DNA of 64,000 bases, from assembly GCF_001625215.2 (NCBI RefSeq), contig NC_030387.2:25494517-25558516 (forward strand). Direction: 5' to 3'. The notes under the pieces are model-generated. The model ran no database searches and was not told the DNA's origin. It worked only from the letters and a program-made list of their open reading frames with translations. This DNA is from Daucus carota subsp. sativus. Its lineage: Eukaryota; Streptophyta; Magnoliopsida; Apiales; Apiaceae. Position 1 is the first letter of the stretch; each line of letters begins with the position of its first letter. The position numbers and the translations under genes were made by a program. Below, in pieces: positions 1 to 64,000 of this stretch.

Positions 1-118
1 GCTATGTCTTGCTAAAATTTTACCACTTTTATGACGGCCAGGTTAGATGCATCTAAAAAGGAATTCTATGAATTGCTCTAACAAGTGTGATTACCTAATT
101 TTCTATTCAAGTTTGCAG

Positions 119-3100
119 GATCGCAAAGTGTTTGAGGCTGAGCTTATAGAATGTTTCGGCTCTATTGTGAAGATGCCTCTATTGAAGCCTAATAGGTCAG
201 AATATTTTTCATTTTAGATTTATATGTCAAAGTTGCACATGCCTAATCTATTTGGGTGCGTTAGTTTTCCTTTTAATTTGGAAGACGCCAAAGTGAGCCC
301 GATCTTTTGATGTTTGGGCCTTCAGGGATGGGGGTCAATCTTTAGTGGAAGTATTGATAATTCTTTCAGAGCCCATTATTCTATCATGTTTTCTTCTTAT
401 TTGGTCCCCTAAGCTTCTTGTTACTTTATCCGTAAACCCTCTATCCATATCTCATCTACTGCTGCAAATATTTATGTCTATTAGTACTTCATAAAATTAT
501 TTGATGCAAACTGTTTCTGGATGAAATTTTAAAACTGTATAACATTGGGAAAGGGAGAAAATCTTCAAATCATGTTTATGCATCGAAATCATGGACTTAA
601 TATTTTTAGACATGTAAAAACTAAAAGAGTGTATGTTGGGACGACTTTGCACGAAAGAATAATTCAAAAAATTTATTGTTTTTTTATTATTCTCTCTGAA
701 AGATTGTTGTGCTTATATGGTGTGTACAAGAACTGTCTTACTCTATATACATATAATATACCTGGTAGTGAAAAATAAGATACAAAAATATATAGGACAA
801 CAATCAATTATATACAAGAGAGGCTGTTGCAAAAATTGTATTGCTATGAGGATAGGTTGCAATATCTCACAAGTCATCTAAAAAATAGAAAGATGCTCAA
901 ATCTTAAAAGAAACTAATAAATGTGAAGCATCGGACAAGAAGAGGGATGAAAAATAAGTTGTGATTATGTTCTGTAAAAAAAATATTAATAGCAGTCTGG
1001 AGGTAGGAAAAATGAGCTATCTTCTAAAATGATATACGAGGATGATAAAGTAGGCTACTAATGACATAAAGTACTGGATATAGTGTTTGGATGAGTTGAG
1101 GCTCCAACATGTAAGAGTAAGTGGCAACATGTGAAATCCTTATTGAATTGCAACCGTATCTGTTTCACCAAGCAGATAGTTTACAGAACAAAACTTCAAG
1201 CTCTATTTGTTGCATTCTTTTACCTTCTTCTAGGATCAAGAAGTCCGTGTTCCTGTATATTTTGAGATTTCTGAATTTGTAGTTAAGGCATGGTTACCTG
1301 TATGAGTTGCCTTGTCTTGGAAGCTATTCATATTAAATTCTCCCTGGACAAGGTACATATATTCGTATAGTTGTGCTTAAAGCTTTACTTTTTTCCATTT
1401 TATTTTCTCCACATGAAGGAGTCCTTTACCTGAATCTGTGACGTCCATTCTGGAGGAGGGGATAGACCTGTTCAGGCTTCATTCTATCAAACATAGAAGG
1501 TTGGTACTAGCCTGCTTGTCAAGTTTCGATTAAAATTTACCCCAGAAAAGGTAGTCACAGTGTCATGTGTAGACTATATGAATGTTTTATCTTATGTAGC
1601 GAACCTTCCATTTTTCTTTGCATAAAGAAGCTTACTGAAAGCGTACTTTACCTGGGGCCATTTTGCGTTATATTATATAACTTATCACGTAGAATAAGCT
1701 AAGACATTTTTTGGTCATTTGTGTAAAAAGTATAAGTAGCTTCATAGTGACTTCTAGAATTGTGATAAAATGGAAGTAGTTGATTATTTCAGATGCTTAT
1801 TTAAAATTTGTAATTTGACTTAATAAAATAAGTATATCCTTTTTGAATGAAATTTATGGTAATTCTTTTTTGTTTTGTTATATACTACACTATTTAAGTT
1901 ATGTTATTAATAAAATTGTCCGAATAGGTATATAACTTGCAAGTTTGAAAATTACTTCTGCTTATAAGTTATGTCGTAATTTCAAGTAATTTTTTTACAT
2001 ACATGAAATACAAGACTCGTTTTTTCAAGATTGTAGGCTCTATTTTTCCTGCTATATATGATCTTGATCCAATTAATGCCAATGTAATGGGTATGGTTGT
2101 GGTCAGCCGAGAAGTTGAATCAATAACATTCAAATTACTAGATTAACCTGAAGATTTATCAGGGATTGTAATAATTTATGACATCAAATGATTACAAAAT
2201 CAACAACAAATATTTTGGAATGTGAAGTTATTTTCTGAGGCTTTCTATCTGTCCTGCAGATTGGATTCCAGCAAAGGAACATACGCACAACAATGGGCTA
2301 AATGGGAGAAGAAGTTGCGGGATATTATATATATAAATGCTGAGTATCTCAATTCAGTTCAGGTCTTCCATTCTTCTCATAAGTCTTAAGATTCTTTAAA
2401 CTAATAAACCATTTTATCCACGATTTTGTATTCATGGATCAACAAAGGTCAGTATTTGGAGTATAGCCAATAGTTTCTAGGTAATTGAGATATATATTTT
2501 TAAATGAATGTTTGCTGGAAAAGTATGAATATTAAATACCTTCAACTGGATAACCAACTTGGCTTCACGTGAAAAACAGCCTTAATGTATGCTGACATTT
2601 TTACTTGTAGAGCCAACTACTCATTCTTCTGGTTTCAATAATAAAACGAACAGGAAACAGAAAAAACACAACTTCCCTTCCACCCAACAAAATTTTGGTA
2701 ACTCGGGCACCCATAGTCTTATTATCACCTCCTCCCGCTGGAGCATCCTGCTCTATTACTTATCCCATAACAGAAACTTATAATAAACTTGTTTTACTGC
2801 TCTATTATGAGCTGTTACGCATCGTGCTGAAATTTCAAACATGAGTATCTACTCTGTTTTCCAGGTTCCAATTGATTGCGCAGTAAAACAAGTATTGAAA
2901 CAATTAGGAACTCTTGCAAAGGGAGATTACTCTAGGCCAAGACCTATTACAGCAAAAAGAAAAGCAGGAAGCATCATATTTGCAGCAGTTAATATCCCTG
3001 TCACTGAATTACAAGGTCTTCTTCATAAAGTAAGTAATGGTTTGCTACATACTATAAATGATGTTTTGCCAACTTGCTAAATAATTGCCTTCTATATAAT

Positions 3101-3865
3101 ATTATGAAGCTCCATATATATATATATGTATACATATATTATGTACATTACCAAACTCGTGGAAGCAGTTTATAAAATTAAACGTTTTTCTTAAATCTTT
3201 TAACTTGAAGAATAAACATCATGGTAATAACTATGCAGATAGTTAGGGTACTGAATCTTAGAGATCAAGCTACTTGGTTAATTGTTTGTATTTTTACCTT
3301 GGTTTCTTGGTGGAGAATATTTCTGTTTTTAGATTATTAGAGAGGAAATTTTATCTGTTTTAGTTTTCGTAATGCGGAGCAGCAGTTTTATATGCTTTTA
3401 AGGACAATTATTTCTAGGATTATATGCTAATACATTGATCTAGACTTTGATGGGTGCATAATATTTGTATAGCTGGCTGAGAAGAATTCTGAATTTGATG
3501 CCTTTTTAAAAGACAAGAATGTAGATAGGACCCTTAAACAGGCTCATTTGACTCTTGCTCACAAGCAAAATCATGGAGTTACAGCTGTAGCCAGCTATGC
3601 ATCCGTTTTGCATCAAAATGTCCCGGTGGAGATGACTGCTCTTTTCTTCTCGGATAGATGGGCTGCTATGGAAGCTCATCCTGGTTCTGTTGATGGTGAG
3701 GAGGTAAAGTCGAAGAATATGTGGCCTCACATCACATTGTGGACTGCTAAAGGGGCTGCAGCAAAGGAATCCAGCACTTTGCCGCAATTGTTTTTTAAAG
3801 GGAGGGCTACTCTAATCGAGATCGATCCACCTGTGACTGTAGTTGGCACAATAGAGTTTCACTAA
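119..3865 (+). CDS. RNL: Plant tRNA ligase, C-terminal part (5' end outside window)
   Basis: Exons seen: 119-195, 2260-2362, 2865-3029, 3473-3865. All have GT-AG borders and phases that join without breaks; stop TAA at 3863. The product is the C-terminal ~245 residues of the plant multifunctional tRNA ligase (RNL/RLG1), which seals exon halves in nuclear tRNA splicing and in bZIP60 mRNA splicing. The last two exons hold the cyclic phosphodiesterase (2H) domain, with the two HxT motifs visible as AHLTLAH and PHITLWT. The adenylyltransferase domain and most of the kinase domain lie upstream of the window. The first intron shown is about 2.06 kb and may hide nothing more, because the peptide joins continuously across it (KPN-R-LDSSKG). 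Identification rests on recalled similarity to the Arabidopsis protein. Confidence 0.9.
196..2259 (+). other. Long intron of the tRNA ligase gene
   Basis: A 2.06-kb AT-rich intron between two tRNA ligase exons. I see no second gene, tRNA or clear TIR element in it. Short open frames here, for example at 545-778, look like chance frames. Confidence 0.6.
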
Positions 3866-4447
3866 ATTAAACTATATATTTTAGTAACACATTAACACAC
3901 TGAACTCTTTTTGTCATGGTTTCCATAGTAATCATGGTAAGTACATTTTTCCCCATGTTAGTCAAGTACAGTTCTCCTTACGAAAGTATTGACCATAAGT
4001 TTATATTTTCTTATGGACAACGAAGATACTTCTGCCGTACCAAAGCAATGAGAAGTTTAATAACGAATGTATATCTACTTAGATATATAAGTTTATATTT
4101 AGATGTATACATGCATGGTTTATTTTTTGTTATGTATTGGACTAGAATGCCTCCTTTGCTCTTCATTTTTGTTCCAATAGATATTAGGCTTAAATAATTT
4201 CAGGCGCTTCTGGAAATCTTTTTATCTTCACCACCGAGAAAAAGAAAATGTCAACGACTTGATATTAAACTACTAGAGGAAGGTACCAGTACCACTAACA
4301 ATGCTATATAGCTCCCGCAAATCACTTTTTACTTATAACATATTTCCGTGCTGTGATTACTTTGAATCTCATACATGGTAAATTGTGGCCATTGGGCACA
4401 GCTGTGCATAAATTTGTGAATCAGAGCAGAGTTAAATATGATCACTA

Positions 4448-4632
4448 TCGGTCTTGAAATTTCTAAGGGGTGTTTGGATGGTTGGTGGGAACAAAAATCG
4501 AGAATGAGAATGATGGATATAGGAATGGGGGTTACGGGAATTGGTAACCACGTGGAAGGAATAATTTATCTCAAAGAAGGAACGAGATTCCCATTCCACA
4601 AAAATAAATTTTGCTAATCCAAACACAATATA
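4448..4632. mobile_element. Small TIR element (MITE-like), hAT-type ends
   Basis: The left end reads GGGGTGTTTGGATGG near 4467. The right end is its imperfect inverse (CTAATCCAAACACAAT near 4616-4630). The interior has GAATGG-type repeats on one side and CCATTC on the other, giving a foldback of about 170 bp. No exact TSD was found, so the borders are approximate. The rest of 3866-5224 is ordinary AT-rich intergenic sequence holding the 3' UTR of tRNA ligase and the promoter of the next gene. Confidence 0.5.
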
Positions 4633-5224
4633 TGGATATGATGTTCTGATTCTCGTTAAGCGGACTCATTAACCATGAACCATACGCTCCCAAGTGTTGT
4701 ATTCTTCATCTTTCCCGTGGGAGGGGTTAAGGGAGACCGTCTTTTAATTCCCAGATAACCTTCTTCATATCAGATAATTAGGTGGATGAATTTTCCAAAT
4801 GGTAGATTATGTTGAAGTTGGGTTTGAATACCTCTATGTTCAGTACTTCAGTCCTATGAATGCCTATGAATTAAATGTATTATAAAAAGAAAATGTCAAA
4901 GATATCAAATTTGGTTTAAAAATGGATAAAAATAATACGTATTGTATGGTTATCAGTTAAATTCAAATAATTATAATAATGACCCTGTTTATATATTAAT
5001 CTTTTCAATTAAATTATTTCAAACTGTTAAGTCATTGATCTCAATCATTTTATGATAGATTTTGTACCAAATTGATATGAGCATCATTTCTCTTGAGAAA
5101 ACAATTTGTTTATAGTATTTTTTCTGTAAAGCAAAGCAAAGGGTTGAACTTGAATATTGTACTTAAGTTTGTAGCGGTATAAGATCTAAACTTAAGCTGG
5201 GGACTACTGGGAGCTCTTTCAGCT

Positions 5225-7993
5225 ATGAAGATTTCTCGATTTCCCCCAAATTTTGGGGCTAATCATCTTCTTACAAAATCTCTAAAATCCCTTAATCTCT
5301 GTTTAACCCATCTCCTCATCTTCCTAATCTTCACACTCAGTGTCAATTCCTACAAAATTTCACCTAATTTTCGCCAAATCCCATATTCTAAGCACTGCAA
5401 CGACGTCGTTGCAGAGACCCCTTCTCTTCACCTCACCAACCTCACTCTTGATTTACCCACCGCCATTTTCGCCGGCGGGGCCGAAATTTTCGGCCACCGG
5501 AATGGCTTTTTGGCGGGAAAGGGGGCGAGCGGGTCGGCTTGGTTTCGAACTCATTTTGTGTATGATACAACAAATGATCATGTATTTATGTTTGAGGGGC
5601 GATTGGGGTTGAAGGGTATGCGTGATCATGGTGCTTTTAGGAGGCAATTGAGGATGGTTAGTTATCGGGCTCCGAAAATCCCGGTTAGGCGTAGTCAAGC
5701 TGTGTTTCAGCTACATGGGTTTTGGAATGCTGATTCTGGGAAGGTGTGTATGGTTGGTTCTGGTGTTGGTTATTTACGCAATGTTAATGTTGTTTTGAAT
5801 CTTGATTATCTGAATGTTTCGAGTATTTTTAATAGTTTTGTTAATGGCACGTTGCGGAATTTGGGTAATGTGGGTGATAAGAATTATTTTAAAGGGATTG
5901 AGATATTGGGTGTTTCGATGAGGGGGTATGATTTTATGTTGGTTGAGAGGGAGAAAGTAAGTGCGGTTTTTAGTGAATATGATGATTTGGGAAATGTTTC
6001 TCTTGGTTTCGAGACTAGTAGGGAGGTGTGTTCACTGGTTTCTGGTAGTAGAGTTGAATTGGTTTATTCGGATGATTGTGGTGCTGGTAACTGTAATGTT
6101 CTTGGTGGCGGTAGTGGGGTTGTACCGGTTTTTATGGTCTTTGATGAGGTTGAGTGTATGGAGGATGGGAGAGTTAGGTATTTGTTAAGGTTGTTGAACT
6201 CTAGTCGCAGTACTTTTAACTCACCATTTGATCCTAGTACGACACTCGTTGCTGAAGGTGTGTGGGATGGGGTTAAAAAACGAATGGACTTGGTTGCTTG
6301 TCGGATTATTAATGCTACAGGGTCTTTAAGTATGGGTTCAGTTGGGGACTGTTCCATAAGGTTGATCTTGAGAGTGCCTGCTACATTTTCATTGAGAGAA
6401 AGGAGTGTCATTGTTGGCCAGATGTGGACTAACAAAATGGTGAATGAGTCAGGTTATTTTGGTAGAGTCTCCTTTAGGAGCCAAGAGAATCGACAGCCAA
6501 GACTTGGTGCTTTAAAATATAAGTATGGTGAATATCAAAATCTCGCCTGTCTAAAGAAGATCAAAACAAGAAGAAAAAGAAAGACTTACCCTGATGGGTA
6601 TTCGTCTGATATGAGATTTGACATGACAGTGAGAAATAAGGAGGGTCATACAGCATGGGGTTATTCATCTCCATTATCTGTTGGTGACAAATTTTATGAG
6701 CAACATCAACTTGTCAGTGACCAAACAAAATATGTGGTTGATGGGAATGGGAGTAGTTTGATGAATATTAGTTATGTGCTAAACTTCAAGAATAGTCCCA
6801 ACTTTATGTTGGGTGCTGAAGCTCCTTTGACACCTTCTGTAGTCATCTCGGCTGAAGGAGTATATGATGCGAATACTGGAATGTTATGTATGATAGGCTG
6901 TAGGCATCTTTACTCATACAATGGGATAAAGACTAATAATTCTTTAGATTGTCAAATTGTCGTTACCGCTGCATACCCTCCGTTGAATGCAAGGAATGGT
7001 GGCAACGTGAAGGGAATTATTAAAAGCACTAGGAGCAAGGCAGACCCTCTACACTTTAATAGTCTTGAGTTTCACTCGAGTTCTGTTTACACTTACGGAG
7101 CTAAACAATCATTATGGAGAATGGATCTGGAGATCACGATGGTTCTATTTTCCAATACACTTGCTTGTATTTTTGTTGGTTTGCAGTTGTTTCATGTGTA
7201 TAAGCATCCGGATGTGCTTCCTTTTATTTCAATCGTGATGCTTGTTATTCTCACATTGGCACACATGATTCCACTTTTGTTGAATTTTGAAGCCATGTTC
7301 GTGTCGAATCATATGCGGCAGACTCTTTTTAGGGGAAGTGATGGATGGCTTGAGGTAAATGAGGTGTTAGTGAGGGTGATAACAATGGTAGCTTTCCTGA
7401 TGGAGTTCCGTCTTCTCCAACTAACCTGGTCTGCTAGAATTGAGGAAGAAAGCCTAAAGAATTTATGGGTTTCTGATAAAAAAGTTCTTTATTTATCTAT
7501 ACCACTGTACATTGGTGGTGGATTAATTGCTTGGTTTGTCCATCTGTTGACAAAGCCTTCCATAAACAACATGTTTCTGGTGCTTGAACCTGCCAACAGC
7601 ACACAAATATCTCTACTGGGAGAACTGAAGTCATTTGCTGGCTTGGTTCGGGATGTTGTTTTGCTTCCCCAAATAATTTTCAACTTATTCTGCGACTCTA
7701 GTGTAAAAGCTCTCGCCCCTTCCTTCTACGTGGGGATGCCACTACTTCGTCTGTTACCTCATGCATATGATCTTTACAGGACTCAAAGTTCTTCCTGGTC
7801 CTTCACTTATATATACGCCAATCCTAGAATGGATTATTTTTCAACAGTTTGGGATATTAGTATATGTTGCTTGGGTGTGGTCTTTGTTTTCATCATTTTC
7901 TTGCAGCAGCAGTTTGGTGGCCGTTTCTTCCTTCCCCGGAGCTACAGAGAGAATTATTTGTATGAAAAAGTCCCTGCAACTGGAACTAAGTAG
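5225..7993 (+). CDS. DUF2921 family multi-pass membrane protein, 922 aa, intronless
   Basis: One uninterrupted 922-residue frame. Residues ~26-43 form a hydrophobic leader (signal peptide or anchor) after a basic start. A large ectodomain of ~600 residues follows, with many N-x-S/T sites and two similar halves, each with a CMIG/CMVG-type motif (VCMVGSG near 174, LCMIGCR near 556). The C-terminal third has about six membrane segments, near residues 640-660, 668-690, 718-738, 755-777, 798-818 and 878-900. It ends in a conserved tail with YANPRMDYFSTVWD and FLPRSYRENY. This architecture matches plant DUF2921 (SWEET-like) proteins such as At1g52780/At4g21700. The related FLY1/FLY2 proteins carry an added C-terminal RING, which is absent here. 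Biochemical function is not established for this branch. ATG 5225 is chosen because it gives the hydrophobic leader. Confidence 0.9.
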   Translation: MKISRFPPNFGANHLLTKSLKSLNLCLTHLLIFLIFTLSVNSYKISPNFRQIPYSKHCNDVVAETPSLHLTNLTLDLPTAIFAGGAEIFGHRNGFLAGKGASGSAWFRTHFVYDTTNDHVFMFEGRLGLKGMRDHGAFRRQLRMVSYRAPKIPVRRSQAVFQLHGFWNADSGKVCMVGSGVGYLRNVNVVLNLDYLNVSSIFNSFVNGTLRNLGNVGDKNYFKGIEILGVSMRGYDFMLVEREKVSAVFSEYDDLGNVSLGFETSREVCSLVSGSRVELVYSDDCGAGNCNVLGGGSGVVPVFMVFDEVECMEDGRVRYLLRLLNSSRSTFNSPFDPSTTLVAEGVWDGVKKRMDLVACRIINATGSLSMGSVGDCSIRLILRVPATFSLRERSVIVGQMWTNKMVNESGYFGRVSFRSQENRQPRLGALKYKYGEYQNLACLKKIKTRRKRKTYPDGYSSDMRFDMTVRNKEGHTAWGYSSPLSVGDKFYEQHQLVSDQTKYVVDGNGSSLMNISYVLNFKNSPNFMLGAEAPLTPSVVISAEGVYDANTGMLCMIGCRHLYSYNGIKTNNSLDCQIVVTAAYPPLNARNGGNVKGIIKSTRSKADPLHFNSLEFHSSSVYTYGAKQSLWRMDLEITMVLFSNTLACIFVGLQLFHVYKHPDVLPFISIVMLVILTLAHMIPLLLNFEAMFVSNHMRQTLFRGSDGWLEVNEVLVRVITMVAFLMEFRLLQLTWSARIEEESLKNLWVSDKKVLYLSIPLYIGGGLIAWFVHLLTKPSINNMFLVLEPANSTQISLLGELKSFAGLVRDVVLLPQIIFNLFCDSSVKALAPSFYVGMPLLRLLPHAYDLYRTQSSSWSFTYIYANPRMDYFSTVWDISICCLGVVFVFIIFLQQQFGGRFFLPRSYRENYLYEKVPATGTK

Positions 7994-8242
7994 ATCAAGA
8001 GGAGGAAGTATATGAAATTTCTCACTTGCATACTCTTCCTTCTCCTTGTAGCTCTTCTTTAAGATCTTTTTAAGCATACGAGGGGCTTTATTTGGATGTC
8101 ATCAGGGAGGTTTTGTGAGGAAATGTTCTTCTTTTGCCGGTGCCTTGTATAAATATAAATATAAAAAATATATATGATAATTATATGCATGCTATTGGTT
8201 TCTTGTCTACCCAATTGTCTAATTCTCTGATGTAGAAATTCT

Positions 8243-8993
8243 TAGAGCTGTTCACGAACCGAGCCGAGCCGAGTTTTGACCGAACCGAGCCGAGCTTTAA
8301 TTTTTTTTCTGACGAGCCGAGCCGAGCTTTTTAATCGAACAAAAATTGTGTTCAAGCTCGGTTCGTTAACTAACGAGCCGAACACGAGCTTGTTCGCGAA
8401 CAAATACGAGCCGAGCCGAGTCGAGTCGAGTCGAGCCGAGCCAGAAAAAAAATAAGGACAAACCGCTAGTTGACTCTTAAAATAGCTAACCTAATAATTT
8501 CAATTTTTTTGAAACTTTGTTTATATCACTAAAATGTATATATGTTAACATCCATACAGTTGGATCGGTAAAAAATATTTTTTAAAATATTGAAACACTA
8601 AATTAGGATTAAACACTAGTTAGCGGTACTAGTCAAACTTCTACTTGCCTGTTAAAAACCAAATAAAATTATTATTTCCTAAAATTTTGTTTACATCACT
8701 AAAATATATATATATATTATGTTGAATTCTGAGTCCAATAACATATATAAATTATAAAAAAACCCCGAAAATATTACATTTTTTCGAGCTTTAACGAGCC
8801 GAACTCGAGCCGAACGAGCTCGAGCCGAGCTCGAGCCGAACATACTAAAAGCTCGGCTCGAGCTCGTTTACTTAACGAACAATTTTTTGTGTTCGAGCTC
8901 GAGCTCGTTAACTTAACGAGCCGAGCCGAACGAGCTCTTAACGAGCCGAGCTCGAGCTTGTTCGCGAACAGCTCGGTTCGTTAAACAGCCCTA
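8243..8993. mobile_element. Non-autonomous hAT element with perfect 8-bp TSD
   Basis: GAAATTCT is present at 8235-8242 and again at 8994-9001. The element between starts TAGAGCTGTTCACGAACC and its right end, read inversely, starts TAGGGCTGTTTAACGAACC. Length is 751 bp with no coding capacity. Both subterminal zones are packed with short GAGCCGAGC/GAGCTCGAGC motifs in both orientations, and the centre is AT-rich. The 8-bp TSD and end motif identify the hAT superfamily; the motif arrays may be transposase-binding sites or simple expansion. Confidence 0.9.
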
Positions 8994-10246
8994 GAAATTC
9001 TCGTACCTCTGCAGTACTCAGAAATATACTTAATACATCTCAATAGATATAATTACTGGTATTTGTGCCCGCTACGCATGGGCGTTAACTTTCAATATTT
9101 TTCATCGTATAATATTTAATAAATATTCAATATATAAGTTTTAGCTCTGATCAATTTTATTTATACTTCGATTTGGTCATGTTGCAATTGTTGCTTTTTG
9201 TTTAGTAATTTCACTGATTTTTTTCAAATTTTTTTTGAAATTAAGATTAATGGATATGAACTTTTTTTTTTATTGGATAAGGGAATCAAATACTTGCAAG
9301 TTGACCCTTTTACCGAAGATTTTAATTTTGATGGGAGAAATGCTAGTTTTTAGTACATTGAGGGTCGTCATTTTAAAGTTGGGTAAGGCTAGAAACCCAA
9401 AATCTATCCCCAACTCACGTGGCATGCAAACATACGGCTGATTTTGGTTGAATGGTTTACGTGAATACGTAGTCTTATTACTTATTAGCATGAGTGTAAC
9501 TAATTATTTGAAAATAAATTTTAGAGTACTTGACATTTTCTTTCAAAATTTACTGAAGTCAAATCATGTCTTTAGTTTTACTTGAATTGATTACTTTGTC
9601 ATTATTATTTCTAAAATTGGTTATATTTTTTTTTTCCTACTATCAATCCTTTTAGATTCTTTTTTAACTATTTAATTAAGTTTATAGACTTCTCATGCAT
9701 AGGGCAAATGGATAATAATATAAAAAATAGCATTATGAAAGTTTCACTCATATACTCTTAACTATATTTTAGTTCAATCATAAATTCTTTCACTCTCCTA
9801 TTCTTTCGCTCTCCTAGGTGTCTTTTAGTTGTATCATAAGTCTTTAGAGCCTGCAAAGAACTATCTCTTCTGATATATATTTCATAATTTAATTTGGTTC
9901 CAATATCTTTTTGCTTATTAAATATTCCATAAAAATATTATAAAGTGCATTAATTAAACTAATTTCTATAATGCTTTGTTATCTTTAAAAACCTCATATT
10001 GAGATATTAGTGTTTGTTTCTGATTCAAAATAACCTCCTCTATTCCTTCACACAAAATTTAATTATCTCATTTGTTTGTTTTGTTGTTTGAGGATCAACA
10101 ATTTTATTGCACATAATGGAATCTAGAGACTTGATGGTCACCACAATTCAAACACAACTTCTCCTTCTTTGTATCTATATGTTGTGATGAATCTTTTTGC
10201 TAAACGTGTGGTGGCACAGCTTCATCACCTTGGTTGTTGCATGTGC

Positions 10247-10300
10247 CAACACAAGTGTTATAAATGGACCATTCAACACAAGTGTTATAAATGGACCATT
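10247..10300. repeat. Two-copy tandem repeat, 27-bp unit
   Basis: Units 10247-10273 and 10274-10300 are identical and contain CACAAGTGTTATAAATGG. They lie in non-coding DNA with no other clear feature. Confidence 0.85.
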
Positions 10301-10706
10301 CTTGAAAATCTCATCATACATAAGGTTTGCCATCTTGATAAAGTGACTTCTTATTCTTTCATAGAGTGTAGTTAGATTCTGTTTAGATTTTGTGAACTCA
10401 TCTTACAAGGATTCCAGCTCTGTTTGTTCATCCTTTGCTCCAATACAACTTGTTAGATATAGGTCACAATACATATAAAATGAGTATATAGTTTTATTTT
10501 TGGTTTATACGGGCTTTAATAATACAGACTTTTACAGTCATGTAGAATTTATAATTAGCACGCAGATATCAACTCAAACTTAATATTTTATTAAGCCTGA
10601 AATGCTACATCTGCAGACACAAAGTGTATTCACAACATCTCTTTAACACACAGATGTTCTTGAGAGGAGTTGTAATGAAAAAGCTTAATTGATAAAATAG
10701 AGAGAG

Positions 10707-10831
10707 TGTGCAGCTATATAGTTATAATGCAGCACTCTACTTTTCTTACAAATTTCCTAAAACATCCTTGTGTAGCTTTATAATTATAATGCAACACTCT
10801 ACTCTGTTACAAATTTTCTAAATCATCCTTG
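10707..10831. repeat. Two-copy tandem repeat, ~61-64-bp unit
   Basis: Units 10707-10770 and 10771-10831 share the same order of blocks (TATAATGCA, CACTCTACT, TTACAAATTT, CATCCTTG) with about 80-85 percent identity by eye. This is an old local duplication. Confidence 0.8.
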
Positions 10832-12130
10832 ACAAAGTGTACAGCTTGATTCGGAAACGTACAAGAATAGACCACAATAAATTTATGTTATTTTGTTCCG
10901 TCCTTATGTATCTTATTCATTAATCCTTTGTGTTTCTCCAAATTAATATTGTACACTTCAAACTTGTTCATTTATAGAAAATAATGATGCACAAATTTTA
11001 TAAATGTTTGTCTTCACAATCTTTGGAGTAAATCCATCCAAATAATTTGGCTCAGTGCATTATCTTGAAATGATTAGTACATTTTAATGCTTGACTTATT
11101 GACATGTCGAATCTCTGATATTGCAGAAGGCTCATCAAACTTGTCAACATCTCCGCTTTACTACAAGCTATTTTGAGTTTTATGTGGCACACTTCATAAT
11201 AGACTTTTTTGATGAGCTACCTACCCTAGACTTTGTGGTAGACTTGTTTGATATTGTTGTGACGGGCTTCATGGTAAACATATGCACTAATCGACTCCTC
11301 TTCACTCTATAATATCTTTTTTATTTCGGTAGAATATTTTAAGTGACTTTATGACACAATATGTTTCTTGACATTGCGATATAGTTTATTTGGAGATTTT
11401 GTTGTTAGTCTTCTGACTTATCAATATGTAGCAAACTCTGCACTTCATGTTGATATAATACTTAGAATATCTTTAACTTGACAATTTTACTTTTTCCAAG
11501 TTTTAATATATTCACAATTTGAGGACCGCAAACTTGAACTTCTTCCGGAAAGGTTATCATAGCTTGTTGTTGATATTGTAGAGAGAAAATAATCCAGTAT
11601 TCTCTTTTCAAGGCTTTGCAACCTCTATATTTGGGCTTTACTTCAATTCGACAAAAACAGAAATTAATTAGGTAACAAACTGACCACACTTAGAATTTGT
11701 TATAATGCAAAGATGACTAGTCCAACAAATTACACCCACATTTGCAATACAAATCGATCATAGTTTCTTAAGGTCGGTTTTATAATAGGACTATTTTCAA
11801 ACAAAAGACTGTCTATTTTTTCTGGTTGCTACCTCTTGTTTACTGATTAGAAGCTGTTATGAACAAATATCATAAATTTACCATAATCTTAAACTTAAAA
11901 CTATTAACCAAATATCACATAATCCGACATTCTTATTACATTTATACTATAAAAAACTGCAAGTCCTATAAATAATTCGGAAACAAAGTATCATGCACAC
12001 AAAAATCAGAAATAACTGGGTACATTATGGCAAACAACCTCAAATAATTTTACACCTGAACTGTACGAGCCTTTGCACTTCGTACCAATGTTTGTGACAA
12101 TTATTGTTCTAATATTTTAAAGGGATTTTC

Positions 12131-12309
12131 TATGGTGTGCCCAAGGGCATACAATAATCCCTAACTCGAATAGAAATAGCTTCTTTTGATTGGTGGATGA
12201 ATAATAAATGATAATGACCCCCTGGATTCACATCAACTCCACCAATCAAAATAGATCATTTTTATAGAATTTAGTGTTTATTGTGTGCCCTTGGGCACAC
12301 ATTCGAAAG
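12131..12309. mobile_element. Foldback MITE with GTGTGCCC...GGGCACAC ends
   Basis: The left arm starts GGTGTGCCCAAGGGCATACA at 12134. The right arm holds TGTGTGCCCTTGGGCACACA at about 12282-12301. Homology of the two arms extends inward over 60 bp to GATTGGTGGA and TCCACCAATC, so nearly the whole ~175 bp can form a hairpin. No exact TSD is visible, so the superfamily is uncertain. Confidence 0.7.
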
Positions 12310-14151
12310 ACCGTATTTAAAAAAGTCTATTTTCCACTGATGGCCTGAAATCCTACACATTATTCTCATAAATATCACATATGCATGTCATCTGATTACT
12401 CAATAAGATTAAATCAACTCAACTACAAATCCGTAGCGTAAAGTATGTATATCTCATGGACTTATATTCTTTTTTTTTTTATCTAATATAAGAAATATGA
12501 CATTGAAATAAAGCATATATGTTGGAAAACAACATATGATATATGTTTGATTCTAGTCTCATTCATCCATACAACCCAAACTATGTGTTATTAATATTCA
12601 GTTTTATTAGCGGTGAACATCAAACCGCAAATACCATAAAAATCAACCATCCCGCACAGCATCCGCGATTATTAAATTTCTTGATGTCGTTGCAGTTCAA
12701 ATTTTTAAAAAATTTCGTGATACGGGTTGCGATTTTAGATTAAACCACGCCGTAATATTTAATATATACTATTAAAATTATATATATATATATGTATATA
12801 TATTATAATCTATTATTCTCACCCTATTACAATTTATATAATAACGCGTACTACAGTCCAAGGATTGAAATCTCAATTAGGTTAATACCAGACTTTACCG
12901 TCATCTCTTACCCTAACTAGTAGCCACATAAAAGAAAATTACAAACCCTAATATACTATATGCGATAAATACTTTCAATTTGGAAATTCACATCTTCATA
13001 TCAAGCCTATGGAACATATTAAGGTAAATTATTTTCTCAAATAATCATTTTTTTTATTGTTAGATTTTAATTTAATTATTTACTTATTTTAGATGGAGAT
13101 GGAGCAAGCTCAAGCATGTCAATGCACCAATCATCTCTTCATCACAAGCAACATAAGGTACAGAAGATGAAACCATTAAGAAGACACCTACATCACAAAA
13201 ACGAAAAGCAACGACATCTTCAAAAAAGTAAACGATATTTGGGACCATTTTACGAAAGATGATTTGATCTAAATAATGTAAGAGCTATTAATTTATAACT
13301 ATTGTAATAAATATAATACTGGGGTACTAGGAGATATGGAACTAGTACCATTGGGTATCATTTGATGAATCAATGTCCGAAATATCCATAAAGAATAGAG
13401 GATAAAAAACCTAGTTTGCTTCTTAGTTAATTTGAAACATATTCTTTTACAACTTATTGCCTACCGCTTAAATTAACCATTAAGTGAACAGAATATTAAA
13501 AGAAGAAAGAATATATTAGCATACTACATAGAGTAACTGCAACATTCCTTTAATCTCATTTTTATTGACTGCATTTGACTACAATGGTCAAATTGGCCTG
13601 AATATGAATACATCATACTCTTCTTCAAAATATTAGCGCAAAGAAAGATTAATATATTAGCATACTACAAAGAATTTCATATTAATATAAACGAGCAAAC
13701 TTTTTTATATATGTGCATGCATCCACAAGTACAATTAATGATATTAAAAAAAAAAAAAAGGAAATGTGATTATCCATGAAAGTGAATCTTTTTGAAATCC
13801 ATTTTCTTATGTTTGGCAAAAAAGTTAAAAAAAAAAAAACCATATATTTGGTAAATAATCATTCATAACAGGATTATTTATTTTAAAGCAGTTGTTTAAC
13901 AACCTTGACTATTATAAAAAAATACAAATAAATCTTTTTTTTTTGCGCATCACTAAAATCAACTCATATGAACATCCATATGATTTTTCATCTTAAATGG
14001 GCCTATTTGTGTTAGCGAGATGCAAATATATGATTTTAATGATAAACACGAGCTTGACTAATATTATTATTAACTATTCCTCAATCGCAAATTAGTGTTT
14101 GAAATATTTTTAAAATATTTTTAGATAATCACAGGGTATAGATACACACAC

Positions 14152-14195
<44 letters not shown>
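14152..14195. repeat. (TA)n microsatellite
   Basis: Uninterrupted TA dinucleotides, followed by short CA-rich sequence to about 14218. Confidence 0.95.
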
Positions 14196-14200
<5 letters not shown>

Positions 14201-14643
14201 TATACACACACACATACATATTTTAGTTGGTTTGGTTAGTGGTTTGACAGTGTGGAAGAAAACCAACGGTGATGTATAGAGATTGAGATCATTCTTCCAA
14301 ACAATAGAGATCGAGTACAAAAAGACGGTCTCTTTTTTATATTCCACAAACTATGATCGTTTTTATTTATTATATATACCGAAAAGAGTTGCTTTCATTT
14401 TGATATTTTTTATTGTATAGTTAATAGTTTTGAGAATTTTCCTAAGCACACAAAAGTTAAAAGTGACTGTAACAAGAAACTAGTTGTTTTTATATTTAAA
14501 AGCAACCAAGCATAAGTAACCCCGGTTACAAAAGCTAATAAACAAAAGCTATCACCCATCAAATTATTTACCAATGGTGATGAGCTTATGTTCGTCAATC
14601 AACTCGAATTTCTATTCACTAAAAAGAGCGATAATTCTCATGA

Positions 14644-14700
<57 letters not shown>
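14644..14700. repeat. (TA)n microsatellite
   Basis: Nearly 60 bp of pure TA repeats. Confidence 0.95.
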
Positions 14701-14703
<3 letters not shown>

Positions 14704-16111
14704 TATTATTTTTTTGTGGCATTTAGCCTTTCTTTTGTAATCGGCTTTGAAACATGTATCCTAATACTAAACCAAATGATTGGTATAAAATTCTTATTTT
14801 TCTATCGGTAGAAAATATAGCACCTCAACAACTAATACACTATTAAAAAAAAAAAGAAAATAATATTATTTCTGGTTTGAAGCACTATATGTAAGAAAAA
14901 AATTCCAATTTTGTTATATTTTATGGTCTATATCAAAAAGAGAGTATATTTTGGGCTGTAAAAATTGATAGTTGGTTTACTACAATATTCTACAAAATAC
15001 AAATCGGTTCTAAAGTGACCGGATAATATTGCTAAATGGATGTTTAAGCGGAATTCAAACTGATCATTAATTAAAATAATTAATAATATATATTATAAAT
15101 TTAGATATGATATTATGAAATTTAAATTTAAAATTATGTAGTAATAATAATTTAAACTTAAAATATTCTCCATAAAACATATTTAAATTTTTGTATAATA
15201 GTTATCATATTATATTAAAATTAATGTTTTGAAAATAAAAATTAGCACGTCAAAATTATTTTAATCATTTATTGAGTTCGATGACCATTCAATTCCTCGA
15301 TATCTCATTTAATTTTAATTTATATCTCCCAAAAGTGGTTGAGAGAGATGTAGATAATAATTCAACAACTAACTATATGCAATTAGTAATATTATCTATT
15401 AAGATACAAATCTATGAAGATGGAATGGACTAGAACACTAAAGATATTGAGAGGGACACTCTTTTCTTTATTTTGTCCTTTTGTTTCTTTGCGTTCCCTT
15501 AAGCTAATAGTTTTTGGAAGAAAATAACATCATAATTAATTTAATAATAAAATCGTTGCTAACAAATTTTAACTTACTCAAGTGATTTGTTTTCAATATT
15601 ATTAGGGGTAACTTAGGGGTTTTAAAACATGGAATTTATAATTGTTCAAAATAGGCTTATATTAATAGTTGAAATTCTAATGAGGTTGAGTCGATTTAAT
15701 TTATAATTGAATCATTGAAATTTGGATTACATTGAAATTTTAATAGCTAATCATTCTGATATTAGTTGAAGCATTGAGTTAACAAGAATGATGAAATAAA
15801 TATTTTGTTTTTAATAATTTCACATTGCAACTTATTAGACTACAAATAGTGAAGAGTATATTGGAGATATCAAGGAGTATTTATAACTATATAATATCTT
15901 CTGGATTTCCAGCATCCACATTAAATGTGATAAGGAAATGTTTTGTTTATAAATATCCCCATACACAATGTTAAAAAAATCCAAAGCAAGAGTGGAAGTA
16001 TTAAGTAGCTTCTTTACTACATGTTCAACATTCATGCTCTTCAACACAAATACATAATTTTTTTCATAAATCAAGAAAATTGTATTGAATATATTTCTAT
16101 TATAAATTGAT

Positions 16112-16710
16112 ATGAAATCACAAAATGCTACCAACATAAATAAAATTCGACAAGAGCTTGAAAGCGGGCGTGATCCATCAATGATAAGTGCAGAAAGTAT
16201 GGAAGCAGGAGAAAAAGCAGCTTGGAAGGAGGTTTTGTTAAAAATATCTCCTACATTGGACGCAGATGAAAAAAGGGCGGATATCATTGTATTTCTTCAG
16301 ACAATTATTTCCCAATATTTTAAGGGAATTCAGGTAAATATCTGTTCAATTAAACATTTTCACAAGTTGTTTAATCGCTTTTTTTCATGCCAAGCAATAG
16401 GAATAACTGATTTTTTAGATTTCGTTTGCTTTGGTTCTTCACTGAAAATGGTCCTCATATAAAACAATGCTGGTATGAATGTGTTATTTCTTAGATTTTT
16501 TGCTCGGATTTCATAAATCTCATTGATCAGTAAAGTTAAAAAAAAATATTTTTCAGTCTTAGATATAAATATATATGTTAAATATACATTTCATTTGCCT
16601 ATATATTAAAACATTAATTATAATAATAAATAATATATTTCAAAAATTATTTAGTAATATTTATTTGTTCATTGACATGTGTAAATAATAATAATAATAA
16701 TGTTAATAAT

Positions 16711-16768
<58 letters not shown>

Positions 16769-19651
16769 GACATAATAGTGGAGGACCAATATTTGCACTG
16801 CCATTTGAAAATGTTAAATGATGAGATTGGGATATAGGAGTACAACACCGTCTGGTTTGAATCCTCTTAAAAGATTTTGAATGTATTTTTGCTGGGATAG
16901 AAAACAAATGAATCACTTCCACTCCCAAACAATTACTTAGAGTTCCAGGGTCCTTTAGAGAACAAACAGAAAATCAATGAGACAAATCTGCTAAGAACTT
17001 GTGATTATTGTCGATCATCACGAGATCATCCACATTGACAAGAATATAGGCAATAACTCCGTATTAATTGTAGATAAATAAAGAGGCATTAGATATAGAG
17101 TTGATGAATCCATTTGCCAAAAGAGTGAATTAATTCCTTGTACCAGTCTTGAGGAGCTTGTCACAAGCCATAGATTGGTCTTTCAAGCTTGCAAATGTGA
17201 TTTGAAAATGACTTATGAATGAAGTCCTGACTCGTGTCTGCTAGACATTAAAATTGGCCGTAGTTAACTTTGTAGATATGTGAGGGGAGCATTTACCTGA
17301 ATGATAGTTGTTTCATAAGTGATTTCAATGGAAAGAGTCATGTTTTTGGGAAGGCAGAAAATATTGGTTGAGAACTTGTAATTAGAAAAAGAAGGATCGA
17401 AAGAGATGTTTTTTTATAGCATATTTTTTCATATGAGTTCAAAGCTAGGAAATGGGGTTTGAGTATTGGTTTCTTTTTAGGTTTTGTTGTCTTTTAGATA
17501 TCGAAATTAATATAGGTCTAGCAAATGATTTCCCGAAGAACGAAGACAAGAAACATTTGTACCAGCGGGGAAATCTCATTTATGTTCTCAAAGCTATTTC
17601 CTATTATTTGATCCTAAAAGGAAAATATTGTTTAGTATATACTGTCGCTAAATTACCTGTTGTATATTGTTTTATAGGTTTTTCCATATGGTTCGGTGCC
17701 ATTAAAGACATATCTTGCGGATGGAGATATAGATATGACTGTCATATGCTATCCTAATATGAAAGATTATATAGCAAACGACATTTACAAACTTCTTAAG
17801 TATGAAGAGCAGAATATGTCTGCCGAATACACAATAAAAGAAACAAGGATGATCGGTGCTGAGGTTGTACTATCTCTTAACTTGAAAACTTAAACTTTGT
17901 TTTCAATTATATTAACTTGTCACATGATCATTCAGGTGAAACTTGTAAAATGCAAAGTTGAAAATATTCCGATCGACATATCTTTTAATCAACTAGGTGG
18001 ACTTTCTACCCTATGTTTTCTGGAACAGGTATTGAGCTAGCATATTATATTAATAATTTATAAGCTTCTTCTTCATACAGAAGATAAGACACCATTTGAT
18101 TGTAATGCAGGTTGATCATCTAGTTCAAAAGAATCATCTTTTTAAGCGGAGTGTTATGCTCCTCAAAGCTTGGTGCCACTATGAATGTCATATCCTTGGC
18201 GCATTTCATGGTTTACTGGCTACCTATGCTTTGGAAGTTCTGATTCTATATATATTCCAGCGGTTCAATTCATCTTTAAATGGACCTTTGGCGGTAAATT
18301 TAGCATGGCTGCACGTGTGTGATATTGTATTTATTTATGCATTCAATGAGCATGTTTGTTTACTAATGTATTTTACTATTTCTCTACCCGTGTAGGTACT
18401 TTATCGATTTTTGGACTATTATGCAAACTTCGATTGGAATAACTATTGTATCAGTTTGGAGGGTCCAATTCTCACATCATCTCTTCCCAACCTTGTTGGT
18501 AAACATATATTTTCAACTAATGTGTCTATCTTTATTGTATAACCACTAAGATAGCGGTAGAAACAATGAAATTCTTTGATCACATATGTCTGTGTACGTA
18601 CATGCAGTTACTGATCAAGGGAATGACGGAGCAGATCTATTGCTGTCAAAAGAAGATATGAGATCCTATACCGAAATGTTTTCATCTTCAACTTTTTGCG
18701 TTAATCAGGATATGCAGATTTTTGGTGCCAAGTATCTGAACATCATGGATCCACTGAAAGAAAAAAATAACCTAGGCCGTAGTGTGAGCAAAGGTAAAAA
18801 ACATGTTTCTTGTCTCTTTACTATTAGTACGAACCCCCCTCTCCTTTTATTTTAGTATTGTTGTACCCCCATTCAAGTTATAACTTATAAGCCATATGCA
18901 TGTTTTCAAAGTATCAATGCTCCCTTCCTCAGGACTTCTTTATTTGTGACCCTGTTTCTAAATGAAAAATTCTCGTGTGTTTTCTCTTTTTATATAGCAA
19001 ACGCTGCCAGAATAATTTCAGCATTCAAATATGGGGCTCGCAACCTTGGTCGCATTCTTCAGTTGCCAAGAGAAAGCATCTCGGATGAGATTAAAAAGTT
19101 CTTTGGGAGCACTTTGATGAACCATGGATCCAGTTTTGCTGAACTTGAAAGGTTGTCGCCCCTACCTGTATCTGAGGAAGACTTTCCTTTGGAGTCGGTA
19201 GAAATTGATGATATTTATGATGACGGCGATGACAATGACGATTGCAATGATAATAATGTGGAAGGTAAAGTGACTTTTGTTAAAAACATGATTCTTGAAA
19301 ATTGCAATTCGTTTGCAATTCTGTTTGAAACTTAGCTTGTTTGTTTCAGGAACTCGGCCTGCAAGTAACGTGAGTAGCCTTCTCAAAGCTTGGCCTCTTG
19401 ATAAACCCATGGACACGGAAACTGTGAAAGAGTCAGAATTGCTAGATCTCAGAGGAGATTATGCAAGTTCAGCTAGAAACTTAGCCTACAGTCTGTGTAC
19501 TCTTGGGTATTCTTCAACTATTCCAGCATTAAGTACTCGTCCCCCAACCACTGGCCAGTTTCAGGAAATGCCGTCGACTAGTGCACAATGGAATTTGAAT
19601 GAAAATGCTGCAGTTGCTCGACGGCGTTTCAACACTGGAAACAATCATTAA
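16112..19651 (+). CDS. Nucleotidyltransferase / PAP-OAS1 substrate-binding domain protein, 513 aa
   Basis: Eight exons: 16112-16333, 17678-17863, 17936-18028, 18111-18293, 18396-18498, 18608-18793, 18998-19264, 19350-19651. All borders are GT-AG, phases are consistent, and the sum is 1542 nt. The N-terminal region is helical. Exon 2 opens with the polymerase-beta-type signature YGSVPLKTY followed by the DGDID acidic pair. Exons 3-4 hold the third acidic strand (IPIDISFNQ), a helix-rich PAP/OAS1 substrate-binding core (LFKRSVMLLKAW, GLLATYALEVLILYIF) and the YRFLDYYANFDW block. Exon 7 ends in an acidic Asp-rich run (~ISDEIKK to DDNDDCND). This is the plant family of At3g51620/At3g56320/At2g40520, putative non-canonical nucleotidyltransferases acting on RNA ends; the substrate of this member is unknown. 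ATG 16112 has an in-frame stop 9 bp upstream. The spacer 19681-19756 looks like a small 3' UTR intron. Confidence 0.87.
16717..16765. repeat. (TA)n microsatellite in intron 1 of the nucleotidyltransferase gene
   Basis: Pure TA repeat of about 48 bp, preceded by a short ATA-rich tract. Confidence 0.95.
16930..17260 (-). mobile_element. Fossil Ty1/copia polymerase fragment
   Basis: Read on the minus strand, this intron segment shows short stretches typical of copia reverse transcriptase: a YGL-QAP-like block followed by a VNVDDLV block, the catalytic VDD strand. It is a short internal piece without LTRs, clearly broken and old. Borders are approximate. Confidence 0.6.
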
Positions 19652-20190
19652 CGGGGAACAGGCAGTTTCATCCTGAACAGGGTAAAAAAACATCAAATAC
19701 TCTGGCATTGTGCTTAATTTGAGCGTGATTTAAGCCTCTACTTTTTATTGTGCAGCATTCCACCTCATTCAGGAGAGATTCTCCCGTCGAAGAAACATTA
19801 ATACATTGTGGGGGCCTTCTAGAGTTCTAGTGTGTCCCAGAGAAACAGACAACCACATCCATGTTGAAAAATGAACTTGAAATATATTTATTATATATGT
19901 TATACATATAAATAGTGTGAGTTGTGTGAGTGAGTTACTTTTAAAACTAGAGTTACAGTGAAATCTGTAATTATGCTTTTATTGTGTGATTTATTATTCT
20001 GTCAAGAATACTCTTTCCAGTACTATATATAATTCATGTATTATAGCCATGCAAGTTAATATATAAAGATAATAAGATTTGTTTTTCTATATATATTCTC
20101 CATTTTCGAGCTGAGCCTAATCCAATAATGTAGCCCTGATGAAGAACATGAGGATAGCTCTTTATCTGGTTCAGTCAAGTATAATTACTG

Positions 20191-20644
20191 TAGGGGTCAT
20201 TTGGGAGATGGAATGACTGTTGTGAAGGGAGAGATGAAATGCATTACAATCTGAATGTGGGTGGTAGGAGAAACTGAGCATATGAAGGTGACACCGAATA
20301 TTCAAGTGCTCGTGGAGGAAGGTTAGGTAAATCATAATGTCAACCATATATGACTATTATTGATATATGCTTACTAGGAATTTTCTTGACACGGTAAATG
20401 GTAAATTGAAAGCTTACCAAACAAAGAAAATTCCTGGTAAGCTCTAGCAAAAGGAGTCATCTCTAGTTAACATTTTGCCTTCACCACCTGCCAATAACAA
20501 TTTATCAGCATGGAACACTTAAATATTTCACGTGACCTTCATATCCTGGTTGCTCCTATCACATTCAAATTATAGTACAGTTCTTGAAAGGTACTTCCAA
20601 GACCTCTCCTATAACCATTCATTTCATCTCCCAAATGATCCCTA
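20191..20644. mobile_element. Long-TIR foldback element
   Basis: The left end is TAGGGGTCATTTGGGAGATG and the right end, read inversely, is TAGGGATCATTTGGGAGATG. Inverse homology continues inward through GGTAGGAG and ATATGAAGGT blocks, and a second inner pair surrounds AGGAATTTTC/GAAAATTCCT, so most of the 454 bp folds back. No matching TSD was found; the ends resemble hAT elements. Confidence 0.75.
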
Positions 20645-20718
20645 TATATAGTTATTATTCATATCACTGCACTAGACAAAGAGCTCCAATGTTCTTTATT
20701 AGGGCCACATTATTAGAA

Positions 20719-22980
20719 CTAGCATAAAAGTCCGTGAGAGGCACGGCCCTCTAGTTTGTATTGTGTTTTAAATAATATCCATGTGTCATCATATTATTTC
20801 GAACATAATTTTTATGTTTTATTTTTTGACAAAATATGTAAATATGAAATGTAATATTTGCAACCTAATAGCATTAATAGTAATAATGAGTACTATATTT
20901 CTTAAAAATTTATAGATCAACAACTATATTTGGCCTGATTTTTCAATATTCAAATTCGTTAGGATATAGAGGGTACTACTATATCTACATGTTTAAAATT
21001 ATATTCGAAATTAATAATGAAACTTTTAGATTTTAATTATACCTCATTAAAAGTATCTATAATTTATTGTTAAAAATTATTAAATTATTTCATCTAATAT
21101 AACCATGATTTTGATGAAAACTTGATTTTGATATGTGAATTACGATATGCTAAATAATGATTAGATAAAAATGTGTGGTCCGCGTTGTTTTACATTTATT
21201 TCTTCTTTTTTAAACTTACGTTTGTGTAATAGTTAAGTGATTCATGATGGGCGGATCATCAACACATTCTTTTTTAGCATACGTTGCACACACTTTGTAT
21301 AAATAGAACTGTAAAAAGACTCCTACCTTATTTTATTACAAAAGCATCAATCGAACCACTAACCTTATAATTTTACCCAAAAAAATTCTGACACATTTGA
21401 TGTAGCTTACCTTTTTAATTTTTATATCAATTATATAATACTTCAGTGTCTTAGATTTTTATTGTTAATTTAAAATATTAGAAGATTACTTTGATACAGT
21501 ATGTTATAGTATTGTCTCGTTATAAAATATTAATTTTTTTATCATTAGTTGTTTGAGCTTGTTGATTAAGACTTTTTATAATTTGTCATGTAATTATTAT
21601 AAACCAGAAATATTTAGTTTAATATGAGTTAGGCCCCGTGAAGTTCATAAAAACATGAAATATTTAGTTTAATTAGTCGTGTAGTTACTTTTCAGTTTTG
21701 TGCAAACTCACATTTTTAAATATTTTTGATACTCGTATTTTTTAGGGGTGAGTAATATAGCATATCATGTTCAATTGTTAAAAATCAAATCAGGTGTTCG
21801 ATATTCTGGATTATGAAAAAACTATTCTTGTTCTAGTCCCGTTTAATCAGATATTAGTTATCACCGTATCGCGTCGGATTATCCGCTTCAAAATTAATTA
21901 CATTTTATTAGTTTAATTAGTAAATGATTAATTAAATATTATATTGTAGTTGAAATCATTTTATTTAACTGGTATGTTATATATTGATGGATGAGATATT
22001 AAAATTATAGTTAACTTATTTCTCTGTGTTATTTTATTTTAACCAAGTAAAATTTATAACTCAATTCTTTTTAGCAGGTCATGTAAACGCGTTTTATTAT
22101 TATTAGATTGGTACTTTTGATTAACAATATAGAATTTTTCGAAAACTATCTTCATATCACAAGTTATAATATTTCAGATTTATACATCACCAAAATTACA
22201 TTATTTAGATATATTTTCTAACATCAAATTTGATGTCTTTCTCAATATTCTTATATCTATAATTTTTTAAAAAAAGATTTAGTTGCACGTGAAATTCTGA
22301 ATTCATAAGTTTAAAATAAAAAGTAATCTAAAAAAAAAATCTTCTTTCAGTTACCATATTTCATGTTCTACAAAATATTGTAATCTCTTTATAAATCACC
22401 TTTTATAATTAAAAAAAATTAATATGACATAGTCCATGTTGAAAGTCCATCAATTTTTTACTTTCAAAAATGCTAACTGAAATCTCAGTTTTTGTGCTTA
22501 TATATTACATTCATGACTTAAATTTTTATAATATTATATTAGTACTCTTTTAAACTATTAAGTTAGATTTGAATTCGTTCATTTTTATTCGAATGTGAAT
22601 TATATATATTTTTAGAAACCTGAATCAAGGTTCGAGCCCGATTGTCCATATTCTTTTTCAATTTTAAATTCATTTACGCAAATAATTAATTTATAGATAT
22701 AAATCTATCATGTAAACTATATATGAGACTTCGTTGAAACAATAATTTATCTCAAATAAATAAGATACTGAAAAGAATATAAATAAAATAGTTTTAATGT
22801 ATGTAGTTAATGCTTTTGAATAAAAAATTAGTTGATTGTGTAGCTCAAGTGGTTTGAGTGATCTATTTGTATTCGAGAGGTCTTGCAGGAGGGAGATTTG
22901 ACGTAGGGCTATTATATATATAAGTACAAGTAGATCGGATGCCTTCTTTACAAAACCCAAGTGAAGACATGTGTAAGCTT
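20719..22980. other. AT-rich intergenic stretch, possible Helitron 3' end at left
   Basis: Read on the minus strand, 20719-20752 gives a short GC hairpin (CCGTG-cctct-CACGG), about 9 bases of spacer, then CTAG followed by T, which is the form of a Helitron 3' terminus. I could not find a matching TC start at larger coordinates, so any element is decayed. No gene is visible. At 22825-22920 a weak tRNA-like head (TGTGTAGCTCAAGTGG) may be a SINE relic. Confidence 0.35.
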
Positions 22981-22991
22981 TATTAAACTTC

Positions 22992-23832
22992 CACTACAAC
23001 AATTCTGGCCATTTACGATGGATTTTTTCCGCCTTTTCCGTCGTAATTAGTATCATTTACGATGAAATTTTTTTGTTGTTTTTGTTGGCGTATTAAGTTA
23101 AAAAAATGGTCGGTAATTTACTTTGTGTAGTAAGTTATCACTTCCATCGCAAATTCACCCACGTGGACCCCACTGCTCAATTTTATCAACCACAATATCC
23201 GATGAAAATATCCGTCAAATTTACAGCATGGGCCCAAATATTTACGATGGAAATAACATCGTAAATGTAGCCACGTGGAGCCCAATGCTCAATTTATGAA
23301 CTACAGCATATCACAAGTCTGCTCAATTTAATTTTCATTCATTTTTGGTTTTTATTTAGGTAGATAAGTTAAGTTATGACGGTTTAATTACGATTAAAAA
23401 TTAAAATTTATCATTCTCATTTTGTTCCTGTTTTTAAACAGTTATAATTATATAATTATGTGACTTACGACGTCGTAGTTACAATGAAAGCAAAAAACCA
23501 TTTTGTTTTCATTTATTTTTTCTCTTTGATTAGCTAAATATGTTAACTTACGACGGTTCGTTACGACGATTTTTTTAGCGGGTAAAGATTTATTATATTT
23601 ATTTTTCAAAGCTTATAGGTTGCTTTCGGTTGTTTCCTTTAGGAAAACTATTTATATTTGAGCGGAGTCTTTTAGTTTGCGTCTGAATTCTAGCGAATCA
23701 TAGGACGGAAGGTGGGTATGTCGTAAGTATTGACGAGAACATATGACGGATATTGATTTTCGGTCGTAAATTTTGCGCTCCGTCTTTTCCATTGCAAGAT
23801 ATCCATCTTAAATGCCCAGAATTGTTATATTG
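22992..23832. mobile_element. Non-autonomous CACTA (En/Spm) element, TSD TTC
   Basis: Starts CACTACAACAATTCTGG at 22992 and ends with the imperfect inverse CCAGAATTGTTATATTG at 23832. TTC is present on both sides (22989-22991, 23833-23835). The interior is full of short TTACGACGG/CCGTCGTAA subterminal motifs in both orientations and has no long frame. Length is 841 bp. A second, right-truncated copy lies at 51618. Confidence 0.9.
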
Positions 23833-23884
23833 TTCTCAAAATTATAAATCGAAGAAACAAAAATATATAACTATATTCACATAA

Positions 23885-24250
23885 GAGCATTCCCATCCCA
23901 TTCCCCAACCCCAACCCCAACCCTATAATTTAAAGAAATCTACTAACTTTTGCAAAAATGTACTCTACATGCGGAACCCCAAAATAGGGTTTGGTTTTGG
24001 GGATTAGATATAAATCCCCATATTTGGGGTTACACTATTCATCCCCCATACACTATTCATCTTCCATTTCATTAACATTTCATTATTATTTTATTAATTT
24101 CATGTGCTATCTTATACTTTTATGGGGAATAAGGATTGAATATGGGGAATGGGATGGAAGAAATTTTTAAAAGTTTGTAAAAAATTTTGAGGAATTACTA
24201 TTTTTAGTAAGTTTTTGGGGTTGGGGATTGTGGACCGGCTGTGAATGCTC
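23885..24250. mobile_element. MITE with GAGCATTC ends and CCCCAACCCC subterminal motifs
   Basis: Left GAGCATTCCCATCCCATTCC and right (inverse) GAGCATTCACAGCCGGTCC, both followed by CCCCAACCCC. Flanking trinucleotides are TAA and CAA, so a PIF/Harbinger-type TSD is only suggested. No coding capacity. Confidence 0.65.
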
Positions 24251-24858
24251 CAACACCAGCATATTACTTTACCAAATAAACCAGGCACTTCCTAATCAAA
24301 TATTATAGTTGCCAAATATTACAATTATACATAAAAATATTAATAACCTAATCTTGAAATATGTAGTTAGGTAGATATCAATCAAAATATTAGAAGAAAT
24401 CAAGCAAATTAATGACCAAATAAAGCAAGGCCCGGCCATGTATATGTCAGAATATACAAATTGTATGTAACTTTTACCATTACATGTTACTGTTTGCAAA
24501 ATGTACATGGTGCATGGGTCACTCAAAAGAAAACTACATAAAATGCAATTTCCTGTTTAAATTATAGATAATACATATTGAGCTTGAAAAAAGTTGTTGA
24601 AAGTATTATCGAAAATTGAAATTTCAATTTGATAAACTGCATTAAAAAATGATAACAACAACAATAATTCTACGATCATCACCATCATGTAAGTTGGAGT
24701 CCTTTTATATATAGAGCTAACGCCGGTAACCTCTTTATGCAGTGTCACGAACCATATAAAACATATAGCTCGATCGGAAACTACAGCATGAAGATATAAT
24801 CTCTACACCCAAATAGAACCAAAACAAAATCCTCTTAATTAAAATCAAAATTTACAAT

Positions 24859-25350
24859 TCAACTCTGTGAAGCTCCACCTTGATGATCAGTATTCCTATC
24901 ACTATTATATCTCTTATCCTGCTGTGCATTTCTAACATACGACTGAAACTGTTCTTCATTTTCTTCGTTAAAACCAGCTCTATCATGAACAATATTCATA
25001 TTTGCTCTCTGATCCCCTTCAACCTCTCTATACCTATCCAAATACCTCTTGAGTGGATGACCAAAATTGTCGAACCCAAGTCTGTCAATAGCCCAGACGA
25101 TGTCGTCCCCATTGACCGTTTTTCGCCTCTCCTTCCTGCACTTTTCGGATGCCTCACCTGTCACAAAGCTTATGAACTCAGACACGCACTCTTGCATTGT
25201 TTCCTTCCCTTCTTTGGCTATCTTAGCATTGGCTGGCAAGATTTTCTTCATGATTCGCCCCACGTTTGCTATCGGTAACAGCAGCTCTTGTTCATAAGGC
25301 TGAGGAGGCGTGCTTGATGAGCCGCTGGCGCCTGTATCTTTGCTTGTCAT
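24859..25350 (-). CDS. NF-YB: NF-YB transcription factor subunit (non-LEC1 type), 163 aa
   Basis: Single exon. Residues ~22-115 are the NF-YB histone-fold domain: [16 protein letters not shown] (alpha1), [20 protein letters not shown] (alpha2), a [12 protein letters not shown] segment leading to alpha3, and [19 protein letters not shown]. Such subunits pair with NF-YC, then NF-YA, to bind CCAAT boxes in the nucleus. The LEC1-type diagnostic Asp is replaced by Lys46, so this is the non-LEC1 class, closest in my memory to AtNF-YB5. The C-terminal tail is Asn/Gln/Asp-rich. I start at the inner ATG (25350), which gives the usual short N-terminus. An upstream in-frame ATG at 25404 would add 18 hydrophobic residues unlike the family and lies on the far side of a TATA-like tatttata at about 25390-25397. 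A tandem-repeat element starts 180 bp upstream. Confidence 0.9.
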
Positions 25351-25528
25351 TGGAGGAGCCAGACAGGAGAGAAGCAGTTTGGTCAACCTTATAAATACAC
25401 ACACTTGATGAGATCATGTCTGGGTTTGTAAGTTGTACACGTGGGGCCTGAGTGGGGATCAATGGTGGCCTAATCATGCTATGTATATAAATACATTATG
25501 TCATCTTCATCGTTCGAAAATATTATGT

Positions 25529-26039
25529 TGTGTTTGGTGGGGAGAAAGGAATGGAGTGACTAAAAAAAATGTACATGATAGACGTGGGAGGGAAGCTTTT
25601 GAAAAAAAATTAGTGCCTGGTATAAAATTGATATTCATGAGATTTAAGAAGAAATCGAGTATACGAAGGAATGAAGCATTTATTTACAAATTAGGAGTGT
25701 GCTCTCTGGCACAGAGTGCGTATCGCATGAAATAGACTAATAAATGAAATTTATAACCAGTTATCCATAACCTAGTTCAAATTTCTTTCCATTCATTTCA
25801 TATTCATTATTCCCAGATAGACTAAAAAATTAGTGAGTACAAAATTGTTAGGATGAGATTGAAGAAGAAATTGAGTATATGAAGAACATCCTTTCTCAAA
25901 TGAGAGGTGTGCTATATGCAGCATAGGATGTATAGCTAGACTCGAATGAAGCACAAAATTAAATTTATAAACAATTATCCATAATATAGTTAAAATCTCA
26001 TTTCATTCCTTTCATATTCATCGATCCTAATCAAACGGG
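25529..26039. repeat. Direct duplication (~210-bp unit) inside a TIR-bounded segment upstream of NF-YB
   Basis: Unit 1 (about 25610-25830) and unit 2 (about 25831-26030) share in order TTAGTG, TTAAGAAGAAAT(C/T)GAGTATA, GAGTGTGCT/GAGGTGTGCT, TTATAAC(C/A)A(G/A)TTATCCATAA and CATTTCATATTCAT. The outer edges TGTTTGGTGG (left) and TAATCAAACGGG (right) are weakly inverse, as in hAT-like MITEs. It occupies the presumed distal promoter of the NF-YB gene. Confidence 0.65.
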
Positions 26040-26745
26040 TTCATTCAATACATGTGTATTAGTCATATGTGGAAGCTGACAACAATGCATGCGACAAGAT
26101 TAAAGTCCAAATGGATTAACCAAATTATTGTTTAAATTATACTATAATGTGATTACGCAATGCTATTGGATCAACAACATCGGATTCAATTCACAAATTC
26201 CATTACTGTGCATGTGGGTCTTGAACTTGAAAACACCAACTCTGTATACTTCTGGGCAGCACTTAGCTGTATGTCCCAAGATTCTCGGACACCTCGGTCT
26301 CTAATTGGGTTAGGGTGTTTGCAATTGACTTTAATGAAGTTATTATAAACTAGTAACATTTGGGGTTCCAAATAGAAAAAACAAGGATTTCTATTTCTCA
26401 GGGACCATCTCTAATTGGAATTGACCATCTTAAAGATTCCGTCATAATTGTCCAGCTGATGAAATGGAGGATGGATGCATATACTACTATACAAGTGTAG
26501 TAAGAAGAAACAGACCTAAACATTGTATATTGTTCACCAATCAGGCTCACTGAAATTTAAATAATCTTTCAAGAATCCTGAGAATATTCCTTGGTCTTTT
26601 TTATATCCACCTAGCTACCTAGGCAAAAGATGCATTTTCTTGGCCTTGGCTTGGTAAGGGTTAGGGTGTAAATTTGATTTGAGCACAAATCGCCTGGCTA
26701 GTACTATCTGTTTTTATCATAATATCAGAATAATTATAGATTAAT

Positions 26746-28041
26746 GGGAAAATAGATTTTTTTGCCATCCAACTTATTATTTGTTTAGAAATCTACCACT
26801 GAACTATAATTTTTTTCTTTTTTGCCACTAATGTTAGGTTCGGATTTATTTTTTGTCACTAACGTTAGGTTCGGATTTGATTATTAACACTATGTTATTC
26901 TTTTTAGAGTTAATTGCATTTGACACCCCTTTGATTTCAGCATGTTGCATATTGCACCTAATAGTTTTGGAATAAACACTATGCAGCCCCTTACTTTTAA
27001 CCCATAGACACTTTGCACCCTTTCCGTTATCTTCTGCCATTACCGTTAACTTTTGAAGGGGCATTTTGGGAAATTTTATTATATTTAATTAAAATCAGGC
27101 CTTTATTTAAATTTTCCGACCATCTAAATGATATTTTTCGGAAATCTATTTTTCGGTAGTCTGCAATATAATAGTGATCTGTGTCTATATCTTTATATGT
27201 AGTACTCCATATGTGTCCTAGGTAGTTTATCTTAGAGGACGAGAGTACGGATTTTTTTACTCAGAAAGGAAATCTCAAAATTAACTTATGGAACTATATT
27301 TATAAAAAGTGGGAACCTTAAAATACGTGACAAGTAGTGGTAAATAACTGGTTCATGTAGTTTGCAGGCTATTGCCTGAGCTCGTGGGTTTACCCAGTGC
27401 GCACCCGAAGGGTAACGGCTGTGGGTTCCTACGTTAAAAAAAAAAAAGAACTATAAAGCCAAGTGATACTATATATTTGTGGAGTTTAAAAATAATTTAT
27501 AAAACAAAATTTTTTTAGGTTCTTAAAATGCCTGTTAAACTCTCGTACTTCATATGGATGACTGTATATAATGTTATAGACACATATCATATCATCATAA
27601 TATTGCAGACTACCACTATGTTTTTATAATGCTAAAAAAATAACATATTGTTAATAATCAAATCAAAACATAACGCTAGTGACAAAAAAAATCCAACGTT
27701 TTTTAAGGAAAAAAAACCAACATTAAATTTTATTCAGAAAAATTAAAATAAAATAATTTTTGAATTTTTTTGGAGTCTCAAAATGCGTGTCCAACTCTCG
27801 TCCTCCAAGGTAAACTACCTAAAGATATTGACACATATCATATCGCCATTATATTGCAGACTAGCACTATATTTTAATAATACTAAAAAAATAACATAGT
27901 GTTAATAATCAAATCCGAACCTAACGTTAGTGACAAAAAAAAATCCGAACCTAACATTAGTGACAAAAAAGAAAAAAGTTATAGTTCAGTGGTAGATTTC
28001 TAAACAAATAATAAGTTGGGTGACAAAAAATCTATTTTCCC
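26746..28041. mobile_element. Mutator-like long-TIR element with perfect 9-bp TSD and nested insertions
   Basis: TAGATTAAT occurs at 26737-26745 and 28042-28050. Ends are GGGAAAATAGATTTTTTTGC and its inverse. The arms match for about 160 bp at the outside. After an interruption at ~26909-27155 on the left, arm homology resumes (TAGTCTGCAATATAATAG...). The right side contains a second partial copy of the arm (27580-27700 after 27880-28041), so the TIR is internally repeated. A SINE 3' end sits at 27350. There is no transposase frame. The 9-bp TSD and long TIRs indicate MULE. Confidence 0.87.
27350..27449 (+). mobile_element. SINE 3' fragment (5'-truncated)
   Basis: The GGTTCATGTAGTTTGCAGG ... 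GTGGGTTCCTACGTT sequence plus an A-run equals the 3' half of the full SINE at 53129-53318 (minus strand there), with a small internal difference. It is nested in the Mutator-like element. Confidence 0.8.
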
Positions 28042-28550
28042 TAGATTAATTGAGCAATAATATTGCTCCAAATTGGTTAGCTAAGAAATTATCATCATTT
28101 GAAATTTTACACCAAATTAAAAGATTCTCAGAGTAGAGATAATGGGAGTGTTTCCTAGGTCTGATTCCAATGAGCTCTTGTATATGTAAATAAATTAAAA
28201 AAATGATGAAAAGTTAGCTCTACTCCGCATCTTGTTGGAATTTAGGTAAGTTCTAATAAATTATTTTTATATTTATCAGGAAAAATACGAAAATCAGATT
28301 TGTTTTGTTATAAACGATCAACACCATCATATCTATAATCAAATAAGCATTGCTTAGCAACAAGAGGTATATTTAGTTGAAATTAATTTAAAAAAATTAA
28401 ATGCACCTTTATTTAGTCAAGATTTAGAATTGCACTAACTCTTGGGATCTCAAAAAATCTAGTAATATTTAATACAATTTTAAATTAATCTGAATCAGTC
28501 CCTAAACGCTCTGATTTTATACTAAGCGGGGATTAAGCGTGTTTTAAAAT

Positions 28551-29578
28551 GGGTTAATGCTCTATTTCATCAATGTATTGAATCAAAACTTTCAGTTGGC
28601 CTACCGAGTAAAAAAAGCTTTCAGTCAACTAATTGTACATTTTAAAACTTGCAAAAAGGTCATTCCGTTAGCCTCTGTTAAAAACTTAACGTGTTAATAC
28701 TCTATTTTATCACTGTTTTTGAGCAAAATTTTCAGTTACCCTATCGAGTAAAGGACAACTTACAAGCAATCTCCCCCTCCACTTCTCTCTGGTTTTTTCT
28801 CCCCCTTTACTATGGTGTCAATACATATGTATCGAAAATTATGTAGAGGAAGCTGGAGACTGTTGTTGCTGAAACTGTATGATTTTTCGACCAAAGCAAC
28901 AATCATCCAACGGACCCTCAATGTAGAATGTAATTCCCAGTTGAGATGCTAACAATTGTGCCTTATATTAGGCAGGTCACACATTAATGCTTCGTCTTAA
29001 TGTTTATGCAGTACTGACTTTGAGTGAGAACAGATCACATGGGGTCTAGCTTTATATTTCCGTGTGTTTTTATCTCACTTCACTAACCATTTTCATTAAC
29101 AGAACTCACCACTCATCTCTTAATTGGGTGTTGCTATCAGTAACACGAGTGCAAGTTGTCCAGGACGCTCTGGCCGGGACACTGTAGGTGGCTGCATAGC
29201 AGCTATGCCGTGTGCTGCCATCAAGGTGCCATCCACGGGGTACCACCTCAGCAACAACCATAATTCCGACCAAACACCGCTTCCCCTCCCTTTCCAACTA
29301 TGTTCAACCTCCGATCCCTCTTCTCAATCATCCAGCCCCAAATTAATTTTAAGAACCCTAAATTACACATGCAAATTTGAAAACTATATGCTATTCCGTT
29401 AAAATTAACGTTTTCCGTTAAAGTCAACGATATGGTTAACGGCGATGAAATATTTTTTAAACTTAATTATGTGATTGTAAGTTTTCAGATGCTTTATTAT
29501 TTAAATGAAAACTTTTTTGACTCGGTAAGCCAACTGAAAGTTTTGGTTCAGTATAGTGACCAAATTGAGCATTAACCC
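28551..29578. mobile_element. Second Mutator-like TIR element, possibly carrying captured sequence
   Basis: Left end GGGTTAATGCTCTATTTCAT and right inverse GGGTTAATGCTCAATTTGGT. Arms match through ACTTTCAGTTGGC and TACCGAGT. Flanks TTTTAAAAT and TTTTGAAAA agree at 7 of 9 bases, a plausible decayed TSD. A second TIR-like copy follows inside (28680-28760). The core at about 29110-29350 is much more GC-rich than its surroundings and is followed by inverse TTAGGGTTCTTAAAATTAATTTG-like spacer, which raises the chance of captured host DNA; I cannot identify a donor gene. Confidence 0.7.
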
Positions 29579-30084
29579 TTTTGAAAATTAAGCGGACTAT
29601 CAAGGGGATTAAGCGGTTATTAAGCGGATTAAACAGTAATTAAGCGATTAAAATCATGTTGACTTGCTAATTTTATTGTTTCAAAATGTTTTTTTAATAA
29701 TATAACTATAATTATATTAAAAATATATATGTTATTAAAAAATTAAAAATTAAAATTCTTAGCACAACATAATATTATTTTTAAATATATTAATATTATA
29801 AATAAAATTTTAATTATTTTATATTGATCTGCTTATTAACATGCTTAAAATTTCAGTTAAGCGTCCGTTTTACCCCTTAAGCACTAGAAAGTCGTTCCAC
29901 CGCTTAGAACTGATTTGTGCTTTTCGCAACAAATGCCGGAAGTCGATTTTAGTAAATAAATAATTTTGGGACAGCATTTTCCCTTTTTTTAATTCCAGTA
30001 GGCCCCATCCTATTGTTCCTTTTTCATTTTGGATTTTCATAAAGTTCTGCAGAGGGACAGAGACCGCGAGCAAGCGAGAGAGAA

Positions 30085-33000
30085 ATGTTGCCGGAGTGGG
30101 CACCGCCGTGCGGGAATGAATGCACACACAAATTCGCTGCTCTCACCCAGATTCCTTGTAACTTCTCATCCTCTTTATGTTATTCAAGCCATTAACTTTG
30201 CTTTAGTGTATCGTTAAGCTTTAAATTTTGGGTTTTTCTTAATTTAATTCGTCAAATAATAATTGATCTTTTAATTATACTGAATGTTTTACTAATTGAT
30301 TGTTGTAAGATTATTCATGTTGTTTTCATATAACAATCTAATATGTATATGTACAAGTGCTGACTTTGGTGTTTGCATATATATGCAGTGTACATGATCA
30401 TAACATTGTTCTAATTTAGTTTCCCTTCTTGATTTCTTTTGCTCTTAAACTTCTGAATTTATCGTACCTCGTGATAACGAGAAGTATGCAAATGTAGCAA
30501 CAATTTGTATTGATATGATGAAGCGTGAAAATGATTAAGTTTATGACAGTATCTTTTGGGGCTAACCTGATTATAACTTGGTTTTTTATTTGTTTGGAAA
30601 TGTTTATTAGCGTGTGAAAAATAATCTAATGTCGATTGTATCATAGTTAGGTCACGGTTTCATGGTTCTGTGGTTGTTTGCTGATCTTTGCTTTCGGTGA
30701 GACCTTTGGAAGGTTGTGATTAACTGACCAACACTTGGGAGTTGAGACAATAGCGGTAAATATTTGAGGGACAAACATATGCTTGAATTTGAAGATAGTT
30801 CAGGGACACTCTACTATGTTTGTAGCTGTGTTGTTGCAGTGAATCTTTAGTGTGACTGTAGATATGCAATATTCATATTCGCTAACCGGGTCAGTCATAG
30901 TAAAGGCAATATTCTTCACTATTATGTTTCAAACTTAGGTCAGAATGCATCATAAACTGTTGTGCTCTACAAACGGAGGTCGGATGAAGGCTGCACATAG
31001 TTATCAACTATAATATTCATGTCTTTATCGACTATTACAGTCTCGTATGTTTAATGGGACCAATGTCAAGATTGTTGACATCACCTCCTGTATTAGAGTA
31101 TGGAGACACCGGAGAGAGTAGTAGTTAATTGGATAATAAGTGGACCAGCGTCGTCTTTGTCTTATGAAGTTTGTATTTAAAGAAATAGGAGATTGTTTGA
31201 TAGGTTAATCTCCTTGCATCTTAAAGAAGTTAAATCTAAATCTGAATAATATACGTAGATGAAAATTAGCATCAAGTAGGTAGTTTAGCTTCATTTACAC
31301 TTTAAGGAATATATGTCTAAATCTTCTCTGATCTCTTTCTTAGGTGATAGAAATTTGGCTTTCAGATCTTCTGAGCTTTTATTGTTATAATTCATATGTA
31401 TTTTGGATATATCAACAAGCCATTATTGATCTTAGGAATTATAAGTTTTGTGGTAAATGCTGAATATTATGTCTGCAAATGTAAATATATACGTCAAGAT
31501 GAGTAAGAGAGTATATAAACTTTACAATATGGTAATGTTTTGTCAATCAAGGCCAACGTCATCGCATGATATGACTAGTTTATGCTTCCCGAGCTACTGG
31601 CAGAAAGTGCATTGATAGTGAGTTACTAACTGATTAACACTTTAAATCCACATGAGTTGTATGCACTGTTGGACAGTTTACTTTTTTCATTTTTAATTTA
31701 ACCTTAAAATTTCTGATAGTTGCGTGATTAGCAAGTATATATTTATATTGCATTTCATCTACAATTGCGGGCATAATTGTTTCTGAGATCTTTATATTTA
31801 GTGACAGAGTGACTTATCTGGTTACATTAATCACAGTGATTTGATTTTGTACATCTGTGAATTCTAGGGAGAGTATTTTGTAAGAAAGGATGTGGCGCTG
31901 ATGGAGATACATGGGAGGATTGTAAGTTTGCCTTCCTTTTTGAGTCTTGTTCTGTAGCGTTCCATGTTCTTCATTGTGTATGTTTGACTTTGTAAACATA
32001 TTTAATTTTTATTCAATAAGGATGTTATAATCTTCATTAACATATGTTACTCAGTGACCCTTTTTTTTCAGTGAACATATCTACTTTTAAATAAAATGAG
32101 AAGCTTGTAGGCTTGGAGCTTGAAGAATTCATGAGGGGAACCGTTAATGCTGTATTATGTGGAATAAGAACCAAGTACAATAAAAGCAGTAGTGGCATTT
32201 AATGAGTAGTGGTCGTTTATGTCTTTATGCTACAAAGCATATATGACATAAACAATCTAATATTAAAATTCACGGCTATAGCCTGTGCAACATGTGCACA
32301 AACCGCACATTTTAAAGGGAAAAGACATCGGGAATGGTGTGTTTAATATTCAGTCAGCTCATTACTTCCTTCATCCTTAAAAGGAAGACCTAAGTACTTT
32401 CCATGCACATGTTTTATAAAAACAAATAGACTCTCTTACATTTTTTATGTTGGGGTCCACAATCACTTGCATGTAAACTCATTGAAGTAACCTCTTGATG
32501 ACATAATCCCTATTTAGGAAACCATATCCGTATTCAGGGTGCATCAATATATTGTCTTATTATATCCTCTATTAGAGCTTTTGCACCGTATGATACTGGT
32601 AAGATGCTGCAGTTCTTCATAATTATCACAAAGAGCTTCTTCTGGATTTATACTTTAAGTTTGATATTTAAGCAATTAATCATTATGGAACTTCACTTAT
32701 GAATGTATAGGCTTGGAACAGTGTGATGAGATATGCTACAAAGACCCGGTATTAGAGGCCCAGCAATGGAGTGCATACATTGATCGTTCTCCTGGTGCAG
32801 CAATTTATTCCCAGGTTTTGTATTCATGTGTTACCATCTTTGTCTAGGCTTCAGGAAAAAACAATTTTATTCTACTCCTGGTAAACACGTCAATGGTTAC
32901 TGATGCATCAGCTGAATCGTAAACTTTGTGAATATGACATAAGCTCTGCTTGATGATGGAATCATAATGAAATCCAACTGCCTTATTTTGAAAACACCCA

Positions 33001-34578
33001 ATGTTTTAATGCTGAGGTCTTTATATATGCTGTTGCGTTGTTGCGGAGAAAAGTTGCATACTTGCATTGTGTAGTAATCTTCTTGTAGATCTTTTTCTAC
33101 ACTTACTTATATTTTACCCCTCATTCTGAACTGACTTGCATACTTATACAGTATTATATATGAAGTGTGGGCAACATTACTATTTGCTCTTGAATATATT
33201 AGTATCATTATATTCTGGGAGTATCATATCACTTTCAATGTCAACACACTTACACAATATGCAATATCATTTTCTTGTGTGCGCAGAAATGTTTCCATGC
33301 TTGTGTAGCTGGCTGCGGTTACAAGGTTTGTTCTTATTATACTGTGTTGCTTGCAAAATGATCTACTGGATTTAATTGGTACTGCTTGTAGTTCCACCGA
33401 TAGCCGTCAAAACTCCTTTACTAGAGGTCCTTAGTGGAGGGCATTACGTGTCTGAGTGTGTGAAGTCTTGTAATTGAGCATACCCAAACAAATTATAATG
33501 AAAAAATTTACACGCTCTAACAAAGCCAATTCATAGGTATTGCGAGAGAGTAGCTTGGTCTGTGTTGTGTTCTGAACATCATTTGAACCATTTGGCATGC
33601 ATAACGACTTGGACTAGATCATTATATATGTTAATTATTGCATTGCTTTGTTATTAGACTTCCCAAAAATGTATTTTTGTGTGGCTATTGGAATCACTTT
33701 ACTGCCTATCTATTCCTCGCGTACAGCCTCGACTGTTCCCCACCCATATCTTAGAGCTATTTGGATAAAAAACCACAGAATTTTGAGACAATGCCTGTTT
33801 TATACTCTAATATGTGTTTCAAATGTCCTGTTGACGAAAGGTATATATAGAAAGTGATAATATAAAACTACTTCTTTTTTTATCGTGGGCTTTATTAGGA
33901 CATAATGATAAAAATACATGTCCATATTTGGAACTGCTGAATAAGGGATAGAAAGAGGTTCAATTGTGCCAGTTTGTCTGTAATGCAATTAGGTAAATTC
34001 AAGAGTTTGAAAATTTGAAATTATAGAAGTAACTACTAATGTTTGTCAGTTTAGTTATTATTTTAAACCAAAGCAATAGCTCTCAGAGTGACTTTTAGAT
34101 TTCTATGTGATGTTAGTTTTATGTTTACTATTTATTGCAAGCCCAATGCACGAAAGGACCATGGTCCTCCCTTTCCCCTATTTAACATATGATCAATTAT
34201 ATACCTTGCTATGAAACTTTGCATATACTAGTTTGCCTTGGTGTATGTTTTCACTTAAATACTCATTAACACTTGTTACCTGAAAAACTGCTTTAATTGT
34301 TTACCTCTTTTATTCTCTTTGCTGCTAAAATTATCAACTTCCTCCAGCATCCTTCTGGCTTGTTCCAGTATTTATATAACCGTCATCAGTACAATTTAAC
34401 ATATATTTGAACAATGCAGTATAATATTCCGCGAGAAAAAGTTGATCAAGTTAATCCAAATAGGCCGACAAATCCTCTGCCAGTACAGGAACCAAAACAA
34501 TTGCCCCCAAGAATTGTTGCCAGTCAACCACCTCCATCTAGCTTGGCAACCACAGATATCCTTGGCAGTTCAGCATAG
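30085..34578 (+). CDS. Small Cys-rich conserved plant protein, 142 aa, five exons
   Basis: Exons 30085-30157, 31868-31921, 32711-32814, 33287-33325, 34420-34578. All are GT-AG and phases fit (Trp25 and a Cys codon are split by introns); total 429 nt, stop TAG 34576. The product starts MLPEWAPPCGNECTHKF. It contains paired cysteines spaced as C-x3-C, C-x3-C, C-x4-C-x3-C and C-x3-C-x3-C, with the recognisable blocks KKGCGADGDTWEDC, DEICYKDPVL and CFHACVAGCGYK. A Pro/Gln/Asn-rich tail follows (from ~residue 90). I recognise the pattern as a widely conserved single-copy-type plant protein of unknown function. There is no signal peptide or membrane segment. The Cys pattern suggests disulfides or metal binding (inference). 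The 5' UTR (about 30045-30084) is purine-rich. Confidence 0.82.
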
Positions 34579-35128
34579 GCAATAGTCAGCACTCAGCAGT
34601 TCTAATACTCTGATTTTACCGTGTACTTTAATGTCACATATCATCTTTATTAGTGTTAAGGGACCTCTTTGTCGGAGGGAAGTTTCATCTTGGCCTGCTT
34701 AGCTTCTTTGGCTTTAAAATCAGTAATCGTAAGGTTGCCTCTTGCAGTATATCTGGTGTCGTAGGAAATTTTTGTACAACTAATTTAGAATCTTACAAAC
34801 CTGTTGTACTTTGGTAAAATGGTGGTGCAAAGCGAATTGAAAGATTGTGTGTGTATTTTCTTTAAATTCATTGATATTGGGTCAAGCTGTTTTCGCACCA
34901 AGAATGACGCTGAAGAGTGGATTGGGATCCTTTAATTAGATATTTTGGACTTAAATTACATCATGAACTAAATTCAAAAATGATGAGAAAAGTAGAAAAC
35001 TTATAACCAAGAAACGATAGTAGACAAACAAAGTATTTCATCATACCTAAAGATTGGATAATATCAAAAAACTTAATACCTATGATCACTTAAAGAAGCA
35101 ACTTCATTAACGAAGAAATTTAGTGCTA

Positions 35129-35858
35129 TCGGGTCGGGTTCGGGTTGTGTCTGATATTACCAATAAATAGACGAATTTACTATAAACCCCACCATAAGTC
35201 ATAAATAAAATTGCATACATGCATGTAGAAAGATACAACAACGACACGCATAGCATTTCAAACACATGTATAGAAGAGAGATTGAGAAATTACCTATAGA
35301 AGATGAAACATGGTTGTTAGCTTCCAAATGAGAAGATGAAACTGATGATTCTTACCATCAGACTCTAATTTTGTAAGAAAGGAAAATGGGAACCCAAATC
35401 TTCAAAAAGGTTCTTAGAAAATTGGCTTCAACATACAATATATGTTCATTATCATTAATTTGGCTTTAAATATTAAAAAAGAAGAAGAAGATGACCACGA
35501 CTACTGCCGCGCTAGTTTGCAATTGTGCACAATTGGAGTCTTTTCAAGTGCAGGCTGGATTATATAATTCAAATGATCCACAATACGTCGTTTTTAAGAC
35601 TTAGACATGTTATGATTAATGAATCAATATGAGACACGATCCAAAACCCGACCCAACTCGATCCAATACACAACCCGATATATTGAGACAAAATTCGAAA
35701 GTAATCGGAAAATCACCCGATTAACATGAAATTAGAATCTCATTTCTAAGAACTTCAATTTTCAATTTTATTCAATTTTAAGTGATTTTAACTTGATCCG
35801 AAATCCACCCGATTGCTGACACGAACACGATTAACCGAAATTTGGCACCCCTTAGTGG
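35129..35858. mobile_element. Probable decayed hAT-like element
   Basis: CGGGTCGGGTTCGGGTTGTG at 35129 is inverse to CACAACCCG...CCCGACCC motifs at 35645-35685. The right edge AAATTTGGCACCCCTTA resembles hAT ends read inversely (TAAGGGGTGCCAAATTT). The left end is not clear and no TSD is seen. The remainder of 34579-36153 is AT-rich intergenic DNA with the kinase promoter (a TATA-like ctatatacata near 36000). Confidence 0.4.
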
Positions 35859-36153
35859 CCCCATAAATGAATACAAATACTGTATATACTATGATTTATA
35901 AATGCTGACCACTGTAAGTGAACAAAGGTGGTAATGCGCATGTTATCATTTTAAAGGGGACTATCACCAACCTCACTATTAAATGATTCAAGCGCCTATC
36001 TATATACATAATTTCCACACTTACAAGTCAAATTTGGATCTTCTTCCCACCATTCTCATTCACATATATTGCTTTTCATCTTTGTTTTCATCTGCTCTCC
36101 AAAATGAGCTGATTTTCATATTTTGCTGATTGGAGTTTTTCTATCTGCACGAC

Positions 36154-39491
<3,338 letters not shown>

Positions 39492-40450
39492 AACTCAAGT
39501 CAACTTCAGCTTGTCAAAATGTTAGGGATGCCTTTAAAGCCACAACAGCAATGTAGGAAGCATCATTCTATAAAAATTCACTTTTTTCCGTAGAAAGAGG
39601 CACATAGATATACTTCCTCCTGATATTTACAAATGAGTTGAGCACCGGGATTAAGAAAAAATGTACAAATCAGTGAGGGGGAAAAATGAAAAATGAGTTA
39701 TGGTAGAATTTATTGATATCTGATGTAGAAAGTAAGTACTACGGAACAAAATATTCGATATAATTAAATTTTATATTATAAAATTTTTAATATACATGAT
39801 AATTTTGAAATATAAATACTTCAGAATTACAATTTCAAAATAATTACAAGTAAATGGTAGATATCAAGTTAAAATGCTGTTAATGTTACTGTACAGGAAG
39901 TGAAGCGCAGGAAATATGGATTATTAGCATTTATATGTTCACTTTTTATAGTTTCAAACCTCTTTTAGTGTAAAAATACAGAGTAATCTCAAAGACACGA
40001 AACTTACTACCAGTATTCTAAAATCCCGGCCGTGTCCAGGCGCTAAATAGGTTGCACTTCAAAAATGAAATAAGCTTTATTTATTTCTTATAATAATGGC
40101 CTAACCATTAGAATAGGAAAAGAATTTGCTACAACAACAAAGGCCGACCACAATAAACAAAAACAATAATAATAATAATGACACGAAAATTAATGCAGAA
40201 TGGTTCTAAATACTGACTCCAGCATATACAACTGTAGAACTCACAGTACAACAGAAAAATGTATATAAATCCAAAAGCAAAGAGCTGTACTAATACCAGC
40301 AAAACAGATTTAAAACTTAAAGAGTTTAGCAGAAGCACCTAATTCTCATCTTCCGTAACTGACAACCATATGCAGAGGCAGGCTTGGTATAGCAAATCAA
40401 GCAATAGGATGGTTGGGAATAGCATGAGGCTTAATGATCTAGCTAGCAGG
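39492..40450. other. Convergent 3' intergenic region between kinase and clathrin light chain
   Basis: The two genes point towards each other. The stretch should hold both 3' UTRs and polyadenylation signals (AATAAA-rich near 40110-40170 on the plus strand and AT-rich near 39700). I see no other feature. Confidence 0.6.
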
Positions 40451-42999
40451 CTATACATCGGCTGCAGCAGGAGGTTCTTGGGTAGAGGCATCTTTCGCTG
40501 GTGCAGATTCAACTTCAGCAGCAGTATCTTTTGCGTTTTTCACATTTTCCCCATCTTTACCATCTTTGGCATCCTTCACGGGAACTGGTGGAGGTGGTGC
40601 CATGTGAGGTGGGGGTGTGTGCTTCAGCTTCAACAGCAAGTGACGCATTCTTGAGAGATCAGTAGGTTTCCCAGGCTTGGGGCCTTGTATAACAGTAACT
40701 GAAGGCTTCTTGTCTTGATCTTTCTTGCCTCTCTTCTTCTCAATATTCGGAACCTCACGAGGAATGATCTCTCCAATTGTTTTCCAGTACTGTTGTCCAG
40801 CCTCGTTGTGAAATTTCTCCTGGTTAGCCAAGTACACCTGCTCCAGAAGAATATGCCATATGAATTTCGTAGAGGAAGATGAAGTTCAATATAAACAAGG
40901 CAAAATCACTACAAAGCACCAATATTTTTACCTTCTCTTTCTCTCTGTTACTGTCTCGCTTAGAGTCAATCTGAAGCTTTCTTTTCTCATAAAAGGCATT
41001 CTTGAAGTCTATGGCTTCTTCAATAATTTTGTTGCGTAATTCCTTCTCCCTTTTCTCGTTTTCCTCAAGCCGGATTGCATTCTCCCTGCAGACCAAAATA
41101 AATAAGATGAAGTTGCACACTAGAAAAAGGTCATAATTATTGTCTCATATTTGCCTATGTAGCACTTTCAGTTTCAAATTTCTACATAATTTATTTTAGC
41201 TTACTGGATCATAAACGTTTCATTAAATCAAACAAAATTTGTTCTGCAAATCTGACTGAGAAATTGCATTCACACCAGACTGAAGACTTCTACAAAATTC
41301 TATATGATACAAATAAGCGATAATAAACCATAGATCAAATTCAAGGTAAAGGTCCTCACTGAGTCACTGTAATAAGGAATATAGAAAACACGATTTATTT
41401 TTATATAAGAGCAGCCCTCTGTAGTGGGATTTCCTAATTAAGCTTTAGACATATATGGCACACATAGTAAGAGCATTTACTTCGAGTCAAAACTAGTAAG
41501 CAGCCAGCTGATGTTTAACTGATTTAGATGCTGTTTTGTTCTTAACTAAACAGTCAAATCATTGGTCTATCGAGCTGGTGATTTTATTGATTCTTTTACT
41601 TTTGAGAATTTTGAGGCTTAATAAAATTGGCGTGTAGAGAAATCTAGAATTAATTCACACACACACACACACATATATATAGCAGGATAAAGATATATAC
41701 ACGCATACATACAGATGTAGATAAATGATAACGTAAGAGAAATAAGAATGAATTATAATAGGGTGACCCACACAGTATGAATTGAAGTGGTATTGTGAGA
41801 GAAGTCGATGTTCGTCTGCCAGGACACACACACACACATAATATATATATCTGTGTGTGTGTATTAAATGTATGTATATCTGTGGCATTGTAATCCTTTA
41901 AATTTGAGATATATAGCTAATAATACGAGGATTATAACCCTTTAAACAAACCTAGTCACAGAGAATGGAGAGGGTTTTGCACAATGATTACTTAATAAAC
42001 TTAAATTCCTGAATAAAATTCGAAAAAGTAAGGGCATTTTAAAATGGCTAATTTGGGTCTTGCAATTCAACATTGTGCCAAAATTGAACGCGCCGACTGC
42101 AGATTAACCCGACAACACCCTGGCCCCAGAATTGGTCAAAATTAGAATCTTTAATAACTAAATAATTAGTTGGCAAATCACAAAACCTAGTATGAAACAG
42201 AGAGGTCATTTTCATTTGTACTCGATATAAGATATGATCAATCATTATAATCATCCATAAGCATCGGTTACGTACATAATCCTGAAGAATATAAGTGATT
42301 AGATACGAATCACAAAAAGCACAATCCAACATCACAGCCGTCAACTAAAAAGCCTACAAGAAACCCCTACTTAATTAACTTCCCAGATCTAATATTATCA
42401 CCTATATACTAGTTAGATCACTAAATCCACCTTAGAAATTAAACATAATTTACGATAACAATTCCATTCCTTCCCTAAAACTTCACCGAACCATTATCAA
42501 TTTATCATACATCTCAAAACCATATTAAAAAAACATTAATTCAGCAGATGCAATCGATTCCACGTGGATCACCAAATCAAATCTAAAAAAAAGATTAATT
42601 TAATCATAACCGAACAAATCAAAAGACATCAATTTTAACAGGTTCAATCAATTCCACAAATTAAGATGAAATGAAAATCGACCTTCGCCACTCGCGAAGC
42701 GCAGCACCTTCCTCGACCATATCACCAGGAGGCGGAAGCACGGGTCCATCGGAGCTAAAAATCCCCTCAGCATCATCACCAACACCATAAGCTCCATTGG
42801 AAACAGGCACAGACGAATCGAATTGAGATGACTCGGAGAAATTAGGGTTTGGATCTGATGTGAACGAGTATGGATCGGGAGAGTGGGAAGCGTGATCTGG
42901 AGTCAAGTCCTCGTCGGGGAATGCGCCGGAGCCGAACTGCGGAGGGGGAGCGGCGGAGACGAAGTCGTCGCCGTCGATGCTGTAGGAGTCGAACGACAT
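40451..42999 (-). CDS. CLC: Clathrin light chain, 285 aa
   Basis: Exons 42999-42683, 41085-40932, 40837-40451 (minus strand), GT-AG, 858 nt. Residues 1-100 are an acidic, Pro/Ser-rich disordered region beginning [14 protein letters not shown]. The conserved heavy-chain-binding coiled coil follows ([19 protein letters not shown]-like register through [16 protein letters not shown] to [11 protein letters not shown]). Next is the plant-typical [14 protein letters not shown] motif with a [14 protein letters not shown] block, and a Pro- then Ala/Glu-rich tail. Light chains decorate the clathrin hub at the plasma membrane and trans-Golgi. The protein matches plant CLC1-CLC3, and I cannot say which is orthologous. 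A TATA-like CTTATAAAA (minus) at 43097-43105 lies ~100 bp upstream of the ATG. Intron 1 (41086-42682) contains CA/TA microsatellites at 41657-41685 and 41824-41865. Confidence 0.93.
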
Positions 43000-43096
43000 C
43001 GTGTTGGTGGCTTTGAGCTGCTCTCTCTCTAGATTCTTGCGGAGTGTTTGTCTCTCTAGATTTATGGGTGTTGTAGAAATGAAGTGGGTTTGACTA

Positions 43097-43105
43097 TTTT
43101 ATAAG
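43097..43105 (-). promoter_or_regulatory. Putative TATA box of clathrin light chain
   Basis: CTTATAAAA on the minus strand, 98 bp upstream of the ATG at 42999. A CT/GA-rich leader lies between (43010-43060). Position and sequence only; no transcript evidence. Confidence 0.45.
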
Positions 43106-43278
43106 TTTGGGATTTGCAAGGCAAATAATTTTACAGTTTTTCAAGTAGCATGCTCATGATAAATATTAAAATATTTATTAAAATAATATTTATAATATTA
43201 TTATAAATATGAATCGTCTGTGCCTAACATGTGTACATAGACGCAAACTACACATATATGAAACTACACATATATGTG

Positions 43279-43455
43279 ATAATATTGGTTTTGAGTAGTC
43301 GGAGATGCTCTTTCAAATTAACGTTCGGACTGCTTTATTATCGGGTCTGAGTTTCAACTCAAATAGGTTGATAATGTTGGTTTTGAGTGATCAGAGATGC
43401 TCTTTTACTAACGTTCGGATTGCTTTATTATCAGGTCGAGTTTTAACTCAAATAG
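43279..43455. repeat. Two-copy tandem duplication, ~92-bp unit
   Basis: Unit 1 at 43279-43370 and unit 2 at 43371-43455 share GGTTTTGAGT, GAGATGCTCTTT, AACGTTCGGA, TGCTTTATTATC and CAACTCAAATAG/TAACTCAAATAG with small changes. It lies between the divergent clathrin promoter and the epoxide hydrolase 3' end. Confidence 0.85.
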
Positions 43456-43974
43456 ATACACCGATTCAAACAAAAATTTAAGCAAATCAACGTTAAATAG
43501 ATAATTCTGTCAAAGAAAAAAGTTAAATAGATAATATTTCTTATCGAACATAACCCAACTTACATAGATAAATACTTTTGTGTCCAACCTAACCGAACTC
43601 AATAAACATAACAGGATGAAATTGGGAAAACTTCGTCTCTGAACTAATCATATACGATGAAATTGAGCATATCACTAATACAGAATCTCGATAATATGGG
43701 GAAGCTCTATTGTTTTCATTAAAAGTAAATCAATGTTTTGTAAAAATTAACTATTAAACCTATAACTTAATTAGTGTACATACATATAAATGCATTGCAA
43801 GTTGATCAAAGTAGGTAACCATGAGTTTCAGCCTAAAAGCAAGTGTTTGCTATTACAGCCAACTCTTAAGTTGAGTTTATTTGCGGCATAAATACATACA
43901 TATTGCATAATGGAAACCAAATTTGGGTAATCGTTTCACACAACAAACTTGAATACCAGGAGCATCAAAAAGGT

Positions 43975-46831
43975 TTACAAGTTATGTTTTCCAAGGAATG
44001 CGAGGATCAGCTGATTTACTTGGTCAGGCAATTGCTCGGGAGCAAAATGGGTTCCTTCAGGCAAAAATGTAATCTCATAATTTGGGGCAAAATGTTTCAC
44101 CTTTCCACTCCTTATGTAATCCTCTGTTCCGGGAAATTTGAGGACATAATCCTTCTCACCCATAATCAACATTGCAGGAACATCGATTCTTGGGTTCGAC
44201 ATGCTGAATTCTTCGGTAAAAGACCTGAAACAGAGCCACAAAACAAGATAGCAATAACAGATTATACACTTCAGTTGTAGCATAACGGATAGTCGGATAC
44301 GCCTCTTGTTGAACTAAGAGGGGCAAATTTCAATCTCAGCTAAAGTATGTAATGGGGCATTGCACCTTGATGTGATGAAATAACAAAATTGTATCTGGAA
44401 ATTTTATTTTATTGTGGGAAATCGATAAAAATTTTATTTAGCAAAAAAAAAAAAATCAATAATATTTTATGGCTACTGATGTGGTCATGTGGGGAGGGCC
44501 TTGGAAGACTTAACATATCAAAATAAAATGTCTATCTGCAAAGACTATTAGCATATGCATGCTTATCCATTCAGTTTCTACCAGGAACAAGTACTATGAA
44601 GCATTATAACGAAGTTTAAAAAGTTGACCTCCAAACCAAACTACATATTATATCCATTGCAGGCCATTGATGTTATAAAACAGTAGAATATATCATTGAA
44701 TACCATTTACCTATACGGAAATTTCAATGCAGTAGTAAACCCGGATTTTTCATATAGAGATCCATAGACAGCAAAATCTTCCTCGGTGAACCAAGGTGGT
44801 AAAGGAGTAGATGGGTCCACCAGATCCATGATCTCTTGGTTCTCCGCAGCTATAGGCAATTCACTTTTAGAGAATAATATATAGACGTTTCGCACTACCG
44901 TCTTAGCATCAAAGCGACCAAAATCAGCTTCAGCTCGTCCAGGAACCTGCATGATGATTAAAGACAAAAAACTGAAAGCCCAAAACTACCAAGTATACAG
45001 AGAAAACACTTTGACAAGTTGTTAAAGGTAAGCATCTCCTGAAATATTTCCACCACAACTTAGATCTAGAAGGATTATGGGATGGACAATTAATGATTGG
45101 CGGCAACCTTATGTAAACATCTTCTTACAAAGAGCTTGGGGGTCGTGATTGGAGGCAAAATAATGAACACACCCAAAAAAAAACAATTGAATAGATATAT
45201 ACCTGCCATCTGTTAATATAGAATCCCTCTGGAAGCTGTTTAAGGAATGTGCGGGGACCTGGGGGTGTGAATACAATACCCACTGATATAACTCCGCTGA
45301 CCCTAGTTGGGTGAAGTAGGGTGAAAAGATAAGCTGGGAACGCTCCAAAGTCTTTTGCAATCAGAATAACCTGCACTTTGTGCAAAACAACATATGTCGA
45401 CATCGTCACATTCCGTTGATATATATAATCACATTGAAACACATTAACATATAAAGGACATTTGGTGGTTCTGAAATTTTTTAAGGCGAAAAATGTCTTA
45501 CAGCACGTTCTTGTATACATGTATACATTTATAAGCAGGAAGTAACTAAATGTTAGACCAGTGCTCGCTGATGCAAAGCATAAACTCAGTTTCAGTCAGT
45601 CAAATTTTCCTTTCCCGTCTTTGACATAATGGATTAACTTGGGTAATATATAAAAACTGATATTCTAAAAGTTGTTACATACAGTAATTTTTAATTGAAA
45701 AGCTGGCTGCGAGCCAGCAAGTTTGAGTAATCTAAAACCTGCATTTCATATAGCACATTCATTTGTGTAATAGTAGCAAAAACTTAACCGACTCTATTCC
45801 AAACACTCCTTAAATTCTAAGGGCACTCACATGCTTCCTTAAGGTACCCTCTTCTCCGCCCTGCTGTTAAGACAACAACACACAAAGAGACCTTGGGATC
45901 GAGCACAGTTAAAAACAAATCTATCTAAAGTCTACACTGCAAAATGTTTCTCTAATATTAGATTTATAGGAAGCACTCAGAGTCCGGACCTTACATATTT
46001 AGGTGTACACAGAATTTCAACATATCACAAGTCCTAACAAGACAAATCATCAGTTCATCGTTTCATATTAATAAGCTAAACTAATTAATATATGAACGGA
46101 TAAGCAAGCCTGTTTATACAAGTATCTAAAATTCTGCAATTGATCGGAATAAAAGGCTCTATTCGGGAATTAGCGGTTAGCCGTTAACTGTTAGCAGATT
46201 GAATTAGATGTTTTGACTAGCTGATTAAAATAGATGTTTTGACTAGCGGATTGGATTAACGGTTTATTGTAAAACTGTTTGATTAGCTTTTTGTGACACA
46301 TATTAAAACCTCTCATCCAAAAAGCTCTTCAAAGTAGCTTTTTGAAAATTAGCTTTTTGAGCCAAAACCTCTATTTCAATCCGCCAACTATCAAACACCA
46401 GCATTAGCGGTTTCTAATTTTACCACAAACCTCTAACTTCCAAACATGGTCAAAATTAAACATCAAAAATCTTAATTTCTAAACAAAACCAACACCTCAA
46501 ATTTTAATATATGAAACCTGAACAACACTCATATAACAAACAGTACCTTAGGAATGGCCAGAGCATCAAGCAAAGCAAGAAGATCACTCAAACAATCAGC
46601 GTACGTGGTAGTCTCGGGTTGGGGTTTCGGGTCGGACAACCCGTAACCTCTAAGGTCAATAGCTATAGCTCTGTAGCCAGCTTCAGCAACGCAAGTCATC
46701 TGGTAACGCCACGTGTACCATATCTCGGGAAACCCATGAAGGAAAAGGATGGTTTTGGATCCGGATCCGAGCTCAGCGATGTGGAGCTTTGACCCGTTAA
46801 CTTGAATGTATTTGTGCTCCACTTTCTCCAT
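43975..46831 (-). CDS. Epoxide hydrolase-like alpha/beta hydrolase, 312 aa
   Basis: Exons on the minus strand: 46831-46547, 45370-45203, 44946-44711, 44224-43975; 939 nt, phases fit, stop at 43975-43977. Start MEKVEHKYIQVNG. The oxyanion motif HGFPE is at 32-36. The nucleophile elbow is AKDFGA with Asp102 (canonical epoxide hydrolases have GHDWGA, so Lys-Asp-Phe is this subfamily's variant). The cap domain has lid Tyr candidates in GFYINRWQ and AVYGSLY. Charge-relay Asp255 is in GEKDY and catalytic His289 in PEGTHF. The complete Asp-His-Asp set predicts activity. Plant members hydrolyse fatty-acid epoxides for cutin and defence. The substrate is unknown here, and a non-epoxide hydrolase role is possible because of the altered elbow. 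The third exon and neighbours are single-copy, but the last exon is duplicated at 47.5 kb. Confidence 0.9.
44275..44345 (+). mobile_element. tRNA-like SINE fragment in epoxide hydrolase intron 3
   Basis: TTGTAGCATAACGGATAGTC followed by CCTCTTGTTGAACTAAGAGG has the look of a tRNA-derived SINE head. The same sequence occurs at 48096 in the duplicated segment, and a relative lies at 60755. Confidence 0.5.
46155..46402. mobile_element. hAT-like MITE in epoxide hydrolase intron 1
   Basis: Left GGCTCTATTCGGGAATTAGCGG with repeated TTAGCGG-type motifs. Right, inverse, gives GGTGTTTGATAGTTGGCGG. An internal direct repeat AGATGTTTTGACTAGC occurs twice (46207, 46231). Borders are approximate and no TSD was seen. 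Confidence 0.5.
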
Positions 46832-47529
46832 CTTTTAGACCCCTACCGACCAGTCTGTGTTAACAGTGTGCAACTTGAAAGTCCAAAAGGGAAACTATAC
46901 ATGTTGAAATAAAGGAAGGTGGTCGCGCCGTCGTGGTCGGCTTGTTTTTACAATTATACCCTTTATTCCGTTTGGCTCCGGCCGGCCGGAGGACAGTATA
47001 TCGACATCATTTATATTCTAAATTCGTAAAATTTGTATTATTTCTTTTGATTATACATATTTTTGATAATGATTGTTTGACTTCAATTCTAAATCTTAAA
47101 AAAAGTCCTTGAATATTAAATAAATGTAGTCTTTTATGAGATTGTTCGTTGTATTTTAAATTTGTCTTTGAACTAATCATCTTATGCATATCTTCAACCG
47201 TTGACATTTATTAACTATGATGATGATATAATTTTTATAGTCTGGAATCTCGATTGATAAAGCTCTAACTTTTTTCATTAAAAGTAAAATCATTTGTAAA
47301 CTATAAAATCTATAATTAGTGTACATTCATTTGAATAAATGAATTGTAAGGTGATCAAAGTTGGTGACCATGAGTTTCAGCCTAAAGGCAAATTTTTTCT
47401 ATTACAACCAACTCGTAAGTTGAATTTATTTGCTGCATACATATTACACAATGGAAACCAAATTTTGGCAATCGTTTCACACAACACACAACAAACTTGA
47501 ATACCAGGAAAATAAAGATGGGTTACAAG

Positions 47530-47782
47530 TTATGTTTTCCAAGGAAGGTGAGTTATGAGTATCAGCTGGTTTACTTGGTGGGGCAATTGCTCGTGAGCAA
47601 AATGGGTTGTTCCTTCAGGCAAAAATGTAATCTCATAGTTTGGGGCAAAATGTTTCACCTTTCCACTCCTTATGTAATTTTCTTGTCCTGGAAATTTGAG
47701 GACATAATCCTTCTCACCCATAATCAACATTGCAGGAACATCAATTCTTGGGTTTGACATGTTAAATTCTTCGTTAAAAGAC
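47530..47782 (-). pseudogene. Duplicate of only the last exon of the epoxide hydrolase gene
   Basis: This minus-strand segment encodes a copy of exon 4 from SFNEEFNMSNPRID through GEKDYVLKFPG to LPEGTTHF, beginning right after an intact acceptor AG and about 85-90 percent like the functional exon. It carries one extra Thr before the catalytic His and a different C-terminal end, caused by small insertions near the stop. No copies of exons 1-3 occur next to it, and it lies upstream of (beyond) the parent gene's start. Flanking DNA on both sides is also duplicated (about 43640-44330 versus 47210-48160). Without its other exons it is a dead fragment unless spliced to something unseen. Confidence 0.85.
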
Positions 47783-47812
47783 CTGAAACAGTACCACAAA
47801 ACAAGATATATA

Positions 47813-48064
47813 CTCCCTCCATTCCCTTGAGTAGTATACATTGGGGGACGGGGACACGGCACGGACTTGAATGCTCCTGTAAAGTGTAGTTGTGTAATTT
47901 ATTTTTAAAATTTTCTTTTTCTGAATTAAAGTTTGGATGTTATATTTTTATTCAGAAAAAGAAAAGCTCAAAAATAAGTTATGAAACTATATTTTATAAG
48001 AGCATTGAAATACGTGTCGAGCAGGTGAAAAGAAACATATACAATTAAATGGGACAAGAGGGAG
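47813..48064. mobile_element. Stowaway-like (Tc1/mariner) MITE, TA target
   Basis: Ends CTCCCTCCATTCCC and inverse CTCCCTCTTGTCCC, flanked by TA at both sides. The paralogous empty site at about 44240 reads AACAAGATAGCAATAACAG, whereas here AACAAGATATA and TAGCAATAACAG are separated by the 252-bp element, which fixes its borders. Confidence 0.9.
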
Positions 48065-48095
48065 TAGCAATAACAGTTTATACGCTGCAGTACTT

Positions 48096-48170
48096 GTAGC
48101 ATAACGGATAGTCGGATACCCCTCTTGTTGAACTAATAAGAGGGGAAGATTTAAATCTCCATTCGAATCC
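48096..48170 (+). mobile_element. tRNA-like SINE fragment (paralogue of 44275)
   Basis: TTGTAGCATAACGGATAGTC, then CCTCTTGTTGAACTAATAAGAGG, then a degenerate box-B-like CATTCGAATCC. It was carried within the segmental duplication. Confidence 0.5.
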
Positions 48171-48593
48171 GAAACCCCATAAAAACTTGTTACAAAATAT
48201 TATTTGTGTGTGTGTTAAATGTTAAGTATATATATTGAAATATTATGAATTATTAGTTATGTATATTAACATTTTGCTTAATTTTATATGCGTGATACAT
48301 AATTTACATTCATTTCACCAATATTACATTTTTCTTAATTATTGTGCATTAAATAATTAAAATATGAATGATAAGTTGAATGATTTAATTAGCATGTTTC
48401 ACGTGTTTATTGTACTAAATGAAACATGTGAAGCCCCCTTTTTATATTCCCAAATTTTGAAAAAATAATCAACATATTTTTTATAGGTATATAATTTTTA
48501 ATTTTGATTTAATTTTATTTCATTAAGTACCTGAATCAAACCTGAAACCGAACCGAAACCCGAAAAAACCGACGGATTGGATTTAGATTTTGG

Positions 48594-48842
48594 GGCCGTT
48601 TGGGACTTTGGGTGAGCTAATAAGTGCTTCCCGCTAACGTAAAAAAGTGATGGAGAAGTTAGAAGCAAGTTAAGACTTACAAGTGATTAAAGTGTTTGGG
48701 AGAAAAGTAGAATTCATGAAACAAAGGCTAGTATTCCAACCTTCTTTTAAGTACTTCTTTGACTTTTTACATATACGGTACGAATAAGTGCTTCTAACTT
48801 ATAAACCAAAAAGTGAGGCTAATAAGCATTTGCCAAACATCA
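48594..48842. mobile_element. hAT-like MITE
   Basis: Left GGGGCCGTTTGGGACTTTGG; right GCATTTGCCAAACATCACTT. Inner inverse blocks include GCTAATAAGTGCTTC versus GAAGCACTTATTAG-type sequence and GAAGTTAGAAGC versus GCTTCTAACTT. Approximately 250 bp. No TSD identified. Confidence 0.55.
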
Positions 48843-48926
48843 CTTATAAGCATGCATGAAGAAGAAACAGTGGTACTAAATAACGACAAAGAGCATCATG
48901 ACTAATACTCAACAATACTCAACAAT

Positions 48927-50668
48927 TTAAACCATGAAAACTTCCTCCTGGGAATCCAGCTGATCATAATCTTTGAGGAACACCTCAAGATGAAGAGCAA
49001 GGGATGATTTATGGGTATTTTCACCGTGATAAGATTTGCAGACAAAGTAGATGATCGTCTGGATTACAAGTCCGAAGAGACTAAACATAGACACCACCAT
49101 AGCCCAAAGACATGCATGCAATATCTTTCCCCACACTGATTCTCCACGCACCACACTGGCCTTAAAACCTTGGTCAATTACAAGATAACATAGGCTTAGT
49201 ACCACCAAAACCGCAGCACTAAGTCCAGTCTTTCCCTTAATCAAATTTCTGCTCTTCTTCATGGCTTGAATTCCATGTACGTCCTCTAAAACGGATACGA
49301 TGTTCGCTAACTGCCACACCAAGCCCATATACAGAGTCCCCAACAAAATAATTCCTCCTAAAATTAAGAGGATGATGATAACCGGAATGCTAGGGGTACT
49401 TGGTACAGTGCCAGAAGTAATTACAACCACAAATACCACTATAAATATTATAAGTGAGACACCCATGATCACTGCAAAAGAAACGATGAAAATCCAAAAG
49501 AAAGTGATCAGAAGTCCTTTCAAGACCTTGGGAACCACTTTCATGACCTTCTTGTAGGTTGTTTCTCTGGCACTGTAAATGCATGCAATGGTGAATACAA
49601 CGGCTGATGTCGAAACGAGGGAAAGTAATATCGAAAGAATGGAAAACGCTATCTTGAATAGCCAATACGAGGTCGTCATCTCGGATGAGAAGATATCTGG
49701 GGTGTTGGCATATGTTTGAGATCCCATCAGGGCCGGCTCAACTGAATATGAGGCCCTAAGCAAGAATTTAATGGAGGCCCTTTTCTCTATATAAAAAAAT
49801 ATTTTTATTTTATTTAATATATAAATTTATGTATTATTTATAATAAATTTTTATTTAATACTTATTTTTATATTTGAAATAATTTACAATTTGGATTCTT
49901 ATAAAATAAATTATACATAAAAATTATTTATGAGAACATAATAATAATACTTACATTTTACACAAAATTTATACGTCATGTTATATATTGTTCTTTTTAT
50001 TTTTAGGCTAATTTGTATATTAATATAACATTTAAACTAATAAAATTTAAAAAAAATACTATAACATAAAGATATAAATTACATAATTTATGATAACGTA
50101 AAACTTATGAAAAGTAAAATAGATTTTAAAAATATGCGTATTATATTTATTAAGTACTTACAAACATCACTGAAAAATTCGAAATCATTTGCTTCTTCTA
50201 ATTCTCATTTTTTAAGTTAATCTTATTTTTATTTATTAATAATTCCTTATTGTATATATATATATATATACTCTTTTTAAAGTATAATAATTCATATTTT
50301 TTTAATATTTTTTTCATAAATACAAATCAAAATTTAATTATTATAACCTAAACATATATATAATTATAAAAATTTGAGGCCCTCCTTTGAGTTGGGGCCC
50401 TAAGCAACCGCTTAGTTGGCTTTACTGTTGAGCCGGCCCTGGATCCCATTTGAGTATCATCAGTGACATCCTTACTAGGGCTGATTTCATTTTCTCCGAA
50501 CACGAATCCGGAGATTTCATTTTGAGACACGTAAATGAAAGAAAGAGGGAGGATAACGGAGAGTGTTATTTGGGTGAAAATCTTTTTGTGTGAGGTTGTG
50601 ATATTGAAGGCTTCTTTGAAGATGCCCAAGAAGCCAAGATATTGGAATTTTTCTTGTTCTGTGTCCAT
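48927..50668 (-). pseudogene. Polytopic membrane protein gene, paralogue A, split by a hAT insertion
   Basis: Minus-strand frame from ATG 50668 (MDTEQEKFQYLGFLGIFKEA) runs to 50442. It is interrupted by the element at 49728-50441 and resumes at 49727 (QTYANTPDIFSSE) to the stop at 48927. Host sequence without the element and one TSD copy is 1020 nt, equal to a 339-residue frame with no other break, so the insertion is the only visible lesion. Read-through enters the element and stops after about 30 foreign residues, before four of the five predicted membrane segments. The closest relative is the intact paralogue at 54893-55909. The family is a plant-specific group of multi-pass proteins (similar to At5g44860/At4g19950) with no settled function. 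Whether a shortened transcript from the inner ATG at 49763 is used is unknown. Confidence 0.9.
49728..50441. mobile_element. Non-autonomous hAT element inside a coding exon, 8-bp TSD GATCCCAT
   Basis: GATCCCAT stands at 49720-49727 and 50442-50449. TIRs are CAGGGCCGGCTCAA at both ends, with further subterminal GAGGCCCTAAGC motifs. The 714-bp interior is very AT-rich and non-coding. Perfect TSD and matching terminal bases indicate a recent insertion. Confidence 0.95.
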
Positions 50669-51617
50669 TGGAATGAGGATATAATTTTGATAAGAAAGCT
50701 GAAGGGAAATGCTAGTATGCTATAGGTTTAAATAAAGATATCCGTCGTGAATAGATTCAAATTGTGCAGACCCAATATTTTCTTATCGCCCATCTTCTCG
50801 ATTTCATCGTCTAAAAATGATTAAGGGGTCACTTGAAGTGTTGAAGTCAAAAACACAACGACAAAGAATAGATCAGGGGTTTAGAATTTTGTTTCTATAT
50901 GGTTTTAGGTTGAGTTATATATGAAGTAAGTTTTTATCTTTCTAAAGTTGTCAAATCACATCGAAATCAAGATATTTTTGTCAGATTAGTTTTATCCCTC
51001 ATGAAATATATATCTTTGTATATTAAAAACTCTTTTAGTCATAAATTCATTCTTAATTTATTGTCTAACTTATATATTTTTCTTAACTTTGTTCATAACT
51101 TAGTAAGTATCATTTTTCTTATGAGCTATCTTTTTTAAAATTCTTGTGGATCATTCTTTCGTTTCGATGTATATGATCCTTTTGATTTAGTATGCATGGA
51201 GGTGCATTTTTATGAATATATTATAATTAAGACGTATGATTATTTGTTCACGATGCTTGAATATATATCATGAACATCAAACTCACCTTATCTGTCATTA
51301 GATTAAAAAAACAAATTATTGAAATTAAATCATTATATAGAAACATATTAGATATAATTGTGTACTAACTAATTCAAATATCATGAACATCAAACTCACC
51401 TTGACAGTTGCAGATGATATAAAATTATACACGATCACTCGATCAACCAATATAATTAAATGAATCACTTCGGAAAAGAAAAAGAAAAGACTCATCATTG
51501 TTCATAGAACAATTTTAATGGAACTCGACAAATAATTCTGTTGTAGAACAATAATCTGCCTTCTTGATATTATAAGATGAAACTAAAAGAATAATTGAAG
51601 GTTTTTCATTTTGATTC

Positions 51618-52135
51618 CACTACAACAATTTTGGGTATTTACGACAGATTTTTAACACTAAACAGATTGTAGATGGCCAAATTATGATGGATTTTTTCCG
51701 TCATTTTTGCTCACGTGAAAAGTTCAAAAATTAATCGCAAGTACATATTTTCATCGTAAGTTTTATATAAGTGGGTCCTATCTGCCAATAGAATAATAAA
51801 GCAACTTACGACGGAATTTCCATCATTTTAAATTCATGGGCCCCAGTTTTATTTATTGAAATTTAAAAATAGGAGGAAATAAAAATTAATTTTTAACAAT
51901 AAATAAAGAATTTATGATAAAAATTCCGTCGTAGAGTAGAACTTACGACGATTTAGTTACGACGGAAAAAAACATATCGTTCTCATTTATTTTTCATTTT
52001 TAAATGGCTATAATTATATAATTATGTGAACTTACGACGGTGTAGTTACGACGGAGTTGGAACCATTTTATTTTCATTTATTTTTTGTTTTTAATCACCT
52101 AAATATGTTAACTTACGACGGTTTAGTTATAATAG
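51618..52135. mobile_element. CACTA element, right-truncated second copy
   Basis: Starts CACTACAACAATTTTGGG after TTC. It contains the same TTACGACGG/CCGTCGTAA motifs and the same internal order (TATAATTATATAATTATGTG, then CTAAATATGTTAACTTACG) as the copy at 22992. Homology stops near 52135 and no right TIR is found. Confidence 0.75.
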
Positions 52136-53118
52136 AGCATATATTTATACCACATATACCAAATTTCAGTATGCTTGTTGCAGTTATACGGTTCTCACAA
52201 AGTTATTTCATATTTACGTTCATGCAGTGTTTCATTTTCTAGCCATATCCTCCGCTTCCACTCTCCGATCAATTTTACGATTTCAATTAGCACATATACA
52301 CACAAATACATACATCACTATCACAGATTTCTCTCCCTCTCCCTATATCTCTCTCAAAGCATTATAGAAATCGAATGGAGATTATTTAGCAAAAAAAAAA
52401 AAAAAAGAAATCGAATGGAGATTTTGCGTTATGTGTGACGTAAGGGGAAGAGGGGTGGAGAGGAATCGAATGGTAAACGACGATGAGAAGGAAACGTTAA
52501 GATTAAAGGAGAGTGTTTGTCTGTTTGCTTGGGGTTGTGTGGTTGCGTGTGTTGACGTCGGCGGTTAAAACATTACGGCGTCAAAGACGGAGAGGGATAT
52601 GCGACGATGGTGATGAAAGAAAAGATGAAGGGAGGGGAAAGACGATGCAAGGTGTGAGATAGGAAATGGAGCGGGAGTATTTATGTTGACAATGAAGTGG
52701 AGCCGCCACGACCCTGAGATAGTTGGTTGCTTTTAATTATTTTTTTGGTTATGTAAAATATGTCATCACATATTTTACATATTAATATTAATATGAAGTG
52801 GAATCGATTATGTATTGATGAGTCTATATTTTACATATTAATATGTCATGTATCAGGAGTTGAATTCCAGATCTATTAATATGTATTGAAATAAAATATG
52901 TTAGGGTTAAAAAAAGTTATAATGAAATTATAAATATTTTAGTGTTATAATGAGGTGTTTGTATTGAAATAGAATATGTTAAGCTTAAAAAAAGTTATAA
53001 TTTTATTTTCAACATCATTATAACCTTTTTATAAGATATTATATAATAATGTATTGTAATGAGTGGTTTTAGTATTTAAAATTATTTAACAATGTAAGGG
53101 GTAATAGACCTTCATATG
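52136..53118. other. Unassigned intergenic segment next to the truncated CACTA element
   Basis: 52250-52720 is purine/CT-rich and less AT-rich than its surroundings. It includes a short duplicated GAAATCGAATGGAGATT (52366-52383 and 52407-52424) separated by an A-run. It might be DNA carried by the CACTA element or an old promoter or 5' UTR. I find no coding homology. 52740-53118 is AT-rich with nothing recognisable. Confidence 0.4.
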
Positions 53119-53128
53119 TTGTAGACTT

Positions 53129-53318
53129 TTTTTTTTAACGTAGGAACCCGCAGCCGCTACCCTCGCAATAGCCTGCAAACTACGTGAACCAAGGTAAACC
53201 GCACCTAAGCGCGACAGGCTCTGATCCAGGAGGCATAATCACAAATTCTGCTCCGTTTGGGAGTCGAACCTGTGACCAAGAGGATACTTGTCCCCTCTTT
53301 AACCAGCTGAACCAACCC
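53129..53318 (-). mobile_element. Full-length tRNA-derived SINE, TSD TTGTAGACTT
   Basis: TTGTAGACTT is repeated at 53119-53128 and 53319-53328. On the minus strand the unit opens with a tRNA-like head: box A GGTTCAGCTGGTTAAAG, box B GGTTCGACTCC about 45 bp later. A body of ~120 bp ends GGGTTCCTACGTT plus A-run. Length is 190 bp. A 3' fragment of the same family is at 27350. Confidence 0.9.
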
Positions 53319-53397
53319 TTGTAGACTTAGACTTGTACTTTCAGAGAAAGAGTAACAAACCAGAAAATATAACTAAAAAGTTGACTACAAATTATAC

Positions 53398-54401
53398 CAG
53401 GGACGAAGCCAGCAAACATCTGTAGGGGGGCCAAATTTTTTTTTCAATACAGTGAAATTTTTCATTAGCATTGTAACCTTAAATTTCGGTTCATATATAA
53501 AATTAAGTTTGGATTTTAACCTTTTATTTGATATATATATTTTAAAAACTAAATATGTAAAGGTCCGATTTTCGAACCCTTAAAATACATATCAAAAGCG
53601 GCTAAAATGAGATAGTGGGAGAAGGTTATTTGATCTAATTGTCAACAAAAATATTTAGCTATTTCTCTTTAAATATATTTAAGTATAAAATGATCAGGAT
53701 ACTCATCATAAACTCTAAGTTATACAGTAATCTTTAATTAGCAAGTAACACACACTAAATGAAATTGTATTTTGACAATATCTCAAAAACTAAATATTAT
53801 GTTTATTATACTTACTCCTTTTCAAAAAAATATATTTATTATACTTAAAAAAAATATTATGCTTATTTAGAAGATAACAAGTTAAAATTTAAATAAGTAA
53901 AAATATTACCTGGATGATGAAATTTAAATTGAAGATGAGTAGATCAATATTAATATTAAATAATAAATTGATAATGCACGAGGACTAACTATTCTATGAA
54001 AATGAAGAGGTGAAGTGAGGTATAAGTTTCTTGGATAAGACCTCCACCAAAGATTCTTATTTTTAAAGAAGAACCATATTAACATTTATATTTATCACAT
54101 ATCACATTTTACAAATTTTTTTTAAATAGTATAATTGTATATATATATTCATATTTTTGTTTATTTTTATTTTTAAATTTGGTCTAATACAAAGATTAGA
54201 AAAATCTAAGAATTAAAACATTATTTTACAATGTTAAATATTTCTTAGAAGGAACAAATATTTTTTAAGGGGGGCCAAATTTTTATATTTATATAAATAT
54301 ATAGATATAATACAATTTTTTTCAAAATTATATAATAAAAATTACAATACTACGAAAACCCTAGGAGGGGCCATGGTCCCTTCTGGCTAGCTTCGTCCCT
54401 G
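53398..54401. mobile_element. Non-autonomous hAT element, TSD AATTATAC
   Basis: AATTATAC at 53390-53397 and 54402-54409 is a perfect 8-bp TSD. Ends are CAGGGACGAAGCCAGC and inverse CAGGGACGAAGCTAGCC, with GGGGGGCC/GGCCCC motifs just inside. Length is 1004 bp; no transposase. Confidence 0.92.
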
Positions 54402-54892
54402 AATTATACTATATTGACTTATTACAATATAGTATATATAGAGTATAGATTTGATGGGAACCGATCCCCTCAAATAAATTACATGCATGTCATATCATAA
54501 GTGTCATGTATCTTTAGATAAATTTGTGTAATACCCAATGGTTGACATCACAGTGATTGATCTGAATTGTTCAACGAATGTATTATAATTTATATAATTA
54601 TTATCTTGTAGTATTCTTTAAATTTATAGAACCTGGTCGTCGGAGACCTTATAGTACTCCATACAAGCTAGAGAAACAGTGAAGTGATCATACTCGTATG
54701 CAAGCTAGAGAAACAGTCGTAGGTACACGCTAATTACAACAATCATCAGTGTACAATAATAATCTCAGAAAGTTGCAAGTAAAATATCTTTACAATCCAG
54801 TACACAACATATATATTTCAGTCTTTTAACTTATAAGCATGAAGAAGAAACAGTGGTACTTATAAATAACAACGAAAAAGAACATCAGGAAT

Positions 54893-55909
54893 TTAAACCA
54901 TGGAAACCTCCTCCTGGGAATCCAGCTGATCATAATCTTTGTGGAACACCTCAAGACGATGAGCAAGCGATGATTTCCCGATAGTCTCACCGTGATAAGA
55001 TTTGCAGACGAAGTAGATGATGGTCTGGATGACAAGTCCCAAGAGACTCAATATAGACATTAGCATAGCCCAAAGACATGCATGCAATATCTTTCCCCAC
55101 ACCGAATCTCCACCCACCACACTGGCCTTAAACCCTAGGTCAATTCCAAGAAAACATAGGTTAAGTACCACCAAAACGGCAGCACAAAGTCCAGAATTTC
55201 CCTTGATCAAATTTTTGCTCTTCTTCATGGCTTGAATTCCATGGACGTCCTCTAAAACGGATACGATGTTCGCTAATTGCCACACCAAGCTCATATACAG
55301 AATACCCAACAAAATTATTCCTCCAAAAACTAAGAGGAGGATCATAACTGGAACTCCAGGGGTACTTGGTACACCAGAAGTAATTACAACCAGAAATACC
55401 ACTAAAAATATTATAAGTGAGACGCCCATGATGACCGCAAAAGAAATAATGAAAATCCAGAAGAAAGTGATTAAAAGTCCTTTAAGAACCTTGGGAACCA
55501 CTTTCATGACCTTCTTATAAGTTGTTTCTTTGGCGCTGTAAATGCATGCAACGGTGAAAACAACGGCGGATGTCGAAACGAGGGAAAGTAATATCGAAGA
55601 AATGAAGAAGGCTAGCTTGAATAGCCAAAACGAGGTCGTCTCGGATGAGAAGATATTTGGAGGGTTGGCATATGTTTGAGATTCCATTTGAGTATCATCA
55701 GTGAAATTTGTACTAGGGCTGATGATTTCATTTTGTCCGAACACGAATCCGGAGATTTCGTTTTGCGACACGTAGATGAAAGAAAGAGGGAGGATAAGAG
55801 AGAGTGTTATTTGGGTGAAAATCTTTTTGTGTGAGGTGGTGATATTGAAGGCTTCTTTGAAGATGCCTAAGAAGCTGAGAAATCGGAATTTTTCTTGGTC
55901 TCTGTCCAT
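54893..55909 (-). CDS. Polytopic membrane protein, paralogue B (intact), 338 aa
   Basis: Single exon from ATG 55909 (MDRDQEKFRFLSFLGIFKEA) to stop. Hydrophobic spans near residues 30-48, 93-125, 138-175, 180-215, 235-258 and 275-305 predict five or six membrane helices. A conserved cytosolic stretch CIYSAKETTYKKVMKVVPKV lies between two of them, and a charged C-terminus ends in SQEEVSMV. There is a clear motif YMSLVWQLANIVSVLEDVHG. The protein has no recognised catalytic residues. The family has plant homologues of unknown role (At5g44860-like). It is a tandem copy of the gene at 48927-50668 in the same orientation. Both the 3' flank (CTTATAAGCATGAAGAAG) and about 80 bp of upstream sequence with a TTTATTTAAAC motif are shared, so the duplication included promoter and terminator. 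With paralogue A broken, this is likely the only working local copy. Confidence 0.88.
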   Translation of the reverse strand: MDRDQEKFRFLSFLGIFKEAFNITTSHKKIFTQITLSLILPLSFIYVSQNEISGFVFGQNEIISPSTNFTDDTQMESQTYANPPNIFSSETTSFWLFKLAFFISSILLSLVSTSAVVFTVACIYSAKETTYKKVMKVVPKVLKGLLITFFWIFIISFAVIMGVSLIIFLVVFLVVITSGVPSTPGVPVMILLLVFGGIILLGILYMSLVWQLANIVSVLEDVHGIQAMKKSKNLIKGNSGLCAAVLVVLNLCFLGIDLGFKASVVGGDSVWGKILHACLWAMLMSILSLLGLVIQTIIYFVCKSYHGETIGKSSLAHRLEVFHKDYDQLDSQEEVSMV

Positions 55910-56542
55910 TGGAAAGAAAAGAGGATATAGATTTGATAAGAAAGCTGAAGGGAAATGCTACGTTTAAATAAAAATATCCGCCGTGGGCTTCACGGGAGGG
56001 TCTTCCTTGACTTTTCAAATTTAAGATTATTATTGCTTTAATTTAGTGCTACTGTGCGAATGTGGAAATAGTCGACAGTCGGACCCAGATATTATTGAAT
56101 GTGGAAATTTTTATTGCTTGACAATGATTTTGTACTCACGGACAAGTTCGACTGGGATACTATTTATATATCAGATAAATATATATATCATAGTCATCGT
56201 TCTTTGCAGTCCCAATTACTTGTAATAGACTAATTAAGGCATCTTTCATTATGCAATTACCTAAGCATTTTCGTCCAGAGCACCTATTGGATGCTTAACC
56301 AAATTTTCATTAACCGATACTTAATCATTCACAAAGTACAAACCAAGTGAAATTCTCTCTTCAACTTGCAATTCTTTTACCAACCACAGTGTTATATATA
56401 CCGGCTACAAGACAAGTTGGATAAGAATGTCATGCAAGACTGTAACATATAGTTTAGCGATGTTTACAAGTATAGAATGTTACGTTCTTCTCAGCAGCAG
56501 TCGTAGCATAGAGAGTTTAAATGGAAACAAAGGCCAGGAAAG

Positions 56543-59500
56543 CTATGCAGCAAGAAGCTTCTGTATGTCTCTCTGCAGAAGATCCAAAATCAGTATATAA
56601 TAAAAATATCAGAAAAAATTTTCTGCAAGTAATCGGAAATATCAGAAATAATAAAACTTTGAAAGTGATTACATATATAAGAGATATAAGATCGTAAAGG
56701 CATATCATAGAGGAGTTGTTTTAACTTTGTAACATGTAAGTAAACATCATTAAATGTCAACACATCGAGGATTTGTGTGCGGTAAATATGTACAATGAGC
56801 ATAAAGCAGTCACTTAATGAAGTTCCCTCACTCTTCTAATTGAGGTCTTAGAATTTAGACTAGTTTTCGAATTCTTTCGCAAAATCTTGATGGCCAATTT
56901 GACAAACTCAACTGGGATTTGCACGTTGTATCCATTCGTGTAACTTGTGGCTGAATGCCTGAATCTACATCAGTTGTTCACGACGATGTTTTTATTTTTC
57001 GCTAAGATGAAAATATTTGGTAGTCCTCTTCTAATCTAAATATCATCTTGGGCGCTCCATCTATAAAACTAGCTAAAAGTAAACAAGTAAAACAAACAAT
57101 GATGATCAAGAGACGTTTAAAGCACCCAGGGATACAAAAAGTTGGAATGATGTGCTTTAGTAGACACACTAACCCCCTGCATCTTATGACATCTAGCCTT
57201 CCATAATTTTCGTCTTTCAAAAAATTATCTTACAGACATGTATAACCCACTTAATAATCATGTGAGAATGACCCTGTGCAACTAACTACTTTTTCATTCC
57301 TTTCGTACGATATCTACTTTTTCTACTACTTAATAAGATTCTTAAGATGCACATTCTGGATTAAATAGTTATCTAAACAGAGCATTTTGGAAAGAATTGT
57401 CATGATTCACATACTTACTTCAGAGTAACATAAGCTTACTAAGCCTCAGTGAAGAAACTAACCTCTATCTGGAAAGGTGATGTTGTTGGTGGATATCGTT
57501 CAACAACTTTGCCATTTTTGTCCACTAAAAACTTCTCAAAGTTCCACTTAATGAGATCACCTAAGAATCCTCCACTGGTTGATTTCAGAAACTGATATAC
57601 TGGAGCAGTAAATGGGCCATTCACATCAACCTGTTATGTATTAAATTCATTGAAAAACCAAAAGTGACGAGCAGTTCACAGTTTTGTATTAAAGTAACTA
57701 AAATCGACCAGTTTGTTTTTCTCAATTTTTGTCTTAAACACACTGATCCCTAATTACAAATATAAACTGCATGTGCAAACGAACGCATGCAGACACACAC
57801 ACATTATACTACCTAATAGATATCAACTCAAAGTTACATACTATATTCTGTACAAACAAATATGTTTTAATACTATTTGACAGACCAGGACAAGTCCCTA
57901 CGCAATTACTAGTGCTTAACCAATAATTTTTTAGTGATTTTCACATTGCATGCATATCGCACATCTATCTGTTCATGGATGATTATAGAAGAAAGTGAAT
58001 ATTTAGTCCATGTACACAACATATCCACTTCTGTTGAGAAGCAATAACGAAGAAGATTATGGTTGTACCAAAGACAAGTGACGAGACTTGACTATAGATC
58101 AAACATTGAAGACTCGAGAAAATTTGACGATGAAGTCTCTCCTAAGGCCAAGTTGTCATTGATGTACCCAACCGCTGTGAAATAAAGTGCTGTGAGAGGA
58201 AGATCTATGGCCTGTGGGAAGAAGTGTTCTGGATCAAAGCTGATGTTTTGGTAAATAAATTAAGTTCTTGCTAAATTAGAATCTTATATATTGGATGAAT
58301 TTATAAACTCATTGTCTTCTCAAAAGCCTTGGCCTGCATGCCTTAATGGTAATTCTGAGTACATTTATTTATCCCGTCAGAATCCTTTTCTACAATCTAG
58401 GGCTCGATTTTTCGAAAAATACACTGCCAATCAGCTAATGTCTGTCAATCTTAATAATTTCTAGTTGTTCCAAAGTTCGGGTGTGTTGGCAAGGTAACAT
58501 ACGTGGTACAACCGACTATATAAATATGCTTCCTTAATATTCAAGTTTAATTCTTTATATGGAATTTTACTTAACGAGAGTGTTGTAATCACTTCCAAAG
58601 ACCTTTATAGAATTATTTTATATTACGGTGAGTTATCGAAAATTTAAGAACTGAATATTAGCCGACTCAAACTTAGAATATCTGCTACATCCCAGCATAT
58701 TGCATTGTGTATGTTCAGCGGGGGAGGGGGTTGTTACAGAGAGATACACTTGTCGAACCTTGTCAAAAATAGGGAAGTCTGCCTTAAACCTTGTACATGC
58801 GAACTGCTTAATCTCTGAATTTGATCCCGGCTCTTGGAACCCAAACTGATTGCAGGGAAAAGCTAATATTTCGAAACCTGAAAGTAGATTACAGAATGAT
58901 ATGTTACATATGTACTGTTATCAGTTCAGGCCGAATTTTGAAGACATCCCATAGAATCATTAACCTTCAAATTATACTAATAAGTAATAACATTGATTGT
59001 TCCGTCGTAATAGCATATATTTTAGATGGTTCAAAACAAAAACAATGTATCATCTTAGTGAACAGTCCCAGAGATATGAATTACCTTATTTCTCTTCTTT
59101 TCATGGCCACATAAAGTACTGAGACTCTACAAGACATATGGCTACATAAAGTACTCATACCAGAAATATGTAGTATGTATACAGCAGTGCATCAGAGTAT
59201 TCAGATAGCACACCTGAATATAATTCAACAGCTCAAGAATTGTTCCTACCTTTAAAGAAATTGCTAATGTACATAGCACTGCCGAAATTAAACTCGGCTC
59301 TACTACAATTAAGAAATATATAGACTTTACTTGGAAAACTGTAAAAATATTTGTGACTGGTATTGACCACATTAAGATATGTATGGAATCTACAAAGCCA
59401 CGAAAATGGAGTCAATTGCAAGGGGCATGACAACAGGAAGCTAAGAACAAGAAATAACGCAGGTTAAAGAATCTCATTCTTAAAAAAATAAAAATTGGAA

Positions 59501-60411
59501 CACACCGAATTACTAAATCGTCGTATGTTTCATACACTGACTTGTCTAGGAAATTGGTATTGAGACAACTGGAATTTTTTTTCTTAAGTTTCTAAATAGT
59601 CATAACAATACAAAAACATATAGACTATATATAGTGTATGCAATGAGTACAAACATATCTATACTATACTATAATAAGCCAACATGGGTATAATTTGTAG
59701 TCGTACAAATTTTTGGTTTGGTTATGTTTGTTTGGTTTGGTACTCTTTACAAGTCTTGTAAAACATGGAGGTCTTTTGCTCTTACATCACTAAAGAAATT
59801 CAAACAGTTTCAAGGACTCCAAACAATTCTGATGTATTATACAACCAAAACTTCATCATTATCCTTTTAAATATAATTTATAATACAGTGACGTTAAAAA
59901 TAAAATTATAAATATAAAATTTGGAATTTTTTTTTATAAAGAAATTATATAATCAATTATATTAATAATGAGGGACATATCAACATGTCTCTCCTTACTT
60001 ATAAAGTATTCTACTCAAAAACAAACAATAACCATCATATAACTTTTCTTAATTTTATTAATTTTATAATATAAAAAATATTCTTTAAGAGAGAATATAA
60101 TTAATAAAATTTCAATTCATTAAAACTATAACGCTAATAAAATGATGTTAAAATTTAATATATGTATAATAAATTTAAAATTATACCGTCGCCCGTGCTT
60201 TGCACGGGTTTAGGGCTAGTATTCAATACAAAGTCTAATGTGTCATTATATGTAATATGTTGCTAGATAATTTTGTTTGTCTCATACTTTCCAAACTCAA
60301 ACCTACATTAAAAACAAACTGCCAAAAATGAATTTGTATTCATAACACCATATATTGGGTATGGATGCAGCTTTTACCCAAATGAGTAATCTTAGTTCTT
60401 AGACCCACACA

Positions 60412-60468
<57 letters not shown>

Positions 60469-62418
60469 AGTTGAGACAGAGGCTGCTACATGTCCAGTGC
60501 TGAAAGGAAACTACTCAAGTAAAATTGTATTACTGCTACACACAGAAACAGCTTAAGGAAAATTAATACATAAATGATTTTAACTGTAATGATATCTATA
60601 GCACTCCTAATATGCAGAAGCCTGAAGAAATACTTCTTTTTCTGAACTCATATAACTTGATATCATAACAAGTACCTAGAGAGGAATCGTCATCAATCTT
60701 CTGCAGTATGCTAAAGTAATATGGGATTTACAGGTACAGCAAAGGAATGTACAATCTCTAGCCTTGTAGCCTAGTGGATACCCCTCTTATCTTGATAATA
60801 AAAGGTCGAGGATTCAAGCCTCAGTGAAGGCAATGTATGTGACTATTCAAATTTCTGTCATTGGACAATGCCTAATACCAATCCACAGCCATCAGCTGTA
60901 GGCACTAGTGCACTACTATAATACTACAATCATTAATAAGATACACACTCATCTAGCAGAGATAATACCCTATACTCATTCACATTGAAAGATAACATAT
61001 TTAACTAACCTTGAGTTTTGTACTTCTCATATATTTGTGAAAGTTCTGAGTAGTTTGAAGTCGTCAACCCACTGAAAAAGTCAAGTCTACAGTTAGATCA
61101 AATGATAAATAGAGATATAAAGAGGAACATCAGGACAACCATATAAATTGCGTATGAATATAAACTCACAAGGAAAGGTGTACACATATAATAATAAATA
61201 AATAAATAAATAAAGTGTACATTTAAGGGAGTTTATGTATATAGCGAAAATTTTAACTTTAACTTTATGTAAATCGAAATTCAGTTACAGTTATTTAGTA
61301 CCGCTATATGATCTATTCAACAAACAAACCTAAGTGTGGCTCGATCTCCTAAGTAGGCAAGTTCAAACAAAAAAATGAAAAATGAGCCTACTTTGGAAGC
61401 AAAAGATACCCTCTTTATGCAGATAAGTTAAGCACCGCTGTCATTTGGCTCGAGCTCCTCCTGCTTACACTCCTTGAGATTATATAATTCATAACTGTTC
61501 CACTTACAAATTGAACGTCTGTAGTTTAGTTTTTATTCTAGTGGCTTGCATCTGAGCAATTGCCTCCTATATGACATCACCCACCTCCTATATAACATCA
61601 CCCACCTCGAGCCACCCTCGTCAGCACTCGATCCACCTCGGGCCCACGAGAGCCTCACCAAGGCTCTGGACAGGTCTTGGACAGACTCTAGGTAGCCCAA
61701 GAGCCCAAACCAGGCCCCATCTAGGCCCCCTCCGGGGCCATAACTGGCCCCCACAACCCTTCTCATTTTCCTTAATTGCATTGGTTTTTATGCTAGTGGT
61801 TTGTATGAGTAGGATTCTCTCTCTCTCCATATATATACATATATTATTATTATTATTATATATCCCTTAAAATTCATAGAACTTCCATCTTGGCATTGTA
61901 GGATATCAACTTTCTATATGTAAACAGGAGTTACAAGGACTACTGATATGTAGATTTATATATTATCAAGTCTCGTCTTTTCTCCTATCTAAATTTGTGA
62001 AACCAAAAGTGTTGGTGCAAGAGATGTGTTGGCCACCCCGTCCTTGAATTTCTGGTAAAAACAAAAAGTAACAGTAATAATTATTATTATCATTCTTCCT
62101 CATGAATGCAGTTCCCCCAGACAGAAACCTCAAATAACCAAACTCCTAAAGCGTTAAAAATATTCGAGTTTTATGGCATACAAAAAACTTTTTGCCCAGC
62201 TTCGCAATAGCATTTATTTAGCTAAACATTAAGAAGAAGAGAAAACTCTGAACCTGATACAAATGATTTAGTCACATCTCCTCGCACAAAACTAAAGCCG
62301 GTTAATATAACTACAGTCAGTTATCAAGTAAAAGAATATACCATCTCGAAGCAACATTCACAACTAATGCAACCTTCCCTTTGAATTTGCTTAGGTTAAC
62401 ATCCTTCCCATCAATATC
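56543..62418 (-). CDS. GPX: Glutathione peroxidase (thioredoxin-dependent plant type), first exon outside window
   Basis: Minus-strand exons: 62418-62342, 61071-61010, 58877-58759, 57630-57463 and 56572-56543, with GT-AG borders and phases that fit (152 codons with stop). The peptide runs from [15 protein letters not shown] through VVNVAS-R-C-GLT. The peroxidatic Cys codon (tg|t) is split by an intron. FPCNQFG holds the second Cys and FACTRF the third, the usual resolving Cys of plant [13 protein letters not shown] (Trp/Asn of the active-site tetrad) and [11 protein letters not shown] follow. Family knowledge: plant GPX reduce lipid and hydrogen peroxides with thioredoxin. The missing first exon would encode the N-terminus, possibly a transit peptide, so localisation is unknown. 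The last coding exon is only 30 nt. Confidence 0.92.
59658..60219 (+). mobile_element. Small Helitron-like element in GPX intron
   Basis: Starts TCTATACTATACTATAATAA after host A (59657), typical of plant Helitron 5' ends. Ends with a hairpin CCCGTGC-ttt-GCACGGG, a short spacer and CTAG at 60219, followed by host T. No TIR or TSD, 562 bp, AT-rich and non-coding, as for non-autonomous Helitrons. Confidence 0.88.
60406..60466. repeat. (CA)n(GA)n compound microsatellite
   Basis: About 12 CA units directly joined to about 18 GA units in the GPX intron. Confidence 0.95.
60752..60850 (+). mobile_element. tRNA-like SINE fragment in GPX intron
   Basis: CCTTGTAGCCTAGTGGATAC (box-A-like), then CCTCTTATCTTGATAATAAAAGG and box-B-like GGATTCAAGCC. 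It resembles the copies at 44275 and 48096. Not a functional tRNA: no acceptor stem pairing is seen. Confidence 0.55.
61540..61830. repeat. GC-rich island with flanking direct repeat in GPX intron
   Basis: 61575-61760 is strongly C/G-rich in an AT-rich intron. TTTTTATTCTAGTGGCTTGC at 61530 and TTTTTATGCTAGTGGTTTGT at 61786 flank it as direct repeats. A CCTCCTATATGACATCACC/CCTCCTATATAACATCACC pair opens the island. Nature unknown: a mobile element or captured exon piece. Confidence 0.5.
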
Positions 62419-62590
62419 CTGCATGTAAATTATTTTTCCCAAGTGATAAATTACTTAGTGTACTTTGATTGACATTTACACGACAATATAAACGGAGAGT
62501 TAAATATCAAAGTGGCTGCTGAAGTAGAGGTCATATATCACTTGACTGATCTTAACAGGGTATCATTTGAATCATTACTCATTAGAAATA

Positions 62591-63022
62591 GGGATATTCT
62601 ATATGGTACCATTGTACAATTGTCTTTCAATGGTACCATCACATTTTTTTTTCTTCTATCTATGATAACCATGTACATCTGATTTTCTACATATAATACC
62701 CTTATATTAAGTGAAATTACGTAAAATGTCATGGAATTAATTGTAGACCGTAAAATATATTATATACCTGATATCTTTGCAAAAAAAACATGTGATAGAC
62801 TCATAAATCATGTAAAACCGAGCAAAAGTGAATGAGATATTAATGGTCAAAGTTTGGTGATTAAATTTGAATATATATCAATCATTTTCACCCCGCATTT
62901 TGCATGATTCAAAATTTAAAGGTCTTTTGCATATTTTTTTGCAAGAATTTAAAATTTAAAATTATTTCACAATCCGGAATCAATTCTATTACGTTTTACC
63001 TAATTGTGCTTAACATAATGGG

Positions 63023-63096
<74 letters not shown>

Positions 63097-63188
63097 CATA
63101 TGTACAAGGTTACTAAAGACATAAGCAATAGAAGTGAAGATACTACTGGGAAAAACCAATTGTGCAATGGTACCATTGAACATATCCC
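62591..63188. mobile_element. Nested TIR element inside the long-TIR element
   Basis: Left GGGATATTCTATATGGTACC and right inverse GGGATATGTTCAATGGTACC, both followed by ATTG(T/C)ACAATTG. Flanks TAGAAATA and TAATAAATA are similar. The (TA)n at 63028-63095 lies inside. Confidence 0.65.
63028..63095. repeat. (TA)n microsatellite
   Basis: Pure TA repeat, the longest in the window (~66 bp). Confidence 0.95.
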
Positions 63189-63666
63189 TAATAAATATCA
63201 AACTTGCACCTCTAAATATGTGTTTCAGGATGTAATATTAATATTGATTGAGTTTGACAAAAAAATCTTGAATGTTACCAACCAAGTAAAAAGTTGTGAT
63301 TTTTCGTATTTCAAATGATATATTCAGGTTTTAAAAAGTTATTTACCATTTATTTCTAATTAAAACAAATAAAATGACTATAAATTTAAAATAAATAGTA
63401 AATAACTTTATAAAATCTAAATATAATATCTGAAATACCAGAATATCACAACTTTTTACTTGGTTGTTGTAACATTCAAGAAAAATGAGTAAAACTTAAT
63501 CAAAATTAATTTTACTCTCCGGACAGATATTTAAATGTACTTGTTTGATAATTATTATGATTTTAGTGATTCAAATGATTCCACGTTAAGATAGGTGAGC
63601 AAAATGATATATGAGCTACACTTCGATGATCACTTTGATATTTAACCTTATAAACGGAAAGCAAGA

Positions 63667-64000
63667 GGCTAAATATCAATGTGGTTACTGAAGTGGAGGT
63701 CATATATCACTTTGTTCACTGGTCTTAACGGGGTGTCATTTGAATCACTTAATTGATAACAATTATCTCTATATATGTGTTCGAGAAGTGATATCAATAT
63801 TGATTGAGGTTTACACATTTTTCTTGAATATTACCACAACCAAGTAAAAAGTTGTGAGATATTGTATTCTAGGTAATACAATTAGATTTTAAAAAAACTT
63901 ATTTACTATACTAAAACTCACGACTTTTTACTTGGTTGCGGTAACATTCAAGAAAAATGTGTACACTGTACAACGTAATCAATATTAATGTACTCCCCAA
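63667..64000. mobile_element. Start of a second long-TIR element of the same family, cut by window end
   Basis: GGCTAAATATCAATGTGG...GGTCATATATCAC...GTCTTAACGGGGTGTCATTTGAATCA repeats the arm of the element at 62499 in direct orientation. It is followed by the same internal hairpin (CCAAGTAAAAAGTTGTGA and its inverse, 63840-63960). Confidence 0.7.

What the first reader, a model, noticed from the sequence alone, without database searches (positions are those of the whole stretch)
49720..50449. Fresh hAT insertion splits a coding exon; it is the only lesion
A 714-bp element with perfect 8-bp TSD (GATCCCAT) and matching CAGGGCCGGCTCAA ends lies inside the first quarter of a membrane-protein gene. 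Host DNA minus the element and one TSD copy is 1020 nt, an exact 340-codon frame without other stops, and the paralogue at 54893 shows the ancestral state. The element is therefore recent, may still be polymorphic, and could create a knock-out or a new splice form.
Basis: seen in the sequence. Interest (0 to 1): 0.75.

Follow-up and report, generated by a model that had tools for sequence, protein, structure and literature searches.

The report
Jumping-gene insertion interrupts a carrot gene
A short, recently moved DNA transposon of a known type sits inside the coding sequence of one of two neighbouring plant membrane-protein genes, most likely disabling that copy; this is an ordinary kind of mutation, with a small chance that the plant splices the insert out as a new intron.

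Summary
A 714-bp element (49728-50441) with exact 15-bp inverted ends lies between exact 8-bp duplications (GATCCCAT) after codon 73 of a single-ORF, 339-codon membrane-protein gene (48927-50668, minus strand). Neighbour paralogue 54893-55909 lacks it. The genome held with the window matches the published carrot DH1 v3 assembly in size. There the element is one of a family of non-autonomous hAT-like MITEs: 15 of 28 copies examined, its own included, have perfect 8-bp duplications at the exact ends. It carries 1-2 private substitutions against its nearest relatives, so it probably inserted within the last 1.5 My (rates recalled).

"Only lesion" holds for start and reading frame. It is less safe for function: this copy's branch shows no detectable purifying selection, although that rests on few synonymous changes. 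Most likely outcome: a disrupted copy with a 106-aa truncated frame. A predicted intron would instead give a 350-aa protein; 1-2% of controls score as high. No transcripts were available and polymorphism is untested. Carrot hAT-like MITEs in genes, with splice variants, are published. New member of a known kind; interest low.

The parts
49728..50441 (.). Non-autonomous hAT-like MITE, 714 bp, 20% GC, longest Met ORF 39 aa
49720..49727 (.). Target-site duplication, copy 1 (GATCCCAT)
50442..50449 (.). Target-site duplication, copy 2 (GATCCCAT)
49728..49742 (+). Terminal inverted repeat, 15 bp
   Evidence: (I16)
50427..50441 (-). Terminal inverted repeat, 15 bp, exact complement
   Evidence: (I16)
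50450..50668 (-). Gene A, 5' part: start codon and codons 1-73
48927..49727 (-). Gene A, 3' part: rest of the coding sequence including one TSD copy, to the stop
54893..55909 (-). Gene B, paralogue without the element, 338 aa, hydrophobic multi-pass protein without a Pfam match above cut-off
49787..50475 (-). Candidate cryptic intron, 689 nt: donor in the exon at 50475, acceptor inside the element, exon resuming at 49786; would leave a 350-aa frame (prediction only)

Best explanation
A hAT-family transposase, supplied by an autonomous element elsewhere in the genome (inferred), inserted a 714-bp non-autonomous MITE into the single coding exon of gene A and left the usual 8-bp duplication (shown by anatomy). 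In this genome the copy most likely makes a 106-residue truncated product, 73 codons of the gene and then duplication and element sequence to a stop (frame shown, expression inferred). Paralogue B keeps an intact frame. The insertion is recent, of the order of 0.05 to 1.5 million years (mutation rates recalled).
For: Exact TIRs and TSD. Of 28 copies examined in the same genome, the window's own included, 15 have identical 8-bp duplications at the exact ends, 1 more with a 1-bp shift, 3 with one mismatch and 9 no clear pair; the duplications differ in sequence between sites. The window copy shows 1-2 private substitutions and one 2-bp private indel against its nearest copies. The frame from A's ATG runs 106 aa to a stop in the element. 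The joined flanks are open.
Against: No transcript or read data: loss of function is inferred. No autonomous partner was found: by eye, no listed hAT domain match lies within 6 kb of a listed MITE or MITE-end match, but those lists are capped. A cryptic intron could restore a frame.
Confidence: 0.78

Rival explanations
1. The element is spliced out as part of a new intron: donor 50475 in the exon, acceptor in the element before 49786, giving a 350-aa protein in which 9 residues between the first and second hydrophobic segments are replaced by 20.
For: Best-scoring near-full-length in-frame pair; a fraction 0.013 of 300 shuffled elements and 0.018 of 400 AT-rich window pieces score as high. The insert is 80% AT. 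Placed at the site, 5 of 17 other family copies (L002-L006) give the same 350-aa result. The site lies in a stretch with gaps in the family alignment. Published carrot hAT-like MITEs change splicing (PMC8227079, section 10 read), and an exonic ONSEN insertion was intronized in Arabidopsis (PMC12112155, passages).
Against: The donor is weak (CTA|GTAAGG, score 2.0) and the splice tables are recalled and uncalibrated. In the wider scan a pair 50475 to 49471 scores higher in frame (6.9 against 5.7; 245 aa, a damaged protein); could not see it because acceptors were limited to 150 nt past the element. The best pair near the element regardless of frame restores nothing. 12 of 17 other family copies do not give this result. 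No transcripts.
Confidence: 0.12
2. Gene A was already a relaxed or decaying duplicate before the insertion, so the element hit a gene that no longer mattered. (Not exclusive with the best explanation.)
For: omega of A above B in 14 of 14 model settings, p below 0.05 in 11 of 14; omega A = 1 not rejected in 14 of 14 (A ranged 0.66-12, B 0.06-0.23). Main model A 1.8, B 0.18, p = 0.005.
Against: No stop or frameshift in 1020 nt. Letting A alone differ from all other branches gives p = 0.06 only. The signal comes mainly from few synonymous changes on A (4 vs 14, p = 0.03); nonsynonymous counts do not differ (21 vs 16, p = 0.51). None of 23 A replacements falls at a position invariant in the ten other family members; the same is true of B's 14, so this says little.
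Confidence: 0.35
3. Assembly artefact at this site.
For: No reads were available to exclude it.
Against: Precise TSD at precise element ends, as at other sites of the family; the published assembly used long reads (PMC10581907, passages).
Confidence: 0.02

Closest known systems
Carrot hAT-like MITEs (Macko-Podgorni et al. 2021, PMC8227079; abstract, passages, sections 10 and 12 seen)
   Same: Short non-autonomous elements grouped as hAT-like by their duplications, found in gene bodies; 3637 copies reported, relatively more frequent in coding regions and UTRs
   Different: Their family sequences and annotation are in supplements I could not open, so I cannot say which of their families this copy belongs to or whether this site is listed
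Ds/Ac-type exon insertions partly spliced from transcripts (recalled)
   Same: hAT element in an exon with possible cryptic splicing
   Different: No transcript evidence here; sequence not compared
Introners (PMC9860276, search listing only)
   Same: A DNA element that could become an intron
   Different: No evidence that this family makes introns at many sites; not tested

Membership tests
hAT superfamily (non-autonomous member) | 8-bp target-site duplication | tested here: met
   Exact at the window site; of 28 copies 15 exact, 1 shifted by 1 bp, 3 with one mismatch, 9 unclear
hAT superfamily (non-autonomous member) | Short terminal inverted repeats (hAT-type CAG start recalled) | tested here: met
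   15 bp exact, beginning CAGGG
hAT superfamily (non-autonomous member) | Mobilised by a hAT transposase from an element with the same ends | tested here: inconclusive
   Many hAT domains in the genome. No element pairing these ends with a transposase in 30 fetched loci, but only 27 are hAT loci and 20 of those hold just 3.5-3.7 kb, so ends may lie outside
MITE | Short, no coding capacity, many related copies, AT-rich | tested here: met
   714 bp, 20% GC, longest Met ORF 39 aa; 40 scored candidate places of 289
hATpin (hairpin hAT MITEs) | Highly stable secondary structure | tested here: inconclusive
   Fold z = -4.7 against 20 shuffles; no sequence comparison with hATpin was made
Introner | Element creates introns at many genic sites | not tested
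   No transcript data

The most novel reading that the evidence does not exclude
A very young hAT MITE has become an intron in one step: an exonic GTAAGG present in gene A but not in B pairs with an acceptor carried by this MITE subfamily, so that a gene without introns now makes a 350-aa variant with a new loop.
Probability: 0.1. Interest if true: 0.5.

Novelty: new member of a known kind. Interest (0 to 1): 0.22.

Why it matters
As it stands it is one more recent MITE insertion, useful as a presence/absence marker and as a natural knock-out candidate for an unnamed plant membrane-protein family. If the insert is spliced it would be a clean, dated case of intron gain from a hAT MITE, testable with existing carrot RNA-seq.

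Tried and rejected
Autonomous partner: I searched hAT domains PF14291 and PF05699 and the two MITE ends in the whole genome and scanned 30 fetched loci for paired ends. The one pair found was another MITE copy (L071). Of the 30, 27 are hAT loci (20 of 3.5-3.7 kb, 7 of 9.5 kb, five of these seven covering places already in the 20) and 3 are others, so elements reaching beyond the stretch were missed. Distances between domain hits and ends were judged by eye on capped lists; the nearest seen was about 6.2 kb (C5:10573141 to 10579354). The idea that a chromosome-9 array of MITE copies is ribosomal DNA was rejected: no Rfam match in L071. Paper searches with the terminal motif gave nothing useful. 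Pfam did not name the host family above cut-off (one relative, L017, matched PF10110 at E = 0.0008, below cut-off). A kinship to an Arabidopsis transmembrane family is recalled only and not used.

An earlier count said 17 of 18 copies have ends and duplication; the counts given here replace it.

Full report
The observation. The window holds a 714-bp element at 49728-50441 with exact 15-bp terminal inverted repeats and exact 8-bp duplications GATCCCAT on both sides. It interrupts a minus-strand gene (A) after codon 73. Joining the flanks with one duplication copy gives 1020 nt, 339 codons and a stop, with no internal stop. Paralogue B (54893-55909, minus, 338 aa) has no element and differs from A's target site by one base. 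A and B differ by three indels, all whole codons. Homology between the copies covers about 48842-50749 and 54829-55985, including some 80 bp upstream of the start. Both encode proteins with several hydrophobic segments and no Pfam match above cut-off.

The genome. The genome held with the window has 441,086,747 bases in 11 contigs. The lengths of contigs C1 to C9, as printed, add up to 440.71 Mb, the longest 64.56 and C4 51.15 Mb. The published carrot DH1 v3 assembly is 440.7 Mb in nine chromosomes, longest 64.5, scaffold N50 51.1 (PMC10581907, passages). I infer carrot from this match of sizes; no record name was seen.

The element family. A DNA search scored 40 candidates of 289 and gave 68 matches. 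I examined 28 copies, the window's own included. Identical 8-bp duplications at the exact ends: 15 of 28; one more with a 1-bp shift (L032); three with one mismatch (L007, L008, L040); nine without a clear pair, several of them truncated or embedded. The duplications differ in sequence from site to site, as independent insertions require. The element has no Met ORF over 39 aa and is 20% GC. It is therefore a non-autonomous hAT-like MITE. No mobilising partner was identified.

Age. In a tree of 18 copies the window copy has a terminal branch of 0.0028 (the right end of L004 was misaligned there). Against L002, L003, L005 and L006 it has one private substitution, which the more distant L007 shares, a second where L006 has a gap, and a 2-bp indel. 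Two substitutions in 714 bp (95% interval 0.24-7.2) correspond to 0.05-1.4 My at 7e-9 per site per year and 0.03-0.8 My at 1.3e-8 (both rates recalled). Part of the change may predate the move, so this leans old. The open host frame agrees weakly: 3.7% of random substitutions in A would make a stop. Recent, then, but 'polymorphic' is untested.

Is it the only lesion? For frame and start, yes. For function it is less clear. About 100 substitutions separate A and B; 55 could be polarised with two outgroup paralogues: 21 nonsynonymous and 4 synonymous on A, 16 and 14 on B; 13 more fitted neither copy and the rest had disagreeing or gapped outgroups. Fisher p = 0.022. A codon model gives omega 1.8 on A and 0.18 on B, p = 0.005 for a difference; A alone against all other branches gives 0.93, p = 0.06; omega A = 1 is not rejected. 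Over 14 settings of outgroup and codon frequencies A exceeded B in 14, with p below 0.05 in 11, and omega A = 1 was never rejected. Against this: the difference rests more on few synonymous changes in A (4 vs 14, p = 0.03) than on many nonsynonymous ones (21 vs 16, p = 0.51). None of 23 replacements on A, nor of 14 on B, hits a position invariant in ten other family members. I take it as suggestive of relaxation, not proof.

What it does. With the element retained, the frame from A's start ends after 106 aa inside the element. The downstream part could start at an ATG in the duplication (266 aa), but lacks the first hydrophobic segment. A splice scan with recalled consensus tables found, among near-full-length products, a best in-frame intron from 50475 to an acceptor before 49786, giving 350 aa; a fraction 0.013 of 300 shuffled elements and 0.018 of 400 AT-rich pieces of the window reach its score. 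Of 17 other family copies set at the site, 5 give the same result. The donor reads GTAAGG in A and GTACAA in B. In the wider scan a more damaging in-frame pair (245 aa) scores higher, outside the range that the controls covered, and the best pair near the element regardless of frame does not restore it. The prediction is a reason to look at RNA, no more.

Known context. Carrot hAT-like MITEs are published: 3637 copies, relatively frequent in coding regions and UTRs, intronic ones often kept in transcripts, with differential exon usage in five of 40 genes tested (PMC8227079, abstract, passages and sections 10 and 12). Exonic transposon intronization was seen for ONSEN in Arabidopsis (PMC12112155, passages). 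I saw no paper on this site, but my searches on carrot insertions did not name this gene, and supplements were not open to me. Verdict: a real, recent, ordinary insertion; a new member of a known kind.

Noticed in passing
L069 4676-5068 and L070 4611-5005 (C9:27668675-27669067; C4:46310110-46310504): The central 404 bp of this hAT MITE (query 140-543, 91% identical, ends absent) lie beside ORFs of two Mutator-like transposase genes; in L070 they lie between two such ORFs, as in an intron (PF03108 and PF10551 in L069, SWIM in L070). In a tree the pair falls among the MITE copies, so a MITE fragment probably moved into the transposase gene.
   Followed up: partly
C9 about 35.4-36.7 Mb; L071 3880-4502: Many very similar MITE copies; among eight neighbouring ones four of seven spacings are close to 10.0 kb, which suggests a tandem array carrying the element. 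The duplication (CACGGCCC) was read in one copy only. No Rfam match in L071.
   Followed up: partly
L025/L026 (C1:19471276-19472141): Another member of the host gene family has stops in both matched pieces (3 and 1) and looks like a pseudogene.
   Followed up: no
43683-44250 and 47245-47808: Direct duplicate, 83% identical over 590 aligned bp; one copy overlaps an ORF that looks like a hydrolase fragment (recalled resemblance; ORF).
   Followed up: no
26740-26907 and 27883-28050: Inverted repeat, 94% identical over 171 aligned bp, possibly another MITE pair.
   Followed up: no
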